A stretch of 64,000 nucleotides of DNA, taken from positions 62,001 through 126,000 of the forward strand of contig JAGXFW010000014.1 of NCBI GenBank assembly GCA_024637035.1, given 5' to 3'. The translations under genes were made by a program, and so were the position numbers. The notes beneath the pieces were generated by a model. It saw nothing but the letters and a program-made list of their open reading frames with translations. It was not told the DNA's origin and searched no databases. Positions 1 through 64,000 of the stretch are shown here, one piece after another. Every line of letters begins with the position of its first letter. Position 1 is the stretch's first letter. The stretch is from Actinomycetes bacterium (GTDB lineage: Bacteria > Actinomycetota > Thermoleophilia > RBG-16-64-13).

Positions 1-518
1 TGATGGACCTGCAGTACATCGAAGAATCCTCACCCACGGGCACCGCCGGCTCCCTGGCCTGCGTGCCGCATCTCGACGACACGTTCCTGGTGCTGAACGG
101 AGACCTGCTCACCGACATCGACTTCCATCGACTCGTAGCGTCCCATAGGGAGAGCGGAGCGATCCTCACCATCGCCTCGCACACGCGCCACGTGAAGGTC
201 GACCTAGGCGTGCTTCGATTCGACGGTTCCCGGCGTCTCACCGCGTACGTAGAGAAGCCCGAGACCACCTACGACGTGAGCATGGGTATCTACGTCTACG
301 AGCCGGCGGTGCTCGAATACATAGAGCCCGGGTCATACCTCGACTTCCCCGACTTGGTCACCCGGCTGATCGAAGCCGGTGAGATGGTGTGCGCCTTTCC
401 CGCCGGGGACACGCTCTGGCTCGACATCGGACGGCCCGACGACTACGCCAGAGCCCAGGAACTCTTCACCGCCGCCCGCTCCGGCACGCCGGACCATGAT
501 CGGATCGAGAATGTCTGA
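1..518 (+). CDS. sugar-phosphate nucleotidyltransferase, C-terminal part (cut by window edge)
   Basis: This is the C-terminal part of an NTP_transferase-family enzyme of the mannose-1-phosphate guanylyltransferase / glucose-1-phosphate thymidylyltransferase type, which makes NDP-sugars for cell-surface glycans. The first methionine (base 3) is internal: the text around it (QYIEE, GTAGSL) is the middle of the family fold and the true start lies before the window. VLNGDLLTD is the metal- and sugar-phosphate-binding loop, and WLDIGRPDDY is the usual C-terminal motif. The end overlaps the next gene by 8 bp, so the two are translationally linked. The exact sugar cannot be told. Confidence 0.85.
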   Translation, partial: MDLQYIEESSPTGTAGSLACVPHLDDTFLVLNGDLLTDIDFHRLVASHRESGAILTIASHTRHVKVDLGVLRFDGSRRLTAYVEKPETTYDVSMGIYVYEPAVLEYIEPGSYLDFPDLVTRLIEAGEMVCAFPAGDTLWLDIGRPDDYARAQELFTAARSGTPDHDRIENV

Positions 519-1674
519 GTGGCGCGTACCGCTGAGCGATCTGGCCTACGACCACCGAGAAGGGGAAGCGGCCGCGCGGGTCATCAGATCTCGGTGGCTT
601 TCGATGGGTCCTGAGGTAGCCGCGTTCGAGGCGGAGTTCGCCGAGTTCCTGGGTGTTCGCCACGCGTTCGCGGTGGCGAGCGGCACGGCCGCGCTGCACC
701 TGGCTCTCTTGAGCACGGGTATCGGCCCGGGAGACGAGGTGATCCAGCCGGCCGTCAACTTCGTCGCCGCCGCCAACATGACCACGTTGGTGGGAGCGCA
801 GCCCGTGTTCGCCGATATCGTCGCGCTGGCCGAGCCGACCATCGACCCCGCGCACGTGGAGAGGCTGCTCACACCCCGCACGCGCGCTCTTGTGGTCATG
901 CACTATGGCGGCCACCTGTGCCGCATGGCCGAACTTGCCGCTCTCTGCCGTGAGAGAGACCTCGTTCTCATCGAAGACGCACCGCACGCCCTTGGCGCGA
1001 GATACCTCGACCCGGCCGGCAGGACCCCACACGGGCGCCATGCCGGTGCCCTCGGCGACGTCGGGTGCTTCAGCTTCTTCAGCAACAAGAATCTGGCCAC
1101 CGGCGAGGGCGGCATGATCGTCACCGACCGGGACGACCTCGCTGAGCGCATCCGGCTGCTGCGCTCTCACGGCATGACCACCCTCACCTGGGATCGACAT
1201 CAAGGGCGGGCCCACTCGTACGACGTGGTCGCCCACGGCTTCAACTACCGTTTCGACGAGATGCGGGCCGCCATCGGGAGGGTTCAGTTGGAGAAGCTGC
1301 CGGCCGGTAACACGCGGCGGGAAGCTCTCGTCCGCGAGTACTGGCGATCACTGGCAGAAGTGCCGGGGCTCATCCTCCCGTTCCACGGCCGTCCAGGGGA
1401 ATCCGCGCACCACATCATGGTCGCCGTGGCCCCGTCGGCAGATGAACGCCGCACTATCGTGGAGCACTTGATCACCCAACGTATCCAGACAAGTCTGCAC
1501 TACCCGTGCATACCCGACTTCACCGGCTTCGCGCAGACCGGAGACGATCGCCTGCCTCTGAGCCGGGAGTTCGCCTCACGCACGATCACACTCCCGCTCT
1601 ACCCTGATCTTCCTCAACCGGCGCTTCGCACGGTCTGTGAGGAGATGGCTGCCGCTCTGGAGCGTGTGAGCTGA
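511..1674 (+). CDS. DegT/DnrJ/EryC1/StrS-family PLP aminotransferase
   Basis: This 387-aa sugar aminotransferase would transfer an amino group to a keto-sugar nucleotide for surface polysaccharide. The fold-I landmarks are visible: SGTAALHLAL for the phosphate cup, IEDAPHALGA with the PLP-nitrogen aspartate, and the Schiff-base lysine K193 in FFSNKNL. The start is the ATG at 511, inside the end of the nucleotidyltransferase gene. A longer in-frame extension to 379 would only translate that gene out of frame. It lies in one run with the upstream nucleotidyltransferase and the downstream flippase. Confidence 0.9.
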   Translation: MSEWRVPLSDLAYDHREGEAAARVIRSRWLSMGPEVAAFEAEFAEFLGVRHAFAVASGTAALHLALLSTGIGPGDEVIQPAVNFVAAANMTTLVGAQPVFADIVALAEPTIDPAHVERLLTPRTRALVVMHYGGHLCRMAELAALCRERDLVLIEDAPHALGARYLDPAGRTPHGRHAGALGDVGCFSFFSNKNLATGEGGMIVTDRDDLAERIRLLRSHGMTTLTWDRHQGRAHSYDVVAHGFNYRFDEMRAAIGRVQLEKLPAGNTRREALVREYWRSLAEVPGLILPFHGRPGESAHHIMVAVAPSADERRTIVEHLITQRIQTSLHYPCIPDFTGFAQTGDDRLPLSREFASRTITLPLYPDLPQPALRTVCEEMAAALERVS

Positions 1675-1730
1675 GTCCTCCCAGTCGAGAGGGCGCTGCG
1701 GCCCGGGGAACCGGGCTCATCTTCCGGAAC

Positions 1731-3242
1731 GTGGTGGCCAACTACGCGGGCACCATCAGCATCCTGCTCATGGCTTTCTTCCTGACTCCGTTCCTGGTGA
1801 GCAGGTTGGGGAACGTGCAGTTCGGCCTCTGGGCGATCATCGGTGGCGTGATGGCCTACGGCAGCCTATTCGACCTCGGCGTATCCGCCGCCGTGGTCAA
1901 GTACGTAGGAGAGCACTCCGACCTCGACGACGTGCCCGGCGTGGAGAAGGTGATCCAGAGTTCGTTGGCCGTCTACCTCGCGATCGGAGCCGCCGTGCTC
2001 GTCTTCACGGGCGTGGCAAGCGTCCTCGTCCCGCTGATCTTCCCCATCCCCCCCGAGCTGGTGGGAACCTCGGTGACGCTCGTGTTGATCAGCGGCGGGT
2101 CCTTGGCACTGAACTTCCCGCTCGGCATGTACAACGGTGTGCTGCTCGGGCTTCAGCGTCACCACGTGGCCGGCGCGGCCGAGATCCTCTGGGGTGTGGG
2201 GACCACCGTCGGCGCCGTGGTGGTGGTATCCGCCGGCGGTGGCCTCATCGGTCTCGCGCTCGTATACCTTGCCGGCAACACGCTCGCACAGATGATCCGG
2301 ATCGCCTATCTCATCATCAAGCACCCCGAGGTGCGATGGCTCAGGGTGCGGTTCGATAGATCGACGAGCAGCAAGATCTTCAATTTCAGCTTCTGGGCGT
2401 TCCTGCTGCGTTTCGCCAGTACTCTCCGCTCGCGCACCGACGAGATCGTGGTAGGAGCTTCCCTCTCGGTGGCCGCGGTGACTCCCTACTTCGTCGGCCT
2501 GCGCCTAAGCGACGCGCTCGGGCGCCTCACAAGCCAAGTCTCAGCCGCTCTGTTCCCCTATGGGTCGCGACTGGACGCCTTGGAGGACCGTGAAGGTCTT
2601 CGGCACATGTACATCACGGCCACACGGGCGAACCTCGCCATCGCCATGCCGATGGCGCTCTTCCTGTGGATCCAGGCCCCACGGTTCATCGAGGCATGGA
2701 TGGGGCCCGGCTTCGGTCAAAGCACACTCACGGCCCGCCTACTGATCGCGGCGGTGATGTGCCAGGTCTATGTGGCACTGGGACACACGTTCCTCAAGAG
2801 CATCAACCGCCATCAGGCGATCGCTGCTTGGAGCATGGCGGAGGTGCTCGCCAATCTCGCCCTGAGCCTGATACTGGTCAGGTCGTACGGGCTCGCCGGC
2901 GTCGCGATCGGGACTCTCGTCCCGGCGGTAGTCTACAACCTCGGGTTCGTGCTGCCCCATGCCAGCCGCCGGCTCGGGGTGCGATTGAGCATCCTACTGA
3001 GGCGAACCGTGGTGCCCCAGGTGCCGGCGCTGACGGCCTCGGCCATCGTCATGCTCATCGCCGCCTACCTTCCGGGAGACCCTGGGCTCCTGCGGTTGAT
3101 CGGGGAAGCGGCCACGGCCGGGCTCACCTACTGGGCCGTCTACTACCTCGCCGGATCGGGACCCGAGGAGCGGGCCCTCGTCCGCCGGGTATCTGGCAGG
3201 CTGATACGGGTCCGGGCGGCTCCACCGTCGGAGGAAGGCTAG
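1731..3242 (+). CDS. Wzx-type polysaccharide flippase (MOP superfamily)
   Basis: This is a 503-aa integral membrane protein with about 12-14 hydrophobic segments, of the polysaccharide_synt / MatE-like type. Such proteins flip undecaprenyl-linked repeat units across the membrane. The N-terminus (VVANYAGTISILLMAF) and the FDLGVSAAVVKYV segment are characteristic. The GTG at 1731 lacks a good Shine-Dalgarno and the in-frame sequence stays open back to a CTG at 1671, so the start is uncertain. Its TAG stop shares the palindrome CTAG (3239-3242) with the stop of the convergent kinase gene. Confidence 0.88.
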   Translation: MVANYAGTISILLMAFFLTPFLVSRLGNVQFGLWAIIGGVMAYGSLFDLGVSAAVVKYVGEHSDLDDVPGVEKVIQSSLAVYLAIGAAVLVFTGVASVLVPLIFPIPPELVGTSVTLVLISGGSLALNFPLGMYNGVLLGLQRHHVAGAAEILWGVGTTVGAVVVVSAGGGLIGLALVYLAGNTLAQMIRIAYLIIKHPEVRWLRVRFDRSTSSKIFNFSFWAFLLRFASTLRSRTDEIVVGASLSVAAVTPYFVGLRLSDALGRLTSQVSAALFPYGSRLDALEDREGLRHMYITATRANLAIAMPMALFLWIQAPRFIEAWMGPGFGQSTLTARLLIAAVMCQVYVALGHTFLKSINRHQAIAAWSMAEVLANLALSLILVRSYGLAGVAIGTLVPAVVYNLGFVLPHASRRLGVRLSILLRRTVVPQVPALTASAIVMLIAAYLPGDPGLLRLIGEAATAGLTYWAVYYLAGSGPEERALVRRVSGRLIRVRAAPPSEEG

Positions 3243-3916
3243 GAAGTACGGCCGTAGCTCGCGTACTGGAAATACGCCGAGGGGCCCGTGGCCTTGTTCA
3301 CCACGATGCCCAACAGTTTCCCCTGCACCTTCCGTAGCGCATCGACTGTCCGACGCAGTTCCCGCCGCTTGGTCTGCCTCATGTTGGCGACAACGATGAT
3401 CCCATCTACCATCGTCGCCAAGATCGAGGCGTCGGCGACCGCGAGCACGGGGGGCGAATCGATGATGGTGAGGGCGAACGTCTCGCCGAGCGCCAAGATC
3501 ACATCGTTCATACGTGACGAGGCGATGAGATCGGCGCTGGACGGTGGTGTGGGGCCACTCGGCAACACCATGAGGCCGCTCGTGGCGGTCTCGAGGAGCG
3601 GCTTAGCGGGCGCCCGCTCGGGCGACACCAACAGCGTGCTGAGGCCCGCGTACCTGCCCAGCTTGAAATGGCGCGTCACGGCCTGCTTGCGCATGTCGCC
3701 GTCGATCAACGCCACTCGCTTGCCCCCGGCCGCGGAAAAATGGGCGAGGTTCACCGCAACGGTGCTCTTGCCGCAGCCCTCCGTAGGCCCGGTGATCAGG
3801 ATGGTGCGTACCGGCTCGCCTTTTCCCGCGAACGCGATGTTGGTGCGCAGCGCCATGTAGGACTCGGCGGCGGACGAGTTCGGCGGGGCGAGGATCAGTC
3901 GCGAAGAGCTCTTCAT
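3239..3916 (-). CDS. CpsD/CapB-type BY-kinase (exopolysaccharide regulator)
   Basis: This 225-aa cytoplasmic P-loop kinase controls polysaccharide chain length together with a Wzz-like membrane partner. Walker A is GPTEGCGKST (residues 43-52), Walker A' is ALIDGDMRK (69-77), and Walker B is IIDSPP. The tail SAYFQYASYGRTS carries three tyrosines, a short version of the autophosphorylated tyrosine cluster. Its ATG overlaps the stop of the upstream Wzz-like gene by 4 bp, which gives the Gram-positive arrangement of separate membrane adaptor and kinase. Confidence 0.9.
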   Translation of the reverse strand: MKSSSRLILAPPNSSAAESYMALRTNIAFAGKGEPVRTILITGPTEGCGKSTVAVNLAHFSAAGGKRVALIDGDMRKQAVTRHFKLGRYAGLSTLLVSPERAPAKPLLETATSGLMVLPSGPTPPSSADLIASSRMNDVILALGETFALTIIDSPPVLAVADASILATMVDGIIVVANMRQTKRRELRRTVDALRKVQGKLLGIVVNKATGPSAYFQYASYGRTS

Positions 3917-4596
3917 CGCGTTCCTTCCGGTCCAGCGTGCATGACGGGGATCACCCCGAGGATGGGGAGGCCGGTCATGGCCTCCAATTCGTCGTTGTCC
4001 ACGATGTGGTCTTGGAAGAAGTCGATCACAAGGGCGAATCCCACGCCGAGAAGCACGCCACCCGTGAGGGCGGCCAAGAGCACGATGACCGACCCTGGAC
4101 CCGCGGGCCCTGCGGGCGGAACGGCCGGATCGACGATGAGCAAGCGCTCCACCTGAACCCCGCGACTCACCTCGTCGACGTACGCTTGCAGGGTGACAGC
4201 GGTGGCATTCGAGAGCCGCGCCGCCTCAGCGGGGTCGCCGCTCACCGCCCGGATCCTGAGCAGATCAAGACTCTCCACTTGCTCAGCGGAGAGGGCCGCA
4301 AGCACGGACTCAGGCGAATAGTCCCCGCCCATCCGCTCGGCCACGCGGCCGGCCAGTGCCCGAGTGGTCACGATGCGCGCGTAGGTCTGCGCCAACCGCT
4401 GCGAAACGGAGAGGGCTGCCAAGGCTTCCCCGATGTCGGTGGAACTCCTGTCCACGCGCACGAGCGTCTCGGCTTCATACGAGGGAGGAGTCGTGTAGGC
4501 GAAGTACCCAGCCGCCCCGACCGCCAACACCGCCATGAACACCACGAGGTACTTATGGCGCCAGACGATACGAATCAGATCTCGGACACTCAGCAT
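3913..4596 (-). CDS. Wzz/YveK-type chain-length determinant, kinase adaptor
   Basis: This 227-aa membrane protein has one transmembrane helix near the N-terminus (about residues 14-32) and a second near the C-terminus (about 168-192). The extracytoplasmic loop between them carries the family sequence YEAETLVRVD. This is the Wzz topology of polysaccharide co-polymerases, which set polymer length and activate the cognate BY-kinase. A proline/glycine-rich stretch (VPPAGPAGPG) precedes the second helix, as is usual. It is coupled to the kinase gene by a 4-bp overlap. Confidence 0.88.
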   Translation of the reverse strand: MLSVRDLIRIVWRHKYLVVFMAVLAVGAAGYFAYTTPPSYEAETLVRVDRSSTDIGEALAALSVSQRLAQTYARIVTTRALAGRVAERMGGDYSPESVLAALSAEQVESLDLLRIRAVSGDPAEAARLSNATAVTLQAYVDEVSRGVQVERLLIVDPAVPPAGPAGPGSVIVLLAALTGGVLLGVGFALVIDFFQDHIVDNDELEAMTGLPILGVIPVMHAGPEGTR

Positions 4597-4639
4597 GCAG
4601 CCTCCGTTCGGGAGCCGGTGCTCCCGGGCACTCGCAGGA

Positions 4640-6133
4640 TCACTCGGCTGCCACGCCTCGGAGGTCGCGATATACCTGCTGGAACGTCAGCAGGACGATC
4701 CTCAGATCGAGCCAGGGAGACCAGTTCTCGATGTAGTAGTTGTCGTATTCGACACGCTCGGCCAATGACCCTTGGTTGCCCTTGAGGTCATGCACCTGCG
4801 CCCAACCCGTCATGCCGGCCTTCACGCGCATGCGGTCGCCGTACCGATAGATATCGTGCACGAAACGATTCACAAAGAACGGTCGCTCGGGGCGGGGGCC
4901 GACGAGACTCATCTCCCCCTTGAGCACGTTGAGCAACTGGGGCAACTCGTCGAGACTGCTCTTCCGCAGGATCTTGCCGACCCCAGTGATGTAGCTGGCG
5001 CCCGCGGCCGCCTCAACGGCATCCGACCACATAGCGCCGCCCTCCTGAGCCTCGGCCCCCACGGTAAGAGAGCGGAACTTGATCATCTGAAAGAGCTTCC
5101 CGTCACGACCGGAGCGCTCCTGGCGGTAGAAGACCGGCCCCGGGGAACCAAGCTTCACCATCACGGCGGCCGCCAACAACAGCGGCGACGACACGAACAG
5201 CAGGAACGCCGAACCCACCACATCGACCAGCCTCTTGGTCCACCACAGGCCCCCCGAGAGCCGTATCGGCTGGATCCCGACGACCGGTATGCCACGTAGG
5301 CGCTCGAACGGGGCCGGCTTCGCTATCGTCTCGAACAAGCGGGGGACCACGGCGAGCGCGACACCCTTCTCCTGGCAGGTGGTAACGATGCGAAGCAGCA
5401 CCTCGTGGGGAGCCGTGGAGAAGGCGACCACGACCATCTTCACATCGAACTCATAGATCAATCGGGCAAGATCGCGGCTATGACCGAGCACGGGCAGGCC
5501 CTGGCGCTCGCCCAACGGGGTGAGCGGGTCCTTGTCGATGAAACCGATGGGTTGGAGCCCGAGTTCGGGATGCCCCGTGAGACGCCGCGCGATCAAGGAA
5601 CCGATGTGGCCCGCGCCGACGATCAGGGCGGTGCGCAGGCCGTGACCGCGGCGACGCAAGCCGCGCTGAACGGCTCTCAGGATGGATCGTTCCAAGATCA
5701 GCCCGGCGGGCATGACCCCGGCGATCGCCGCGAACACCAGAACGTCCGTCGTGAGACCGAGCACCGACGCGAGAAAGAAACCCACTACCGGCGGCAGCAA
5801 GGAGGCCATCAGGACTCTGGGTATCTCGTCGAGAGCCGAGAGCTGCATCCCTACCGACCACAGACGGAGCCGCCAGAGCATGATGATCGCAGCAACCGCG
5901 ATTGCGGCGAGGGTCACGACTCCCGACCATGGCGCTGCTGCCGACCACTGCCACACCCCCACCGCAGATGCAACAAGGCCGACGGTCAAACCGTCGGCCA
6001 CGGCGACTGCGCCCTTGGAAAGGACAAGTTCTGCCAGCGTTGCCCGACGAGTGCGGGTGACGTTGATCTCGAGTACTGCGTCTCGCTCGGATTGCCCGCG
6101 CGCTGAGTCTATGGCTTCCACATACCGCGGCAT
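4640..6133 (-). CDS. undecaprenyl-phosphate sugar phosphotransferase (WbaP/WcaJ-like)
   Basis: This 497-aa polyprenol-phosphate hexose-1-phosphate transferase starts repeat-unit synthesis. It has four or five N-terminal membrane helices, then a Rossmann-like CoA_binding_3 domain (VGAGHIGSLIARRL), then a re-entrant helix and the bacterial sugar transferase domain. That domain shows KRLVDVVGSAFLL, KFRSL, SSLDELPQLLNVLKGEMSLVGPRP and the C-terminal GMTGWAQV. All expected catalytic landmarks are present. It lies just upstream of the Wzz and kinase genes (44-bp gap), so this minus-strand group is one operon. Confidence 0.92.
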   Translation of the reverse strand: MPRYVEAIDSARGQSERDAVLEINVTRTRRATLAELVLSKGAVAVADGLTVGLVASAVGVWQWSAAAPWSGVVTLAAIAVAAIIMLWRLRLWSVGMQLSALDEIPRVLMASLLPPVVGFFLASVLGLTTDVLVFAAIAGVMPAGLILERSILRAVQRGLRRRGHGLRTALIVGAGHIGSLIARRLTGHPELGLQPIGFIDKDPLTPLGERQGLPVLGHSRDLARLIYEFDVKMVVVAFSTAPHEVLLRIVTTCQEKGVALAVVPRLFETIAKPAPFERLRGIPVVGIQPIRLSGGLWWTKRLVDVVGSAFLLFVSSPLLLAAAVMVKLGSPGPVFYRQERSGRDGKLFQMIKFRSLTVGAEAQEGGAMWSDAVEAAAGASYITGVGKILRKSSLDELPQLLNVLKGEMSLVGPRPERPFFVNRFVHDIYRYGDRMRVKAGMTGWAQVHDLKGNQGSLAERVEYDNYYIENWSPWLDLRIVLLTFQQVYRDLRGVAAE

Positions 6134-6377
6134 CAGTTCATCTCCCGAGCGGCTCTCCCGTGCCTACAGCTCATTGTTATCCACTATCGGCTGCTACCCT
6201 GCTTTTCTTTACCCAGACCCAAATAGTGAAAACTCCCTCATCCCACACCGGGAAGTACCTTGGCCTTCGAGGTCCACTTCCAGCAGACCTCGACATCTGC
6301 ATCATAACTGACATCGATTGTGCCGCGCCAGTCGCCAGACGCTGGCATTTGCTAGGCGACCCTGCTATTTTGTTCGC
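6134..6377. promoter_or_regulatory. divergent intergenic region between glycan operon and BldD-like gene
   Basis: These 244 bp separate the leftward glycan operon from the rightward BldD-like gene and are more A+T-rich than their surroundings. They should hold both promoters. I cannot assign clear -35/-10 boxes or a BldD-type operator by eye. Confidence 0.4.
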
Positions 6378-6890
6378 ATGCGCGAGAACGATGAACTCCA
6401 AGAGGACAAAGAAGTCCGAGAGCACCGCTATGCCGAGCTGGTGGGCGAGAAACTCCGGAGACTCCGCCAAGACCGAGGCATGAGTCTGCAGGAGGTCTGC
6501 GACCGATCGGGTGGCTCGTTCGTCGTCTCCACTCTCAGTGCGTACGAGCGGGGAAAACGTAGTGTGAGCCTCGAACGGTTGCTTGAGCTATCCGACATAT
6601 ATGGTCTTTCCCCCACCTCTCTCCTTGAGCTTGATGACGAAGGCGAGTTCCAGGGCCATCTCGGCAGGAACCGCCCGCTGCGCATCCGCGTGGAGCATCT
6701 TGACCGCCTGTCTGAGGCCGAGCGTCGCCCGCTTGAGAATTACCTGCAGTTCCTTCGGAATCTCCGGAACGATCCCGCGCTGGAGATCCTGACCATCCGC
6801 AAGGATGATCTCACGTACCTCTCGTCGCTGTACGGGGTGAGGCCACAGGCCCTCACGGAGCGGCTGAAGGCGGAAGGCATCCTCGACTGA
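6378..6890 (+). CDS. BldD-like transcriptional regulator with putative c-di-GMP signature
   Basis: This 170-aa protein has an N-terminal XRE-type helix-turn-helix (about residues 18-80: LRRLRQDRGMSLQEV, STLSAYERGKRSV, YGLSPTSLL) closely resembling Streptomyces BldD, plus a C-terminal domain. That domain contains R130-N-D132, eight residues, then R141-K-D-D144, which fits the RxD-x8-RxxD signature by which BldD binds c-di-GMP. The start is the ATG at 6378. It sits divergently beside the exopolysaccharide operon, so c-di-GMP control of glycan production is a reasonable inference. Confidence 0.82.
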   Translation: MRENDELQEDKEVREHRYAELVGEKLRRLRQDRGMSLQEVCDRSGGSFVVSTLSAYERGKRSVSLERLLELSDIYGLSPTSLLELDDEGEFQGHLGRNRPLRIRVEHLDRLSEAERRPLENYLQFLRNLRNDPALEILTIRKDDLTYLSSLYGVRPQALTERLKAEGILD

Positions 6891-6907
6891 CCCTCGCGCC
6901 TCTCGCC

Positions 6908-7738
6908 CTATGGCGTGAGCAGGATGGGTATCGGTATCTCCCTCATCAGCTGCTCAGTCGTGCTGCCCAGGATCAGGCGCCGAAGCAGCGAGTGACCCTG
7001 CATTCCCATCACGACGAGGTCCGCGGGCTCTCCCTCCAGATGACCCAAAGCAGCCATCACCGGCTCCCCCTGGGCCAGAATGAAGCCGGGATCCAGCTCG
7101 AAGGCCGAAAGGTACGACCGAGCACCCTCCTGGATCTCCGCAGCTTCGTGCTCATCCTCTCCCACGGTGAGAACCCGAAGAGACGATCCGAGATGCGAAG
7201 CGAGATCTGCGGCGAACTTGAGTGCATGCGTGCCCGCCGGACTGCCGTCGAACAGGAGCAGCATCCGCTCGAACGGACCCGCTTCTTGTTCGGCCAGGAG
7301 CACGGGCGACGCGGACCGACGTATCACCGCCTCAGTCGTGGAGCCGAGCAGATCCTTACCCCACTTCGCATGCTCTCCCCGCTTGCCCAGGACGATGAGG
7401 TCATGGGTGGCACCCAGATCCGAGATCGTCTCCGCCGGGATGCCTTCTTCGAGCCGGCATTCGACCTTGACTCCCCGCCCGTCCAAGCTGCGCCGGAACT
7501 CCTCGAGCACGCGCTCGCCCTTCTCCCGAAAGCCCTCCAAGATCTCTGTGGGCATCGGGATGAGGGGGATGCCCTCGTAGGAGTACTCGAGATAGGGTGG
7601 CATCTCCAGGAGACGCACGTCGAGCACGTACAGACCGACCACTCGCGCGCCGTATCGCGCGGCCATCTGCACGGCGTGCTCGCGCGCCGCAGCAGCGGGT
7701 GCTGACGCGTCCACCGCGACCAGAATCGACTTGATCAT
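6908..7738 (-). CDS. tandem universal stress protein (two UspA domains)
   Basis: This 276-aa cytoplasmic protein has two UspA folds. The first (about residues 1-148) ends with GKRGEHAKWGKDLLGSTTE and the second (about 155-276) with GMQGHSLLRRLILGSTTE. Both match the G-x2-G-x9-G-(S/T) ATP-binding pattern, so both domains may bind nucleotide. It is a single gene, convergent with the BldD-like gene. The strong Shine-Dalgarno GGAGGTGCTGG precedes the ATG at 7738. Confidence 0.92.
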   Translation of the reverse strand: MIKSILVAVDASAPAAAAREHAVQMAARYGARVVGLYVLDVRLLEMPPYLEYSYEGIPLIPMPTEILEGFREKGERVLEEFRRSLDGRGVKVECRLEEGIPAETISDLGATHDLIVLGKRGEHAKWGKDLLGSTTEAVIRRSASPVLLAEQEAGPFERMLLLFDGSPAGTHALKFAADLASHLGSSLRVLTVGEDEHEAAEIQEGARSYLSAFELDPGFILAQGEPVMAALGHLEGEPADLVVMGMQGHSLLRRLILGSTTEQLMREIPIPILLTP

Positions 7739-7918
7739 CGTCCAGCACCTCCTCTAGCAGGGGATCCGCACGGGCCCGGGCTGGAATCCACTCACCCGAC
7801 GGCCGCTCCGCTCTCCTCGTTCCCTTCGGACGGCCGAACCAATCAGTGGATCGGTACCGCGTGGATCGGCACCACCGAATCCGCACCGCACGGATCGGCG
7901 CCGCACGGGTGGACGCAG
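7739..7918. other. 180-bp intergenic stretch, no gene seen
   Basis: The region lies between the stress-protein start and the trpG stop. It contains short reiterated pieces of the type 'gatcggcaccgc/gatcggcgccgc' (about 7850-7910) but no convincing open reading frame, promoter or terminator. Confidence 0.3.
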
Positions 7919-8587
7919 CTACTCCGCCGTCCTGCGCACCGGCGAACCGGCGCGCAGGAAGTTGCCCAGTATCTGTCTGCCGGGCTCGGTCAGGATGCTC
8001 TCGGGGTGGAACTGCACGCCCTCTACAGCGAATTCGCGGTGACGTATACCCATGATCACTCCGTCGTCCGTCCAGGCAGTCAGCTCCAACGCCGCAGGCA
8101 GGTCTCGAACGACAAGCGAGTGATACCGCGTGGCCACGAAGGGGTTGGGCACGCCTCGGAACACTGTGTGTCCGTCGTGATGGATCTCCGAGGTCTTCCC
8201 GTGCACAGGGTACTCGCCGCGAGTCACCTCGGCGCCGAACGCCTGGCCGATGGCTTGATGCCCCAGGCACACGCCGAGTATCGGGTAGACTCCCGAGAGA
8301 TCTCGGATCACGTCCAGGCTCGCACCCGCCTCATTGGGCGTACAGGGTCCAGGCGAGATCACAACGTGGCTTGGGTTCCACGCCCGGATGCCGGGAACGT
8401 CGATCTTGTCGTTGCGGAACACCTCGATCTCGCCAACGGATATCTCGCCGAGGTACTGCACGAGGTTGTACGTGAACGAGTCGTAGTTGTCGAGCACGAG
8501 GATGCGCGCCGCGATCCGCGCCGCGGTGACCGGAACATCTGCCGTTGCGGCGTCGGACATGGGGCTACCCCTTGCGGCGTCGGACAT
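7919..8587 (-). CDS. trpG/pabA: anthranilate/aminodeoxychorismate synthase glutaminase (TrpG/PabA)
   Basis: This class-I glutamine amidotransferase supplies ammonia to anthranilate or 4-amino-4-deoxychorismate synthase. It shows [11 protein letters not shown] at the start of the fold, the nucleophile in [10 protein letters not shown], and the His-Glu pair in VQFHPES. No chorismate-binding partner is in the window, so TrpG and PabA cannot be separated. The start region is a 27-bp tandem duplication: ATG-start codons at 8587 and 8560 each have an AAGGGG Shine-Dalgarno. The annotated 222-aa form uses the first. Confidence 0.9.
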
Positions 8588-8606
8588 GGGGCTACCCCTT
8601 GCGGCG
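8545..8606. repeat. 27-bp tandem duplication spanning the hisIE stop / trpG start
   Basis: The unit at 8545-8571 is repeated at 8572-8598 with a partial third copy to 8606. Each full unit carries the Shine-Dalgarno AAGGGG and an ATG followed by the codons for SDAA. The result is two alternative, equally good trpG starts nine codons apart. Confidence 0.9.
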
Positions 8607-9218
8607 CTCGAGTTCGGTCCACACCTCGTCGAGCGGCACTTCGAGTTCGGCGAGCAGCACGAGCAAATGGTAGAGAACGTCCCCCGCTTCGTACACGGTG
8701 TGGGGCACGTCGCCGGCAGCCGCGGCCTCGACTACTTCCCCGGCTTCCTCTTCGACCTTGGCCCCGATCGCGGACACTCCGCCCTCGAACAGGCGCGCGG
8801 TGTAAGACCCTTCCGGCGCCGATCGCCTCCGCTCGACGATCGTGCGATACAGGTCCGTCAGGGTGAGGAACAGCGGCCCGGTGTCGGGCGGCTCAGAGAG
8901 CGAGCCCGCGTCGAAGCACGAGCGCGTGCCGGTGTGGCAAGCAGGGCCGGTCTGTTCGACCAGCGCGAGAAGGGAGTCGCCGTCACAATCGTACCGCAGC
9001 GCGCGCACTCGCTGAACGTTCCCGGACGTCTCCCCTTTGTTCCACAAGCGACCGCGGGACCGGCTCCAGAACCACGTGTAGCCCGTCGCCATGGTCCTGT
9101 CGAGTGCCTCACGATCCATGTATGCGACCATGAGCACCTCGCCCGAAGTCCAGTCCTGAACCACGCACGGGATCAAGCCGTGATCGTCGAATCTCACCCC
9201 GTCGATACCGTCGGCCAC
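8592..9218 (-). CDS. hisIE: HisIE: phosphoribosyl-AMP cyclohydrolase / phosphoribosyl-ATP pyrophosphatase
   Basis: This 208-aa bifunctional enzyme carries out steps 2 and 3 of histidine synthesis. The N-terminal HisI part (to about residue 115) has [16 protein letters not shown] and the metal-binding [11 protein letters not shown] and [12 protein letters not shown]. The C-terminal HisE part has the MazG-like [12 protein letters not shown] and [13 protein letters not shown]. The stop lies 5 bp before the first trpG start. Histidine and tryptophan/folate genes in one unit suggest shared control, although no leader is visible. Confidence 0.95.
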
Positions 9219-9222
9219 CCGA

Positions 9223-9705
9223 CTAGAGCCACTCGAGGATCACACCGAAGCCGTCGGTGACGGAGAGGCCCTCGTACTTCTCTGGACCCTGCAAGATGCT
9301 GATTCGAATCCGTTGGACTCGGCGGTGCTGGTCGAGCAACACCAAGGCAGTCTCCTCGAATTCGCCGGCGTACCTTTGCTGCTCGTCGAAATAGGGCTGA
9401 TCGGTGAGGTCGTAGGTGAGCACCACATCCTTGCCCTCGATCCTGACCTCCCTGAGCGCGTCAAGGTGAGTCGATCCCGCGAGGCTCGTCTCCAACGTTT
9501 CGGTGGACGGCATAGCTGAGAAAGCTTCCTGCCACACGACCCACGCGAACACGAGGACGACAACGAGTATCACGACGTTGACAATAGCGTGCGCCAGGCT
9601 GAATCGACGCCCTAGACCACCCTCCGCTTCACGCATGTCCTCGGACTCATCGTCGTCCGTTTCCACGCGAACCGCAGGCACCAGGCCCATCTCGGTTACG
9701 TCCAT
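9223..9705 (-). CDS. single-pass membrane protein of unknown function
   Basis: This 160-aa protein has an acidic N-terminal segment ([15 protein letters not shown]), one strong transmembrane helix (about residues 38-59: [21 protein letters not shown]) and a C-terminal domain of about 100 residues predicted to lie outside the membrane. I do not recognise the outer domain. It is packed tightly between the GNAT gene (7 bp upstream) and hisIE (4 bp downstream), so it is part of this leftward operon. Confidence 0.75.
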
Positions 9706-9712
9706 GCTCGAA

Positions 9713-10282
9713 TCAGAACTCCTCCCAACGATCCCTCAACACCAAGAACAAGACCGCAACATCATGGTACTGATCATCGGCGGTCTTGAAGTAGTCCTTG
9801 AACACAGCTTCCTGCTTGAAGCCCACTTTTTCGAAAGCCCGTTGGGCGATGGCCGAACCGATCGGCACCTCCGCGCGCAGTTGCTCCATGCCTACCTTGT
9901 CCGCGATGGCGACCAACTCCTCGAGCATGATCAAACCGAGGCCACGGCCTCTGGCTTTCGCCCCGATGGCCACTCTCACCTCAGCCACGTGGCGCAGGCT
10001 GGTGCCCGGGTTCTCGTGAAGCGTGGCGTCTGCCACGATCTCGTCGTCCATCTGCGCCACCAGAGGGAAGATATGATCGAACCGGATGTCTTCGGTCCAT
10101 GAAGAGATGAGTGCGGAGTCGGTGACATCGTGCTTCAGGAGGCGGCGATCGGTCTCGGGTATGCTCGCGAACATGTCGACCAAGCGCTGCCCATCACCCT
10201 GGTCGAGAGGCCTGAGTACGACGAGGGTCCCGTCCTTGAGCTTGACTACTTTGCGGAACCGCTTGAGTTGCTCGAAGGGCAT
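9713..10282 (-). CDS. GNAT-family N-acetyltransferase
   Basis: This 189-aa protein has the Gcn5-related fold. The acetyl-CoA pyrophosphate loop is seen in ARGRGLGLIMLEELVAIA, followed by the strand and helix of QRAFEKVGFKQEAVFKDYF. The N-terminal KLKDGTLVVLRPL resembles the acetyltransferase domains attached to CoA-binding proteins. The substrate is unknown. It is the first gene of the leftward GNAT / membrane protein / hisIE / trpG run and is divergent from cinA. Confidence 0.88.
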   Translation of the reverse strand: MPFEQLKRFRKVVKLKDGTLVVLRPLDQGDGQRLVDMFASIPETDRRLLKHDVTDSALISSWTEDIRFDHIFPLVAQMDDEIVADATLHENPGTSLRHVAEVRVAIGAKARGRGLGLIMLEELVAIADKVGMEQLRAEVPIGSAIAQRAFEKVGFKQEAVFKDYFKTADDQYHDVAVLFLVLRDRWEEF

Positions 10283-10356
10283 CCTCGACCTCCCGCCGTC
10301 GACTGCCGTGACCGAAAAGGTATGATACAGCCGGTCATGCGGGATGGGAAGGTAGC

Positions 10357-11610
10357 GTGCAGGGCACAGCCGAACTCATATTCACGGGCGATGAACTCCT
10401 CCGGGGCGACACCGTCAACACGAACCAGGCGTTCCTGGGCGGCCGCCTGCTGGAACTTGGACTGTTCCCGACCCATGCCGTCTCCGTCACCGACGACCGT
10501 CGAGCGATAGCCCACGCTCTTGTGGCGGCGCTCCTCAGAAGCCCCGATGTGATCATCCTTTCGGGTGGCCTCGGACCGACCGAGGACGACCTCACCAGGG
10601 AGGGCGTCGCCGACGCCCTCGACCGTCCGCTCGAGCTGCGAGACGAACTGCTGACCCAGATAGCCGAGCGCTTCCGCAAGCTCGATATCTCCATGGGCGC
10701 GAGCAACAAGAAACAGGCATTGATCCCGCGCGACGCGACTGTGATCCCGCTGGTGGGAACGGCGCCCGGCTTCTGGCTGGACGAAGGGGGGACACTCGTC
10801 GCGGCTCTTCCCGGGGTGCCGCGGGAGCTCGAGCAGATGTGGGACGAGACGCTCCGCCCGACGCTGGTCGATCGTTTCGGCATCGTGGAGACCCTGCCGT
10901 CGGTGCGGCGTCTTCGCCTGCACGGCATCGGCGAATCCATGCTTGCCGACGTGCTTCAGGACATCCCATGGAGAGGCGCGGGAGTCGAGATCGGCACTCA
11001 GGCTTCCCTCGACGGCATCACTCTGACGTTCCGCGCTCAGCCCGATGAGGAATCCCGGGCACGGCTCGCGGAGCTCGAGGAGTTGGTCCGAGACATCCTC
11101 GGCACCAAGATCTACGGCTCGGAGGACGACACGCTCTCCGGCATGGTGGGCATGCTACTCCGCGATCGGAACATGACTATCGCGACCGCCGAGTCGTGCA
11201 CGGGTGGGCTCCTCGCAAAACGACTGACCGACCAACCCGGGAGCACCGACTATTTCGTGGGCGGCGTCGTCGCGTACTCCGACCGCCTGAAGGGCACCCT
11301 GCTGGGCGTATCGCCGGAGATCCTGCACAACCACGGCGCGGTGAGCGAGCAGACGGCTTCGGCCATGGCTTTGGGAGCACGCAGCCGGCTGCAGGCCGAC
11401 TGCGCCATAGCCACCACCGGCATCGCCGGCCCGGGGGGCGGCACGCCAGACAAACCGGTAGGTCTCGTGTACGTGGCCACGACCATCGGATCCGACGTAC
11501 GCGTGCGTCGCTTCAACCTCTTCAGATCGAGGGAAGAGGTGCGAGAGAGGGCAGCCTACGCGGCACTGGACGTGCTCCGGCGTCGGCTCCTCGACTCACT
11601 GGAGCACTGA
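10357..11610 (+). CDS. cinA: CinA: nicotinamide-nucleotide amidase / competence-damage protein
   Basis: This 417-aa protein has an N-terminal MoCF-type domain (ELLRGDTVNTNQAFLG, SGGLGPTEDDLTREG) and a C-terminal CinA/PncC deamidase domain (TAESCTGGLLAKRL, VAYSDRLK, TTGIAGPGGGTPDKPVG). Together these hydrolyse NMN in pyridine-nucleotide recycling. The GTG at 10357 follows GGGAAGG. It is divergent from the GNAT operon. Confidence 0.94.
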   Translation: MQGTAELIFTGDELLRGDTVNTNQAFLGGRLLELGLFPTHAVSVTDDRRAIAHALVAALLRSPDVIILSGGLGPTEDDLTREGVADALDRPLELRDELLTQIAERFRKLDISMGASNKKQALIPRDATVIPLVGTAPGFWLDEGGTLVAALPGVPRELEQMWDETLRPTLVDRFGIVETLPSVRRLRLHGIGESMLADVLQDIPWRGAGVEIGTQASLDGITLTFRAQPDEESRARLAELEELVRDILGTKIYGSEDDTLSGMVGMLLRDRNMTIATAESCTGGLLAKRLTDQPGSTDYFVGGVVAYSDRLKGTLLGVSPEILHNHGAVSEQTASAMALGARSRLQADCAIATTGIAGPGGGTPDKPVGLVYVATTIGSDVRVRRFNLFRSREEVRERAAYAALDVLRRRLLDSLEH

Positions 11611-11649
11611 AACCACCCCTGCGGGCGGCGAGGCCCTCCGACGCTTCCC

Positions 11650-12216
11650 CTAGGGAGTGCGAGGCTTGCAGATGATCTCGAGCACCTGGAGATCGAAGAA
11701 CGTCTGCGCGTGAGTCGGTTTGAGCACCAGCGCCGTATCGAGCCCATGCCCGGAGCCGCCGCACGCGATCAGCTCATCGTGGATGGAGACCAAGCCCGCA
11801 TCGGCCGCCATGAGGGACACCTCGATCGCGACCTTGGTGCCTTGCCCGAAGACCTTGAGTGTCTGGGCGATCAACTCCTCCACCTGCCAGGTCTCGAACT
11901 TCTTGCGCACCGATCGACCGACGCCGCCGAAGGCGTGGGTGGTCGTGAGGACGCGTGCACCCTGGGCCTCGAGTTCCGCGCGGACAGCTGGCGGCATCTC
12001 GAGCCTGCCAGGGCCGCTGAAGCCGGCGGAGTGGGTGACGACGATCACTTCCAGGCCCGCGAGCGCGGCAACGGCCTCACTCCCTGTGGGCCCGCCGGTG
12101 GAAGGCACCACCACCTGGGGAATGCGCAATTCGGCCGCTCGTGCCCGCACGAGCTCCAGTACTTGGGCGGTGTTGGCCGTGCCCCGATGGTCGAAATACG
12201 TTGTGGGACGATCCAC
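11650..12216 (-). CDS. pyruvate-kinase C-terminal-domain-like protein
   Basis: This 188-aa protein resembles the stand-alone pyruvate kinase alpha/beta C-terminal domain family, whose members lack the catalytic barrel and have no proven reaction. Seen features are the N-terminal FDHRGTANTAQVLELV, VVPSTGGPTGSEAVAAL, VVTHSAGFSGPG and a long terminal DTALVLKPTHAQTFFDL. I chose the GTG at 12216 because GAAGGGAG lies 6 bp before it. The open frame extends to 12267 without a better site. It is a single gene convergent with cinA. Confidence 0.75.
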   Translation of the reverse strand: MDRPTTYFDHRGTANTAQVLELVRARAAELRIPQVVVPSTGGPTGSEAVAALAGLEVIVVTHSAGFSGPGRLEMPPAVRAELEAQGARVLTTTHAFGGVGRSVRKKFETWQVEELIAQTLKVFGQGTKVAIEVSLMAADAGLVSIHDELIACGGSGHGLDTALVLKPTHAQTFFDLQVLEIICKPRTP

Positions 12217-12369
12217 GGACTGCTCCCTTCGAAGTGACGACCCCCAGCTCTTCTGAGAAGGGTTCACCCCCAGTATAGTGGGTGCCGCGCGACACGAGAA
12301 CGGCGCCCACGGAGTGGTCCGCAGCTCCCCGTCAGGGACATGCGGACAGTCAGAAGGAGGAACATCACC
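12217..12369. promoter_or_regulatory. divergent promoter region (pyruvate-kinase-like gene / ABC operon)
   Basis: These 153 bp hold a dyad CACCC...GGGTG around a TATAGT box (about 12266-12284), which could serve as a -10 element and operator. No strong -35 is visible. A good AGAAGGAGG Shine-Dalgarno for the next gene lies at about 12353-12361. Confidence 0.35.
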
Positions 12370-12612
12370 TTGAACAGAGACATCTTGATATTCGTCGCGG
12401 TCGTAGCGCCCCTCGCGATCCTACAGCTAGGCCTGCTTGCCTGGGCGCTCATCGACATCATCAAGCGCGAGCGCGTCAAAGGGGGCAACAAGTTGGTGTG
12501 TGTCCTCGTGATCCTCTTGGTAAGTACCCTCGGCCCCATCGCGTACCTGATCTGGGGTCGCGAGGAACCGAGCGTCGTCGACCCGGTGGAAGACCGTCCA
12601 CCGTACGCCTGA
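12370..12612 (+). CDS. YxlE-like PLD-nuclease N-terminal (PLDc_N) membrane protein
   Basis: This 80-aa protein has two transmembrane helices and the PLDc_N signature: LLAWALIDIIKRERVKGGNKLV, then STLGPIAYLIWGREE. I chose the TTG at 12370 because AGAAGGAGG precedes it by 9 bp. The in-frame ATG at 12340 has no such site. It lies 3 bp before an ABC ATPase gene, and a permease follows. Bacillus subtilis yxlE-yxlF-yxlG shows the same order, so it is probably a helper of that transporter. Confidence 0.8.
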   Translation: MNRDILIFVAVVAPLAILQLGLLAWALIDIIKRERVKGGNKLVCVLVILLVSTLGPIAYLIWGREEPSVVDPVEDRPPYA

Positions 12613-12615
12613 CGC

Positions 12616-13644
12616 ATGAATCGAAGCGAGGTCACAACAGCAGCCATCGAGTCTCACGGACTCGCACGGGACTTTCGGCATACGCGCGCCGTCGACGATC
12701 TGAACCTCCACGTGCCCAAGGGTGAGATCTACGGGTTCCTTGGCCCGAACGGCGCCGGCAAGACCACTACCCTGAAGATCCTCGCCGGTCTCATCTCCCC
12801 CACCGCCGGCAAGGCCATCGTGGCCAGTGAGGAGATCCGACCTGGTACGTCCAGCCTCGATCTCCGGCGTCGCGTGGGCTTCCTCGAAGAAGAGCCGCGC
12901 TTCTATCCGTGGATGGGCGCTCGAGAATCGCTCGTCTTCGTTGGGCGGCTGTTCGGCCTCGAGCCACAGGTGGCGGCGGTGAGAGCCGACGGACTCCTGG
13001 AGGCGGTCGGTCTCGCCGACCGCTCGGGCCACAAGATCAAAGGATTCTCTCGCGGGATGCGGCAACGGCTCGGTATCGCCCAGGCGCTCGTCGGGGATCC
13101 TGAGGTGCTGCTGCTGGACGAGCCCGCTTCCGCGCTAGACCCAATCGGTCGCAAGGAGATCCTCGGTCTCATCGCGTCGCTTCGTGGGCAGGCCACCATC
13201 GTCATGTCTTCCCACGTGCTCGACGACGTGCAGCGTGTCGCGGGTTGGGTGGGCGTGATCCGGCGAGGCCGGCTTCTCACCCAAGGACCGCTCTCGACAC
13301 TGCTCGGTCGGTTCACCAGGCCCGCATATCGACTGGATATCGGCGGTCCGGCTGAGCGGTCGCGGGTGTCACGCGCACTCGCGGCCGAGTCTTGGTGCGT
13401 CGAGGTACTCGAGGAGGGGAGCGGGCTGAAGATCGTGGTAGAGGATCAGATGATCGCTGAGTCGCGCATGCCCTCGTTGCTCGCTGAATCTGCCGCTCCG
13501 CTTCAGGGTTTCCGCGCGGTCACACCGACACTGGAAGACGTGTTCCTGCAACTGATCGGCGACGAAGACGCACGTGCGACGCGGGAGTCCGCCACGAGAA
13601 CCGCGGAACGGGGCGCGAGAAGCGCGGAACGGGGCGCGAGATGA
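12616..13644 (+). CDS. ABC transporter ATP-binding protein (YxlF-like)
   Basis: This 342-aa ATPase has Walker A GPNGAGKTTT, signature FSRGMRQRL, Walker B LLLDEPASALDP and an H-loop in MSSHVLDDV. A C-terminal extension of about 100 residues follows, as in Gram-positive antibiotic/bacteriocin exporters of the CcmA type. The last residues, TRTAERGARSAERGAR, come from a 21-bp tandem duplication that also contains the start region of the next gene. It overlaps the permease gene by 4 bp (ATGA). Confidence 0.92.
   Translation: MNRSEVTTAAIESHGLARDFRHTRAVDDLNLHVPKGEIYGFLGPNGAGKTTTLKILAGLISPTAGKAIVASEEIRPGTSSLDLRRRVGFLEEEPRFYPWMGARESLVFVGRLFGLEPQVAAVRADGLLEAVGLADRSGHKIKGFSRGMRQRLGIAQALVGDPEVLLLDEPASALDPIGRKEILGLIASLRGQATIVMSSHVLDDVQRVAGWVGVIRRGRLLTQGPLSTLLGRFTRPAYRLDIGGPAERSRVSRALAAESWCVEVLEEGSGLKIVVEDQMIAESRMPSLLAESAAPLQGFRAVTPTLEDVFLQLIGDEDARATRESATRTAERGARSAERGAR
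13603..13641. repeat. 21-bp tandem duplication at the ABC ATPase/permease junction
   Basis: The segment beginning GCGGAACGGGGCGCGAGA at 13603 recurs at 13624, in frame. It adds a repeated ERGAR motif to the ATPase C-terminus and places the second copy against the permease ATG. Confidence 0.85.
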
Positions 13645-14414
13645 GGGCACTTCTCGGCAAAGAGATCCGTGAACTCGTCAAGACCTCCCGACTGGTGATC
13701 CTGCCCGTGGTCTTCGTGATCCTCGGTATCACCGGGCCCGCCGTGATCCGCCTCCTCCCCCTTATCCTCGAGAACGCCCAGACCGACGGCATCGACCTGA
13801 CCCTTCCGGACTTCGGTCCGGCGGACGCGTTCGCCAGCTTCTTGGAGATGGTGCGCCAGATGGGCATGCTTGCGGTGATACTCCTGTTCATGGGTATCGT
13901 GGCGGGAGAACGGAAGAACGGGATGCTCGCCAGCCTGTTCGTGAAGCCCGTCTCGCGATCACACTACGTGTTCGTCCGCTGGACGGTGAACGGAGCCTAC
14001 GTGCTGGCGTCGTTCTTCATCGGCAGCGCGGTCGCCCTCGCCTATACGTTCCTGCTGTTCGCCTCCATCGACGTGGGCACCGTGGCTCTTGTCACGCTGC
14101 TGTACGCGAGCTACGTGTTGCTGGTGTTCTCGTGGACGATGTTCTTCTCTTCGCTCTTGCCCCACCCGGCGGCCGCGGGCGGGCTCAGCCTGGCGCCGCT
14201 GTTCGTGCTGCCGGCTCTGGGGATCCTCTGGGGGCCGCTCGGCGACTACGGACCCTACGGCGCCGTGGCCGGCGCCTCCGCGGCTATCGGGGCGGTTGGC
14301 ATCCCCGCCGAGGCGCTGGGAAGTGCACCCTGGTTCAGCGCGGCGCTGAACCTGGTGCTGGGCGTGGCATTGGCTGCGGGTACCTATCTGCGCCTCCGCC
14401 GGATGGAACTCTGA
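13641..14414 (+). CDS. ABC-2 type permease (YxlG-like)
   Basis: This 257-aa membrane protein has six predicted helices. It starts with the typical cytoplasmic lead MRALLGKEIRELVKTSRLV, and GERKNGMLASLFVKPVSRSHYVFVRW is the conserved ABC-2 region. It is the transmembrane partner of the preceding ATPase. The substrate is unknown; by analogy with yxlEFG it may export a peptide or confer tolerance. No sigma-Y-like or anti-sigma gene is present here, unlike in Bacillus. Confidence 0.88.
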   Translation: MRALLGKEIRELVKTSRLVILPVVFVILGITGPAVIRLLPLILENAQTDGIDLTLPDFGPADAFASFLEMVRQMGMLAVILLFMGIVAGERKNGMLASLFVKPVSRSHYVFVRWTVNGAYVLASFFIGSAVALAYTFLLFASIDVGTVALVTLLYASYVLLVFSWTMFFSSLLPHPAAAGGLSLAPLFVLPALGILWGPLGDYGPYGAVAGASAAIGAVGIPAEALGSAPWFSAALNLVLGVALAAGTYLRLRRMEL

Positions 14415-14480
14415 CAGAAGCGCCTATTCCACGCTCGCCGTCACCTGAAGGGGGCGGCGCGCGATGACGCCAAGACCGCG

Positions 14481-15512
14481 CTACGACCCTATCCCTACCT
14501 TGTTGAGCAGCCCCTCGGCCAATCTCGCCCCATGGGCGGGAACTGCCTCGAAACGCCGCTCCCACGACCCATCGGGTGCCCACGCGCGCACGAGTACGTG
14601 CCCGCGTTCGCGCGATTGACCATAGCGGGCCACGAGGGCGGCAGCCTCACCCAACGTGATGTCGTCGGCCGGACCGAGCGCCATGACGCCCGCTACCGGC
14701 CCGACCGCGTCCACAGCTTCTACCAGCGCGACCAAGGCGTGGCTCAAGTTCAGCAGCCGCCGGTTCTCCAGATCGTCGCGGGGTACGATCACCCACTGCC
14801 CGACGGACGAGCGGAAATGCCTACCCGCCTTGAGCAAGGTGACCTGGGGCATGGTCACGTCGGGGAACTCCTCCAGCAATTCCGTCAGGCGCGAAGCGAA
14901 ACCGGGGTCGGTGAGAAGGCAGCCGCCGGCCGGGCACGGATAGTCGTTGATGCCCATGTCGTGCGCCATGGCCATCTGTTCCTTGCGTCCGCGGCCGCTG
15001 AGGGCAAGCAGTTTCTCCCGATCCACGACTCCCTGCAACTCGGGCTCCGTCGGTGGGAAGTGCTGAGCCGAGAGCGGCCGAAGCACCTTCCCGGTCAGAC
15101 CGGATTCAGCCTCGATGATGTCCATCGCGCTTCGGCGCTGCGACATGGGGCGCTGGCCCACCACCTCACCCGTGAAGATGAACGTCGCGCCGATCTCCTC
15201 CATGTGCTGTGCCGCACGGCGAAAGCTGAGGATACGGCAGTCAAGACAGGGGTTCAGACCGCGCCCGTGCCCATGTTTCGGGTTGCGTACGGCCTCGAGC
15301 AATGCGTGCGAGTTGTTCACCACCTTCAGAGGGACCCCGAGATCGGCGGCGGCCGAACGAGCCTCTGAGCGGCACCCTTGCGAGGTACACGTGCAGAAGG
15401 GGGTGACGAAGTTGATCGCCGTGATCTCGATGTCTTGGTCGACCATCATCTTGACGGCCAGCCTGCTGTCGAGTCCCCCGGAAAGAAGTGCTACCGCCTT
15501 GCCTCGTGCCAT
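14481..15512 (-). CDS. PP-loop ATP pyrophosphatase, ThiI/thiouridylase-like
   Basis: This 343-aa protein has an N-terminal adenine-nucleotide alpha-hydrolase domain with the PP-loop ALLSGGLDSRLA. Cysteine motifs follow: FCTCTSQGC, NPCLDC and YPCPAGGCLLTD. This is the arrangement of the ThiI-like/DUF814-type proteins often labelled tRNA thiolation enzymes. The C-terminal half lacks a THUMP domain. I chose the ATG at 15512 because AAGGAG precedes it. A DUF523 gene ends 2 bp upstream, and these two families often occur together in sulfur chemistry. The precise substrate is not known. Confidence 0.8.
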   Translation of the reverse strand: MARGKAVALLSGGLDSRLAVKMMVDQDIEITAINFVTPFCTCTSQGCRSEARSAAADLGVPLKVVNNSHALLEAVRNPKHGHGRGLNPCLDCRILSFRRAAQHMEEIGATFIFTGEVVGQRPMSQRRSAMDIIEAESGLTGKVLRPLSAQHFPPTEPELQGVVDREKLLALSGRGRKEQMAMAHDMGINDYPCPAGGCLLTDPGFASRLTELLEEFPDVTMPQVTLLKAGRHFRSSVGQWVIVPRDDLENRRLLNLSHALVALVEAVDAVGPVAGVMALGPADDITLGEAAALVARYGQSRERGHVLVRAWAPDGSWERRFEAVPAHGARLAEGLLNKVGIGS

Positions 15513-15514
15513 GT

Positions 15515-16099
15515 TCAAGCGTCTCCTTGAGCCGGTGTCTCGTCGGATCCCGCCAGGATCGTACGATGACCGGCGCGAATATCGTCCTCGTTCAACACAC
15601 GCACGCCTTCCCACTCGAGGAGAGCGGCGGTCACGCCGGAACCAGGACGCAGTGTGCCGGTGAATGTGCCGTCGTACATCTCTCCACAACCGCATGATGG
15701 GCTGCGGGCTTTCAGCACCGCCACCTTCGCGCCCACGAGCCGCGCGATGTCGGCCACCGCACGCGCCCCACGCTCGAACTCGACCGTCACATCACGTCCG
15801 TCCCTTGTGGCGACCGTCAAGCCCGACGAGGCGGTATCACCGGTCGCTGTGCCACCGTTGCTCGCGGCGTCGTCGACGGTCGCGGCGTCTCCGACGGTCC
15901 CGACCTTGTCGAACTGTATCTCGGCGGGCGCCCTCGGCGTCGACAGCCCGCCAAGCTGCTCGGGGCAGACCGGGATCAAGGTGTGCGAATCCGCGAGGGC
16001 GAGCACCGCGCCGACCCGGCGGCATCCCCCGTCGAACCGCACGGGCAGACCCACCAAGCAGGCGCTGACGAGGACGGGAGGCTTCGTGCCCCCGCTCAC
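15515..16099 (-). CDS. DUF523 family cysteine-rich protein with low-complexity insert
   Basis: This 194-aa protein has the DUF523 core: VSACLVGLPVRFDGG, IPVCPEQLGGLSTPR and VLKARSPSCGCGEMYDGTF. The conserved cysteines suggest metal or sulfur binding, but no function is proven. The GTG at 16099 overlaps the stop of the upstream gene (GTGA). An unusual Ala/Thr/Asp/Gly-rich insert of about 25 residues sits between EIQFDKVG and LTVATRDGRDV, where other members have only a short loop. Confidence 0.82.
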   Translation of the reverse strand: MSGGTKPPVLVSACLVGLPVRFDGGCRRVGAVLALADSHTLIPVCPEQLGGLSTPRAPAEIQFDKVGTVGDAATVDDAASNGGTATGDTASSGLTVATRDGRDVTVEFERGARAVADIARLVGAKVAVLKARSPSCGCGEMYDGTFTGTLRPGSGVTAALLEWEGVRVLNEDDIRAGHRTILAGSDETPAQGDA

Positions 16100-16356
16100 C
16101 CGAGCGGCGAAGCCTCGTCCGATCCGGGCTGCTCCTCGCGCTCCTCGAGGACCCGCAAGATGTCCTGGAGCTCGACGACCTTGCCGCTGAGAGAGGAAAG
16201 CTCGTGGGCCAGCCGCTCGCCGGCCTGCCCGATCTTCTCGCCCGCTTCGTGGTCGATCGAGTCCTCTTGCAGGATCTCTTCTATCTCGTCGAGGTAGAAG
16301 AAAGCCTCGTCGAGCTTGAGCTTGACCTTGTCGAGGTTGCCGATGATGCGTTCCAC
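16096..16356 (-). CDS. small coiled-coil protein of unknown function
   Basis: This 86-aa acidic protein is nearly all helix with heptad-like leucine spacing (LDKVKLKLDEAFFYLDEIEEILQE, LSSLSGKVVELQDILRVLEE). It has no cysteines, membrane helices or recognised domain. It heads the leftward DUF523 / PP-loop operon, coupled by a 4-bp overlap. It may be a scaffold or partner, but this is inference. Confidence 0.65.
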   Translation of the reverse strand: MERIIGNLDKVKLKLDEAFFYLDEIEEILQEDSIDHEAGEKIGQAGERLAHELSSLSGKVVELQDILRVLEEREEQPGSDEASPLG

Positions 16357-16501
16357 GATACCTCTCTCCGCGTCGTCGACCGTGGTTCTCTTTTCTACCG
16401 CAAGAGGTTACCATCCTACACGAGGGAACGCCGCGGAGCGCCCCTCCCCGCAGATCCGACCCGCGCAGCGGCGCAGGCGACCGACCTCACGGAGGACGAT
16501 C

Positions 16502-16918
16502 TTGGAGAGTAAGCCCCAACGCCCGCCCCTCACCCATCGCACCCGAATGATCCTCTGGGTGGCGATCGGGCTCGTGCCCGTGATCCTGTACCCGATTCTC
16601 GCCGCCATACTGTCTTCCCGGGGCTACGAGGGGCAGACGCCGTACTCCGATTCCCTGATCGGCGCGTTCATCGCCTTGGGTCTGATCGTGTTCTTCTTCG
16701 GCCGGGGGGTCGCCCGCAGGGCCGATCCGCAGGGGAACGACACGGCGTTCATAATCGGCCTCGCTCTCGCAGAGGCGATCGGCATCGAGGGTTTCGTCCT
16801 GTGGCTCATGATCACGTGGAACTGGGGTTTCTGGGCGATGATGGTCCTCTCACTCGTCGCTGCCTTGACGCTGCGTCCCAAGAACAGCGCGGCCGGAACG
16901 CAGCCCCTCGAGTCGTAA
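16502..16918 (+). CDS. small four-helix membrane protein, unknown function
   Basis: This 138-aa protein has four hydrophobic segments (about residues 17-37, 53-68, 81-103 and 108-122) and short charged tails. The TTG at 16502 was chosen for the GGAGG Shine-Dalgarno 6 bp before it. The open frame back to 16316 has none. It ends in TAATG, overlapping the next start by 1 bp, so it is co-translated with the hydrolase. Confidence 0.65.
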   Translation: MESKPQRPPLTHRTRMILWVAIGLVPVILYPILAAILSSRGYEGQTPYSDSLIGAFIALGLIVFFFGRGVARRADPQGNDTAFIIGLALAEAIGIEGFVLWLMITWNWGFWAMMVLSLVAALTLRPKNSAAGTQPLES

Positions 16919-17619
16919 TGATCGAGAAGCGCATTCGCATCGAGATCGACGGCGCCGCACAGGTGACCGCGGTCATCAACCGGCCTGAGGGGTGCGTGCG
17001 GGGCGTGACACCGGGGTTGGTGCTCGCCCACGGGGCGAAGAACGACCTGGATCACCCGCTGCTCGCCGCGGTGGCCAGAGGGTTGGCGCAGGCTGGAGTC
17101 GCCAGCGTGCTGCGCTTCAACTTCGCGTACTCCGAGCTCGGGGCCGATTCGCCCGACCGCCTCGAGCAGCTCGAAGCCGTGTACCGCCGGGCTCACGACG
17201 CGCTCGTCGACGACGAGGTGTGCCCGCCCGGCCCACTGTTCCTCGGCGGGAAGTCCTTGGGAGCGCGGGTGGCGGCGGGGCTCGCCTCCCGCCATCACGA
17301 AGCAGACGGCCTTCTCTCCGAAGGACTCGTATTCCTCGGCTACCCGCTACACGCGCCTGGAAGGGCCGTTGCGGCCAAGCTGGATCTTCTGCTGAGCCTC
17401 GACGTTCCCAGCCTCTTCCTCGAGGGGACGAAAGACCCCTTCTGCGACCTGGACACGCTTGGTCCCGTGCTGGACCGCATGCCGGTGCCCGGTCGCCTTC
17501 ACGAGGTGGAGGGCGGTGGGCACTCGCTCGAGGTCTCCCGCGCGTCGGAGGACGACCAGGAGGCAGTGTACGCCGACGTCGTGCGTGCGATCGCCGCCTT
17601 CATCGCCGACCGCACGTAG
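16918..17619 (+). CDS. alpha/beta hydrolase (Tex30/KANL3-like)
   Basis: This 233-aa cytoplasmic alpha/beta hydrolase has its nucleophile elbow as GGKSLGAR, with acid in LEGTKDPFC and histidine in GGGHSLEV, giving a complete Ser-Asp-His triad. LVLAHGAKNDLDHPLL forms the oxyanion region. It resembles the Tex30/KANL3-like family. The substrate is unknown. It shares one base with the stop of the preceding membrane protein gene. Confidence 0.85.
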   Translation: MIEKRIRIEIDGAAQVTAVINRPEGCVRGVTPGLVLAHGAKNDLDHPLLAAVARGLAQAGVASVLRFNFAYSELGADSPDRLEQLEAVYRRAHDALVDDEVCPPGPLFLGGKSLGARVAAGLASRHHEADGLLSEGLVFLGYPLHAPGRAVAAKLDLLLSLDVPSLFLEGTKDPFCDLDTLGPVLDRMPVPGRLHEVEGGGHSLEVSRASEDDQEAVYADVVRAIAAFIADRT

Positions 17620-17648
17620 GCCCCTACACGCACGGAAGCCGGCCGGCG

Positions 17649-18284
17649 TCACCCAGGACCGAGCGGACACACGGCCAGGCACACACCGCACCCGGTGCAC
17701 CAGGCAAGATCGAAGGATCCAGGCAACATGGCAGGGCAATCCTCCGTGCACCTGCCGCATTCGCGGCACACGCCTGCCGGCGACCCAGAGGAGACTTCGG
17801 ACCCACCCCGTGCCGTCTTCGGCGGTTCGCCGGCCGACCTCGCACCAGGGGCGAGCGGCGCGTCGGTCACCAGGCCCACCAGGGTGAGGGAGAGACCATA
17901 CCCAGGCGCGACCAAGGCTCCCACCGGGCTCACTTCGCCGAGACCCGCGGCGGCGGCGGCCCGAGGCAGCGACACGTCGCCGCTCACCACCGGCCGCGTG
18001 CGGTAACCGGCCGTATCCAGCAGCGCCCGCACCGAAGCCAGTGCCTCTGAGGGTTCTACGTCGAGAAGTGCTGGACCGTACGGGCCGGAAGAGGTGACCC
18101 GATCGGGCGGTGCGGCCAGCACCAGGACGGCGCTGTACGCGGCGAGCACCCGCTCGGGGTCGGCCTTCTCCGGTACGCCCGCGAACGAGCCTCTGGGGGC
18201 GACTCCGCACCCATGGAAGCCGCCGCCGAGTGCGATATCACACACCGCGGTGGTCAACTCACGTGCATCCCTGGACTCAGTCAT
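17649..18284 (-). CDS. QueG-like 4Fe-4S protein (short epoxyqueuosine-reductase relative)
   Basis: This 211-aa protein carries two ferredoxin-type motifs near the C-terminus, CRECGRCTEDCP and CTGCGVCLAVCP, enough for two [4Fe-4S] clusters. The preceding part, DVSLPRAAAAAGLGEVSPVGALVAPGYGLSLTL, resembles the QueG / reductive-dehalogenase core. It is much shorter than QueG (about 350 aa) and no corrinoid-binding half is clear, so it is more likely a small redox protein. The ATG at 18284 follows AAGGTGAG. Confidence 0.75.
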   Translation of the reverse strand: MTESRDARELTTAVCDIALGGGFHGCGVAPRGSFAGVPEKADPERVLAAYSAVLVLAAPPDRVTSSGPYGPALLDVEPSEALASVRALLDTAGYRTRPVVSGDVSLPRAAAAAGLGEVSPVGALVAPGYGLSLTLVGLVTDAPLAPGARSAGEPPKTARGGSEVSSGSPAGVCRECGRCTEDCPAMLPGSFDLAWCTGCGVCLAVCPLGPG

Positions 18285-18529
18285 AGGTAGTCTCACCTTG
18301 ATGCGTACGGCCTCGAGCGTAGGCTTGGGCGCCGGCGACGGTCCTGCCCAAGTGAGACAGCCTATACCGCGGCGCGACGACCGGCAACGCACGCCGCCGG
18401 TCTTCCGTACCGAAGTTGCACCCGGCCGGTCCGCTCGAAGTGCCGCAGGCAGGTTTGCCTCAGCGGGCACGTGAGTACTACTCTGTAGCAGTAGCCGGTG
18501 GGGCAGCGACGGGGGGAGGGCATCACGGC
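18285..18529. promoter_or_regulatory. divergent region before the ZIP transporter
   Basis: This is a 245-bp gap between the leftward Fe-S gene and the rightward ZIP gene. I see no open frame worth calling and no certain operator. A purine-rich Shine-Dalgarno (GGGGGGAGGG, about 18511-18520) precedes the ZIP start. Confidence 0.3.
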
Positions 18530-19342
18530 ATGGTCGACGCATTGAGGGATGCCCACCCAGTACTCCAAGCCTTGCTGGCTACCCTCTTCACCTGGGGCGT
18601 GACCGCCCTCGGAGCTGCTCTGGTGTTCGCGTCCCGCGATGTGGGCAAGCGCACGCTCGACGCCATGCTCGGCTTCGCCGCGGGCGTGATGATCGCGGCC
18701 AGTTACTGGTCGCTCTTGGCACCCGCGATCGCCCTGTCTGAGGGGAAGTCAGTGCCGACATGGTTCCCGGCGGTCGTGGGCTTCATGGCCGGAGGGCTCT
18801 TCTTGGGGGGGATCGACAAGGTGCTGCCGCACGTGCACTTGGGGTTCCCCACCGCGGAAGCTGAAGGGATCAAGACCTCCTGGCACCGAAGCGTGCTGCT
18901 GGTCTCGGCGATCACCCTGCACAACATCCCCGAGGGACTGGCCGTGGGCGTAGCCTTCGGCGCAGCCGCGGCCGGTTACCCGGAGGCCACGCTGGCCGCA
19001 GCCGTCGCGCTCGCCCTGGGAATCGGCATCCAGAACTTCCCGGAAGGCACCGCAGTGTCGATGCCGTTGCGGCGGGAGGGCATGTCGCGGCTGAAGGCGT
19101 TCGGCTTCGGTCAGGCGAGCGGCATGGTGGAGCCGATCGCCGGAGTGCTCGGCGCCTTGGCTGTGATCGTGGCTCAACCGCTCCTGCCCTATGCCCTCGC
19201 TTTCGCCGCCGGCGCTATGATCTTCGTGGTGGTGGAGGAACTCATCCCCGAATCGCAGCGCGGCGGCAACACCGACCTCGCGACCATGGGAGCCATGGCT
19301 GGGTTCACCATCATGATGCTGCTCGACGTGGCGCTGGGCTGA
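18530..19342 (+). CDS. ZIP-family zinc/metal transporter (ZupT-like)
   Basis: This 270-aa membrane protein has about eight helices. The ZIP metal-binding signatures are [18 protein letters not shown] in helix 4 and [12 protein letters not shown] in helix 5. A cytoplasmic loop contains [10 protein letters not shown]. It would import zinc or another divalent metal. The ATG at 18530 follows GGGGGGAGGG. It stands alone ahead of the alcohol dehydrogenase operon. Confidence 0.92.
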
Positions 19343-19439
19343 TGTACTCGCAAACCTAGGGACTGACAGTCGCCGAACAGAGGCCAGACCGCGCGTGCAT
19401 CGAGACCCGGCGGTCGCGCACAGGAAGGATCGGGGTTCA

Positions 19440-20615
19440 ATGCTTCCACTCTTCTTCGAGTTCCATAGTCCCACCAAGGTGGTGTATGGACCGGGTCTTG
19501 TGTCGGACCTGCATGCCGAACTCTCGCAGGTGGGCGCGCGTCGGTATCTCCTCGTGTCGGACCGGGGGCTCGAGAAGCTCGGCCTCCCCGCTCGCGTCGC
19601 CGCTTCACTGGAAGACGCGGGGGTGCAGGTGGTGGGCTCCTTCCTCGACGTACCCGAGAACTCGGAACTCGGGGCGGTCCGCGCCTGCGCGGATGAGGCT
19701 GCGGCCGTTGGCGCGGAGGGTCTCGTGGCCCTCGGCGGAGGCAGCGTCATCGACACGGCCAAGTGCGCCAACATCCTCCTCAGCGAGGGCGGCGACCTCG
19801 TCGACGACTATTCCGGGGCCGGGACCCTCACCCGCCCGCTCAGGCCGTTGGTCGCCATCCCGACGACGGCGGGCACCGGTAGCGAGGTCACTCAGGCAGC
19901 GGTGATCCTCGACGAAGCAGGCTCAGTGAAGCTGAGCTTCTCAGACAAGTTCCTCCTGCCCACATTGGCTGTGCTCGATCCCGAACTCACGGTCTCCCTG
20001 CCCCCACGGTTGACGGCCTCGACCGCCATGGACGCCCTCACCCACGCCGTGGAGTCCTACGTGAGCCCTCAGTGGTCACCCATGAGCGAGGCCCTCGCCG
20101 CCGGAGCGGTGCGTCTGATCTTCGATCATCTGGAGGCGGCCGTGGCCGACGGCTCCGACCTGGAAGCCCGCGGCGCCTTGCTCACAGCCGCCGCCATGGC
20201 GGGCATCGCGTTCTCGCACGCCATGGTAGGGTGCGTGCACGGGATGGCGCACGCCGTGGGAGGCCTCTGCCACGTGCCACACGGGGAGGCGAACGCCATC
20301 CTCCTCCCCCACGGACTCGAGTACAACCGAGATGTCGTGGAAGAGCGCCTCGCCGGACTGGCCCCCTTTGTGAATGGCTTGACGTCGGAGGAAGATCGGT
20401 TGGATCCGGCCGATCGAGTGATCGCGGCGATCAGGAACCTCGCCGGTCGTTTGAACAAAGCGGGCGTCCTGGCCACGCGCCTTCGCGACGTGGGGGTACC
20501 TGAGGAACGCTTGGAAGCTGTGGCGGCGGCCACCGTGATGGACGGCACGAGCTTCTACAACCCGCGGGAGGTGGTGGCGGACGAGATCCTGCGCCACCTG
20601 AGGAACGCCTACTAG
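19440..20615 (+). CDS. iron-containing alcohol dehydrogenase
   Basis: This 391-aa group-III alcohol dehydrogenase has the NAD-binding GGGSVIDTAKCANI, the metal ligands in MDALTHAVESYVS, and HGMAHAVGGLCHVPHGEANAI with the iron-binding histidines. These enzymes interconvert alcohols and aldehydes with NAD(P)H. It is the first of three rightward genes with an SCP2 protein and a tungsten-type aldehyde oxidoreductase. The group could therefore take an alcohol or aldehyde through to the acid, or the reverse. Confidence 0.93.
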   Translation: MLPLFFEFHSPTKVVYGPGLVSDLHAELSQVGARRYLLVSDRGLEKLGLPARVAASLEDAGVQVVGSFLDVPENSELGAVRACADEAAAVGAEGLVALGGGSVIDTAKCANILLSEGGDLVDDYSGAGTLTRPLRPLVAIPTTAGTGSEVTQAAVILDEAGSVKLSFSDKFLLPTLAVLDPELTVSLPPRLTASTAMDALTHAVESYVSPQWSPMSEALAAGAVRLIFDHLEAAVADGSDLEARGALLTAAAMAGIAFSHAMVGCVHGMAHAVGGLCHVPHGEANAILLPHGLEYNRDVVEERLAGLAPFVNGLTSEEDRLDPADRVIAAIRNLAGRLNKAGVLATRLRDVGVPEERLEAVAAATVMDGTSFYNPREVVADEILRHLRNAY

Positions 20616-20640
20616 GCAATGCGACAGCAAGGGAGGACGG

Positions 20641-21054
20641 GTGGGATCTTTCACGTCGAGTGAGCAGTTCGAGACCATGCTGGGAGGCTTCTTCGAGCAC
20701 CTCACGACGGTTCCATCGATCGCGGAGAAGCTGCTCGCGTCGAAGCTCATTATCCGCTTCAAGTACACCGATCCCGACGTGGTCCTCGTGGTCGATTGCA
20801 GCGGCGACGCGTTAGAGATCCGTCGCGGCGATAGCGAGACCACTGCCACGGTGGAGATGTTCATGACCGCGGACGTCGCCCATCGGTTCTGGTTCGGGAA
20901 GGTGAACCTCATGATGGCACTCACCCGCAAACAGATGGTGGCCAAAGGGCCCGTGCCCAAGATCCTCGAGCTCCTGCCGGCGATCAAGCCGGCGTATCAG
21001 CTCTACCCCACGTACCTGCGCGAGAACGGGTACGCGCAGTACGTCATCGACTGA
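20641..21054 (+). CDS. SCP2 sterol-binding-domain protein
   Basis: This 137-aa protein has the SCP2 lipid-binding fold (LIIRFKYTDPDVVLVVDC, EMFMTADVAHRFWFGKVNLMMAL). Such domains hold hydrophobic ligands. The GTG at 20641 follows AAGGGAGG. It sits 25 bp after the alcohol dehydrogenase and 10 bp before the aldehyde oxidoreductase, so a role in presenting a hydrophobic alcohol/aldehyde substrate is plausible but not shown. Confidence 0.85.
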   Translation: MGSFTSSEQFETMLGGFFEHLTTVPSIAEKLLASKLIIRFKYTDPDVVLVVDCSGDALEIRRGDSETTATVEMFMTADVAHRFWFGKVNLMMALTRKQMVAKGPVPKILELLPAIKPAYQLYPTYLRENGYAQYVID

Positions 21055-21064
21055 CCGCGGGGGT

Positions 21065-22966
21065 ATGGAGGCCATGCGCGGCGGCTACGCGGGGCTCGTG
21101 CTCCACATCGATCTCACCAGCGGTCACCACACTGAGGAGCCCCTTCCCCCCGATGTGACTCGGGAGTACCTCGGAGGCGGCGGCGTCGCGGCCCGCCTGT
21201 ACCTCGACCTGATCGGGGAGGGGCTGACTGAAGGCTCTCCGCCGCCCGACGCGCTCTCACCGGAGAACCCCATCGTGATCATGACCGGCCCGCTCACCGG
21301 CGTCAAAGTCGACGCGGTAGCGCGCTGGACGATGAGCTCCCGCTCCCCGCTCACCGGCTTCTGGGGAGACAGCAACGTGGGCGGCCACTTCGGCGCGGAG
21401 CTCAAGTCCGCCGGATACGACGGCATCGTGATCACCGGCGCCGCCGCCACGCCGATGCTCATCGACATCCAAGACGGTACGGTCGAGATCCGCGACGCCG
21501 CGCCCTATTGGGGTGCCGACGTCTACGAGGCCACCGACCGCCTCACCGAGGACCTCCGCGGCGGCGGAGGGCGCGGGCAGGTGCTCGCGATCGGACCGGC
21601 GGGTGAGAAGCTCGTGCGCTTCGCCGCAGTGGGCACCCGAAAGAGGCACTGGGCCGGTCGCACCGGGCTGGGCGCGGTGTGGGGCACCAAGAACCTGAAG
21701 GCGATCCACGTGCGGGGCTCGGGCGAGGTGCCCATAGCGATGCCCGAGCGCCTGCGGGTTCTGCGGGAGGAACTCAAGACCCTCTACGCCGAAGACATGC
21801 TGATCGAAGCGCTCACCGCCTTCGGCACGATCGCCTCCATCGACCTCGGGGCCCTCACCGGCGACGTGCCCTACCAGAACTGGCGCACCGGGTTCTGGGC
21901 GGGCGTGGATGAACTCTCGTCCGTGGCCTATCAGGAACAGCTCCTCACCGGCAACGCTACCTGCTACGCCTGCGGCGTGCGCTGCAAGCGCGAGGTGGAG
22001 GTGAAGGCGGGACCGTACGCCGGAGTGAAGGGGGCCGGGCCGGAGTACGAGACGCTCTGCGTCTTCGGGTCGCTCTGTCTCAACACCGACCTACCCTCCA
22101 TCGCGAAGGCCAACGAGCTGTGCAATCGCTACGGCATGGACACGATGAGCTGTGGGTCGACCATCGCCTTCGCGCTCGAGTGCTTCGAGACGGGTCTCCT
22201 CGGGCCCGAACACTGGGCCGAACCTGCGCCGCAGTGGGGTGACGCCGCCGCGATCGTGGAGCTCGTCGAACTCATCGGACGCCGAGAAGGCGTCGGCGAC
22301 CTGTTGGCCGAGGGCAGCGCGGCCGCGGCCGCGCGGCTCGGCGGCGGTGCGCACACACTGCTCTCGACGGTGAAGGGCCTCGAAGCCCCCATGCACGACG
22401 CGCGCGGCGCCCACGGACTCGGGCTAGCCTACGCAGTGTCGCCCCGCGGCGCATGCCACAACGCCAGCCTGCAGTACCCCATCGAGCCCGGCGGCATGTT
22501 CGTGGCAGACGTACCGGAACTGGCGGTCGAGTTGGAGGAACAGAGCAGCCAGGGCAAGGCGGCCCTCAACGTGGCAACCCAGGACTATGGCACGTTCTTC
22601 GCCGGCTGCGCCGTCTTCTGCAATCTGGGCGCCCGGCCCCTATCCGCCGCCCAAGCCGTTGAGATGGTGAGTTGCGTGACGGGTGTCGATTACACCCTCG
22701 ACGAGCTGATGACCGTGGGACGCCGGGTCTGGTACCTGAAGCGCGGCCTCAGCAACCTTTTCGGAGCCCGCGCCGAGCACGACAGGCTGCCGCCCCGACT
22801 CATGACCGCCCTTGACGACGGCCCCACCGCGGGCGGGATACCAGACATGGACCTGATGCTGAGCGAGTTCTACGCGCTGCGAGACATCGACGCCCAAGGA
22901 CTCCCGCGTCGGGGGGTATTGGAGGATCTGGGTCTCGGCGACCTAGCCGACCTGCTCGACCGGTAG
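21065..22966 (+). CDS. aldehyde:ferredoxin oxidoreductase (tungsten/molybdenum AOR family)
   Basis: This 633-aa enzyme of the AOR family oxidises aldehydes (or reduces acids) with ferredoxin using a tungsten or molybdenum bis-pterin cofactor and a [4Fe-4S] cluster. The family start GGYAGLVLHIDLTSG, the pterin-binding RTGLGAVWGTKNLKAI, and the cluster motif C300-x2-C303-x3-C307 (CYACGVRC) are visible. The fourth cysteine should be in GCAVFC. The cofactor metal cannot be told from sequence alone. It is the last gene of the ADH-SCP2-AOR operon. Confidence 0.93.
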   Translation: MEAMRGGYAGLVLHIDLTSGHHTEEPLPPDVTREYLGGGGVAARLYLDLIGEGLTEGSPPPDALSPENPIVIMTGPLTGVKVDAVARWTMSSRSPLTGFWGDSNVGGHFGAELKSAGYDGIVITGAAATPMLIDIQDGTVEIRDAAPYWGADVYEATDRLTEDLRGGGGRGQVLAIGPAGEKLVRFAAVGTRKRHWAGRTGLGAVWGTKNLKAIHVRGSGEVPIAMPERLRVLREELKTLYAEDMLIEALTAFGTIASIDLGALTGDVPYQNWRTGFWAGVDELSSVAYQEQLLTGNATCYACGVRCKREVEVKAGPYAGVKGAGPEYETLCVFGSLCLNTDLPSIAKANELCNRYGMDTMSCGSTIAFALECFETGLLGPEHWAEPAPQWGDAAAIVELVELIGRREGVGDLLAEGSAAAAARLGGGAHTLLSTVKGLEAPMHDARGAHGLGLAYAVSPRGACHNASLQYPIEPGGMFVADVPELAVELEEQSSQGKAALNVATQDYGTFFAGCAVFCNLGARPLSAAQAVEMVSCVTGVDYTLDELMTVGRRVWYLKRGLSNLFGARAEHDRLPPRLMTALDDGPTAGGIPDMDLMLSEFYALRDIDAQGLPRRGVLEDLGLGDLADLLDR

Positions 22967-22977
22967 AGCCCGGACGG

Positions 22978-23145
22978 TCAGTCTCGGGCGTCGAAGCGGG
23001 GCTCCCGGGTCACGACGACCCAGACGGCGCGCGCCAGAGTGTCTCCCCGATTCGTCAGCCGGTGTGGTTGGGTGGAGTCGTACGCGATGGTGTCGCCCAC
23101 ACCTAGCGTGAACTCGTCGAATCCGAGGTTCACCGTGAGCAAGGT
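22978..23145 (-). pseudogene. relic of a cupin-domain (XRE-cupin) regulator, C-terminal end only
   Basis: The minus strand encodes LLTVNLGFDEFTLGVGDT and QPHRLTNRGDTLARAVWVVV, the classical end of a cupin_2 domain as found in XRE-cupin regulators, ending at a TGA (22978-22980). Upstream the frame breaks at about 23142 and no HTH part is found. The break is next to a transposase remnant, so an insertion probably destroyed a regulator gene convergent with the AOR operon. Confidence 0.75.
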
Positions 23146-23197
23146 CTACCACCTGCACCTCCGCGAGCGCCTGGCTCCAAGGCCCCCACGGAGCTGA

Positions 23198-23310
23198 CCA
23201 CTGCACGGAAGACGGCCGCCTGGGAGCGATTCTACAGTCCCCACCGACCGCACGGAGGGCTCAGTGGTAAGACACCGTATGAGACACTAGGGGAGAAGAT
23301 GGCCTCTTGA
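23198..23310 (+). mobile_element. 3' remnant of an IS-type (rve/DDE) transposase
   Basis: The plus strand reads WERFYSPHRPHGGLSGKTPYE-like text ending at a TGA (23308-23310). This is the hallmark C-terminus of IS3/IS481-type integrase-core transposases. Only about 35-40 codons remain, with no N-terminal part or clear inverted repeat. It lies between the cupin relic and the methyltransferase gene. Confidence 0.75.
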
Positions 23311-23418
23311 ATCGCGTCCACCGAGGTCGCGAAGCTCACAGCTAGCCGGTCACAACCACAGCAGAGTTGGCTGGTCGCAATGGATATCTACCACGACCCG
23401 AAGGGAAAGGCTGATCGC

Positions 23419-24267
23419 ATGCAGACCAGAGTCGCTTCCGCCTCACGCGAGGTGATCATAGGCCACGATAGGCCCACCGTCCTCATCGGTGAACGCATCA
23501 ATCCCACCGGGAAGAAGGCTCTGGCCGATGCCCTGCGGGCCGGTGACCTTGACGTCGTGCGGGAGGAGGCCCGGCGGCAGGTGGCCGCGGGCGCCGACAT
23601 CCTCGATGTGAACGTGGGCGCCACCGGTGTGGACGAGAGGGTCATGCTGCCCTTGGCGGTGCAGGCGATATCCGAAGTGGTCGATGTCCCGCTGTGTCTG
23701 GACAGCCGCAATGTAGAAGCGTTGGCGGCGGCGCTCGAGGTGTGCCCCGGCCGACCCATCATCAATTCCGTCACGGGAGAGGCGGGGTCCCTCGACGAGG
23801 TGCTTCCGCTGGCGAAGCGATTCGGAGCTCCCGTGATCGGCCTTACCCTCGACGACACCGGTATCCCGCATGACCCCGCCCGACGCGTGGAGATCGCACA
23901 CCTGATCGTGGAACGGGCTGCCGCGTTGGGTATCCCGGCTGAAGATGTGATCATCGACTGCCTCACACTCACCCTTGGAGCCAACACCAAGGCCGGTCTG
24001 GGCACCCTTGAAGCCGTGCGCCGGGTGAAGCAGGAGCTCGGCGTGAACCAGACCCAGGGAGCGAGCAACATATCCCACGGGCTGCCGAACCGTCCGTATC
24101 TGACGGGGGCGTATCTGGCCATCGCCATAGACGCGGGTCTCACGTGCCCGACCGTAGACGTGGCCCAGGTGCGCTTCGCCGTGCTCTCCACGGATCTGAT
24201 CCTGGGGCGCGACGACTTCGCCCTGCGCTACATCGCCGGGTTCCGGGAGATGTCGGCAGGTGCGTGA
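23419..24267 (+). CDS. methyltetrahydrofolate:corrinoid methyltransferase-like (pterin-binding family)
   Basis: This 282-aa TIM-barrel protein of the dihydropteroate-synthase / AcsE / MtgA family moves methyl groups between tetrahydrofolate and corrinoid proteins. LIGERINPTGKKALADAL, AAGADILDVNVGATG, RPIINSVTGEAG and GANTKAGLGTLE are family landmarks. Of the starts at 23380 and 23419 I prefer 23419, which follows AAGGGAAAGG. A DUF1638 gene follows after 24 bp, but no corrinoid protein gene is nearby. Confidence 0.88.
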   Translation: MQTRVASASREVIIGHDRPTVLIGERINPTGKKALADALRAGDLDVVREEARRQVAAGADILDVNVGATGVDERVMLPLAVQAISEVVDVPLCLDSRNVEALAAALEVCPGRPIINSVTGEAGSLDEVLPLAKRFGAPVIGLTLDDTGIPHDPARRVEIAHLIVERAAALGIPAEDVIIDCLTLTLGANTKAGLGTLEAVRRVKQELGVNQTQGASNISHGLPNRPYLTGAYLAIAIDAGLTCPTVDVAQVRFAVLSTDLILGRDDFALRYIAGFREMSAGA

Positions 24268-24291
24268 CGAAGCGCGGAGGTCCGGGGCTTG

Positions 24292-25089
24292 ATGACCATC
24301 GCGGCGATAATCGCGTGCGAGATGATCGAAGATGAGACGATGCTCGCCGTCGCACGTGCGTATCCGCGAGGCGACAGTCCGCCGATCGTGTGGATCGAAA
24401 GCTCTCTGCACGAGCGGCCGGAGAAACTGCAGTCCGCGCTGCAGGGGGTCATACAAGCGCTGGACACGGGTGCGCGCACCGGGGAACCGGTGATGGTGCC
24501 AAGCGTCCGGGTGAGCGAGGACCCATCGGACTTCGGAAAGGGCGACGGAACGCCCGACCGCCGCGAGGAGCTCGTGCAGGTTGGACCGCTGGGAGACATC
24601 CTCCTCGGTTTCGGCTACTGCGGCGGTGGGCTCAAGGGGCTGGTGTCGCACGAGCGGCGCCTGGTCTTCCCGCGCGTCGACGACTGCATCTCCTTGTTCC
24701 TCGACGGCGGCTGCGACCGGGGACGAGCCACCCGCGACCCTCATTCCTACTACCTTACCAAGGGCTGGTTCTGTCACCAGGGCGCGATGACCGACGGCTA
24801 CGACGCGTGGGTCGAGCGCTATGGCCCCGAGCGAGCCGCCCAGATCCAGCGGCTGATGTTCGCCAACTACGAGCGCATCTCCCTCATCGACACGGGCGCC
24901 TACGCCATCGACGAGTGGCTCCCCCACAGCGAGACGCGGGCCGCGGAGTTGGAACTCGGCCACGAGATCGTGCCAGGTTCGGTACGTCTACTCGAGAGGA
25001 TCTTCGCCGGGGAATGGGAGACCGACGTCATCGTGCTGGAGCCAGGGCAGCCCATCGGGATCGAGCACCTGCTCTGCTTCGAAGCGTAG
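24292..25089 (+). CDS. DUF1638 protein, associated with corrinoid methyltransferases
   Basis: This 265-aa protein has the DUF1638 pattern: the N-terminal TIAAIIACEMIEDE with a conserved cysteine, ILLGFGYCGGGLKGL in the middle, and YYLTKGWF. The family occurs beside pterin:corrinoid methyltransferases in methanogens and acetogens. Its biochemical role is not established as far as I know. It is preceded by GGAGG and lies 24 bp behind the methyltransferase gene, so they form an operon. Confidence 0.82.
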   Translation: MTIAAIIACEMIEDETMLAVARAYPRGDSPPIVWIESSLHERPEKLQSALQGVIQALDTGARTGEPVMVPSVRVSEDPSDFGKGDGTPDRREELVQVGPLGDILLGFGYCGGGLKGLVSHERRLVFPRVDDCISLFLDGGCDRGRATRDPHSYYLTKGWFCHQGAMTDGYDAWVERYGPERAAQIQRLMFANYERISLIDTGAYAIDEWLPHSETRAAELELGHEIVPGSVRLLERIFAGEWETDVIVLEPGQPIGIEHLLCFEA

Positions 25090-25191
25090 AGAGGGGCTGC
25101 GAGGCTCCCGCCTCCAGCGACTAGCTCTCTGTGGCTGGCGCCTCGGTGCCGGTGTCCCTTGGCCGGAACGACAGACGAACTGCCTGACGAC

Positions 25192-26343
25192 CTACTGCCT
25201 AGGTGCCTCGAGGAACTCGCGAGCGATGCCGGTCTCATGGAGCTCGTTGGCCCCCTCGAAGATCTGGAACACTTTGGCGTCGCGCATGAACTGCTCCACC
25301 CCGTACTCGACCATGTAGCCGTAGCCACCCATGAGCTGCACGGCGTCGGTGGTGACCTTCATAGCCGTGTCGCTGGCGAAGAGCTTGGCCATGGAAGAGA
25401 AGCGCGCCTTGTCTCCCAGGCCGTCGTCGTAGCGGGCCGCCGCCGTGTAGATCAGGGTGCGGGCCGCCTCCACCTGGGTGATCATACGACCCAGCTTGGC
25501 CTGCACCACCGGGTTCCGGGCGAGGGGTCGACCGAACTGCTCGCGCTCCTTCACGTAGGCTGCCGCGATGTCCAAGGCGCCCTGGGCCACGCCCAAGGCC
25601 TGGGCTGCCGAACCGATCCGGGTCTTGTACAGCGTTCCCAGCGCGACCCGCATCCCCTGCCCCACGCCTCCAAGCACGTTCCCCGCCGGTACGAACACGT
25701 TCTCCACGACGACGGAACACGTGGGCGAGCCGCGCAGGCCCATCTTGTGCTCGATCTTGTCGACCTCGAAGCCCTCGCAGTCGGTCTCCACCAGGAAGGC
25801 GGTGATCTCCTCGCCCTTCGCGGTCTTCGTCTTCGCGAAGTACACCACCACATCGGCGATGTTGGCGTGGCTGATGAACGCCTTCCGGCCGTTGAGCACC
25901 CAGCCGCCCTCGCTGGGAACGGCGCGCGAAGTCATCGCCCGCACATCCGAACCGGCGTTGGCCTCTGTGAGGGCGAATGCCACCATGGACTGGCCCGTGG
26001 CGAGCGCCGGCAGCCATCTTTCCTTCTGCCCATCGTCGCCGAACAGTTCGATCGGGGCCGAGCCGAGGCACTGCACTCCCAGGATCATGGAGCAGGCGCC
26101 GGAGACCCGGGCTATCTGCTCCAACACGGCGACTTCCGTCACCAAGAGCCCGTCGATACCCCCGTACTCCTCGGGCGCCGCCACGCCGAACAGATCGTAG
26201 CGCTTGAACAACTCGGCGAGCCACTGGGGGTACTCCCCGAGTTCGTCAATCTCCACCATGCGCGCGGAGACCTGCTCGAGCATGAGTTCGCGCACCATCT
26301 TGATGATGGCCTGCTGTTCGTCGGAGAACGTGACGTGATGCAT
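25192..26343 (-). CDS. acyl-CoA dehydrogenase
   Basis: This 383-aa FAD enzyme of beta-oxidation shows FALTEANAGSDV (FAD/substrate loop), LMGGYGYMVEYGVEQFMRDAKV and IFEGANEL, where E363 occupies the catalytic-base position of short-chain acyl-CoA dehydrogenases. The length is normal. No electron-transfer flavoprotein genes are adjacent. A thiolase relic lies immediately upstream, so a former beta-oxidation operon has been broken. Confidence 0.93.
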   Translation of the reverse strand: MHHVTFSDEQQAIIKMVRELMLEQVSARMVEIDELGEYPQWLAELFKRYDLFGVAAPEEYGGIDGLLVTEVAVLEQIARVSGACSMILGVQCLGSAPIELFGDDGQKERWLPALATGQSMVAFALTEANAGSDVRAMTSRAVPSEGGWVLNGRKAFISHANIADVVVYFAKTKTAKGEEITAFLVETDCEGFEVDKIEHKMGLRGSPTCSVVVENVFVPAGNVLGGVGQGMRVALGTLYKTRIGSAAQALGVAQGALDIAAAYVKEREQFGRPLARNPVVQAKLGRMITQVEAARTLIYTAAARYDDGLGDKARFSSMAKLFASDTAMKVTTDAVQLMGGYGYMVEYGVEQFMRDAKVFQIFEGANELHETGIAREFLEAPRQ

Positions 26344-26401
26344 GTGGCAAGGACTCCTTGGTCAAATCAATGAAGCGGGGTGAGCCGACGAACGTGGTTC
26401 G

Positions 26402-26536
26402 TCACACCCGCAGGTTCTCGAATACACCAGCGGCACTCATGCCGCGTGCGATGCACATGCTGACGATACCGTATCGGGACGAGCGCCGGTCCGTCTCGTG
26501 GAGGAACGTGGTCGTGAGCTCGGCTCCTGACAAGCG
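26402..26536 (-). pseudogene. thiolase relic (C-terminal end of acetyl-CoA acyltransferase)
   Basis: The minus strand reads LSGAELTTTFLHE, RYGIVSMCIARGMSAAGVF and ENLRV-stop, which is the catalytic C-terminal block of thiolases (normally SGARL..TLLHEM..RYG..CIGGG). The usual CIGGG is decayed to CIARG. The rest of the gene (about 350 codons) is missing. It lies just upstream of the acyl-CoA dehydrogenase. Confidence 0.78.
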
Positions 26537-26571
26537 CCGAGAGCGGCAGACCTCCAAGCCAGCCCCGGTCG

Positions 26572-27171
26572 CTACTGCCCGGCACCCAGACCCTCGGTGA
26601 CCGATCTCAACTCGGTCAAGACATCTTGGGCGGCCGAAAAGAGTTCGAGCGTCGGGTCGGTTCCCTGCCCCAGCGCGGGCTCGTCGCCAACCAGCCGCCT
26701 TACCCCGTCGTAGGTGAGCAGGTAGTAGAACACCTGACCGCCAGACGGATACGGATACTCCGCAACCACCTCGCCCGACCGCACGTGGCCACCGGCCGTC
26801 TTCACACAGATCTCGCCGGCCCGGCGAACACTCTCGTGGGCCTGCCCCCCGAGGATCTCGAAGTCGGCCGTGGTGTAGAGGCTCGCCGTCCCGTCGCGCA
26901 GAGCGAGGATGGTGGCCACCTGGTCGGCCGGCGGCACGTCGATCAGGACACCGAAGACCACGGGGTAGTCGGCGTCCGGCGCGAATCCCAGGTCGTCGGC
27001 GGTGGCGGTCAACACCATCTGCCGCAGGCCGACGCCGGCCGATTCCGGCGAGGACGGGCTGCTCGTGGACACGGAGGTCTCCTTCGCACAACCGACCACC
27101 GAGAACACGAGTACGAACGCGACCGCCGCGAGGATGAGCGCCGGCGCCGCCGGGAACGAGATCCTGCTCAC
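26572..27171 (-). CDS. predicted lipoprotein, unknown function
   Basis: This 199-aa exported protein has a signal peptide with lipobox VVGC, then a Ser/Thr/Pro-rich spacer (KETSVSTSSPSSPESAG) and an uncharacterised domain. I chose the GTG at 27171, preceded by GAGGGG. The open frame to 27210 overlaps the upstream gene. It is the second gene of a two-lipoprotein run. Confidence 0.75.
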   Translation of the reverse strand: MSRISFPAAPALILAAVAFVLVFSVVGCAKETSVSTSSPSSPESAGVGLRQMVLTATADDLGFAPDADYPVVFGVLIDVPPADQVATILALRDGTASLYTTADFEILGGQAHESVRRAGEICVKTAGGHVRSGEVVAEYPYPSGGQVFYYLLTYDGVRRLVGDEPALGQGTDPTLELFSAAQDVLTELRSVTEGLGAGQ

Positions 27172-27181
27172 GACAACCCCC

Positions 27182-27706
27182 TCACCGGATGACGAAATCG
27201 AGGTCGGCATCGAACGCCGCTCGCTCCTCCGCGGACAGGGCGTCCCTGATCACGCGGATGGTGAAGCCGCCCTGTAGTACGTCGTCCTCCACGTACATCC
27301 AGTCCGAGACATGGTCCCGCGTGGTCGTCACCGGCTGACCGATCTCGTATCCCGTCACATTGAGTGGCTCGTTGGACAGGTATCCACGCACCGTATCCCC
27401 GGAGATGTCCGGTTCGTCGAGCCACACGTGCTCCACGATCAAGCCGTCCTCCAGGCGCGCCTTCACGCTGAAATAGCGTTGGCCCGGCTGCGGTGAATCG
27501 AGCTGTGCGGCGAAATCGTCGAGCGTCGCTCGCGCTTCATCCATCGCCGCGTTCATGTCGGGATCGTCGCCCGCCACGGAATAGACGTCCGGCTCCCCGT
27601 ACCGCTGTACCACGGGTTCCCCCGCATCGATCGCACAGGCCACGACCAGGAGCCCACTCGCGAGCACAAGGACGGTCGCGATGATCCCCGCCGGCGTCCT
27701 CCTCAT
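27182..27706 (-). CDS. DUF2314 lipoprotein (YegJ-like)
   Basis: This 174-aa exported protein has a type II signal peptide (lipobox VVAC) followed by a DUF2314 domain: DPDMNAAMDEARATLDDF, FSVKARLEDGLIVEHVWL, and GYEIGQPVTTTRDHVSDW. The family has no proven function. It is followed 10 bp later by the second lipoprotein, so both are probably made together and anchored outside the membrane. Confidence 0.82.
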   Translation of the reverse strand: MRRTPAGIIATVLVLASGLLVVACAIDAGEPVVQRYGEPDVYSVAGDDPDMNAAMDEARATLDDFAAQLDSPQPGQRYFSVKARLEDGLIVEHVWLDEPDISGDTVRGYLSNEPLNVTGYEIGQPVTTTRDHVSDWMYVEDDVLQGGFTIRVIRDALSAEERAAFDADLDFVIR

Positions 27707-27763
27707 GAGTCCTCTACCCCCTCCGCGCTCGGGTCACTGTAGGGTGGGTCACTGTCGGGTGGG

Positions 27764-28123
27764 TCACTCGGAGTCCTTCATCTCGCACCACGCCTTGAAG
27801 ATCGCGACGAGCTCCGCCTCGATCTCGCGGGCGTGCGCGAGATCGTTGACCTTCATATAGCGGGCCACCTCGCCCTCGCCCTCAAGGTGGGGGAAGTCGC
27901 CCGGGATGGTGGCGCCGGTATGGAACATCAGGCTGGCGTGCTTCTTCGATCGGGGATTGAAGCTCGCGATGTTGCCCTTGTACGTGAACGTCGGACTCTT
28001 CCACTTGATGCACTCCTCGATGCGGCCGTCGGAGCCCAGGATGGCCTCACGCATGTGCAGCAGCACGTCCTTCTGAGGGTTCTCGTATGTGGCGAACCAC
28101 TCGTCGACCTCGGGGTTCCTCAT
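27764..28123 (-). CDS. DUF1801-family small protein
   Basis: This 119-aa protein has the DUF1801 pattern (VDEWFATYENPQKDVLLHMREAIL, ECIKWKSPTFTYKGNIASF, FHTGATIPGDFPHLEG). The family is widespread and of unknown biochemical role. The ATG at 28123 follows GAGGAGG. Confidence 0.82.
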   Translation of the reverse strand: MRNPEVDEWFATYENPQKDVLLHMREAILGSDGRIEECIKWKSPTFTYKGNIASFNPRSKKHASLMFHTGATIPGDFPHLEGEGEVARYMKVNDLAHAREIEAELVAIFKAWCEMKDSE

Positions 28124-28187
28124 CGTCTGACCTCCTCGGAAGTGTGTGGCGCTTGTCGGTCCATGGGCGCCCGACGGTGGGGGCGCC

Positions 28188-28355
28188 TCAGACCTGCCGT
28201 GAACCCTCTGGGTGCATGAGAATCCGGGCGTAGCCTATTTCGATCTCATCGAGAAAGACCGCAGCGAGCCCAGGGCTCTCGCGGTCGTAGCAGTCTGCCG
28301 CGTCGTTGAGTTCGCGGTCCGCGTCTTCGTGCGGACGCAGCTGTGGATGCTTCAA
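28188..28355 (-). pseudogene. truncated ParE/RelE-type toxin
   Basis: Beginning at a TTG that overlaps the antitoxin stop (TTGA), 55 codons encode RELNDAADCYDRESPGLAAVF and EIEIGYARILMHPEGS, the N-terminal helices of a ParE-type toxin. A TGA then ends the frame where intact relatives (for example the gene at 34065-34361) continue for about 45 residues with the core strands. The toxin is therefore probably inactive. Confidence 0.75.
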
Positions 28356-28573
28356 CGACGCGCCCGGGCTCGAGCGAGCGACTCCTCGGCGGAGAGCGTC
28401 TGAGCCGCGCCGGCATCGATCTCCGCACTCCGGCGCTGGGCCTCCTCGATCCACAGCTGTTCAACCTCAGCGTCCGCCAGCGACTCGAGACTGTTCAGCA
28501 ATTCATGCGCCATCGAAGCACGTGAGGCCGCGTCCAGGGTCAGCGCCTCCCGCATCAACTCCTCGACCTTCAT
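28352..28573 (-). CDS. putative addiction-module antitoxin (CHP02574-type)
   Basis: This 73-aa protein matches the short helical antitoxins found with ParE-type toxins: MKVEELMREALTLDAASRASMAHELLNSL, then EVEQLWIEEAQRRSAEIDAG. It closely resembles the gene at 34358-34582. The start is the ATG at 28573. Its partner toxin gene is truncated, so this is an orphaned antitoxin. Confidence 0.78.
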   Translation of the reverse strand: MKVEELMREALTLDAASRASMAHELLNSLESLADAEVEQLWIEEAQRRSAEIDAGAAQTLSAEESLARARARR

Positions 28574-28668
28574 CGCACCCCACCTCGAGTCCGGGTCTCC
28601 CATTCACGTTGATTGTACTGTGGTGGTCGGACACATGCTGGGGAGCGTCTTTGGCGACTCCCGCCCAC

Positions 28669-29130
28669 TCACAACCGCTTGACCATCGGAACGCAGCGGA
28701 TCCCCTTGTGCTCGGACTCCGGGCCGACTACCACGAACCCGAGCCGCTCGTAGACGGGGACCGCCCACGGCGAGGAGTTGGCAGTGACAGTGCGCACGTC
28801 AGGATCGACGACGCGGCAGCGCTCGATCGCGTGCTCGAGGAGATTCCGGCCGATCCCGCGCCCGTGACAGCCCACGTCCACGAAGAACAGGGCGATGTGC
28901 GAGCCGTCCCGAACGTCGAGCATGCCCACCAGCCTGTCACCCTCCTCGGTGACAAGAAGGGAATGACCGTCGGGACGATCCAGCACGAAGGAACGCGCGC
29001 TCCGTCCGAACTCGGCGACTCCCTCGGCAGTGAAGTCCGGGCGGACGAACTCGTCGAAGCCGGCCATGACGAGTGCCAGGACCGCGGTTTCTTCGCCGGG
29101 CGCCATGTCTCGCACCTCTACCACCTGCAT
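28669..29130 (-). CDS. GNAT-family N-acetyltransferase
   Basis: This 153-aa GCN5-related acetyltransferase shows RLVGMLDVRDGSHIALFFVDVGCHGRGIGRNLLEHAIERC, in which the GRGIGRNLL part is the acetyl-CoA loop. VYERLGFVVVG follows. The substrate is unknown. It is a separate unit between an orphan antitoxin and the AbiE module. Confidence 0.88.
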   Translation of the reverse strand: MQVVEVRDMAPGEETAVLALVMAGFDEFVRPDFTAEGVAEFGRSARSFVLDRPDGHSLLVTEEGDRLVGMLDVRDGSHIALFFVDVGCHGRGIGRNLLEHAIERCRVVDPDVRTVTANSSPWAVPVYERLGFVVVGPESEHKGIRCVPMVKRL

Positions 29131-29225
29131 CTACGGCGTCGGCAAGAGGATGGGCTTCCGCTCGATGCTCATATGCATCTCCCGAAGCGACTCCCACTCG
29201 TGGGGGCTCTTCATGATGATCATCA

Positions 29226-30125
29226 TCATTGCCATCCACCGTGAGGAACCCACGTCGCGTCGAACTGAAGCTCCGCGGAGGCAGCAGCCACTGGCGACAT
29301 GACGAACAACTCGATGACGCCAACCACCTCCGAAAGACTCTCCGGGGCCACCACTCCGGAGGTCGCCAGCTTGCGAGCGAATGCAGTCCACATGCGCGCG
29401 GTGTCGTCCTGCTCCCAGAACTCCTTCGTCAACGCGACGGGGACCCTGTCGGGTATTCGAGTCTCGCGCCTGGCAAACGTTGCGGCGATTGCGCCACGAA
29501 GCTCTTGCCCGGCGAAGGTCTGGGTGGTTGCCAACATCCACAGATCGTAGAAGTCCTTCATCCTGCTGTTCGCCAAGCCTAGACTAACCATGGCTTCGAA
29601 CTTCTCGGCGACGGTCGTGGCAGGGTGGTAAGCGAGGATTCTCGGGGACGGTCCTTCTAGCAGAGTCGGGTAGTCGACCCACCCTGGAGCGGGAACAGCG
29701 TCATCGTCAATACCGACGTCCAGACGCAAGACGAACCTTGCCCCTTCAAGGTCGCCGCGCACCTTCACCCGGATGCCTGGGTAGCGACTGTCGAGGGTGA
29801 TCTGCTCGGTGACCAAGAGCCCATCGAACGTCAAGCCGTCGTCTGAAACACCAGCGTTGAGACAAGCGCGCACTGCAGCTTCGACTGCTTCGGGGGAGTT
29901 GCGGATCCGACCGAGGAAGTCGATGTCTCTGGTGGGTCGGGCGACTGCGCCGTCCCAAACCCGCAGCATCGTAGCCCCTTTGACGATGAGCACGTCCACG
30001 AATTCAGTCTTGGAGAGCCGAAGCAAGAATCGCTCGATCGCGTAGTACTGAATCGCCTGCTGGAAGTCCAGTCCGAGTTCGACCGCGCGAGAGCGCAGGC
30101 GACGCCTCACATCGCCGGCACTCAC
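29226..30125 (-). CDS. AbiEii-family nucleotidyltransferase toxin
   Basis: This 299-aa protein has the AbiEii/AbiGii fold: VLIVKGATMLRVWDG and RPTRDIDFLG hold the nucleotide- and metal-binding residues, and KFEAMVSLGLANSRMKDFYDLWML is the family's second conserved block. In type IV toxin-antitoxin/phage-abortive systems it modifies tRNA or other RNA and stops growth. Its ATG overlaps the upstream AbiEi stop by 4 bp. Confidence 0.9.
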   Translation of the reverse strand: MSAGDVRRRLRSRAVELGLDFQQAIQYYAIERFLLRLSKTEFVDVLIVKGATMLRVWDGAVARPTRDIDFLGRIRNSPEAVEAAVRACLNAGVSDDGLTFDGLLVTEQITLDSRYPGIRVKVRGDLEGARFVLRLDVGIDDDAVPAPGWVDYPTLLEGPSPRILAYHPATTVAEKFEAMVSLGLANSRMKDFYDLWMLATTQTFAGQELRGAIAATFARRETRIPDRVPVALTKEFWEQDDTARMWTAFARKLATSGVVAPESLSEVVGVIELFVMSPVAAASAELQFDATWVPHGGWQ

Positions 30126-30736
30126 AGCAATGCCTCGAGGTAGGGACGGACTGTGTTCGCCACCCGATCGATCCTCGCAAACTTCATGATCTCACTCGAG
30201 CTGGCCCGTCTTCCGCGAACAACCTCTTGGAGTGCTTCGACGGCTACGTCCGTGCCGATGCGGTTGCGGTACTTGAAGCAATCCGCGACCGTCTTGGCGA
30301 TTCCGAAGACTCTGACCGAGGTGCCGCCGACCTGACTCGTTTCGACGCCCGCTTCGAGCGACGCTGCGTTCATGTGGAACACACGGACGCGGGGGTAGTC
30401 GATTCGGGGAGACTTGGTGCCGCGCGGCAGCGCAATCTGGACTTCGGCGGGGATTTGAGTGCCCACCTCGTGGAAGTCGAGCGCACTGAGGAGACAGAGG
30501 ATCGCGGTTGGAACCCGCTGCATGACAGCGGTCACATCCGGCTGGGGCGGAAGTGGATGTGACGCGAGGTGATAGACCCCACGACTCAGACGCTCGAGCA
30601 GACCTTCGTCTCGCATCCAGTATAGGGTTCTCGCCTGGATGCCGGAGCCGAGTGCGTCGGTCGTGCGCATCACCCCCGCGTTGCGCTCGAAGATGTCCGC
30701 AGCTGCGGATAGGGCTGTCTCAGTCGGTCTGCGCAT
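30122..30736 (-). CDS. AbiEi-family antitoxin/repressor
   Basis: This 204-aa protein has an N-terminal winged-helix part (AADIFERNAGVMRTTDALGSGI, LSRGVYHLAS) and the AbiEi domain (CLLSALDFHEVGTQIPAEVQIALPRG, TSVRVFGIAKTVADCF). AbiEi neutralises AbiEii and represses its own promoter by binding inverted repeats; two palindromes lie just upstream. The pair is complete and looks functional. Confidence 0.9.
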   Translation of the reverse strand: MRRPTETALSAAADIFERNAGVMRTTDALGSGIQARTLYWMRDEGLLERLSRGVYHLASHPLPPQPDVTAVMQRVPTAILCLLSALDFHEVGTQIPAEVQIALPRGTKSPRIDYPRVRVFHMNAASLEAGVETSQVGGTSVRVFGIAKTVADCFKYRNRIGTDVAVEALQEVVRGRRASSSEIMKFARIDRVANTVRPYLEALL

Positions 30737-30750
30737 GAATAGAAGTTACC

Positions 30751-30778
30751 ACACTTGTAGACAACTGTAGTAATTACT
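30751..30778 (-). promoter_or_regulatory. candidate AbiEi operators
   Basis: An imperfect inverted repeat ACACTTGT-AG-ACAACTGT (30751-30768, one mismatch per arm) is followed directly by the perfect palindrome AGTAATTACT (30769-30778). They lie 15-42 bp before the abiEi start in the only A+T-rich stretch nearby, which suits promoter and autorepression sites. Confidence 0.5.
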
Positions 30779-31139
30779 GTTCCACCCTTGGGCATCCATC
30801 GTGGGCGGTCACGTAGCTCCGACGACGCCTGTCGACGTCTTCGTACATGGGAGTTCGCTACACGCGCGCCTGATCGGTGGGGCCGCTTGCGCGTTCAACG
30901 ATCAGCCCTGCGCCGAGCAGGCCCTTGAGATCTCGCTGCAGCGACGGGCGGTTGACGTGCGGGCAGAGCCGTTCGAACTCCTGGATCGTCAGGCCTCTAT
31001 GCGCGCACTATGAAGTCAAAGGCGGCAGCGAGCTCCCACGAAGTCTCCGGAGAAGATGCGCAGCACGTCCCCCCCGGCAGACAGGTCGGCACCGCGAAAA
31101 TCCACGGCCCCGAAACGGGCAACTCACCTCGGCCCCATG
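30779..31139. other. decayed stretch of about 360 bp without an intact gene
   Basis: Apart from a winged-helix relic (30858-31010), nothing intact is seen. Frames on both strands are broken by stops. Confidence 0.5.
30858..31010 (-). pseudogene. relic of a winged-helix protein (Fic- or regulator-type C-terminus)
   Basis: The minus strand reads [35 protein letters not shown] and ends at TAG (30858-30860). The pattern '[14 protein letters not shown]' is a winged HTH like that at the end of Fic-family proteins or DeoR-like regulators. The upstream frame is stopped within a few codons, so only this end remains. Confidence 0.5.
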
Positions 31140-32120
31140 TCAACCGCCCCTGCCCTCGGCCGCCCCAGCCACATCGATAACCACCTTCCCCCGCGCATGC
31201 CCCTCCCCCAGGTACTGAAAGGCCTCGGGGGTGTCGCTCAGCGGGTAGGTGCGATCGATGACGGGCGTGATCGTGCCCGCTTCGAGGAGCTCCTTCAGGA
31301 CCATCAGGTCTTCCTGCTTCGACGTCGACATCACCGGGCTTCCCTGCCGGCCCACGAACAGTGACGCGACGAACGCCTTGAGAACGAAGCCCATGCCGGC
31401 ATGGCCGCTGTTGGGCAGGTGCTTCCCTTGGGGAGTGAGCGCGCGCCGGCAGTCGGAGAGCGAGTGGTTGGCCACGTTGTCGAGGATCACGTCGTAGCGG
31501 GGGCCGCCCTGGGTGAAGTCCTCCTGGGTGTAGTCGATGACGTGATCCGCGCCGATCGAGCGGACCATGTCCACGTTCCTCGTGCTGCACACGCCGGTGA
31601 CCTCCGCCCCGAAGGCCTTGGCGATCTGCACGGCGAACGTTCCCACGCCTCCCGAGGCGCCGTTGATCAAGACCTTCTGCCCCGGCTTGACGTGCCCGTG
31701 GTCGCGCAGACCCTGGAGGGCGGCCAGGGCCGAGACCGGAACGGCCGCGGCCTGCTCGAAGGTGATGTTGGCCGGTTTCGACACGAACTTGTCTTCCGCG
31801 GCGCACGCGTATTCGGCGCAGGCTCCGCCGGGCTCGCCGAACACCTCGTCACCCGGCTGGAACCGGGTGACGTTCTTGCCGACCGCCTCGACGACACCGG
31901 CCGCGTCCAATCCAACGACATAGTCCTTCTTGGGCTTGGGGAATCCGATGAACAGCCGCACGAGGGAGGGCGAGCCTCTCATGCCGAAGTAGTCACCCGA
32001 ATGGATGGCGGCCGAGTGGACGCGCACCAGCACGTCGTCGTCCCCGACCGCCGGTCGGTCGATGTCTTTCAGTTCGAGCACGTCCGTCGAGCCGTACGCC
32101 TTCTGGACGATCGCCTTCAT
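31140..32120 (-). CDS. zinc-independent MDR-family NAD(P)-dependent oxidoreductase
   Basis: This 326-aa medium-chain dehydrogenase/reductase of the quinone-reductase-like type has the substrate half (DDDVLVRVHSAAIHSGDYF, VVGLDAAGVVEAVG), the nucleotide-binding GASGGVGTFAVQIAKAFGAEV and the closing GKVVIDV. The four structural zinc cysteines of alcohol dehydrogenases are absent. The start is the ATG at 32120 after GGGGGAG. The substrate is unknown. Confidence 0.9.
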   Translation of the reverse strand: MKAIVQKAYGSTDVLELKDIDRPAVGDDDVLVRVHSAAIHSGDYFGMRGSPSLVRLFIGFPKPKKDYVVGLDAAGVVEAVGKNVTRFQPGDEVFGEPGGACAEYACAAEDKFVSKPANITFEQAAAVPVSALAALQGLRDHGHVKPGQKVLINGASGGVGTFAVQIAKAFGAEVTGVCSTRNVDMVRSIGADHVIDYTQEDFTQGGPRYDVILDNVANHSLSDCRRALTPQGKHLPNSGHAGMGFVLKAFVASLFVGRQGSPVMSTSKQEDLMVLKELLEAGTITPVIDRTYPLSDTPEAFQYLGEGHARGKVVIDVAGAAEGRGG

Positions 32121-32183
32121 GTCACTCCCCCGATCGCACACGGATGCACGTCGCCACGCGCGACCGGAGCCCCAACAGAGACT

Positions 32184-32330
32184 TGCGTCGGTACGTCCAC
32201 CCAGGTCTCGGAGGAGTCGACGAGGAGCACTCTGAGAGCGAAGTCACTCTCTTGGCCACGGGGGACCGTGCGGAGGGACATTCCCCTGCACCGGAAGAGG
32301 GCGATCTCCGAATGGTCACGCAGCATGTGA
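32184..32330 (+). pseudogene. C-terminal relic of an Rrf2-family regulator
   Basis: Translated on the plus strand this reads LRAKSLSWPRGTVRRDIPLH and RKRAISEWSRSM-stop. It matches the end of the intact Rrf2 gene at 42660-43148 (LRAKSLAWLHETVWRDFPDD, RKRAISEWSRSV-stop) nearly residue for residue. No upstream HTH part is found. It is a degraded paralogue or partial duplicate. Confidence 0.8.
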
Positions 32331-32381
32331 GGCCGCCGAGGATCATACGACCACGATGGAAGCCGTCGGGGCCGGAAAGAG

Positions 32382-32642
32382 TCAGCCATAGATGCCCTCA
32401 CCGTTGATGGCGATGATCCGACGAAGGAGCGCCTCCATCTCGAACGCTTCGGCTGAGCCGTCAGTCGCCTTGTTGTTGGCAAGATCCATGCAACGTGAGC
32501 GCAGGCGGGCGGAAAGGACATGCGATAGCCTGAGCAACTCGCCATCCTCGGACGATTCGTGCAGCCCGACAAGCAGACGGTCAGATGCAGTCCGCAATGG
32601 TCCGCGCGCGATGAGCCATTCAAGTTCGAAATCCTGCCGCAT
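32382..32642 (-). CDS. small hypothetical protein
   Basis: An 86-aa frame starting at ATG 32642 reads DFELEWLIARGPLRTASDRL, ESSEDGELLRLSHVLSARLR and ends EALLRRIIAINGEGIYG. It looks helical and protein-like rather than a shadow, because the opposite strand has no gene here. I do not recognise a family. It lies in a region rich in relics, so it may be a remnant itself. Confidence 0.4.
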   Translation of the reverse strand: MRQDFELEWLIARGPLRTASDRLLVGLHESSEDGELLRLSHVLSARLRSRCMDLANNKATDGSAEAFEMEALLRRIIAINGEGIYG

Positions 32643-32822
32643 GCCAAAACACCCACCAATACCTGTGCTGCTGCCGAAGTCCACGCTAGTCAGAGGTTTG
32701 CCTGGACGAGAGTATCAGTCTCACCTACCCAGATCGCGGACTTCCTGTCCGCGATCTTCTGCCGTTCCTTCCTTCCTCCGAGGCCGGGTACTGCCTGGTC
32801 TTGCGCTCCTTCACCCGCCGCT

Positions 32823-33479
32823 CTAGCTGAGGCTGAACGGCGGATAGCTGTCGGTCACCAGGAGGAACGCATACGCCTGCACCCGCAGTCCCCATCTGAC
32901 CACCCCGACCACGTAGTCGAAAAGGCCCCGGGGATAGCGGCCGGTGAAGAGGATGGCGAACCAGGAAATGATGATCGCGAACACGGCGCCCACTGCCAAC
33001 ACGAAGAGCACCACGTAGTGGGGGATGGCCAGGAACCACTTCACCAAGGGCAGCCAGCGGTTGAGGTCTTCTTTGGCATCGGGGTAGTCGATCTCCAGGT
33101 GCACGACCTGCTCGTCCTCGGTGGACGGGTACTGGTCGGTGAGCAGGGCCAAGTAGGCGCCGACCCGATTCTCGAAGCGTGTGAACTCGCGGGCGAAGTC
33201 GAACCACCAACGCGGGTAGCGCTGACGGAAGAGGATCATGAGCAGCGTCCCGAAGAACAGGGCGGCGGCGATTCCCGCACCGGTATCCGTCGCCCGGGAC
33301 ACGACCTCACCGGTCTCCCGTAGCACGGTGACGGTGGAGTTCGAGGTGGCCGAGAGCACCGATAGGATGATGGCGATCGGGATGATCAAGATCAGCCGGA
33401 AGGCCGTGGTCAAGCGACTGAGCTTCTCGGGGTAGTCGATGTTGAGGCGGAGCGCGTACGGTTCGGATGGAGTGGTCAT
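32823..33479 (-). CDS. DUF4389 membrane protein
   Basis: This 218-aa protein has the DUF4389 pattern: an N-terminal LNIDYPEKLSRLTTAFRLILIIP, RYPRWWFDFAREFTRFENRVGAYLALLTDQYPS, and a repeat of the same motif (IDYPDAKEDLNRWLPLVKWFLAIPH, RYPRGLFDYVVGVVRWGLRVQAYAFLL). The two halves look like an internal duplication. About four helices are predicted. The function is unknown. Confidence 0.85.
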   Translation of the reverse strand: MTTPSEPYALRLNIDYPEKLSRLTTAFRLILIIPIAIILSVLSATSNSTVTVLRETGEVVSRATDTGAGIAAALFFGTLLMILFRQRYPRWWFDFAREFTRFENRVGAYLALLTDQYPSTEDEQVVHLEIDYPDAKEDLNRWLPLVKWFLAIPHYVVLFVLAVGAVFAIIISWFAILFTGRYPRGLFDYVVGVVRWGLRVQAYAFLLVTDSYPPFSLS

Positions 33480-33955
33480 GAGAGTGCCTCCTGTGTGGAC
33501 CTGGTCAGTTGTGTCGCACGATTCTTCGTGCGTTGCATGGTGCTGTGCATCCTGCTGCTAGTCCTGCTCTTCGTGATGAACTTCATCGCGCGTTTCGTCG
33601 TGCTCGTCATCGCGCAAGTTCGTCCGTGGCCCAGCTCCACGACCTCCCGGTGTCTCCCTTACTACACTACGACCGCGCCGCCCCTAGGGTTTCCCGGCTT
33701 CACGACTCCTGCGCTCCCGCGGGTGGTGGCGGAGGGTTGGTCCGTCGAGGAGAATCGCTCGTTCCTCGCCATCGGTCCTACCATCGTCATCATGGCGGAG
33801 AAGTCGGCGCATTCCGCCGGACAGGCAGCCGGAATCGTGCCGGGGCGAAGGGGGGGTCTTCAGCCTGGCCGAGTGGGTGGGTGGATCTTCAGCCTGGCCG
33901 AGTGCGCGGGGCTACGCGCCGACGGGTGGGTGACGGACGCCGGCGGGGCACTCGG
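33480..33955. other. about 475 bp with no supportable gene
   Basis: The long plus-strand frame here (from 33495) shows no family pattern and runs through a HicB relic, so I do not call it. The stretch holds a 19-bp direct repeat (33857-33875 and 33886-33904). Confidence 0.5.
33857..33904. repeat. 19-bp direct repeat, 29-bp spacing
   Basis: TCTTCAGCCTGGCCGAGTG occurs at 33857-33875 and 33886-33904. There are only two copies and no coding context. Confidence 0.8.
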
Positions 33956-34044
33956 TTACGCCGTGGCAAAGGTAGGCCTCAGCAGTCCACGACCAGCCTC
34001 GTCGTGCTCGAGGCGGTCAGCGACGACGTCTGGGCACGGGCCTG
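33956..34044 (-). pseudogene. HicB antitoxin relic
   Basis: The minus strand gives VVADRLEHDEAGRGLLRPTFATA broken before VVADR by a frameshift from VQARAQ. The intact integron-cassette HicB (53878-54090) ends VVADRLEHDEAGHDLLNITF-AAA, and the DNA shares the 17-bp identical run CCAGCCTCGTCGTGCTC. It is therefore a decayed copy of a close relative of that cassette gene. Confidence 0.78.
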
Positions 34045-34064
34045 AACATTATGATCCTGCCTGC

Positions 34065-34361
34065 CTACAGCCTGTCGCGCCAGTAGAACGGCCGGCGGCT
34101 GTCGTGCGCGACGGCCGAAACGAAGATCCCGCGGTCACGCAGAGCGTAGACGACCGAGTAGGGGAATCGGGGCACTCTGCACTTCCGTACGTGGCCACGA
34201 ACGACCGGTGACGAATCCGGGTGCTCAATCACCTGCCGCATTGCCCTCTCGACGGCGTCGAGGAACTCAGCCCCAAGCCCAGCCCGCTCAAAATCGTAGA
34301 AGTCCGCCGCTTCGCGCATCTCTCGCTTGGCATCCGGGTGGAAGCCGACGCGGACGATCAC
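34065..34361 (-). CDS. ParE/RelE-family toxin
   Basis: This 98-aa toxin of the ParE-type plasmid stabilisation family reads VGFHPDAKREMREAADFYD, FLDAVERAMRQVIEHP and CRVPRFPYSVVYALR, ending in SRRPFYWRDRL. All elements of the fold are present. Its start overlaps the antitoxin stop by 4 bp. Such toxins act on gyrase (ParE) or on ribosome-bound mRNA (RelE); which applies here is not clear. Confidence 0.88.
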   Translation of the reverse strand: MIVRVGFHPDAKREMREAADFYDFERAGLGAEFLDAVERAMRQVIEHPDSSPVVRGHVRKCRVPRFPYSVVYALRDRGIFVSAVAHDSRRPFYWRDRL

Positions 34362-34582
34362 CCCCGAGACGCCCTCAACTCCGCAAAGACTTCATCCATG
34401 GGGATTGGCTCTACCTTGCCCGAAGCCATCTCCTCGTCGCGGCGGACGGCCTCTTCGAGCCACAATCGCTCGACCTCCGCCCCCGAGAGATCGTCGAGGC
34501 TCAGAAGAAGGTCGCGGGCAAGGCTTGCCCTGGTAGGGGGATCAAGTTCGAGCGCTTGGCGCTTGAGTTCATCGATAGTCAA
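34358..34582 (-). CDS. addiction-module antitoxin (CHP02574-type)
   Basis: This 74-aa helical protein reads MTIDELKRQALELDPPTRASLARDLLLSL followed by VERLWLEEAVRRDEEMASG, as in antitoxins paired with ParE-type toxins. It precedes and overlaps its toxin gene. A related but broken pair lies at 28188-28573. Confidence 0.85.
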   Translation of the reverse strand: MTIDELKRQALELDPPTRASLARDLLLSLDDLSGAEVERLWLEEAVRRDEEMASGKVEPIPMDEVFAELRASRG

Positions 34583-35026
34583 GGCAGCTCACCTCACCGT
34601 CAGTATCGCTGATGCCCTAATCATACGCTTGCCCCAGGCACTCTGCACACGAAGATATCATCCTCGGAAAGACGCTCGCCGGTGCCCCGCGGCGTGCTGC
34701 TTCATCTACCCACAATCCGAGAGGAGTCTGACGACCCCGCAATCCAGGGATGCGCCGCGCCTGGATTTCCGAGGGGATACCGCCACGGATACCCCAACTT
34801 GCATCGTCAGCAGTCACTGTGCATACTACGGCAACCTCTTCAAAGTGAGCGTGAACCGAATGCGGCGCATCAACAGCATCTTCAGCGGACTGGAACAGGC
34901 GGTGGACCCCACCGGCTAGACGCCCGCGCCCGCATACCCAGTTTTGGTCATGAAGGATGGCGTCTCAAGCCGAGAGCCATCCTTTTTCGTTGCCCGAACA
35001 ACCCGGAAGAAAGGAGCCAGGGCACG
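34583..35026. other. about 440 bp mostly without a gene, ends in a hairpin before tsf
   Basis: No frame here has a recognisable family. A plus-strand frame ending at 34919 (AYYGNLFKVSVNRMRRINSIF) has no start or context and is left uncalled. The last 75 bp hold a hairpin with a T-run and the tsf Shine-Dalgarno. Confidence 0.4.
34953..34985 (+). terminator. hairpin with T-run, terminator or attenuator upstream of tsf
   Basis: A perfect 9-bp stem AAGGATGGC/GCCATCCTT with an inner TCTC/GAGA pairing is followed by T's running out of the stem (CCTTTTTCG). It lies 42 bp before the tsf start, so it is either a terminator for upstream transcripts or an attenuator in the tsf leader. Confidence 0.6.
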
Positions 35027-35614
35027 ATGGTAACCACACACGAGATCAAGCGACTCCGCGAACAGACCGGCGCCGGCGTCCTCGACTGCCGAGAGGCGCT
35101 CCGCAAGGCCGACGGCGACTTCGACGCGGCCCTGGCCGCCCTCCGCGAGAAGGGCGCGCGGGCGATGGAGAAGCGCGAGGACAGAGTCGCCGCTCACGGC
35201 TACATCGCCACGTACAGTCACAACGGCCTGATCGGGGTACTCGTCGAGTTGAAGTGCGAGACCGACTTCGTCGCCAACACGAAGGCCTTCCGCGAGCTCG
35301 CCCACGAGATCGCCTTGCAGGTGGCGGCAACAGACCCTCGGTGCATATCGCGGGATGACGTACCGGCCGAGATGATCGAGCAGCTGGCAGCGGACGAGCG
35401 GGCCGCGGCGGTCGCGGCTGGGAAGTCGGAGGCCATCGTAGAGCACATGGTCGCAGCCAAGATCGAGCGCTTCTACCGCGACCACTGCCTACTCGAGCAG
35501 CCGAGCATCCGGGACGAGAAGTCCACGATCAACGGGTTGATCCAGGACAAGCTGGTCGCCCTGGGTGAGCGGATCTACGTGGCCCGCATCGCGAGGTTCG
35601 CGATCGAGGCGTGA
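35027..35614 (+). CDS. tsf: elongation factor Ts (short form), without rpsB
   Basis: This 195-aa EF-Ts is the guanine-nucleotide exchange factor for EF-Tu. The UBA-like N-terminus is IKRLREQTGAGVLDCREALRKADGDFDAALAALREKG, and ETDFVANTKAFRELAHEIALQVA is the signature. The single core domain makes it as short as the Thermus form. Unusually it is not preceded by rpsB; a terminator-like hairpin is there instead. It may be a second copy or a relocated single copy. The Shine-Dalgarno is AGAAAGGAG. Confidence 0.92.
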   Translation: MVTTHEIKRLREQTGAGVLDCREALRKADGDFDAALAALREKGARAMEKREDRVAAHGYIATYSHNGLIGVLVELKCETDFVANTKAFRELAHEIALQVAATDPRCISRDDVPAEMIEQLAADERAAAVAAGKSEAIVEHMVAAKIERFYRDHCLLEQPSIRDEKSTINGLIQDKLVALGERIYVARIARFAIEA

Positions 35615-35722
35615 GCAGAAGGCGCCGGCGCTCTCGGAGACGGGGGCGCCGGCGCTCCAGCAGATGTCTCGCCCGTTGGTCGGCCCCGGGCGACCCGAGT
35701 CACAGGTACGTTGCGCGCGCGC

Positions 35723-37093
35723 TCAGATGTACGCGAACAGCGGCGGGAAGACGAGCACGACGACCGCCGCCCACACCGCGTAGACGTGCACGTACTCGGT
35801 CTGCCACCGCTCGATGGCGGCGAACGACCCGCGCTTCCGCAGGAAGCGGATGTAGAGGAGGGCGGACCACGCCAGATTGACCAGGAGGACCACGTTCTCG
35901 CCCAGCGCGGCGACCCGGTTCGGGGTGAAGCCGAACTCGGTGATGCGGGCCGCGATAGCCCACAGCGCGATCGCGTCGGCCGCCAACGCGCTCACGACGA
36001 GGACCACCTGCACCACGTCGAACAGACCGGGCGGAGCCGACTGGTCCCGGGCGGAGACGGAATAGAGTAGGAGCCCGAGGACGACCACCAAGAGCAGATC
36101 GAAGGCGATGAGCACCTGCCGCTCGATGTCGACTCCGCGTCCGGTCCACAACACCGTCCCGAGAAAGATGAGGAGCATCGCAGCGAAGAGGGGTGTGAAG
36201 AGTCGGGTCAAGACAGGCGCCATGTTCTCGATCACGCTCTGTTTGGCCTCCACGAGCCAGGCGGCGACCACGAGGCCCCCGGCTGCCCCGCACGGCAGCA
36301 ACCACGACTGGAATACAGGCTCCAGATCGATCCCGATCGCCTGGAAGATCATCATCATGAACGCCAGGAGGACGCCGCCGCCGAGAGCGATCAACACGTA
36401 GTAGATGAACAGCTCGCCCGAGAAGCGGATGAAGTCCATGCGCCCGGCGACCTGCCTCCAGCGACCACCGGCATAGGCGACACCCACCGCCAGCCAGAGT
36501 GCAATCGGTAGGTGGAGCGCCGTAAGCGCCTCGGTGCTACCGCCCGACGCGAAGGGATAGACATTGGCGAACACGGCCGCCGCCACGAACGCCGCGGCCA
36601 GCCAGAGCGCAGTCGAGGCGCGGAGCCGCCGTTTCCAGACGAAGTAGCCGGTCAGGAGAGGCAAGACGAAGAGACCGGCGTTGCGGGCGTAGAAGGAGGT
36701 GTCGCCGTCCAGATCGAGACCGAAGAGCGCCGGAACCTTGACGAACGCGGCCGCGGCCACCGCGAGGGCTATGGCAACGATGGTATCCGTCCTGGCTCCC
36801 GATCCCCGCTCCCCGGGATCAGTGCCCACGACGACGAGTTGCTTCCACAAGCGGTCCGAGTGCTCGCGGGCGAACTCCCGGGAGAGAGCGTCGAGATCAC
36901 CCATGCGTTTGACGGCGACCAAGAACGCCTCATCGGTGGAAAGCCCAGCGTCGACCAGAAGCGCGATCTGCTCACGCAGATGGTCCTCCAGCTCGACCAC
37001 GTCCACCGAGTGGATCGCCTGCCGCCGGAGGAGGTAGCTGCGCCACTGGTCGATCTGCTGCTCGAGGGCGGCGGCGTGATCCGGCGCCGTCAT
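35723..37093 (-). CDS. multi-pass membrane protein with permease-prefix-like N-terminus
   Basis: This 456-aa protein has a soluble helical N-terminal part (about residues 1-90: WRSYLLRRQAIHSVDVVELEDHLREQI, DEAFLVAVKRMGDLDALSREF) like the 'permease prefix' domain common next to PadR regulators, then about ten hydrophobic helices of DUF4153 type. The ATG at 37093 lies 2 bp after the padR stop. It is probably controlled by, and co-expressed with, that PadR. The function is unknown. Confidence 0.82.
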   Translation of the reverse strand: MTAPDHAAALEQQIDQWRSYLLRRQAIHSVDVVELEDHLREQIALLVDAGLSTDEAFLVAVKRMGDLDALSREFAREHSDRLWKQLVVVGTDPGERGSGARTDTIVAIALAVAAAAFVKVPALFGLDLDGDTSFYARNAGLFVLPLLTGYFVWKRRLRASTALWLAAAFVAAAVFANVYPFASGGSTEALTALHLPIALWLAVGVAYAGGRWRQVAGRMDFIRFSGELFIYYVLIALGGGVLLAFMMMIFQAIGIDLEPVFQSWLLPCGAAGGLVVAAWLVEAKQSVIENMAPVLTRLFTPLFAAMLLIFLGTVLWTGRGVDIERQVLIAFDLLLVVVLGLLLYSVSARDQSAPPGLFDVVQVVLVVSALAADAIALWAIAARITEFGFTPNRVAALGENVVLLVNLAWSALLYIRFLRKRGSFAAIERWQTEYVHVYAVWAAVVVLVFPPLFAYI

Positions 37094-37095
37094 GA

Positions 37096-37482
37096 TCAGA
37101 CCGCCCCCACCGACGGAGCGCCCCACACTGGTTCCCCGACCGGGATGGAGACTGACACCGCCCGCCAGATGCCCCGCAGCGTGGCGTCCACCGCCTGCCA
37201 CTGGCGCCGGTTCTCCTCCAGCTGTGTTTGGCCTTCGGACGTGATCCGGTAGTACTTGCGACGGCGTCCTGTTTCCGCCACCTCCCAGCGCGACTCCACG
37301 TAGCCCAGCCTCCCGAGCCGGTGCAGGACGGGATAGAGCATGCCGTCCGTCCACTCCAGCCGGCCTCCGGACAACTCCCGCACCCGCTGGAGGATCGCGT
37401 AGCCGTAGCTGTCCCCCTCGGCCAAGATGGCCAGAACTATGGGGGTGGAGGAAGCTGCTACCAGGTCCTTGCTGATCTCCAT
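37096..37482 (-). CDS. PadR-family transcriptional regulator
   Basis: This 128-aa winged-helix repressor reads STPIVLAILAEGDSYGYAILQRV, WTDGMLYPVLHRLGRLGYVES and GRRRKYYRITSEG, the hallmark PadR block. The C-terminal dimer helix is shortened. It is coupled to the membrane protein gene. A dyad with an embedded -10-like box lies 55 bp upstream and may be its autoregulatory site. Confidence 0.92.
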   Translation of the reverse strand: MEISKDLVAASSTPIVLAILAEGDSYGYAILQRVRELSGGRLEWTDGMLYPVLHRLGRLGYVESRWEVAETGRRRKYYRITSEGQTQLEENRRQWQAVDATLRGIWRAVSVSIPVGEPVWGAPSVGAV

Positions 37483-37536
37483 GATCTCACCTGCCCTCGC
37501 GGCGCCGCCGGAGCCCGATTCCGAGCCTACATAGCA

Positions 37537-37555
37537 GCACTATACATAACAGTGC
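37537..37555 (-). promoter_or_regulatory. candidate PadR operator/promoter
   Basis: The dyad GCACT-N9-AGTGC encloses a TATAGT box on the minus strand (37541-37546 region), with a weak TTGGAC -35 about 18 bp before it. Position and symmetry suit autorepression by the adjacent PadR. Confidence 0.4.
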
Positions 37556-37745
37556 AAGGTACGTCCAACGGTGAAGTCAATCGACCCAGCACCGCCGCCG
37601 CCAACGAGGCGCCGCCCGCCGCGCGCCACCCGCCGTGAGGTCATCGAAGGCGATCGCGCCCGATCACGCCTGATCGAATGCCTTCTGTGGCCCGGCGATC
37701 ACGATCTCCTTCTTCCGGAGCATGGCGTTGATAGAGGCCCGCGAA

Positions 37746-38294
37746 TCACAGGCGAGCGGACAGTTCTTCGACCGAGAGCACCTCCGCAAAGGTGCCGTCC
37801 AGCGCGGCGAGAAACGCCGTCTGCACGTCTTCCGCCGAGACGGTGACATCGCCGAACGATTGAGCCGTCGTCGCACAGGCGTCATGCCCGAGAAGGCACT
37901 CGAACCCGAGATCGGCCGCGGCGCGCACTGAGGTGTCGACGCACATGTGCGTCATCATCCCCACGATCGCCAGGCGGGTGACGTCCTGTCCCCGCAGATG
38001 ATCGAGCAGAGGCGTCTCGCGGAAGGCGTTGGGATAGTGCTTCCGGACGATCATCTCCCCCGGCCGCGGAGAAACGCTGGGATGGATCTCCACACCCGCC
38101 GTGTCGGGAAGGAAAAAGGTGGCGTCCGGCTCGTCGGCGACATGCTGAACGTGAACGACGGGCCACGCTCGCTCTCGAAAGACCGCGAGCGCCTGCCCTG
38201 CCCGGGCGCCGGCTTCCGTGGCGCCCACCAACTCCATCGCTCCACCTGGGAAGTAGTCGTTCTGAACATCGATGATCAGGAGCGCGGTGTGCAT
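37746..38294 (-). CDS. isochorismatase-family cysteine hydrolase
   Basis: This 182-aa hydrolase has the catalytic triad positions of the family: aspartate in LIIDVQNDYFPGG, lysine in IVRKHYPNAF and the nucleophile in MMTHMCVDTS. Relatives hydrolyse nicotinamide, carbamoyl groups or isochorismate, and the substrate cannot be told here. I chose the ATG at 38294 for the GGAGG 6 bp before it. It overlaps nothing but follows the DUF1697 gene directly. Confidence 0.9.
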   Translation of the reverse strand: MHTALLIIDVQNDYFPGGAMELVGATEAGARAGQALAVFRERAWPVVHVQHVADEPDATFFLPDTAGVEIHPSVSPRPGEMIVRKHYPNAFRETPLLDHLRGQDVTRLAIVGMMTHMCVDTSVRAAADLGFECLLGHDACATTAQSFGDVTVSAEDVQTAFLAALDGTFAEVLSVEELSARL

Positions 38295-38296
38295 TC

Positions 38297-38959
38297 TCAA
38301 CCTCCGATTCCGCTCAGATCCCTCAACTTGAGTACGGTGGCCCAGTTACGCATGGTGACCGCGGCGCCGCGCGCCGTGCCCACCGCCTTGACCAGGGGCG
38401 AGTCGGCGACACCGTCTGGGCACCACACGTAGGCGGCGCGCCCGCCGACGGCCAAGGCTTCGGGACTCCAATCCTGCTGCATCAGCGGCGCCAGTCGGGA
38501 CAAGTGGGCAGGATCCCCGACGAAAGCCACCAACAGGCGCGACGGATCGGGAGCGTGCGCCGCCAGAGGGTTGCCCTCTACGATGTCGGCCAGCTCGGCG
38601 GCCGTCAGGACGACGATCCGGGCGACGACCCCCAGACGGTCCGCCAACGCCGCTTCTAGTTGCGCGGCCACCTCGGCCGGCAGCACGGGGTGTGAGAGGG
38701 CGGGGCCGGCCACTCGCGGAACTGCGCCCGCCTGCGCGGGCGACGCCGGGCCTTGGGCCGCGCCCGAGGCCGCAGCAGACGCGGCGTCGCCGAGGGTCGT
38801 CGAGAGCACCACGTTGCCGGAGTTGAGCAGGGTGCGCACGTCGGTGAAACCAAGGTCGGTCACGAGTGCCCGCAGGTCGGCCATGGCCACTCGCTTCGCG
38901 CGTCCCACGTTGATGCCCCGTATCAGCCCTATCAGCGTGCCCGCGGGATCAGCCAGCAC
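38297..38959 (-). CDS. DUF1697 protein with Ala/Gly-rich insert
   Basis: This 220-aa protein has the DUF1697 landmarks: LIGLIRGINVGRAKRVAMADLRALVTDLGFTDVRTLLNSGNVV and VVLTAAELADIVEGNPLAA. A stretch of about 35 small residues (AASAAASGAAQGPASPAQAG) between the two halves looks like a recently expanded low-complexity linker. The GTG at 38959 overlaps the stop of the ACT-Imm53 gene by 11 bp. The function of the family is unknown. Confidence 0.82.
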   Translation of the reverse strand: MLADPAGTLIGLIRGINVGRAKRVAMADLRALVTDLGFTDVRTLLNSGNVVLSTTLGDAASAAASGAAQGPASPAQAGAVPRVAGPALSHPVLPAEVAAQLEAALADRLGVVARIVVLTAAELADIVEGNPLAAHAPDPSRLLVAFVGDPAHLSRLAPLMQQDWSPEALAVGGRAAYVWCPDGVADSPLVKAVGTARGAAVTMRNWATVLKLRDLSGIGG

Positions 38960-39776
38960 CGCTCACCTCCCGCGCCCACGCGCCGAACACGGCCAGGATC
39001 TCGCCGAGCATGTGGGGACCGCCCACACCCTCCCACCTGCCCTCGGTGATCCGACACGAGAGCCAATCCGACTCCGGCTCCGGCCGGGAGATCTCCGCGA
39101 ACGGCGCCGCCTCGAGGTCGGTGTCTTTGAGGTCGATCTTCACCCACCATCCGGGGTTGTCGATGTTCTCGATGCTGACGCCGTAGTCGTGCTCCCAGTC
39201 GCCGTCGCACTGCCCCGCATACCAGCGTTGGATCCACGACAGCGCGGCGGCGGCGCCAGGCGAGTCGGCGGCGTCCGGCCGGGCTTCGGGCCCGGCGCCC
39301 CGTTCTGGCCCGGCGGCGCCTTCGACCGCGGCGCCTTCGACTCCGGCGGCTTCACCCGTCTCGGGTACCGTCCGGCCGGCAGCCCCGGCGGTGGCTCCCA
39401 CCACGAGCCGATTCTCCGCCTCCGCCAACACCCGCTGAGCCTCCACCACCGCCGCGTCCCGCACGAGCACGTAGTCCGTGTCGAAGGTCGAGACCGAGAA
39501 GATGCTGATCCCGGCGGCTGCCAGCGGCTGGGCGATCCCCGCCAGCACGCCCGTCTGGCCGAAGTCGAGCGGGCCTTCCACCATGAAGGCGCGCCAACCC
39601 CGCTCCGCCCGCACCTTCGCGGGCACGTTCGCTTCCGAACACACGACGGAGGTCTCGTCCGCTGTCCAGGACACCGAGCGGAAGCCGCCGCCCGCGCTCC
39701 ACTCCGGCAGCGGCGAACCGGGCTCGAGCCGGCAAACGGCCAGCCGGTCGGGGAGCAATCGCAGTGAAACCGTCAC
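38949..39776 (-). CDS. fusion of an ACT-type domain and an Imm53-type immunity domain
   Basis: This 275-aa protein has an N-terminal half with ACT_7-like text (VPAKVRAERGWRAFMVEGPLDFGQTGVLAGIAQPLAAAGISIFSVSTFDTDYVLV), which binds small ligands in other proteins. An Ala/Gly/Pro/Glu-rich linker follows, then a C-terminal part (WIQRWYAGQCDGDWEHDYG, SIENIDNPGWWVKIDL) that matches the Imm53 polymorphic-toxin immunity family. It begins at the GTG at 39776 after GGAGGGAG, overlapping a 27-codon frame by 4 bp. The combination is unusual. Confidence 0.8.
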   Translation of the reverse strand: MTVSLRLLPDRLAVCRLEPGSPLPEWSAGGGFRSVSWTADETSVVCSEANVPAKVRAERGWRAFMVEGPLDFGQTGVLAGIAQPLAAAGISIFSVSTFDTDYVLVRDAAVVEAQRVLAEAENRLVVGATAGAAGRTVPETGEAAGVEGAAVEGAAGPERGAGPEARPDAADSPGAAAALSWIQRWYAGQCDGDWEHDYGVSIENIDNPGWWVKIDLKDTDLEAAPFAEISRPEPESDWLSCRITEGRWEGVGGPHMLGEILAVFGAWAREVSGAG

Positions 39777-39856
39777 GTCTCCCTCCGATCCGAGGCTTCC
39801 GGCTCTGCCCCGCGATACCGCAGCTTCACAAGGCCGTCGGACCAGATGATGCTCAT
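39773..39856 (-). CDS. possible 27-aa coupled microprotein
   Basis: ATG at 39856 overlaps the stop of the PH-domain gene (ATGA), and its TGA overlaps the GTG of the ACT-Imm53 gene (GTGA). The frame reads MSIIWSDGLVKLRYRGAEPE and then charged residues. No family is known. The tight double overlap suggests real translation, but it could also be a coupling relay only. Confidence 0.4.
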   Translation of the reverse strand: MSIIWSDGLVKLRYRGAEPEASDRRET

Positions 39857-41505
39857 GCGCCACCCGAGCCGGGATCGGATGCCGACTCCCCCGCTTGCGC
39901 CCCGCCGGCGCGGTTCGACCCGCCGACGCGCGCGTCCGAATCCGAAGAAGTCGAGGGCCGCGCGAGACCCTCCTCGTACCAGCGCATGATGCGCAGGGCC
40001 TCCGCTTCGGCGAGATGCGCGACGCCGTACTTGGCCCGCGATGAACCCGACACAGAGACGGTCCTGAGCGACGCGAGCCGTGCCCGCCGCTGGAACGGGT
40101 TCTGCCGCACATCGAGTGACTGGATGCGAGAGCGGGTGAGCCGCACGAGCTTCGTGCCGAGCGCCCCGGAGCGGAAGGTCACGGCGATCTCGTCCGTTCC
40201 GGCTCCGGCCCGTCGCCATTCCAAGGTGCGCACGCCGGCGGTGACGAGCGCCACCAGCACCACGGCCACCATCATCCACGGAAGCGCCGGCCGATAGACG
40301 AACCAACTGGTGGGACCGAGCGCGGCGAGAGTGAGGAGTGCAGCGAGGCCTGTCGGCACCAGCAGGTAGAGGCGCAACGCGTGGGCGGGAACACCGAGCA
40401 CCTGAGGGAATACCTCGGTCTCGGGCAGCAGCCCGTGCATGAGGTGGCTCACCTCGTCGGCTTTGGCCACCGGCACTACCGCCCGGCTGCTCGTGATCTG
40501 GCCCTGCTGTCCACCCTGCTCGAGTCCCGCCGTGTCCACATGAACGGCAGCTAAGCCGAGCAGGCGTCTGATCCAGGACTCCTCGATCCGCACGGCCTGG
40601 ATGCGGCCCACCGGGATGCTGATCTGTCGCCGGCTCAGCAGCCCGGCCTCGATCTCGATGCGGGTCTCGTAGCGTCGGGCCACGAACCCGAAGTCACGCG
40701 CGATGCCCGTGGCGGCCGCAACCATCACGAGGAGCAGCGCCGCGACAAGGATGAGTGGCACCAGCACGGGCATCGCGGTCGCCGCGACGCGCGAAGTGGC
40801 CTGCTCGAGGAGGCGGGCGCCGATGATCTCGTAGAACTGCCCGAACGCGGCGAGACCCACCCCGATGATGATGGGTACGCGGTTCGAGGTGAGCACGCCC
40901 ACGACCAACCGACCGAAGGGGACCTTGTGCTCGAAGCGCACTTCGGAGCCACGGACCTCTCCCCCACCGAACACACCCCGGAAGTCGCTTATGCGACCCA
41001 CCGGGTCGGGAGTGGCGGGTGTCTCGACCGCACCTCCCCGCGTCTCGCGTAGGAGCGCGTTGCGAAGCTCCTCGGCACGGTCGAGCGGGATCGCACCGAT
41101 CTTCGCCTCGGGCTCACCGGACCCGCCTCCCGCCGTCTGCACGACCACCTCGACCAGACCGAGGATCCGCATGAACGCCCCGGCTCTCACGTTGACGCCG
41201 TGCACGCGCGCGATCGGGATCGTACGGCGCTTCCGAACGAACAGCCCCTCGACGATCAACAGATCGGTGCCGACGATGCCGTATTCGTAGCGCCACCACG
41301 ATACCCACATCACCCCTACCACCACGAGCACGATGAGGAGGATGACCCCCGCGACGATCAGACTCCGCACCCCGCCAACACCGCCGCCAAGACTGCCGAA
41401 CGCGGCCACGGCGATCAATGCGACTCCGAACTGACGCAACGCCTGAGCGGTCCACACCGCTACGGTCGCCGGATGGGTCCTGCGGAGGTCAGAGTCCGCC
41501 ATCAT
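39853..41505 (-). CDS. YdbT-like membrane protein with bacterial PH (bPH2) domains
   Basis: This 550-aa protein has repeated units of paired transmembrane helices and bPH2 domains: RYEYGIVGTDLLIVEGLFVRKRRTIPIARVHGVNV, RRYETRIEIEAGLLSRRQISIPVGRIQAVRI and DEIAVTFRSGALGTKLVRLTRSRIQSLDV. Three such domains match Bacillus YdbT. It follows its YdbS-like partner with a 17-bp overlap. In Bacillus this pair has been linked to resistance to certain antimicrobial peptides. Confidence 0.88.
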   Translation of the reverse strand: MMADSDLRRTHPATVAVWTAQALRQFGVALIAVAAFGSLGGGVGGVRSLIVAGVILLIVLVVVGVMWVSWWRYEYGIVGTDLLIVEGLFVRKRRTIPIARVHGVNVRAGAFMRILGLVEVVVQTAGGGSGEPEAKIGAIPLDRAEELRNALLRETRGGAVETPATPDPVGRISDFRGVFGGGEVRGSEVRFEHKVPFGRLVVGVLTSNRVPIIIGVGLAAFGQFYEIIGARLLEQATSRVAATAMPVLVPLILVAALLLVMVAAATGIARDFGFVARRYETRIEIEAGLLSRRQISIPVGRIQAVRIEESWIRRLLGLAAVHVDTAGLEQGGQQGQITSSRAVVPVAKADEVSHLMHGLLPETEVFPQVLGVPAHALRLYLLVPTGLAALLTLAALGPTSWFVYRPALPWMMVAVVLVALVTAGVRTLEWRRAGAGTDEIAVTFRSGALGTKLVRLTRSRIQSLDVRQNPFQRRARLASLRTVSVSGSSRAKYGVAHLAEAEALRIMRWYEEGLARPSTSSDSDARVGGSNRAGGAQAGESASDPGSGGA

Positions 41506-41977
41506 CCGTCACTTGGGCGAGTGCGGCGATGCGATCGCGGATGCCGGCCGCATCCTGATCCGCGAGCATCGGGATCTTGTGTTTGCCCGCGGCCGTCGCG
41601 ACGTGCACCTCTGACAAGTCGAGCATGCGAAGCAGGGGACCCTGGCTGGTGTCGACATGCTGGATGCGCGCCATGGGGACGACCGTACGCCTCACGATGA
41701 TCAGTCCTGACTGGAGTCGCACCTCCACGTCGGTGATCTCCCATCGCCAACGTCGGTACATGGCCGGGACGGCAAGGCCTATCCACAGCCCCCCTACTAC
41801 CAGCGTGGCCGCCAGCGGCACCAACCACACCGCGGGCGGACCATCGATGAGCACCATCACCACCGCGAGCGCCACGCACACGAGAAGCACGAACGCGGCG
41901 ACCACGAGAGCGTAGATGCGCCACACCCTCTTCGCGCGCGGGTCCAGCCGATTCGACGGGGCACCAGAGAGATCCAT
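41489..41977 (-). CDS. YdbS-like membrane protein with one bPH2 domain
   Basis: This 162-aa protein has two N-terminal helices (VVAAFVLLVCVALAVVMVLI, WLVPLAATLVVGGLWIGLAV) and one bPH2 domain (WEITDVEVRLQSGLIIVRRTVVPMARIQHVDTSQGPLLRMLDL). It is the usual small partner of the YdbT-like protein downstream, and the two genes overlap. Confidence 0.88.
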   Translation of the reverse strand: MDLSGAPSNRLDPRAKRVWRIYALVVAAFVLLVCVALAVVMVLIDGPPAVWLVPLAATLVVGGLWIGLAVPAMYRRWRWEITDVEVRLQSGLIIVRRTVVPMARIQHVDTSQGPLLRMLDLSEVHVATAAGKHKIPMLADQDAAGIRDRIAALAQVTDDGGL

Positions 41978-42112
41978 GAAGGTATCCTACCGCGGCACGG
42001 GCGGCGGGTTGCCTTCGTATGGCTGCCGAAGTGCGGCGCCGCACCATCGGTAATCGAGTGCACGGCGTACCTTCACCTCGCTATGCACGCCCCTCCACGG
42101 GCGTGGCTGCGC

Positions 42113-42484
42113 CTACAGTGTCTGCTTGACTGACGTGACCGTCACTTCCAGCACCCGGGTGAGGAACGAGAACTTCTCCTTCATCATGTCGAACTCGGGG
42201 CCGGCGGTGAGGAAGGCCGCGGTCGCCTCGAGCAGGAAGCCGCAACCGAGACCCCTGTTCCCCTCGACTTCCTTCGACCCGACGGTGAGAAGCACCTTGC
42301 TGTTCTGCCTCACCTTCTTCTCCGTCTTCCTCATGGCGTGAGCGGGGATCAGCAGCTTGTCGCCGTCGCGGGTGACCAAGTAGCTGTTCCAGGTGTTGGC
42401 CACGTGTGCGCCGTCGTCGTCGCACGAAACGATGGACACGACACCTTCCTTGCCGATCACCTCGAGGAACTTCTCTGTGAACAT
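42113..42484 (-). CDS. pyridoxamine 5'-phosphate-oxidase-fold flavoprotein
   Basis: This 123-aa protein has the split-barrel flavin-binding fold (GVVSIVSCDDDGAHVANTWNSYLV, LLIPAHAMRKTEKKVRQNSKVLLTVGSKEV). Such proteins bind FMN or F420 and act in electron transfer or stress. The ATG at 42484 follows AGGAGG. It is divergent from the Rrf2 gene with an inverted repeat between them, so Rrf2 may control both. Confidence 0.82.
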   Translation of the reverse strand: MFTEKFLEVIGKEGVVSIVSCDDDGAHVANTWNSYLVTRDGDKLLIPAHAMRKTEKKVRQNSKVLLTVGSKEVEGNRGLGCGFLLEATAAFLTAGPEFDMMKEKFSFLTRVLEVTVTSVKQTL

Positions 42485-42523
42485 ACCGTCGCCTCCTGTA
42501 CCATTGTTATTGTGGATACGCAT

Positions 42524-42541
42524 TATCTACAATTTAAGATA
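42524..42541. promoter_or_regulatory. inverted repeat TATCT-N8-AGATA between flavoprotein and rrf2
   Basis: This is a perfect 5-bp-arm dyad in a local A+T-rich patch about 40 bp before the leftward flavoprotein gene and 119 bp before rrf2. Its position suits a regulator operator at a shared promoter region. Confidence 0.45.
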
Positions 42542-42606
42542 GACTAGCCTCTGGCCGCGGCAACGTCAAGAGGGTCCGAGCCAATCGGCTATCATGGATA
42601 GGTGAA

Positions 42607-42649
42607 GTCCACGAAGCGCGTAGTCCATGAAGACGCGAAGTCCATGAAG
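42607..42649 (+). repeat. three iterons GTCCAYGAAG spaced 16-17 bp
   Basis: Copies start at 42607 (GTCCACGAAG), 42623 and 42640 (both GTCCATGAAG), directly before the rrf2 Shine-Dalgarno. A fourth GTCCACGAAG lies after the gene at about 43168. Confidence 0.7.
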
Positions 42650-42659
42650 GAGGCATGTC

Positions 42660-43148
42660 GTGCAATTCGGTGTCGGTGTCGAGTACGCGTTCCACTCCCT
42701 CTTCTACCTGGTGGACCTTCCACCCCACAAGACCATCGGCATCAAGGACATCGCGAAGCTCAACGACATTGCCGAAACCTACCTCTCCAAGGTCTTCTCC
42801 AAGTTGCGCAAGGCGGGGATCGTCAGATCGGTCCCCGGAGTCAAAGGCGGCTACGAGCTCGCGAAACCCGCCGAGGAGATCTCCTTCTGGGACGTCATCG
42901 AGGCGATCGAGGGTCCGGCTCCCCTCTTCCGCTGCGCCGAGTTGCGAAAGAAGAACATCTTCGTCGACGACCCCAGCGTCTTCTCGAGCAGCTGCCCCTG
43001 CCTGATCAAGGTCGTCATACAGGATGCAGAGGAGTCGATGCGGGACGCCCTGCGGGCGAAGTCACTCGCCTGGCTGCACGAGACCGTGTGGCGGGACTTC
43101 CCGGACGACCGGAAGAGGGCGATCTCCGAGTGGTCACGTAGCGTCTGA
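42660..43148 (+). CDS. Rrf2-family transcriptional regulator, likely Fe-S or redox sensing
   Basis: This 162-aa regulator has a winged HTH at the N-terminus (VEYAFHSLFYLVDLPPHKTIGIKDIAKLNDIAETYLSKVFSKLRKAGIVRSVPGVKGGYELAK) and cysteines C92, C112 and C114, the right number for an IscR/NsrR-type cluster, though the spacing is its own. The GTG at 42660 follows GAAGGAGG. Iterons and a dyad lie upstream. A close C-terminal relic exists at 32184-32330. Confidence 0.9.
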   Translation: MQFGVGVEYAFHSLFYLVDLPPHKTIGIKDIAKLNDIAETYLSKVFSKLRKAGIVRSVPGVKGGYELAKPAEEISFWDVIEAIEGPAPLFRCAELRKKNIFVDDPSVFSSSCPCLIKVVIQDAEESMRDALRAKSLAWLHETVWRDFPDDRKRAISEWSRSV

Positions 43149-43329
43149 GGGATGAAATCCCGCGAACGTCCACGAAGGGTTCATCCGCACCAAGGGGATG
43201 AGCCGGCCCTCCACGTGCCGCCTCGCGCCGACCGGTAGATGCCACTGCTAGCGGGACGCCGCATCAAGAATAGCCGCGAGTTCGTCTGGCGACGACCAAC
43301 CCTCACGCCCTTGTTGATGTCGGCAATAC

Positions 43330-43358
43330 TTGACATATGTTCCAGGCGGATGGATAGT
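43330..43358 (+). promoter_or_regulatory. sigma-70-like promoter for the membrane protein/XRE pair
   Basis: TTGACA (43330-43335), 17 bp, GATAGT (43353-43358). The -35 is a consensus match and the -10 matches four of six bases. Confidence 0.55.
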
Positions 43359-43362
43359 GTGC

Positions 43363-43382
43363 ATGTCACGTTTCTTTGACAT
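43363..43382 (+). promoter_or_regulatory. palindromic operator ATGTCA-N8-TGACAT
   Basis: This is a perfect 6-bp inverted repeat just downstream of the -10 box, at the expected transcription start. A further TGACAT lies in the -35 region. The XRE protein encoded two genes downstream is the likely ligand. Confidence 0.55.
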
Positions 43383-43417
43383 CTAATCGCATACATCGCT
43401 GACGCGAGGAGGACGTG

Positions 43418-43831
43418 ATGGATCTCTCGTTCCAAGAGAAGAGCTTGTGGCTGATGTTCGTCAGCCTGGTTGTGGTCTTTGCGTTCTACTTCGGTACGGT
43501 CTTGCCGAGTGACGCTGTTGACGTCATGCCGCAGCAGGTGGCGATCTTCGTCGTGGCCATCGTTGGGCTCGTGATCATGCAGATCGCGGGCCACATCGTC
43601 ATCGCGATCGTTGACCGTCGAACCGAGACTGATGAGCGAGATCGATTGATACAGTTGAAGGGGATGCGGAACGCTGGGTACGTCTTGGCGACGGGCGTCT
43701 TTCTCGCCCTCTGCGTGGCGTTGATCTCGGAGGGGAACTTCGTGTTCACCCACGTGCTCCTGGCGTCCTGGGTCCTTGCGCAACTCGTAGAGATCGGATC
43801 GCAGCTCTTTCTATACCGACGGGGAGCCTGA
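43418..43831 (+). CDS. four-helix membrane protein paired with an XRE regulator
   Basis: This 137-aa protein has about four transmembrane segments (LWLMFVSLVVVFAFYFGTVL, VAIFVVAIVGLVIMQIAGHIV, AGYVLATGVFLALCVALI, LLASWVLAQLVEIGSQLFLY) and a charged loop VDRRTETDERDR. It resembles the DUF2178-type proteins that occur with small XRE regulators. The ATG at 43418 follows GAGGAGG. It is 3 bp from the XRE gene. Confidence 0.75.
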   Translation: MDLSFQEKSLWLMFVSLVVVFAFYFGTVLPSDAVDVMPQQVAIFVVAIVGLVIMQIAGHIVIAIVDRRTETDERDRLIQLKGMRNAGYVLATGVFLALCVALISEGNFVFTHVLLASWVLAQLVEIGSQLFLYRRGA

Positions 43832-43834
43832 ACG

Positions 43835-44104
43835 ATGGGCAAATCAGGCGGTCTCATCACCAACGAGATTCGCGCTCTGCGGTTTCAACACGGCGAGATG
43901 ACACAGCAGAAGCTCGCCGATCTGGTGGGGGTCACCCGTCAAACCGTCAACGCGATCGAGGGTAACAAGTACTCGCCGTCGCTAGAAGTGGCATTCCGGA
44001 TCGCAGGCGTGTTCGAAGTCCCGCTCGAGCGAGTCTTTGGATACGGCGAGTCGAAGTCCACTCACCATCCCGTCGATGCGAAGCGTCAGGGAGGAGCGAC
44101 CTAA
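43835..44104 (+). CDS. small XRE-family transcriptional regulator
   Basis: This 89-aa protein is essentially one helix-turn-helix ([57 protein letters not shown]), the short YozG-type form. It follows the membrane protein gene and probably represses their shared promoter through the TGACAT palindrome. Confidence 0.9.
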
Positions 44105-44333
44105 CGTCTTTGCGCTTCAGCTGTGGTGCGCCCCAGCTCAAGCCGTGCGTATGAAGACGTAGCCTGCGGGCGCATCGAGTCCGATCGGCAGCATGTGCCA
44201 CACCTCATGGGTAGACCGTACATGCAGACACCGGCGAATGACGCTGGTGTCTATCGGCGATGACGGGGTTGGGAGGCTGCCCGACGGGCAGACTGGATGG
44301 CGCGGGCAGGGCCGAGACCCCGCCTGTTGGCCC
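44105..44333. other. about 230 bp between the XRE gene and the SnoaL-like pseudogene
   Basis: The minus strand (about 44138-44226) reads THEVWHMLPIGLDAPAGYVF and ends at a TGA. It looks like the end of a protein but I cannot name the family. Nothing else is seen. Confidence 0.35.
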
Positions 44334-44837
44334 TCACCACAGCCCGGTCGGTGGCCCTCCGCCCGGCAGACCCAGACGCTCGGTCCAGCGCATCACCGAG
44401 ATCTTCCAGCGACCGTCCTCCCGCACGTACTCCATGTCGTAGAAGCCCTGCACCCAGAAGAGCGACTGGCCGGTGCGGGGATAGAAGTACATCATGTAGA
44501 GAAGCCAGCTGCCGGTGGCCTGGTCGCCGTCCACCGAGATGATCGGGTGGATGACGATGTCGCCCTCCTTGCCCGCGTGAGTCTTGGCGAGTTCCTCCCT
44601 GAACCAATGCTCCACCGCCGCCTTGCCGCGCACCGGTTAGTGCAGATGCACGTCGATGAGAGCGTCCGCGGAGAAGCAGTCGATAGCGACATCCCACTCT
44701 TGGGTCATGAGGGCGTTCATGTAGCTCCGTTGGAGCCTCTTGATCTCGCTCTCGTCCTCGGTGAGGCGCAGGCGAGCGCCCAGTTCGGCGACCGTCGCCT
44801 CCAAAGCACGCACTCTCTCTTCGAGCTGTTCCGTCAC
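44334..44837 (-). pseudogene. SnoaL/NTF2-like protein interrupted by an in-frame TAA
   Basis: The N-terminal part (44637-44837) reads EIKRLQRSYMNALMTQEWDVAIDCFSADALIDVHLH and meets TAA (44637-44639). The same frame continues directly with PVRGKAAVEHWFREELAK and GSWLLYMMYFYP, ending KISVMRWTERLG. Together they form one normal SnoaL-like NTF2-fold protein of about 167 residues. It is a single nonsense change with otherwise good coding, so it is recent or a sequencing error. Confidence 0.82.
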
Positions 44838-44918
44838 GCCCTGCCTCCCTGAGTTTCGTCGCCCTGCTGTCCCCCACCCCGCGGCACGCTTCGGGTCGGG
44901 GCTGGCTCCTAGAGGTTC

Positions 44919-47024
44919 CTAGATGGTCCGAGCCGCCGCGTAGCCGGCGGCGACCGCGTCCACGATCATGCCGGGTCGTGCGCAATCGCCCACCGTGTGG
45001 ATCGTCGCACCGACGCCGGCCAGGCGGTCGGCCAGCGCTTCGGCCAACTCCGTGTCGGGCTGCAACGGCGAGGTGGGGATCACCGTGTCGGCCGCGATGG
45101 TGTGACGCACCCCGTCATCGAAGGTGTAGCTCACGCCCTCCGGGGTGATGGCCAGTTCCCGCGCATTGGTCACCAGGCGGACGCGCTTCCGCTCGAACCA
45201 GTCGAGCAACAGACCGAGCCGGAAATCGAGCACTCCTTCTCCGATGAAGTCGGACTCCTCGATGATGGTGACCTCCCGCCCGCGTTTGACCAGGAACTCA
45301 GCCACTTCGCAGCCGTGGAACCCGCCGCCGATCACCACCACACGCCGACCCGCCGGGAGGAAGAGGTGCGTGAGCCGGCCGAGACCCTTGGGGCCGAAGC
45401 GCCGCAGAAAGGGCTTGACGCGCTTGTGGAGTTCAGGCGCCGTGAGTACGTTCGGGCCACCGACGCCGGTCACCGGGGGAACGGTCAGGCGACCCCCGGT
45501 GGCCACGATCACCGCGTCGGGCTTGGCCGCGACGACGGCGGCCGTGTCAACCTCCTTCCCAAGCTTCACCACCACCCCGAGTTGCTTCAGCTGCCGTTCG
45601 TAGTAGGAGACCATGGCGGGCAGGTCTTCGAGTTCGACCCCCTTGATAAGGGCCGCCAACGACATGAGGCCACCCAGCTGGCGCGACCTGTCGTACAGAG
45701 TCACGTCGTGCCCGCGCAGCGCCGCCACCCGGGCCGCCTCCATACCGCCGGGTCCGCCGCCAACAACAACCACCGTCCTAGGCTCCGCCGCCCTGGGGAT
45801 GGAGTAGTCCACCGACCCCATCGCCGCGTTGATGCGGCAACGTCTGGCCATGCTGATGCTCTGATCGAGACAGGTGCCGCAGGCCGTGCAGGGAGCGATG
45901 TCCTCGGGCCGACCGGCCCGCAGCTTGTTCGGCAACTCGGGGTCGGACTGGAGCCGCCGGGTCATGGCGATGAAGTCCGCCTTGCCCTCGCGCAGGTAGC
46001 GTTCGCCGAGGTCGGGGTCCATCTTGCCCACCAGGATCACCGGGATGAAGAGCTCGCGCTTGATCGACTCCACCAGATGCAGGTTGGCGCCTGCGCCCTG
46101 CAACTGCCAGTGGTACTCGGGGGGGAAACGCGTCTCCGGGACGGGCGACTGCGGATAGAAGAAGTAGTCGGGGAAGAAGCCGCCCACGTGGTAGCCGAGC
46201 CAGTGATTGCGCACCTGCAGGGCGTCGGCGCCGGCCGCCTCGAAGAGCTTGGCTGCGGCTTTGGCGTCGTCATGGGTGAGGCAGCGGGCGTCGTCGATGC
46301 CGATGGCCAACCCCAACTCGATGCCGTTCATGAGCACGCTCACCGCGAACTCGGGAGCGGTGCGGCGTTTGATCTCGCTTATCACGTCGGTGGTGAGCCG
46401 GGCCCGGTTCTCCAGGCTGCCGCCGTATGCGTCGTCGCGCCGGTTCCAGAAGGGCGAGAGGAAGTTGTGCATGAGGTGGCTGCTCGCGGCGTTGATGTCC
46501 ACGCCATCGAAACCGGCCTGCCAGGCGCGCCGCCCGGCCTCCGCGAACTTGTCGGTGATCTCTTCGAGCTCCCCGATAGTGAGAGAACGGGGCTTGTCGC
46601 GGTGGAAGTCGAGCATGGTGTCGAGGTTGACGGGCGAGGCGCCGACGGACTCCACCGCGCCCGCATCGGGCGGGGCGAAGAGCGGCGATTGCCAGGGACC
46701 GTCGTGCCAGAGCTGGATGAAGGTAGGACAGCCGTGGGCGTGGATGGCTTCCGCCAGTTCGGAGAGACCGACGATGTACTTGTCGTCGTCGGCGCGAAAA
46801 CGCTCCTTCCAGTGGGTGCCGCTCGGCCAGTCGATCACCGGCGCCTCGACGATCAGGAGACCCACCCCACCCTTGGCCAGAGCACCGTAGTAGGCGAGGG
46901 CGGTCTCGCTCATGTGGACGTCGTCGGAGTGCCAGTAGCACATGGACGCGCCGGTCTTCACGATGCGGTTACGGGTCTTGACTGAGCCGATGAAGCCCGG
47001 CTCGAGCAGCTTCTCGTAGCTCAC
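44919..47024 (-). CDS. OYE-type NADH:flavin oxidoreductase / 2,4-dienoyl-CoA reductase-like
   Basis: This 701-aa enzyme has an N-terminal FMN TIM barrel (NRIVKTGASMCYWHSDDVHMSETALAYYGALAKGGVGLL, FDGVDINAASSHLMHNFLSPFWNRRDDAYGGS), a cluster motif CTACGTC then C ten residues later (C-x2-C-x2-C-x10-C, a slight variant of the usual), and FAD and NAD(P) domains (VVVVGGGPGGMEAARVAALRG, VVVIGGGFHGCEVAEFLVKRG). It reduces enoyl or dienoyl substrates anaerobically. It is a single gene. Confidence 0.92.
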   Translation of the reverse strand: MSYEKLLEPGFIGSVKTRNRIVKTGASMCYWHSDDVHMSETALAYYGALAKGGVGLLIVEAPVIDWPSGTHWKERFRADDDKYIVGLSELAEAIHAHGCPTFIQLWHDGPWQSPLFAPPDAGAVESVGASPVNLDTMLDFHRDKPRSLTIGELEEITDKFAEAGRRAWQAGFDGVDINAASSHLMHNFLSPFWNRRDDAYGGSLENRARLTTDVISEIKRRTAPEFAVSVLMNGIELGLAIGIDDARCLTHDDAKAAAKLFEAAGADALQVRNHWLGYHVGGFFPDYFFYPQSPVPETRFPPEYHWQLQGAGANLHLVESIKRELFIPVILVGKMDPDLGERYLREGKADFIAMTRRLQSDPELPNKLRAGRPEDIAPCTACGTCLDQSISMARRCRINAAMGSVDYSIPRAAEPRTVVVVGGGPGGMEAARVAALRGHDVTLYDRSRQLGGLMSLAALIKGVELEDLPAMVSYYERQLKQLGVVVKLGKEVDTAAVVAAKPDAVIVATGGRLTVPPVTGVGGPNVLTAPELHKRVKPFLRRFGPKGLGRLTHLFLPAGRRVVVIGGGFHGCEVAEFLVKRGREVTIIEESDFIGEGVLDFRLGLLLDWFERKRVRLVTNARELAITPEGVSYTFDDGVRHTIAADTVIPTSPLQPDTELAEALADRLAGVGATIHTVGDCARPGMIVDAVAAGYAAARTI

Positions 47025-47126
47025 CTCAACTACACGCTTTGAACGTCATGCACCACACTCCTATAGCGGAGGGAGGTACGTGTCAACAGCCCCGGTTCCG
47101 ATCCTACGCTTGAGGGGGGACAGACC

Positions 47127-47774
47127 CTATGAGGCCGGGTCCTTCTCGTCCATGACCGTGAAACCGTTGTCGGTCAGAACCTTCGTCATGAACTCGGCGT
47201 CCTCGGTGCCCACTCGCACTACCATGTCCTGGCGATGAGTCTGCGGATCCGTGAACGTGAACACGCTCAGAATCGGCACGCTGTGTTCCGCGAAGATCTC
47301 AGCGAGCGAGCCGAACGGCTTGCTCTTGTACGGCTCGTCTATCTGGATCCGGACGCCCGGCTGGCGGACACCGAGTACGTCGATGAGCAGGCGGAAGAGG
47401 TCGGTCGCCGTGATGATGCCCACCAGCTTGTCGCCATCCATCACAGGCATGGCTCCGATGCGATTCTCGGCCATGACGGCCGCGGCGTCTTCAATCGTGG
47501 AATCGGGAGCGACGGTTAATACGGTCGTCTCCATCAGTTCCTTGATGGTGATCTTCGAGAGGAGGTAGTTCAGTTCCCACACGCTGAGCGAGGTGGCCAC
47601 GGAAGGCGCCGCGTCACGCAGCCGGCTGCGCGTGATGATGCCCACGAGCTTCCCGTTGTCGACCACCGGCAGCCGACGGATGTCGTTCTGCTGCATGATC
47701 TTCTGGGCGTCGGTGATGAGGGTGTTACTGGGGATGGTGATGACGTTCGTCTGCATGAAGCGGCTGACTCGCAC
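47127..47774 (-). CDS. CBS-domain protein with C-terminal ACT-like region
   Basis: This 215-aa protein has two CBS domains (MQTNVITIPSNTLITDAQKIMQQNDIRRLPVVDNGKLVGIITRSRL, LTVAPDSTIEDAAAVMAENRIGAMPVMDGDKLVGIITATDLFRLL) and a final part of about 70 residues (ILSVFTFTDPQTHRQDMVVRVGTEDAEFMTKVL) like an ACT domain. It probably senses an adenosyl nucleotide. The GTG at 47774 follows a perfect AGGAGGT. Confidence 0.9.
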   Translation of the reverse strand: MRVSRFMQTNVITIPSNTLITDAQKIMQQNDIRRLPVVDNGKLVGIITRSRLRDAAPSVATSLSVWELNYLLSKITIKELMETTVLTVAPDSTIEDAAAVMAENRIGAMPVMDGDKLVGIITATDLFRLLIDVLGVRQPGVRIQIDEPYKSKPFGSLAEIFAEHSVPILSVFTFTDPQTHRQDMVVRVGTEDAEFMTKVLTDNGFTVMDEKDPAS

Positions 47775-48040
47775 GTTGCAACCTCCTACCATAGTGGATT
47801 CTGCCGGGTCCACGATCCGCTACCCGGGATGCGGGAGTCCGCGTCAGTCGACCAGGCCGTGCCAGGCGATGTATTCGTCGTCTGTGGCCACGGTACCGGT
47901 GACTCCGGCGGCGTTCTGACCTGCCAAGAATAGCGCGCAGGCCGCCATCGTGTCAGGGGTGCTCGCCCGCGCCGCGCCAGCGGTTTGTCATCAGTTGACC
48001 GCGGGCAAAATCTGATCGGATTCCACGGAACAGACAGGAA
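47775..48040. other. about 266 bp with an SDR relic
   Basis: This stretch holds the SDR remnant (47844-47990) and otherwise no gene. It marks the left margin of the integron neighbourhood. Confidence 0.5.
47844..47990 (-). pseudogene. C-terminal relic of a short-chain dehydrogenase (SDR)
   Basis: The minus strand reads STPDTMAACALFLAGQNAAG, VTGTVATDDEYIAWHGLVD-stop (TGA at 47844-47846). This is the last helix and strand of SDR enzymes (usual pattern: AA-ALFLAS---ITG--). The Rossmann part is missing. Confidence 0.7.
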
Positions 48041-48517
48041 GTGGTGAGACGCGTGTCCAAGATCGTTGATTTCGTAGACGTGTCCATGGCTGGTCTGGAG
48101 TCTTCGCCTGTGGCAGGGGCGCTTGCTGGTCTACGGGCCAACGAAGCGCGGTACTTCATGAACAAGTACAAGCATCAGTTCACGGTTACGGCTGCCAGCG
48201 AAAGCCAGGACACACTGGATCATGTGAACCGAATCCTGAAGGACGAACGCGATATCGAGTTCGCTGCCAAGCCTCTGGAGACGTCGCGCTTTGAGGTGGA
48301 AGGCATACGAATGGCCTACGTGTTCTACGAGGACGGCCTTGCGGTCAATGTCATGTATGCGACTGAAAACCCCAAGAAGCGAGCCGTTGGCTTCAAGCTC
48401 TCAGACGGCATGGACGTGCCGAAGGAGCTCGAAGGAAGATTCAAGTTCGCCCGGCAGAAGTCCAAGCTTGCCGGAACGATTCGCGGTTCGTTCTTTGTGA
48501 TCAAGGGCGAATACTAG
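48041..48517 (+). CDS. hypothetical protein, lower G+C than neighbours
   Basis: This 158-aa protein is encoded convergently to the last integron cassette gene. It reads FVDVSMAGLESSPVAGALAG, NEARYFMNKYKHQFTVTAAS and MAYVFYEDGLAVNVMYATEN, with a terminal RQKSKLAGTIRGSFFVIKGEY. I recognise no family. G+C is visibly lower than around it, suggesting transfer. The start may be 48041 or the GTG at 48053. Its TAG shares CTAG with the stop of the opposite gene (48514-48517). Confidence 0.7.
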   Translation: MVRRVSKIVDFVDVSMAGLESSPVAGALAGLRANEARYFMNKYKHQFTVTAASESQDTLDHVNRILKDERDIEFAAKPLETSRFEVEGIRMAYVFYEDGLAVNVMYATENPKKRAVGFKLSDGMDVPKELEGRFKFARQKSKLAGTIRGSFFVIKGEY

Positions 48518-49017
48518 AGGCCGACGTCCGCTTCTCGCAGGGACACGCGTTTCGTACCGTTGGCGACCCATTGCGTGCCGACTTCGCGGAAGCCGTGGGA
48601 GTCGTGGAAGCGACGAGAGGCCTCATTGGGCGGCTCTACGTTGAGTTCATATACGACCGTCGGAATGGAGTGCGACCTCGCGAACGAGAACAGGTCGTCG
48701 TAGAGCATCGTGGCCAGACCGTCGCCTTGCTCAGCTCGATCGACGTTAACGCGGTCGATGTAGAGGAACGTGCCTCCGCGTCGCTCGAACCAGACGTAGT
48801 TGGGGCTCTCGTAGTCCGTGCCCTCGCGAAGGGCGAGCAAGCACGCGACGACACGTTCATCCGATTCGACGACCTTGCGGTACGCGGCCAGTTCGTGGAG
48901 GCGGGCAAGCGCGTCCCGATCCAGGGCGCACGTGAAGTGGACCCATTCGGAGTTGAGGCGAAGGATATCGTCGAAATCAGCTGTGGTTGCCCGCCTCACC
49001 GCGAGTCCTTCACCCAT
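48514..49017 (-). CDS. GNAT-family acetyltransferase, outermost cassette gene
   Basis: This 167-aa acetyltransferase reads LAVRRATTADFDDILRLN, RGGTFLYIDRVNVDRAEQGDGLATMLYDDLFSF (the acetyl-CoA loop, with QGDGLAT) and FHDSHGFREVGTQ. GNATs are common integron cassette cargo. It starts at 49017 (or 49035), overlapping the small membrane ORF. No attC is found after it, so it is either the last cassette with a lost site or chromosomal flank. Confidence 0.85.
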   Translation of the reverse strand: MGEGLAVRRATTADFDDILRLNSEWVHFTCALDRDALARLHELAAYRKVVESDERVVACLLALREGTDYESPNYVWFERRGGTFLYIDRVNVDRAEQGDGLATMLYDDLFSFARSHSIPTVVYELNVEPPNEASRRFHDSHGFREVGTQWVANGTKRVSLREADVGL

Positions 49018-49237
49018 GGGAGCCCTTGTATTCATGGAGCGCTGGAAGGATGAGCGGCCAGAGGCTGGAAAGCGACAGCGTGAAGAGGCGCTCCCCGCTC
49101 TCGAACTCTTCGCCGGTCGGTGACGTGCTGCCAGACGCACCTAACGGCAGGAAATACAGCAGGACTCCAACGGCGACGCACCACAGCAGCCCGGCGACGG
49201 CGAGGTAGAAGGCCAGTCTCCAGTGGTACAGCTTCAT
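49010..49237 (-). CDS. small membrane ORF overlapping the weak attC8
   Basis: This 75-aa frame, MKLYHWRLAFYLAVAGLLWC followed by VAVGVLLYFLPLG, has one or two hydrophobic segments and ends LILPALHEYKGSHG. The start at 49237 lies inside the span between the GCCTAAC and GTTAGGT boxes of the weak attC8, so either that site is false or the gene begins within it. It overlaps the GNAT start by 8 bp. Confidence 0.5.
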   Translation of the reverse strand: MKLYHWRLAFYLAVAGLLWCVAVGVLLYFLPLGASGSTSPTGEEFESGERLFTLSLSSLWPLILPALHEYKGSHG

Positions 49238-49263
49238 TTCGCGGTTGATGGGCTTGTTAGGCG
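49139..49263 (-). other. attC8 candidate (weak)
   Basis: On the cassette strand GCCTAAC (49263-49257) and GTTAGGT (49145-49139) bound 125 bp. The arms share only short matches (GAAAT, AGC), so folding is poor. It has correct position after the DUF1801 stop, but low support. Confidence 0.35.
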
Positions 49264-49284
49264 CCCCGGAGTCCATGCGATATC

Positions 49285-49698
49285 TCATTCCCGGACGTTG
49301 CTGACCGCCGCCCTGAGAAGGAGTGTCAATGACTCGCGTCTGGAGGCAAGCTCTTCCAGGGACGCTAGCTTCACATGTCTCACGAGCGCACCGGTACCTT
49401 CGAGCAACCCGTCGGGGTCGTCAAGCCTAGTTCCGCGGAAGAACACTAGCGAAACCCAGCTCTTGTGCGGTGCCAAGGCTGCCATCCCCCAGCCGTTGTA
49501 GCCGAACTGACGTGCGCCGTACCCGATTGCAGCGTCGAGGCAGTCCACCGAGTAGCGGAGGTCCGACACTACGTCCAAGACGAGCCGGTGCATCTCCAGG
49601 TACAACTCGCGGTGTCCAGGGTGCTTGCCGAGGATCAGACGCGCGAGCTCATCTTCCGATGGCATGTCGGTGTGTGGATGCTTCCGGGAAGAGATCAC
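49285..49698 (-). CDS. cassette 8: DUF1801-family protein
   Basis: This 137-aa protein reads VVSDLRYSVDCLDAAIGYGARQFGYNGWGMAALAPHKSWVSLVFFRGTRLDDPDGLLEGTGALVRHVKL, the DUF1801 pattern. The family is frequent in environmental integron cassettes. The GTG at 49698 follows GAGGTGATG; an ATG at 49662 is possible. It is unlike the chromosomal DUF1801 gene at 27764-28123 in sequence. Confidence 0.85.
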   Translation of the reverse strand: MISSRKHPHTDMPSEDELARLILGKHPGHRELYLEMHRLVLDVVSDLRYSVDCLDAAIGYGARQFGYNGWGMAALAPHKSWVSLVFFRGTRLDDPDGLLEGTGALVRHVKLASLEELASRRESLTLLLRAAVSNVRE

Positions 49699-49725
49699 GC
49701 CATCACCTCACGATGTCTTGGGTGC

Positions 49726-49785
49726 GCCTGACGTCCGGGCGTTGAGGTACCGGCGAAGCGGGTCAGCTCGAACGCCTTGTTGGGA
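49726..49785 (-). other. attC7
   Basis: A 60-bp site directly after the toxin stop. On the cassette strand R'' is TCCCAAC (49785-49779) and R' is GTCAGGC (49732-49726). The arms GGCGTTCGAG and GGCGTTGAG (complementary sense) pair with one extrahelical base, as in true attC folds. Confidence 0.75.
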
Positions 49786-50049
49786 CTACCCGTAGTGCGA
49801 CCACATCCTGAGCACCTTCACGACACGTTCATCCTCCACGACCTGGTAGACAAGCCGGTGCTGAATGTTGATGCGCCGCGAGTACGTGCCACGCAGATCA
49901 CCAACCAGCTTCTCGAACGGCGGAGGCGTCTGGAATGGGTTCTCAGCGATGACGTCCAGCAGTTCCTGTGCCTTCGGCTTGAGGCCCGCAGAGGCCAGTC
50001 GTGCGGCGTCCTTCTGCGCCTGCTTGGTGTAGAGCAGGCGCCGGCTCAC
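49786..50049 (-). CDS. cassette 7: YoeB/Txe-type toxin
   Basis: This 87-aa ribosome-dependent mRNA interferase of the Txe/YoeB family reads YTKQAQKDAARLASAGLKPKAQELLDVI, NPFQTPPPFEKLVGDL and SRRINIQHRLVYQVVEDERVVKVLRMWSHYG, with catalytic histidines in the last strand. The start overlaps the antitoxin stop by 4 bp. The attC follows its TAG directly. Confidence 0.93.
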   Translation of the reverse strand: MSRRLLYTKQAQKDAARLASAGLKPKAQELLDVIAENPFQTPPPFEKLVGDLRGTYSRRINIQHRLVYQVVEDERVVKVLRMWSHYG

Positions 50050-50288
50050 CAGTCGAGCTGCTGCTCGAGCTCATCGACAGGCGTCCCCATGCCTTCCAGA
50101 ATGGACTCACGCATGCCGGGGACGGAGAGCAGGTGAAGCGTCTCCTGAATGGCCCGCCAGTCATCTTCTGAGACCAGTACTGCATTCGCGCGGCGACCGG
50201 TGATCTCGATGGGCTCGTGCGAGGCAGCCACATCATCAAGTAGTGAATAGAGGCGCTTCCGAGCCTCGGTGGCGGTAATGCTGGTCAT
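50046..50288 (-). CDS. cassette 7: YefM/Phd-type antitoxin
   Basis: This 80-aa antitoxin begins TSITATEARKRLYSLLDDVA, the Phd/YefM DNA-binding part, and ends in the toxin-binding helix MGTPVDELEQQLDW. The ATG at 50288 follows GGGAGGT. A perfect 16-bp palindrome lies in its promoter, the probable operator. The cassette therefore has its own promoter, unlike most resistance cassettes. Confidence 0.92.
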   Translation of the reverse strand: MTSITATEARKRLYSLLDDVAASHEPIEITGRRANAVLVSEDDWRAIQETLHLLSVPGMRESILEGMGTPVDELEQQLDW

Positions 50289-50312
50289 GATGAAACCTCC
50301 CTTAACGTACGA

Positions 50313-50344
50313 GAAAGCGTACGCTTTCGGAAACGCCACGTCAA
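50313..50344 (-). promoter_or_regulatory. yefM-like promoter with perfect palindrome GAAAGCGTACGCTTTC
   Basis: The -35 TTGACG (50344-50339) and -10 TACGCT (50321-50316) are 17 bp apart. The palindrome GAAAGCGTACGCTTTC (50313-50328) covers the -10 box, as expected for antitoxin autorepression. Confidence 0.7.
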
Positions 50345-50352
50345 GGGGTTGG

Positions 50353-50437
50353 GCCTGACGTGTTAGGCGTGAGCGGCGGCCCACACCCTCACTTCCACAT
50401 CCAACCTCGCGCCGTCCGCTCGATGCCTTTGTTGGCT
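50353..50437 (-). other. attC6
   Basis: An 85-bp site after the DUF2200 gene. On the cassette strand R'' is AGCCAAC (50437-50431) and R' is GTCAGGC (50359-50353). The arms AGGCATCGAGCGGACGGC and AGGCGTGAGCGGCGGCC (complementary sense) align with extrahelical bases. Confidence 0.75.
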
Positions 50438-50498
50438 CGCTACTTCACCCACGGATGAATGAGCGGCACACGCCTAGGGTCGCCGGCGTCACCCGGAA

Positions 50499-50864
50499 TC
50501 ACTCACCCTGCTGGCGCAGGATCTTCTCGATCGCTTTCCCCTTTGCGAGCTCATCGATCAACTTGTCCAGATAGCGGATCTTCTGCATCAGCGGGTCGTC
50601 GACGTTTTCGACCCGCACGCCACACACCACGCCCTTGATGAGAGCCGCGTTCGGATTGAAGGCAGGGGCCTGATCGAAGAAGGTTGCGAAGTCGACCTGC
50701 TGTTCGATCTGGCGCCGCAGACCCGGAGGGTCGTAGCCCGTCAACCAAGAGATGATCTGGTCGACCTCCTCCTGCGTACGGCCCTTCCGCTCCGCCTTCT
50801 GAACATAGAGCGGGTACACCTTCGCAAACTGCATGGCGAACACGCGCTGCTCGTTCAAGGTCAT
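50499..50864 (-). CDS. cassette 6: DUF2200 protein
   Basis: This 121-aa protein has the compact DUF2200 pattern: [78 protein letters not shown]. The family has no known activity and is seen in cassette arrays and chromosomes. The start is ATG at 50864 or TTG at 50858. The cassette carries this gene alone. Confidence 0.88.
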
Positions 50865-50904
50865 CCCCCTCTTGCGTCGTAGTCGGCACCGCTGACGTTC
50901 GTCG

Positions 50905-50967
50905 CGCTAACGGCCAGCCGCTCAGCCGCGCCGCGGAGCGGCGTCGGTCTGCTGCGGCTTGTTCGAC
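50905..50967 (-). other. attC5
   Basis: A 63-bp site. On the cassette strand R'' is GTCGAAC (50967-50961) and R' is GTTAGCG (50911-50905). AAGCCGCAGC pairs with the far arm AGCCGCTCAGC (complementary sense) leaving two unpaired bases. Confidence 0.78.
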
Positions 50968-50974
50968 GATCGCC

Positions 50975-51319
50975 TCATCGGCCGAGCACCACATCGACGC
51001 CGCAGAGCACGAGCTCCAGCTTCCTGTGTGGCAGGGCCCCGACCCTCTCCACCAGAGATCCCCTGTCCAGCGTGACTATCTGGGAAACGTTGGCGACGGA
51101 ATCCTTGGGCAGCCCGGTCGCCTTTGTGGTGAGCAGGACGTTGCCGGGCGCCTCCGCCCAGCGCAGATTGCTCGTGAGGGCGACACAGACAACAGTGGCG
51201 AGGCGGCTCCGGTTGAAGGAGTCCCCCTGTACGATAACCACCGGGCGGCGGAAGCCGGGCTCGGAGCCGGCGGGGTCCGCCAGATCCGCCCACCACACCT
51301 CGCCCTGCGAGATCACCAA
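50975..51319 (-). CDS. cassette 5: MazF-type endoribonuclease toxin
   Basis: This 114-aa PemK/MazF toxin cleaves mRNA. It reads QGEVWWADLADPAGSEPGFRRPVVIVQGDSFNRS, TVVCVALTSNLRWAEAPGNVLL, with the catalytic region SVANVSQIVTLDRG. The start overlaps the antitoxin stop by 7 bp. All core elements are present. Confidence 0.93.
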   Translation of the reverse strand: MVISQGEVWWADLADPAGSEPGFRRPVVIVQGDSFNRSRLATVVCVALTSNLRWAEAPGNVLLTTKATGLPKDSVANVSQIVTLDRGSLVERVGALPHRKLELVLCGVDVVLGR

Positions 51320-51549
51320 GCAGACCGCTCGAGAGTGGTTCGGGCCGCCGTGGTGGCGAAGCCGGCCTCGTCCGGCGTCACCCCTTCGAGCACCTCATCT
51401 AGTGTCCCGGTCACGTGGTCCGCCGAGTGGCGAGCAACATACTCGCGTACCGCATCGCCGTAGAGACGACTGCGTGACTTCTGGAGCGTCCGTGCCAACC
51501 TCTCGGCGTCTTCAAACAGGTCGTCAGGAATGGAGATGGCGGTCTTCAT
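51313..51549 (-). CDS. cassette 5: MazE/CopG-type antitoxin
   Basis: This 78-aa ribbon-helix-helix-type antitoxin reads MKTAISIPDDLFEDAERLARTLQKSRSRLYGDAVREYVARH. The ATG at 51549 has no Shine-Dalgarno but lies 6 bp after a TATACT box, which implies a leaderless transcript. The open frame to 51615 is not needed. Confidence 0.88.
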   Translation of the reverse strand: MKTAISIPDDLFEDAERLARTLQKSRSRLYGDAVREYVARHSADHVTGTLDEVLEGVTPDEAGFATTAARTTLERSAW

Positions 51550-51555
51550 ACCGCA

Positions 51556-51583
51556 AGTATAACCGCTGGGAATCGAAACGCAA
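51556..51583 (-). promoter_or_regulatory. cassette promoter for mazEF (leaderless)
   Basis: TTGCGT (51583-51578), 16 bp, TATACT (51561-51556), then 6 bp to the ATG. Transcription would begin at or near the start codon. Confidence 0.55.
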
Positions 51584-51654
51584 GAGCGCCTGACGCCCGA
51601 TTTGCCGATGCCCATCGACGAACGCCGGACTCGGGCCAGGTGCTGGGAGCGTAC

Positions 51655-51718
51655 GTCGAACGGGCACGCGCATCAGCGGCAACGCCCTGCGTTGTCCGAC
51701 TGCATGCGCGTGTTGGGC
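51655..51718 (-). other. attC4
   Basis: A 64-bp site. On the cassette strand R'' is GCCCAAC (51718-51712) and R' is GTTCGAC (51661-51655). The arms ACGCGCATGCAGTCGGACAACGC and ACGCGCATCAGCGGCAACGC (complementary sense) form a long stem with extrahelical bases. One of the strongest sites here. Confidence 0.82.
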
Positions 51719-51730
51719 ACTCGGCCCACG

Positions 51731-52138
51731 CTACCAACCTGCACCCAAGACCTGATCCCGATACGCCCGCCACCCAGCCATGGAGTCAGCGGCGGTGGGG
51801 ATGTCGAAGAGCCCCGAGTCCGACGCGGGGTCGAAGGCGCGCAGCCCCAGTCGGTCGAGAAGATCAGCGATCAGGCCCGCCGCCGAATCCGAGCCGCGAG
51901 CGTGGAAAGCAAACCCCATGAGCTCCTCCTCCTCGCCCAGGTTCACCTCCACCGAAAAATCGGCGCCGTCGATCGCCACCCAGGCGGGATCGGAGGTATC
52001 CGCCCACGGGGCGACTTCACCAACGACCGCGAGCACCTGCGATCGCGTGCCGATGGGCTGTGGGTCAAAGTCGTCGGGAACGTCGGCCACGGACGCGGCG
52101 TCCGCCGGAATGTCCTGTACGAAGATGTCCCAACCCAC
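51731..52138 (-). CDS. cassette 4: 135-aa protein of unknown function
   Basis: The protein begins MGWDIFVQDIPADAASVADVPDDFDPQPIG and ends FDIPTAADSMAGWRAYRDQVL. It is acidic and soluble with no family I can name. The GTG at 52138 has GGAGGT 6 bp before it, the reason for this start. The same frame is also open upstream, across attC3, into the HigA gene. Confidence 0.78.
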   Translation of the reverse strand: MGWDIFVQDIPADAASVADVPDDFDPQPIGTRSQVLAVVGEVAPWADTSDPAWVAIDGADFSVEVNLGEEEELMGFAFHARGSDSAAGLIADLLDRLGLRAFDPASDSGLFDIPTAADSMAGWRAYRDQVLGAGW

Positions 52139-52537
52139 GTTTGACCTCCGATGTTGCCTAACGCCCGGCGTGTGCGGTTGCCGGAACGCGCAGCGTGTAG
52201 GGCAATCCGAACCACGCCGTTGTTCGGTACGGCCAAGACGTGCGTGAGGATCGCGCCAGGGGCGGATCTTCCCGAGCGCCTCGGACAGCTTGGTCTTGGC
52301 CACCTGCGTGTCATGGGCCACCTGCGCCCGCAGCCAGTATCCGTCGGACAAACCGAAGAACCGGCAGAGACGAAGATCGGTATCGGCAGTGATCGAGCGC
52401 TTGCCGGCGACGATTTCCGAGATGCGCTGGGCGGGCACGTCGATCTCCTTGGCCAAGCGGTACTGCGAGATTCCCATGGGACCGAGGAACTCCTCCGCCA
52501 GGAGTTCACCCGGAGTGATGGGCGCAAGAGTGGTCAC
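52139..52537 (-). CDS. cassette 3: HigA-type antitoxin, frame open across attC3
   Basis: The XRE-type antitoxin HigA reads ITPGELLAEEFLGPMGISQYRLAKEIDVPAQRISEIVAGKRSITADTDLRLCRFFGLSDGYWLRAQVAHDTQVAK. After TKLSEALGKIRP, where the family normally ends, no stop occurs. The frame runs through attC3 (GRTEQRRGSDCP and on) and joins the cassette-4 gene in frame, giving a 268-aa ORF ending at 51731. I give the part up to the cassette-4 start here. It follows HigB by 14 bp. Confidence 0.85.
52156..52228 (-). other. attC3 (read through by the HigA frame)
   Basis: A 73-bp site. On the cassette strand R'' is ACCGAAC (52228-52222) and R' is GTTAGGC (52162-52156). GGCGTGGTTCGGATTGCC pairs with GGCGTGTGCGGTTGCC (complementary sense). 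No stop codon lies between the HigA domain and this site. Confidence 0.82.
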
Positions 52538-52551
52538 GGCCTCACCTCCTT

Positions 52552-52830
52552 CTAGTGATAGTCCACGATCTCCACATCTTCAGCGCCGGCTGCGGTCCAA
52601 CGGAAGCAGATGCGGAACTGATCGTTGATCCTGATGCTGTACTGACCGGCGCGATCGCCCTTCAGGGCCTCGAGGCGGTTGCCCGGAGGAACGCGCAGGT
52701 CACGCAGGACACCGGCGATCTCCAGTTGTCTCAACTTACGCAGAGCCACCCGTTCGACGCTGACGAAGCGCTGGACCCGCTCGCCTGACGCGAGAGTGGC
52801 CGTGTCTGCGTCCCTGAATGAGAGGATCAC
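52552..52830 (-). CDS. cassette 3: HigB-type toxin
   Basis: This 92-aa RelE-superfamily toxin of the HigB type reads SVERVALRKLRQLEIAGVLRDLRVPPGNRLEALKGDRAGQYSIRINDQFRICFRW, with the catalytic basic strands. The toxin precedes the antitoxin, the HigBA order. The GTG at 52830 lies 6 bp after a good -10 box, so the message is probably leaderless. Confidence 0.93.
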   Translation of the reverse strand: MILSFRDADTATLASGERVQRFVSVERVALRKLRQLEIAGVLRDLRVPPGNRLEALKGDRAGQYSIRINDQFRICFRWTAAGAEDVEIVDYH

Positions 52831-52836
52831 GCTGGA

Positions 52837-52865
52837 ATAGTAACGCTATGCGTGATTAACGTCAA
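52837..52865 (-). promoter_or_regulatory. cassette promoter for higBA (leaderless)
   Basis: TTGACG (52865-52860), exactly 17 bp, TACTAT (52842-52837), then 6 bp to the GTG. The spacer holds ACGC-ATA-GCGT, a short dyad suitable for HigA binding. This is one of the best sigma-70-like promoters in the window. Confidence 0.72.
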
Positions 52866-52912
52866 GCGTGACTACCTCCACGCGGCGCCCCGATCACCAG
52901 GTGCCCGCATCT

Positions 52913-52999
52913 GCCTAATGGCCTGGCGCTCAGCTGCGAGAGCTCACGCCACTGTCTTGAACCGCACTTGGGCGAGTCTGCTCGAACGCCTGGTTAGGC
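52913..52999 (-). other. attC2
   Basis: An 87-bp site. On the cassette strand R'' is GCCTAAC (52999-52993) and R' is ATTAGGC (52919-52913), where the usual G before the cleavage point is A. The arms CAGGCGTTCGAGCAG and TGGCGCTCAGCTG (complementary sense) match loosely. The changed base may make it a poor recombination site. Confidence 0.7.
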
Positions 53000-53006
53000 G
53001 GGTAAC

Positions 53007-53588
53007 TCACCACGCGCCGATCTCCGGACGCGCAAAGGTGGAGAGGGGCTCGCCGTTCTGCCATTGGCCTTCCACCTTCTCCATCGAAAGGTAGAGGGCG
53101 ACCGTGAGCCCGTTTCGGTGCTCAACGAGCACCTTGATGGCGTCGGTCTGAGAGCCGCCCGAAGGCGTGATCTTGACCCACTCACAGACGGCGACGGCGC
53201 GGGTCCTCTCCGTGACGGTCTGCCGTAGCCCCTTATGCAGGAGCGGCAGGACTTCCGCGCTCGAAGTGTACTCGCCACCCGGCCATGCGGCCTTCAGCGC
53301 GATTCCGTCATCGTTGAGAGCCGCTCCGAAGGGCAGGAAGTTATCGCGCTTGTTGAGTTGCTGGATCGCGAAGTCGAAGAGCGGGTCGGAGATCTCAAGG
53401 AGGTCCGGCGTGGTCTGACGGTACAGGTCTTCATCCGTATACGACAACGCCGTTGGAGTGGTCCCAGCGTCGTCACCCGAAGAGGCGGCGGGTTGTGCGG
53501 TGGTCCCGCAGGCAGAGAGCAGCACGCTGCCACAGACGAGAGCGGCGGCAAGCACAAACGTTGCTCTCACTGAACTTCCGAAGCGCAT
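53007..53588 (-). CDS. cassette 2: predicted lipoprotein
   Basis: This 193-aa protein has a signal peptide (VRATFVLAAALVCGSVLLSACG) whose lipobox LSAC predicts lipid anchoring, then a Ser/Ala-rich spacer and a domain of about 140 residues (DPLFDFAIQQLNKRDNFLPFGAALNDDG, LTVALYLSMEKVEGQWQ). I do not recognise the domain. It has no own promoter that I can see, so it probably depends on an upstream promoter. Confidence 0.8.
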   Translation of the reverse strand: MRFGSSVRATFVLAAALVCGSVLLSACGTTAQPAASSGDDAGTTPTALSYTDEDLYRQTTPDLLEISDPLFDFAIQQLNKRDNFLPFGAALNDDGIALKAAWPGGEYTSSAEVLPLLHKGLRQTVTERTRAVAVCEWVKITPSGGSQTDAIKVLVEHRNGLTVALYLSMEKVEGQWQNGEPLSTFARPEIGAW

Positions 53589-53598
53589 AGGACTATCT

Positions 53599-53661
53599 GC
53601 CTAACGGCCAGCACATGAGCTGTGCCGCGCCCCCGGCATCTGCTCGATGTGCTTGTTCGGC
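53599..53661 (-). other. attC1
   Basis: A 63-bp site. On the cassette strand R'' is GCCGAAC (53661-53655) and R' is GTTAGGC (53605-53599). AGCACATCGAGC pairs with AGCACATGAGC (complementary sense) with one extrahelical base, followed by TGCCG/CGGCA. A textbook attC shape. Confidence 0.88.
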
Positions 53662-53668
53662 GGGCGTC

Positions 53669-53881
53669 TCAGAGGTCCTCCGGCCGTAGACCCGTGCGCT
53701 TGGCGACGCGAGCCAGCATGCGGGGACCGATCTCCTCCCCATCGTGGAATGCGAAGACGAAGTCGGGCCAGCCGGGTCGTGCCAGCACGCGATGTGAACC
53801 CGTCCGACGCTTCACCTGCCAGTCGATTCGTAGAAGGGCAGCGAGCACGATCCGGGAGCGCGTGCTCGGCCACTGGCTCAC
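53669..53881 (-). CDS. cassette 1: HicA-type toxin
   Basis: This 70-aa mRNA interferase reads VKRRTGSHRVLARPGWPDFVFAFHDGEEIGPRMLARVAKRTGL. The GSH motif carries the catalytic histidine. The GTG at 53881 overlaps the HicB stop (GTGA). The order antitoxin-toxin is the reverse of the usual hicAB. Confidence 0.92.
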   Translation of the reverse strand: MSQWPSTRSRIVLAALLRIDWQVKRRTGSHRVLARPGWPDFVFAFHDGEEIGPRMLARVAKRTGLRPEDL

Positions 53882-54090
53882 GCGGCCGCGAAGGTGATAT
53901 TCAGGAGATCGTGGCCAGCCTCGTCGTGCTCAAGGCGATCGGCGACGACGCGGAGAGCGAGGGCCTGGACGCGGGCGATGGCCTCGTCCTCGACAGAACC
54001 GTAGGCGAGGACACCCGGAAGCTCAACGACTTCGGCGATCCAGCGGCCGTCGGTCTCCAGTTCGATCTCGATGGTGAATTCGACCGGCAC
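53878..54090 (-). CDS. cassette 1: HicB-type antitoxin
   Basis: This 70-aa partial-RNase-H-fold antitoxin reads FTIEIELETDGRWIAEVVELPGVLAYGSVEDEAIARVQALALRVV. It lacks the extra DNA-binding domain of larger HicB proteins. I prefer the GTG at 54090, which follows AGAAGGGGG; a leaderless start at 54114 is also possible. It is the first gene after attI. A decayed relative lies at 33956-34044. Confidence 0.88.
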   Translation of the reverse strand: MPVEFTIEIELETDGRWIAEVVELPGVLAYGSVEDEAIARVQALALRVVADRLEHDEAGHDLLNITFAAA

Positions 54091-54166
54091 TGCGACCCCC
54101 TTCTGGATTTGCACGGTAAGAATACTACCCCACTGCTGCGGACGCGACGCACCAGGGTGACTATCC

Positions 54167-54240
54167 GCCTAACAACCAATATCCAGTCTGCATAGCTCCA
54201 CCGACGCAGCACCCCACTGTCTTCGTATCACCGAAACGGC
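54167..54240 (-). other. attI-like site
   Basis: The simple site GTTAGGC (54173-54167 on the cassette strand) is preceded by TGGATATTGGTT and lies 164 bp from the intI stop and 53 bp before the HicB start codon. What follows (GGATAGTC) resembles what follows attC1's R' (AGATAGTC). Its outer boundary is a guess. Confidence 0.6.
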
Positions 54241-54323
54241 AGAGCGAAGAGGGCTGCTGGTCGCCGGCCAGGAGGCGACGAACCTCGCCAGCACCCCGCG
54301 GTCAATGCCGTGGATATGCGGAC

Positions 54324-54350
54324 AGTATAGGCAGCCCTACCAACCGTCAA
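54324..54350 (-). promoter_or_regulatory. candidate cassette promoter Pc at the 3' end of intI
   Basis: TTGACG (54350-54345) overlaps the last codons of intI and TATACT (54329-54324) lies after its stop, reading into the array. The spacing is 15 bp, shorter than optimal, so it is probably weak. Confidence 0.45.
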
Positions 54351-55380
54351 GTGGGCTGTGGACGCCGTGGCCACCCTTGCTCAACACGTGGGTGTAGATC
54401 ATGGTGGTGCGCACGTCCTTGTGGCCGAGTAGCTCCTGGATGGTGCGGATGTCGTAGCCCGCCTCCAGCAGGTGTGTTGCGAATGAATGGCGGAACGTGT
54501 GGCAGCCCACGTGCTTGACGATGCCTGCCCGACCGGCAGCCTCCCGCACTGCCCGCTGAACGAGGGTCTCGTGTACGTGATGCCTCCCCCGCTCTCCCGT
54601 CTTCGTGTTCTTCCATCGTGACGCCTGGGGGAAGACCCACTGCCACCCCCACTCCGCGGGGGCGTTCGGATACTTCCTGTCGAGCGCGTCGGGAAGCGGC
54701 ACGCGACCTAGGCCGGCAGCAAGGTCGCCATCATGGGTCTTCTTCACAAGGCGTAGATGATCTCGGAGCGGAGTCTCGATCGACGTGGGGAGCATCGTCA
54801 CGCGGTCGTTTCTGCTCTTGGCGTCGCGGACGGTGATCTCTGAGCGAGAGAAGTCAACGTCCTTCACCCTGAGCCGCAGGCATTCCATGAGACGCAGCCC
54901 GGAACCGTACAAGAGCGAAGCGACCAAGCACCTGTCACCCGTCAGTTGGTCGAGCACCAAACGGACTTCTTCGCGCGTCATGACCACGGGCAGATGGCGG
55001 CTCCGCCGGGCGCGGACTACCCCGTGGAGGTCGGCGATATCGGTGCCCAAGACGTGCCGGTAGAGAAAGAGCAATGCCGAGAGCGCCTGGTTCTGCGTGG
55101 ATGCGCTGACATCCTCCTCCACGGCCAGGTGCGTCAAGAAGGCGTTGATCTCGGGCTGCCCCATCTCGGCGGGATGCCGGAGGCGATGGAAGTAGATGAA
55201 CCGCCTGGCCCAGGAGCAGTATGCCCGCTCAGTGCGTGGGCTGTAGTGACGCGCACGAAGCGCCTCGCGCAGCTGATCGAGCAACTTGGGGGCGTGAGTG
55301 CCGACCGGCACGTCGGTGAGGCTCGGCGGGCGCGAAGACGGGCTCCCGGGGCGGTGAGTCGAGTGCGGTGGCCGATCCAT
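54337..55380 (-). CDS. intI: integron integrase IntI (tyrosine recombinase)
   Basis: This 347-aa tyrosine recombinase has an N-terminal SAM-like domain ([35 protein letters not shown]). Its catalytic residues are R163 ([14 protein letters not shown]), H294/R297 (CHTFRHSF), H320 (LLGHKDV) and nucleophile Y329 (MIYTHVL). The patch [20 protein letters not shown] (about residues 232-251) is the extra segment found only in integron integrases. The N-terminal 25-30 residues before this look spurious, so a later start is likely. It is transcribed toward attI and the cassettes. Confidence 0.94.
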
Positions 55381-55494
55381 GCCGCCACCATGGCACGATC
55401 AGCTGCGGCTTGAAACCAGACCTTGGGTTGAGAATGGCGGCCCCACGAGCCTCAAGGACCGCCCAACGCTCTCGGTCGGGGTTGTCCGGCGGAT

Positions 55495-56481
55495 CTACCC
55501 CTCCAGCGCCGCCAAGATGGCTCGCATCACAATCGACCGGGCCAGTGGAACCTTGTACGCGTTCCCCCGAAGTGGCTTGGCGCCCGCGAGCGCCACTTCG
55601 GCGGCCTCGACGGCGGCTCGTTCGTCGATGGGGCCCCCGATGAGGCGGGCCTCGGCCTCCAGCGCTCGGTACGGCCGCGGCCCCACCGCCCCCAGCACCA
55701 GGCGGGCGTCGGTGCAGACGCCATCCCGGAGCGTGATGCTTGCCGCCACGCTGACCACCGCGAAGTCGATGGGCTCCCGCACGGTGAACTTGAGGAAGGC
55801 GGATCGTGCCTCCTCGGCCGGGGGCGGCACGCGCACGGCGGTCACAAGTTCGCCCGGCTCGAGGACGGTTCCGAGCGGCGTGTAGACATCCTGGACCGGC
55901 AGCTCGCGCCGCGCGCCGCCCGGGCCCTCGAGGACCACGATCGCATCGAGCGCCGCCAGCGCCACCGCCGTATCCGACGGGCAGACTGCGAAGCAGCCGC
56001 GACCCTCGAAGATAGCGTGATAGCGCGTGTCGCCCTTCACGGCCGGGCACCGCGGACCACCTTTCCGCAGACAATCGATGGAGCCTCCGAGCCCCGCCGG
56101 ATACCGGAAGTACCAGCAGCGCACCTCCTGGCAGAGGTTGCCGCCCAAGGTCGCCACGTTGCGGATCTGCGGTGACGCCACGGCCTGGGCCGCCTGCGAG
56201 AAGATGGGCCAGTGCGCCCGGATCGGCTCGGATCGGGCGATGTCGGCGAGGCGAGCCAGTGCGCCCACGCGGAGTCCGGCCTCGTCGGCCTCGATCGCGT
56301 CCAGCCCCGGGATAGTCTTCAGATCGACGAGCAGGTCGGGCGGCTCGGGATAGATGCCGTCCTTGAGGGCGCCGAGCAGGTCGCTGCCGCCCGCGTTCGC
56401 CCGGGCGCGCGTGCCGGGCTCGGCCAGGAGCGCGCAGGCCTCGGCGACCGTCGTGGCGCGCACGTGTCGGAAGGACCTCAT
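55495..56481 (-). CDS. molybdenum hydroxylase FAD subunit with extra Fe-S loop (HcrB-like)
   Basis: This 328-aa FAD-binding subunit of the xanthine oxidase family shows NAGGSDLLGALKDG and IRNVATLGGNLCQ for FAD. After it comes an insert with C122, C137, C145 and C163/C167. 4-Hydroxybenzoyl-CoA reductase beta subunits carry four such cysteines at nearly the same positions for an additional [4Fe-4S] cluster. The ATG at 56481 overlaps the large-subunit stop. It is the last gene of the operon. Confidence 0.88.
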   Translation of the reverse strand: MRSFRHVRATTVAEACALLAEPGTRARANAGGSDLLGALKDGIYPEPPDLLVDLKTIPGLDAIEADEAGLRVGALARLADIARSEPIRAHWPIFSQAAQAVASPQIRNVATLGGNLCQEVRCWYFRYPAGLGGSIDCLRKGGPRCPAVKGDTRYHAIFEGRGCFAVCPSDTAVALAALDAIVVLEGPGGARRELPVQDVYTPLGTVLEPGELVTAVRVPPPAEEARSAFLKFTVREPIDFAVVSVAASITLRDGVCTDARLVLGAVGPRPYRALEAEARLIGGPIDERAAVEAAEVALAGAKPLRGNAYKVPLARSIVMRAILAALEG

Positions 56482-58820
56482 CGATCGGCCCCCGCGGCGA
56501 GGTCGTCGCTGTCGGTCGCGGCGGCCGCGGTGCCGCCGGCGCCGCGGCCCCGGGCCGGGACCTTGCCCAGCGCCGCCAACACCCGCTCCGGCGTCACCGG
56601 GTACTCGTCCATCCACATCCCGAGCGCGTTCGACACCGCCATGAGCACCGCGCTGGGGCCCGGCGCCGTCGCCACCTCGCCCACGCCGATGGCGCGGAAG
56701 CGGTGGCTGTCCACCGGGGTCTCAAGCACCACGTTCTTCATGTCGGGCAACTCGGCGAACGTGCGCCACTTGTAGTCGATCATGTTGGCGTTCAGAACGC
56801 GGCCGGTGGCGGGGTCGTACACCGTCTCCTCGAAGAGGGCGCTGTCGATGCCGGCGGAGCCCAGGCTGCCGTTCAGCTGGTTCTCCAGGCCGGGGGGATC
56901 GATGATGGTGCCGGCGTCGGTGGCGTTCACCACTCGGCGAAGGTCGACCTTGCCCGTGTCCGAGTCCACCGCCACCTCGACGAAGGTCATCATGCAGTTG
57001 GCCAGGGTGAAGTCGGGGTCGAAGCGGCCTTCGCCCATCACCGAGCCCTCTCGCCCGATGACGGCGTTCCAACGGATGGCGTTCTCGGGGGAGTCAACGG
57101 GGAAGACCAGGCCGTCGCAGGTGTCGAGGTCGCCGGGATCGCGGCCCAGCGTTGGGGCCGCGCGCTCGAGGAGCTTCCGCCGCGCGTCCTCGGCGGCGGC
57201 GATGGACGCGCCGCCCATGGCCCAGGTGCCCCGGGAGCCAACGGGTCCGAACTCGAAGGGGGTGATGGCTGAGTCGGCGGGGGTCATGGTGACCCTGTCG
57301 AGCGGCAGCTGAAGCACCTCCGCCACCATCTTGATGAGGTTGCTCGGCTGCCCGGTGCCGTGCTCCGACGCGGCCGAGTAGATGACCGCGGCGCCGTGGG
57401 GGTCCAGTCGCACCCAGGCCTCCGACACCGACTCGCCGATGTCCACGTTGCCGTGTACGCCCACGCCCACCCCGGTGCGCACCGTGCCGTGCACCGCGCT
57501 CGGCTGCAGCCAGCCGCGCCAGCGATCCTTCCAGCCGAAGGCGGCCGCGCCCGCATCCATGGCGGTCGTGTAGTCGATGCCCCGATACGTGTACCACTGC
57601 CCGTCGCGCCAGAAGTAGCCGTCGCCGGGCTTTACATAATTCTTCTTGAAGAAATCGAAGGGGTCGATGTCGAGCTCCGCCATGACCCGACTCACGACCG
57701 GGAGGATCGAGCACTTGAGCTCTTGACCCCCGAACCCCCGCACGATGCCTGAAGCGGTGCGGTTGGTGCAGACGATCGTAGAACGCAGATCCCAGTTCGG
57801 GGAACGCACCACCAGCTGGGCTTCGCCGCAACCCACGGCCACCTGCGCCTGCGTAGTCATGGAGTAGTAGCCGGTGTCGACGAGCCAGTCGCCCGCCACA
57901 GCCGTCACCGTGCCGTCGCGCTTCATGCCCACCTTGGCCTTGATGCGCGAGCCGATGCGGAGCACGAAGGCGGCCATATGCTCCTCCTTCGACATGACCA
58001 GCCTCACCGGCCGACCCGCCGCCCGGCTGAGGGCGGTCGCCTGCAGCGCCAGCTGCACCGACATGAGCTTCGAGCCGAAGCTGCCCCCGCAGGGCCCGCC
58101 GATAGTGCGCACGTCCACCTGTCGGCCGAAGGCGAAGAAGAGCACCACCTTGTCCTGGTAGGCGGCCTGGCTCGAGACCCACAGCGTCGCCTTGTTCGGC
58201 TCCTCCCAGTGGGCGATCACGCCCGGTGGCTCGGCCGGCAGGGGGTTGGGGATGTTCTCGTAGCCGCAGACGCCCTCGGCCACCGCGTCGGCTTCGGCGA
58301 AACCGCGCTCCACGTCGCCCATGCGGACGCCGGTGAGGCATTCGGGACCGAACCAAGGCGTTCCCGCTGAGACCACGTTGCCCGGCGCCTCGGGGAATAT
58401 CTCGGGCGCGCCAGGGGCAAGGGCCTCGTCCATGGTGAGCACCGCGGGCAGCGGCTCGTACTCCACCTCTATCAGTTCGAGCGCCCGCTCGGCCGCCGCC
58501 TCGGTGGTCGCCGCCACAAGGGCCACGCTGTCACCGGCGAAGCGCACGGTGCTGTCCAGCACGCGGACCACGCGGGGCGTGCCTACGCGCCAGTCGGGCG
58601 CGTCGGCGTGGGTGAGCACGGCCTCCACGCCGGGGAGGGCGCGGGCGGCGGAGGTGTCGATGCTCAGGATGCGCGCGTGTGCATGGGGACTGCGCAGCAC
58701 CCGCCCGTAGAGCATGCGCGGCACCTCGAGGTCGCTCAGGTAGCGGGTGCGCCCGGTGACGATATCGCGGGCGTCAGCCCGCTCCGTGGCCTTTCCTATG
58801 TGGCGGTAGCCGGCGGCCAT
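56478..58820 (-). CDS. molybdenum hydroxylase large (Mo-binding) subunit
   Basis: This 780-aa catalytic subunit of the xanthine dehydrogenase / hydroxybenzoyl-CoA reductase / CO dehydrogenase family shows TGRTRYLSDLEVP near the start, GGPCGGSFGSKL, RGFGGQE and a terminal IGVGEVATAPGPSAV with the probable catalytic glutamate. The terminal tail (ARGRGAGGTAAAATDSDDLAAGADR) is low-complexity. The operon order is Fe-S, Mo, FAD subunit. The substrate is unknown, but the FAD subunit favours an aromatic CoA-ester. Confidence 0.92.
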   Translation of the reverse strand: MAAGYRHIGKATERADARDIVTGRTRYLSDLEVPRMLYGRVLRSPHAHARILSIDTSAARALPGVEAVLTHADAPDWRVGTPRVVRVLDSTVRFAGDSVALVAATTEAAAERALELIEVEYEPLPAVLTMDEALAPGAPEIFPEAPGNVVSAGTPWFGPECLTGVRMGDVERGFAEADAVAEGVCGYENIPNPLPAEPPGVIAHWEEPNKATLWVSSQAAYQDKVVLFFAFGRQVDVRTIGGPCGGSFGSKLMSVQLALQATALSRAAGRPVRLVMSKEEHMAAFVLRIGSRIKAKVGMKRDGTVTAVAGDWLVDTGYYSMTTQAQVAVGCGEAQLVVRSPNWDLRSTIVCTNRTASGIVRGFGGQELKCSILPVVSRVMAELDIDPFDFFKKNYVKPGDGYFWRDGQWYTYRGIDYTTAMDAGAAAFGWKDRWRGWLQPSAVHGTVRTGVGVGVHGNVDIGESVSEAWVRLDPHGAAVIYSAASEHGTGQPSNLIKMVAEVLQLPLDRVTMTPADSAITPFEFGPVGSRGTWAMGGASIAAAEDARRKLLERAAPTLGRDPGDLDTCDGLVFPVDSPENAIRWNAVIGREGSVMGEGRFDPDFTLANCMMTFVEVAVDSDTGKVDLRRVVNATDAGTIIDPPGLENQLNGSLGSAGIDSALFEETVYDPATGRVLNANMIDYKWRTFAELPDMKNVVLETPVDSHRFRAIGVGEVATAPGPSAVLMAVSNALGMWMDEYPVTPERVLAALGKVPARGRGAGGTAAAATDSDDLAAGADR

Positions 58821-58824
58821 GGCG

Positions 58825-59406
58825 CTACCGTGTCCCTGTCGCGACGTCGCGCTCAGGGGCGTTGCTCGAGGACTCCGACACTGTGGGGCCCGGTTCGAGC
58901 GCCGCCTCCCGCATCCGCCCGGCTGCGTCCTGCACCGCCTCCAGCACGTGGTAGTGGGTGATGCAGCGGCAATGGTTGCCCGCGAGGGCTTCCTGCACCT
59001 CGCCCACAGTGGGCTCCGGATTCTCGTCGAGGAGAGCTTTGGTGCTCATGAGGATACCGGGGGTACAGAAGCCGCACTGGAAGGCCGTGTGATCTACGAA
59101 AGCCTGCTGTAGGGGGTGGAGTCCGCCCGTCTCCGGGTCGGCCAGGCCTTCCACGGTCGTCACGCTGGAGCCGTCACACTCCACGGTGAGGAGGCTACAC
59201 GACAGGACCGCCCGACCGTCGAGCAGCACGGTGCACATGCCGCACGCGCCGCGGTCGCAGGACACCTTGGTGCCGGTGAGACCCATGACATGCCGCAGGG
59301 TATGCGCGAGGGTGTCGGAAGGGGCGACGTCGGCGGACCGAGGTCCCACGGCCAGTGTGTGACCGCGGCCATTGACCGTCAACCGGATCTGCGTAGCCTC
59401 ATCCAC
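58825..59406 (-). CDS. molybdenum hydroxylase [2Fe-2S] small subunit
   Basis: This 193-aa electron-transfer subunit has a plant-type [2Fe-2S] motif CDRGACGMCTVLLDGRAVLSC and a second helical cluster domain FQCGFCTPGILM with NHCRCITHYHV. All eight cysteines are present. A C-terminal tail of about 30 residues (PGPTVSESSSNAPERD) is unusual. It is the first gene of the operon, 4 bp before the large subunit. Confidence 0.93.
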   Translation of the reverse strand: MDEATQIRLTVNGRGHTLAVGPRSADVAPSDTLAHTLRHVMGLTGTKVSCDRGACGMCTVLLDGRAVLSCSLLTVECDGSSVTTVEGLADPETGGLHPLQQAFVDHTAFQCGFCTPGILMSTKALLDENPEPTVGEVQEALAGNHCRCITHYHVLEAVQDAAGRMREAALEPGPTVSESSSNAPERDVATGTR

Positions 59407-59506
59407 TCAGTGTCCTCTCACGAGCCGAACTCCGGCAGTCTGCCGGCTCACGGAACCAGCATATCTGACGGCGGATCGTCCGCGACAGTCCACGCGCGCG
59501 GGGCCG

Positions 59507-61471
59507 TCACCCCGCCCGCAACTCCTCCACCAGGCCTTCATAGAAGTCGAGCGACTCGGGGTTGATGAGGGCGTCCCTGTTGGTGACCGGCCGGCCGTGC
59601 ACCAGGTTGGTGACCGCCGTCTCCACCTTCTTGCCGTTCAGGGTGTAGGGGATGTCGGGTGCGGCGATGATCTTCGCGGGCACGTGCCGCGGTGAGGCGT
59701 TCTCGCGGAGGGTCTTCACCACGGCGGCTCGGAGCGCATCGGTGAGTTCTTCGCCGGGGGCGAGCTTCACGAAGAGGAGGATGCGCTGGTCGCCCTGCCA
59801 GTCCTGGCCGATGGCGAGCGAGTCGGCGATCTGCGGCAGCTTCTCCACCTGGTTGTAGATCTCGGCCGTGCCGATGCGCACGCCGGAGGGCTTGAGGACC
59901 GCGTCCGAGCGGCCGAAAAAGGTGATCCCCCCCGTCGTCGAGTCGAACATGACGTAATCACCGTGGCGCCAGATGCCCGGGAAGACGTCGAAGTACGCGT
60001 CGTGGTAGCGCTTCCCTTCGGGGTCGTCCCAGAAGTAGAGGGGCATCGAAGGGGCGGGCGCCTCGCACACGAGCTCGCCTTCCTCGTCGCGGAGCGGTCG
60101 CCCTTCGGGGTCGTAGCATTCGATCTTCATGCCCAGACCGGGACCCTGGAGTTGCCCCGCGTATACCGCTTGGGTGGGGCTCCCGAGGGCGAAGCAGCCG
60201 TTGATGTCGGTGCCGCCCGAGATGGAGTTGAAGTGCAGATCGGCCTTGATCGCCTCGTAGACATAGGCGAATCCTTCGGGCGAGAGGGCCGAGCCCGTCT
60301 GCAAGATCGAGCGGAGATCGGAGAGATCCACCTCGTCCTGGGGCCGGTAGTCCTGGCTCCTCAGGAGAGCTATGTAGCTGGCGCTCGTGCCGAAGATGGT
60401 GACGCGCAGATCGGCGATCAGACGCCACAGCGCCCCGAGGTCGGGGTACGCCGGGTTGCCGTCGAAGAGCACGACGGTAGCCCCCGCCCCGAGAGCGGAG
60501 ATCAACCAGTTCCACATCATCCAGCTGGCGGTGGTGACGTAGAAGATGGTGTCCTCGCGACGCAGATCGGAGTGCAGCACGAGCTCCTTGCGTTGGTTCA
60601 GGAGGATGCCGCCCCCGCTCTGCACGAGGCACTTGGGCTTGCCGGTTGTCCCGCTGGAGAACATGACCACCGCCGGGTGGTCGAACGGGAGCTGTTCGAA
60701 GACTAGGTCGCCACCGGGTTGATCGGCGATGAAGGCGTCGAAAGAGACGGCGCCCCGCATGGCCGAGAGGTCGGCGGCTGGGTCTCCGGCGTAGTGAGCC
60801 ACGACCACCCGCTCGATGCTGGGGATCGCCTCCACCACCTGCGCGGTGTTGGCCAGACAGTCGAAGACCCGCTCCTTGTAGCGGTAGGCGTCCACCGCGA
60901 AGAGCACCTTGGGCTCGATCTGACCGAGGCGGTCGGCGGCGGCGGCCGGGCCGATGTCGGTAGCGCAGCTCGACCAGACGGCTCCGATGGCGGTGGCGGC
61001 GAGCATGCCCACCGCGGTCTCGATCATGTTGGGCATGTAACCGGCCACGCGGTCGCCCACCCCCACGCCGGCGGCGCGCAGGGCACCCGCCGCGCGGGAC
61101 ACCGTCTCGTAGAGTTCGGCGTAGCTCATGCGCCGCGGCGCCGCAGTCTCGCCCACGAAGATGAACGCGGTCTGCTCGTCACGGAACCGCAAGAGATTCT
61201 CGGCGAAGTTGAGGCGGGCACCAGGGAACCATTTCGTGCCCGGGAACACCGTGAGGTCTTCCACCGGGGTCTCGTATGGCACCGAAGCCTCGATCTCGAG
61301 GAAATCCCAGGCGGCAGCCCAGAAGGCGGGGATGTCGTCTACCGACCAGCGGTAGAGCGAGTCATACGAATCGAGAGTCAGGTGGTGGCGCTGATTCACA
61401 AACTCCCGGAAGCGAGTCATGTTGGCGGCGGCCACCTGCTCCGCCGTTGGTTGCCAGAGCAACTGGGTCAC
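59507..61471 (-). CDS. acetoacetyl-CoA synthetase
   Basis: This 654-aa adenylate-forming enzyme activates acetoacetate (or a similar acid) with ATP and CoA. It shows the N-terminal cap (FREFVNQRHHLTLDSYDSLYRWSV), AENLLR, the P-loop MFSSGTTGKPKCLVQSGGG, GGTDINGCFALG, GRSDAVLKPSGVRIGTAEIYN and the terminal lysine region YTLNGKKVETAVTNLVHG. I chose the GTG at 61471 for GGAGG before it; the frame extends further without support. This fits fatty-acid or ketone-body use. Confidence 0.92.
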   Translation of the reverse strand: MTQLLWQPTAEQVAAANMTRFREFVNQRHHLTLDSYDSLYRWSVDDIPAFWAAAWDFLEIEASVPYETPVEDLTVFPGTKWFPGARLNFAENLLRFRDEQTAFIFVGETAAPRRMSYAELYETVSRAAGALRAAGVGVGDRVAGYMPNMIETAVGMLAATAIGAVWSSCATDIGPAAAADRLGQIEPKVLFAVDAYRYKERVFDCLANTAQVVEAIPSIERVVVAHYAGDPAADLSAMRGAVSFDAFIADQPGGDLVFEQLPFDHPAVVMFSSGTTGKPKCLVQSGGGILLNQRKELVLHSDLRREDTIFYVTTASWMMWNWLISALGAGATVVLFDGNPAYPDLGALWRLIADLRVTIFGTSASYIALLRSQDYRPQDEVDLSDLRSILQTGSALSPEGFAYVYEAIKADLHFNSISGGTDINGCFALGSPTQAVYAGQLQGPGLGMKIECYDPEGRPLRDEEGELVCEAPAPSMPLYFWDDPEGKRYHDAYFDVFPGIWRHGDYVMFDSTTGGITFFGRSDAVLKPSGVRIGTAEIYNQVEKLPQIADSLAIGQDWQGDQRILLFVKLAPGEELTDALRAAVVKTLRENASPRHVPAKIIAAPDIPYTLNGKKVETAVTNLVHGRPVTNRDALINPESLDFYEGLVEELRAG

Positions 61472-61557
61472 TCGCGTTCCTCCATTGGACAGTTTGGGAT
61501 CTCCACACGAATCGGCGACTCCGACACCCACGGCCGGTGTTGGCCTCGCCGCGGCCC

Positions 61558-62601
61558 CTACCCGAAGAACGTCTGGGCGATCTCGTAGAGCTCTCGCGGC
61601 ACGGTCTTCAGTTCGGCGAGCGCCTCGGCAAGAGGCACGGCCACGATGGCGTCGCCGCGCAGGGCGGCCATCATGCCCCACTGCCCCTCTTTGACCATCT
61701 CGGCCGCCTTGACGCCGTATCGAGTGGCAAGCACCCGATCGCGGGCCGTGGGTGTGCCGCCCCGCTGGGTGTAGCCGAGGATGGTGACACGGGCGTCGAA
61801 CCCGGTGATGCGCTCGATCTCCTTGGCGAGCGCCGCGCCCACGCCGCCGAGGCGCACGTGCCCGAAGGCGTCGAGTTGGTCGGAGCTCAAGATGGTCTGC
61901 CCCTGGCCCGAGCGCCACGTGAGCGCGGTGCCCTCGCTCACGACGACTATGGAGAAGTGCTTGCCCCGAGTCGCACGCTGCTGCACCAGATCGCAGACGT
62001 CCTCGACCGTCAGCGGGAACTCGGGAATGAGGATGGCGTCGGCTCCCCCGGCCATGCCGGACATCACCGCGATCCAGCCGGTGTGCCTCCCCATGACCTC
62101 AATGACCATCACCCGGTTGTGCGACTCCGCGGTGGAGTGCAGACGATCCACGGCTTCGGTTGCCACCGATACGGCGGTGTCGAAGCCGAAGGTGTAGTCG
62201 GTGCCACCGATGTCGTTGTCGATGGTCTTGGGGACGCCCACCACCTGCAGACCGAACTCCGCGTGCAGGCGATTCGCGACACCCAAGGTGTCCTCGCCGC
62301 CGATGGCAACCACCGCGTCGATGCCTCTGCCCTGGACAGTGGCCATCACACGCTCGGCGCCGCCCTCGTTCTTGAACGGGTTGGTGCGCGAGGTGCCGAG
62401 GATGGTGCCGCCCTGGTGCAGGATGCCGCTCACCGCGCTCGGTCCGAGCAGCTTGAGATCGTCTTCTACGAGGCCGAGCCACCCGTTGCGGACACCGTAG
62501 ACCTCCCACCCGTACTCCGCTCCCCCCCGCCGGGTCACGGCACGGATGACGGCGTTGAGGCCAGGACAGTCTCCGCCCCCTGTGAGCATGGCGATCCGCA
62601 T
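61558..62601 (-). CDS. pfkA/pfp: 6-phosphofructokinase, PPi-type signature
   Basis: This 347-aa phosphofructokinase shows LTGGGDCPGLNAVIR at the start, GGEDTLGVAN with D104, and PKTIDNDI with K125. ATP-dependent enzymes have glycine at these two places, while pyrophosphate-dependent ones (as in Amycolatopsis methanolica) have Asp and Lys. MGRHTGWIA is the fructose-6-phosphate block. A reversible PPi enzyme would work in both glycolysis and gluconeogenesis. Confidence 0.92.
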   Translation of the reverse strand: MRIAMLTGGGDCPGLNAVIRAVTRRGGAEYGWEVYGVRNGWLGLVEDDLKLLGPSAVSGILHQGGTILGTSRTNPFKNEGGAERVMATVQGRGIDAVVAIGGEDTLGVANRLHAEFGLQVVGVPKTIDNDIGGTDYTFGFDTAVSVATEAVDRLHSTAESHNRVMVIEVMGRHTGWIAVMSGMAGGADAILIPEFPLTVEDVCDLVQQRATRGKHFSIVVVSEGTALTWRSGQGQTILSSDQLDAFGHVRLGGVGAALAKEIERITGFDARVTILGYTQRGGTPTARDRVLATRYGVKAAEMVKEGQWGMMAALRGDAIVAVPLAEALAELKTVPRELYEIAQTFFG

Positions 62602-62723
62602 CGGCTGAATCCTCTCTACAAGACCCCGCGTGAGGTCGCCCCCGCGTGAGGTCGAATTGACTCTGATACGTGGCTGAACCCCATTCCTACCATGGGCCGG
62701 ACGCTACGTCCAGCAAAGAGAGG

Positions 62724-63476
62724 TCAGCGCCGCCTACGCGCCACACGCTCGAGCAGCGTGTCCCGGGCATCCTCCGAGAGACCGAACGAATCGACCTCGC
62801 CCTTCAACCGCTCCAGCGACCCGTACCCGTCCAGATATCCGTTCACGCGAGCGGCGGCGGTGGAGTCGACGAAGTCGAGGTCGCGTGGGTACATCTGCGC
62901 GAACTCGGCCATCAGGGCGCGTTCGCCTCGAAGACGGTGCTTCTGGTGGTAGTCCTCGGCCAGGTAGAAGCGCGGTGCGTCGACGATCTCGGTGTTCACG
63001 GTCTTGCCCAGCACCGCGGCTAGGTTGTCACGCGAGCGCTCGGCCACACGACGCTGCTCGCCATCATGCACGAACGCGGCGGACTTGTACTGTGTGGACC
63101 ACGAGGCGCGCCGCGGGTCGTGGCTGGTCCAGAACGTCTCCATCAGTTCTTCGAACGAGATACGCTGTAGATCGTAGTCCACTTGGAACACTTCGGCGTG
63201 ATCTCCGATCGAACGATACGTGGGGTCGCGCGTCGTGCCGCCCGCATAGCCCACTCTCGTGCGCACCACCCCGTCCAACGCCCCGAACTGGGCGTCCGGC
63301 CCCCAGAATCAGCCGAGGGCGAAGGTGGCGGTCTCGATCACATCGGGCACTTCGAGGTCGACCGCGGGCACCGGTCGAGAGGTCGGCAATCGGTCGATCC
63401 CCGATCGGTCGTCATCCCGCGCCGGAGCGATCCCGATATCCGTCCCGCCCCGAGACCTACCGAAGATCCCCATCAT
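62724..63476 (-). CDS. msrA: selenoprotein MsrA candidate (TGA at the catalytic position)
   Basis: This 250-residue methionine-S-sulfoxide reductase is obtained if the TGA at 63311-63309 is read as selenocysteine (Sec56). The frame before it ends [10 protein letters not shown] and after it continues [40 protein letters not shown], so TGA replaces the nucleophile of GCFWG exactly. DYHQKH and the rest of the fold are intact, and there is no other cysteine. The start overlaps the msrB stop (ATGA). A SECIS-like hairpin follows. Without Sec insertion the product would be a 55-residue fragment. Confidence 0.82.
63278..63295 (-). promoter_or_regulatory. SECIS-like hairpin after the msrA TGA
   Basis: ACGCCC (63295-63290), loop AGTTCG, GGGCGT (63283-63278) form a perfect 6-bp stem, extendable by a G-T pair. 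The loop begins 20 nt after the TGA and has G in its second position. This agrees with the bacterial SECIS rules of a stem, a 3-14-nt loop with an early G, and 16-37 nt from the UGA. Confidence 0.65.
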
Positions 63477-63880
63477 TGCTCCCCTCGTGAGGTGAAGTCG
63501 AGCGACGCCGAGTTCATGCAGTAGCGCAGCCCGCTGGGCTCCGGACCGTCGGGGAACACGTGCCCCAGATGCGAACCGCACTGCGCGCACAGCACTTCGG
63601 TGCGCCGCATGAAGAAACTGTCGTCCGCACGCTCGACCACCCGTTCCGCCTCGACCGGCGTGAAGAAACTGGGCCAGCCGCTGCCGGAGTCGTACTTGGT
63701 CGTGGAATCGAACAGTTCGACCCCGCAGGCGGCGCAGCGATACACCCCGTCGCCCTTGAAATCGTGGTACTGACCGGTGAACGCGGGTTCCGTGCCCTTC
63801 TCGCGCAGGATCCGATACTGGTCGGGGCTCAGAAGCTCACGCCACTCGTCGTCTGTCTTGTTCTTGACATCTTGGGTCAT
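63473..63880 (-). CDS. msrB: methionine-R-sulfoxide reductase MsrB
   Basis: This 135-aa enzyme reduces methionine-R-sulfoxide. It shows two zinc-binding CxxC motifs (CAACG, CAQCG), [34 protein letters not shown], with C121 the nucleophile and ordinary cysteine. It is coupled to msrA by a 4-bp overlap, so both stereoisomers are handled by one operon. Confidence 0.95.
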
Positions 63881-64000
63881 CGCATGCTCCTAGAGGCCCC
63901 CTTCCAGCGGGACCTCACACGTTGTTCCAGGTTCTATGCTCTTTTTTCCCAGGAACGGCCGCGGCGAATCACGCGGACCGACGAACGGCGGGCCCGGTAC
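63881..64000. other. msrB upstream region at the window edge
   Basis: 120 bp upstream of msrB. An A/T run (CTCTTTTTTC) lies at about 63939-63948. No promoter can be assigned with confidence, and no gene is seen. Confidence 0.3.

Follow-up and report, generated by a model that had tools for sequence, protein, structure and literature searches.

The locus described here raises the question of whether a BldD-like regulator carrying a cyclic-di-GMP (c-di-GMP) signature controls the polysaccharide genes at its left, or whether the two are neighbours only by circumstance. The gene occupies positions 6378-6890 (forward strand) of a 64 000-nucleotide stretch of an actinobacterial contig (JAGXFW010000014.1, assembly GCA_024637035.1), which is called the window throughout. 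An earlier note, made from the letters alone, had read the arrangement as c-di-GMP control of glycan genes. The part of that reading which stood is the BldD membership of both domains, together with a probable response to c-di-GMP; direct control of the adjacent operon did not stand.

The gene product is a distant relative of BldD

The open reading frame encodes 170 amino acids from an ATG (the coordinates include the stop codon), as judged from the ORF list, the sequence and Pfam matches to HTH_3 and BldD-like_C. An XRE-type helix-turn-helix (HTH) DNA-binding domain (residues 23-83, positions 6444-6626, forward strand; Pfam HTH_3/HTH_31) is followed by a BldD-type C-terminal domain (CTD), the putative c-di-GMP-binding part (residues 100-170, positions 6675-6887, forward strand; PF21179). 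The match to BldD-like_C was clear (E = 3.9e-12; score 46.3 bits, cut-off 27). Among PDB entries, the top phmmer matches were the BldD DNA-binding domain 2ewt (E = 3.3e-11) and structures of the BldD CTD (E about 1e-6 to 1e-5, with 5khd and 4oay at about 1e-6). The HTH is 41% identical to the BldD DNA-binding domain over 68 positions, and in the AlphaFold model it fits BldD structure 4ob4 to 1.3 Å; both the 2ewt and the 4ob4 match uphold the earlier proposal of a BldD-like HTH. The modelled CTD superimposes on the BldD CTD-c-di-GMP structures 4oaz, 5khd and 5tzf with an rmsd of 1.1-1.4 Å over about 71 columns. For the full-length model the pTM was low (0.52), which reflects the unfixed placement of the two domains relative to each other.

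Over its full length the protein is 34% identical to Streptomyces BldD. At this level the gene falls short of a strict positional orthologue, defined by high identity plus synteny with Streptomyces bldD (PMC4255298). The window gene lies beside trp/usp genes, whereas at another locus (L072) nusB-like and pyrR-like genes, identified by eye, adjoin bldD. In two-domain architecture and fold, the protein is a genuine but distant BldD relative.

BldD-type proteins are widespread in Actinomycetota

The PF21179 gene is single-copy in the window genome and was found in 17 of the 18 genomes of its taxonomic family, whereas the 81 genomes sampled from the remaining families of its class all lacked it. 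An even draw over Actinomycetota yielded it in 115 of 396 genomes (29%); the carriers comprise many families with genomes of 1.4-6 Mb, plus genomes of 6-10 Mb whose BldD is essentially Streptomyces-like. Copy number also varies: families f17 and f70 (e.g. L080, L084 and L091) have up to 3-5 BldD-type paralogues per genome, compared with one in the window's family. The single family genome lacking a BldD-like_C match (G008, 98% complete) carries 8 GGDEF domains and Wzz genes, and either loss or an assembly gap could account for this. In a maximum-likelihood tree the family homologues grouped together (100/98 support) at the end of a long stem; the deeper position of the group is unsure because of long-branch effects.

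Chater and Chandra (2013; PMC4255298) described an Acidimicrobium orthologue of bldD and proposed that very early actinobacteria already had the gene, with many losses since. When the full-text literature was searched for BldD-like proteins from further lineages, only that paper and work on Streptomyces or Saccharopolyspora came up. Given the Acidimicrobium orthologue and the breadth of the phylum sample, the occurrence of such a protein 'outside the sporulating actinobacteria' is not new.

The c-di-GMP signature is kept while flanking contacts are replaced

The segment RND-x8-RKDD (positions 6765-6809, forward strand) aligned residue for residue with the BldD signature: R130-N-D132-x8-R141-KD-D144 corresponds to R114-G-D116-x8-R125-QD-D128 of BldD. 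The alignment confirmed the RxD-x8-RxxD motif proposed earlier, down to its coordinates and residue numbers. In BldD this bipartite signature is needed for c-di-GMP binding, and mutating the quartet abolishes binding (PMC4151990). All 17 homologues of the family have R130, D132, R141 and D144, four of the 29 CTD positions (out of 71) that show no variation there; R130, R141 and D144 are also invariant in a phylum-wide alignment of 48 sequences. Because the motif sits in a homologous domain, is family-invariant and keeps three of its four residues across these 48 sequences, it is more than a chance match. BldD-type proteins of other Actinomycetota (f9, f17, f29, f46 and others) share the same domains and keep the R114, R125 and D128 equivalents throughout the sample and D116 in most. 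Five of them (L092, L094, L095, L103 and L109) have glutamate in place of D116 in the first half of the motif, a naturally occurring departure from the c-di-GMP signature.

We also compared the further BldD contacts described in PMC4151990 (K/R84, I110, N118, S123 and R130, all in BldD numbering), which are non-defining and vary in other lineages too. The family does not keep this set. K84 is replaced by P, N118 by A, S, G or T, and R130 (BldD numbering) by T, N, A or E in all 17 homologues, while I110 and S123 are conservatively exchanged for L and T respectively; threonine at the latter position is also used in many other lineages. Most other BldD-type proteins of Actinomycetota differ from the window's family in keeping N118 and either K/R84 or R130. 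Since three contacts are replaced in every homologue, affinity or stoichiometry may differ from those of BldD. R102 of the window protein is invariant in the family; that it stands in for the lost K84 is a guess.

These replacements speak for a BldD-like fold with altered binding, be it a dimer of c-di-GMP only, another nucleotide or constitutive DNA binding. Three of nine BldD contact positions have changed throughout the family, among them N118, a residue retained by most other lineages, and the branch to the family is long. Yet the quartet essential in BldD (PMC4151990) is family-invariant, the threonine at S123 is common elsewhere, and every family genome encodes GGDEF proteins. On balance we regard altered binding as unlikely, although it fares better than the other alternatives considered below.

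A putative c-di-GMP output in a genome rich in GGDEF domains

The window genome (G000) has an uneven c-di-GMP gene set: 17 GGDEF domains against one EAL domain (L029-L045, L112 and L113 are the loci cited for the set), and no PilZ domain. Two MshEN domains are also present. GGDEF domains occur in 18/18 family genomes. A BldD-type protein is a plausible transcriptional output of c-di-GMP in the window genome, as far as gene content can tell. From the 17 GGDEF domains and the one EAL domain we infer that c-di-GMP-driven dimerisation is the best mechanism to propose.

By this mechanism, intercalated c-di-GMP, gripped by the R130/D132 and R141/D144 motifs, would link the CTDs of two monomers. The link would place both HTH domains on a single pseudo-palindromic operator; at high c-di-GMP the complex would repress, or otherwise control, genes at other sites of the genome. 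Of this picture, the window protein itself displays the domain architecture, the fold and the signature, and the rest (ligand, dimerisation, DNA binding, targets) is carried over from BldD.

The polysaccharide genes adjoin bldD only within one genus

Divergent from bldD lies a polyprenyl-phosphate sugar transferase gene of the Bac_transf type (4640-6133, reverse strand; PF02397, E = 2e-61), related to bldD by adjacency only. Further left are genes for a Wzz chain-length determinant (3913-4596, reverse strand; PF02706), likewise a neighbour only, a BY-kinase-like ATPase, a flippase, a DegT aminotransferase and a nucleotidyl transferase; the earlier note was thus right that polysaccharide genes adjoin the regulator. 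Wzz and the BY-kinase-like ATPase are separate adjacent genes (3239-4596), and no clear tyrosine cluster is seen at the end of the ATPase, which reads YFQYASYGRTS. To the right, a universal stress protein gene (usp; 6908-7738, reverse strand) follows bldD.

Comparison across the family separated the two flanks. The same-genus genome G001 keeps the exopolysaccharide-bldD arrangement, and in G012 a 159-aa stretch with sugar-transferase similarity lies left of bldD at the contig edge, where the view of the operon ends. Elsewhere in the family, usable contigs carry on that side either a PfkA-like gene or several degradative enzymes in a row (identities by eye from sequence). The right flank is kept: usp lies within 6 kb of bldD in 15/17 family genomes, and trpG lies farther right in 12/17, some contigs ending before it. 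Wzz genes occur in 14/18 family genomes, G008 included, but only the window's genus, with its two genomes, has one next to bldD. Adjacency does not support regulation of exopolysaccharide genes, because the neighbourhood of bldD is not kept across the family.

The divergent region lacks a recognizable operator

Between the divergent genes lie 244 bp (6134-6377), which we searched for the Streptomyces form of the BldD box, TNAC(N5)GTNA; this form may not be the operator of the window protein. No box within one mismatch was found in this region, which includes the gene's own promoter, and even the closest match to a more stringent form of the box departed from it at two positions. Nor does 6134-6377 contain a palindrome common to the upstream regions of the family. 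Widely shared upstream dyads were rejected as operator candidates, as they derive from a putative tRNA-Leu gene; this gene, as read from sequence, lies upstream of bldD in several relatives (L054, L055, L056, L057 and L058).

When the divergent regions of the window, G001 and G012 were aligned, clear conservation was confined to the genus. There, an 18-bp inverted repeat, CCAGTC-N6-GACTGG, precedes bldD in G001. We rejected it as an operator because it is perfect in G001, imperfect in the window and absent elsewhere in the family.

The recognition-helix region offers a possible reason for the missing box, reading VVSTLSAYERGKRS in the window protein and KAVVVGSYERGDRA in BldD. The stretch FVVSTLSAYERGKRS of this region, for which the BldD counterpart is WKAVVVGSYERGDRA, is nearly invariant in the family. 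Because this region differs from that of BldD and is near-invariant among its own relatives, the operator is probably unlike the Streptomyces box, and the missing box does not exclude DNA binding.

Immediately before the gene we noted a promoter-like block, GGCATT-N16-TATTTT (6344-6371, forward strand), with a -35-like GGCATT at 6344-6349 and an extended -10, TGC-TATTTT, at 6363-6371. Most family homologues have a comparable block, approximately GTAGATTT-N15/16-TGCTAcaaT, at a fixed distance from the start codon and a few bases before the ATG. The -35 element is unusual, reading TAGATT in nine relatives and GGCATT in the window. A bipartite TRGATT-N17-TGCTA block was not enriched in the window. 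The position of the block directly 5' of the ATG suggests that the bldD mRNA is leaderless. As the promoter-like -10 ends 6 bases before ATG 6378, this start is preferred over the upstream TTG at 6318.

Direct, c-di-GMP-responsive control of the divergent exopolysaccharide operon would be compatible with a BldD-family regulator acting through c-di-GMP. The divergent layout with its shared 244-bp region, its retention in G001, the sugar-transferase-like fragment in G012 and the CCAGTC repeat of the genus all point that way. Exopolysaccharide control is a common c-di-GMP output in bacteria. Against it stand the PfkA-like or degradative genes on that side in other family members, the Wzz genes that adjoin bldD in the window's genus only, the missing box and a repeat unseen elsewhere in the family. 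Neither linkage beyond the genus (the G012 fragment apart) nor a shared operator emerged, so that direct control of the glycan operon, as originally suggested, is not borne out, and we consider it improbable. The polysaccharide operon is probably an incidental neighbour of bldD in the window's genus.

A variant of this idea is that a BldD peculiar to the family, its c-di-GMP site remodelled and its operator new, was rewired to surface polysaccharide in the window's genus, giving direct glycan control in a non-developmental actinobacterium; the quartet would be kept, the three flanking contacts replaced, and invariant R102 would possibly compensate. We give this little credence. It is similarly doubtful that the protein regulates locally, either the trp/usp side or just its own gene: the trp/usp genes are its conserved neighbours and many XRE regulators are autoregulated, but no palindrome is conserved upstream of bldD, and these neighbours lie on the opposite strand, converging on bldD, so that no promoter region is common to both.

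Discussion

Our preferred explanation is that the window gene encodes a divergent BldD-family transcription factor that probably still responds to c-di-GMP, and we hold this with good, though not full, confidence. The left neighbours, which change from genus to genus next to a conserved trp/usp side, and the location of Wzz genes elsewhere in other family genomes speak for it. Weighing against it are the K84, N118 and R130 contacts (BldD numbering) lost in 17/17 homologues, the low identity to Streptomyces BldD, the lack of an operator and the existence of G008, with GGDEF proteins but without BldD.

Like BldD of Streptomyces coelicolor and S. venezuelae (2ewt, 4ob4, 4oaz, 4oay and 5khd; PMC4151990), the window protein has the HTH-then-CTD order, both folds and RxD-x8-RxxD at the same positions, and its host genome encodes diguanylate cyclases. 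It departs from Streptomyces BldD in sequence (34% identity), in the replaced contacts and in its recognition-helix region, and its gene lies beside trp/usp genes with no BldD box at its own promoter. Some other lineages have several BldD-type paralogues per genome, unlike the window's family with its one. A parallel is offered by RsiG-WhiG of Rubrobacter, another transcriptional switch worked by c-di-GMP that was discovered through Streptomyces development; non-sporulating actinobacteria have it too, and there it controls a different function (PMC8325347); RsiG, however, is an anti-sigma factor of unrelated fold and motif.

As to targets, the position of a regulator gene beside exopolysaccharide genes in a single genome does not count as evidence that it controls them. 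The host lineage is an uncultured actinobacterial family, and its BldD is a divergent addition to a known protein family. If the window protein binds c-di-GMP, it would show which BldD contacts are dispensable and would provide a distant relative for studying the evolution of the c-di-GMP-bridged dimer, and biosensors based on the BldD CTD (PMC11082216) could gain a variant of different affinity.
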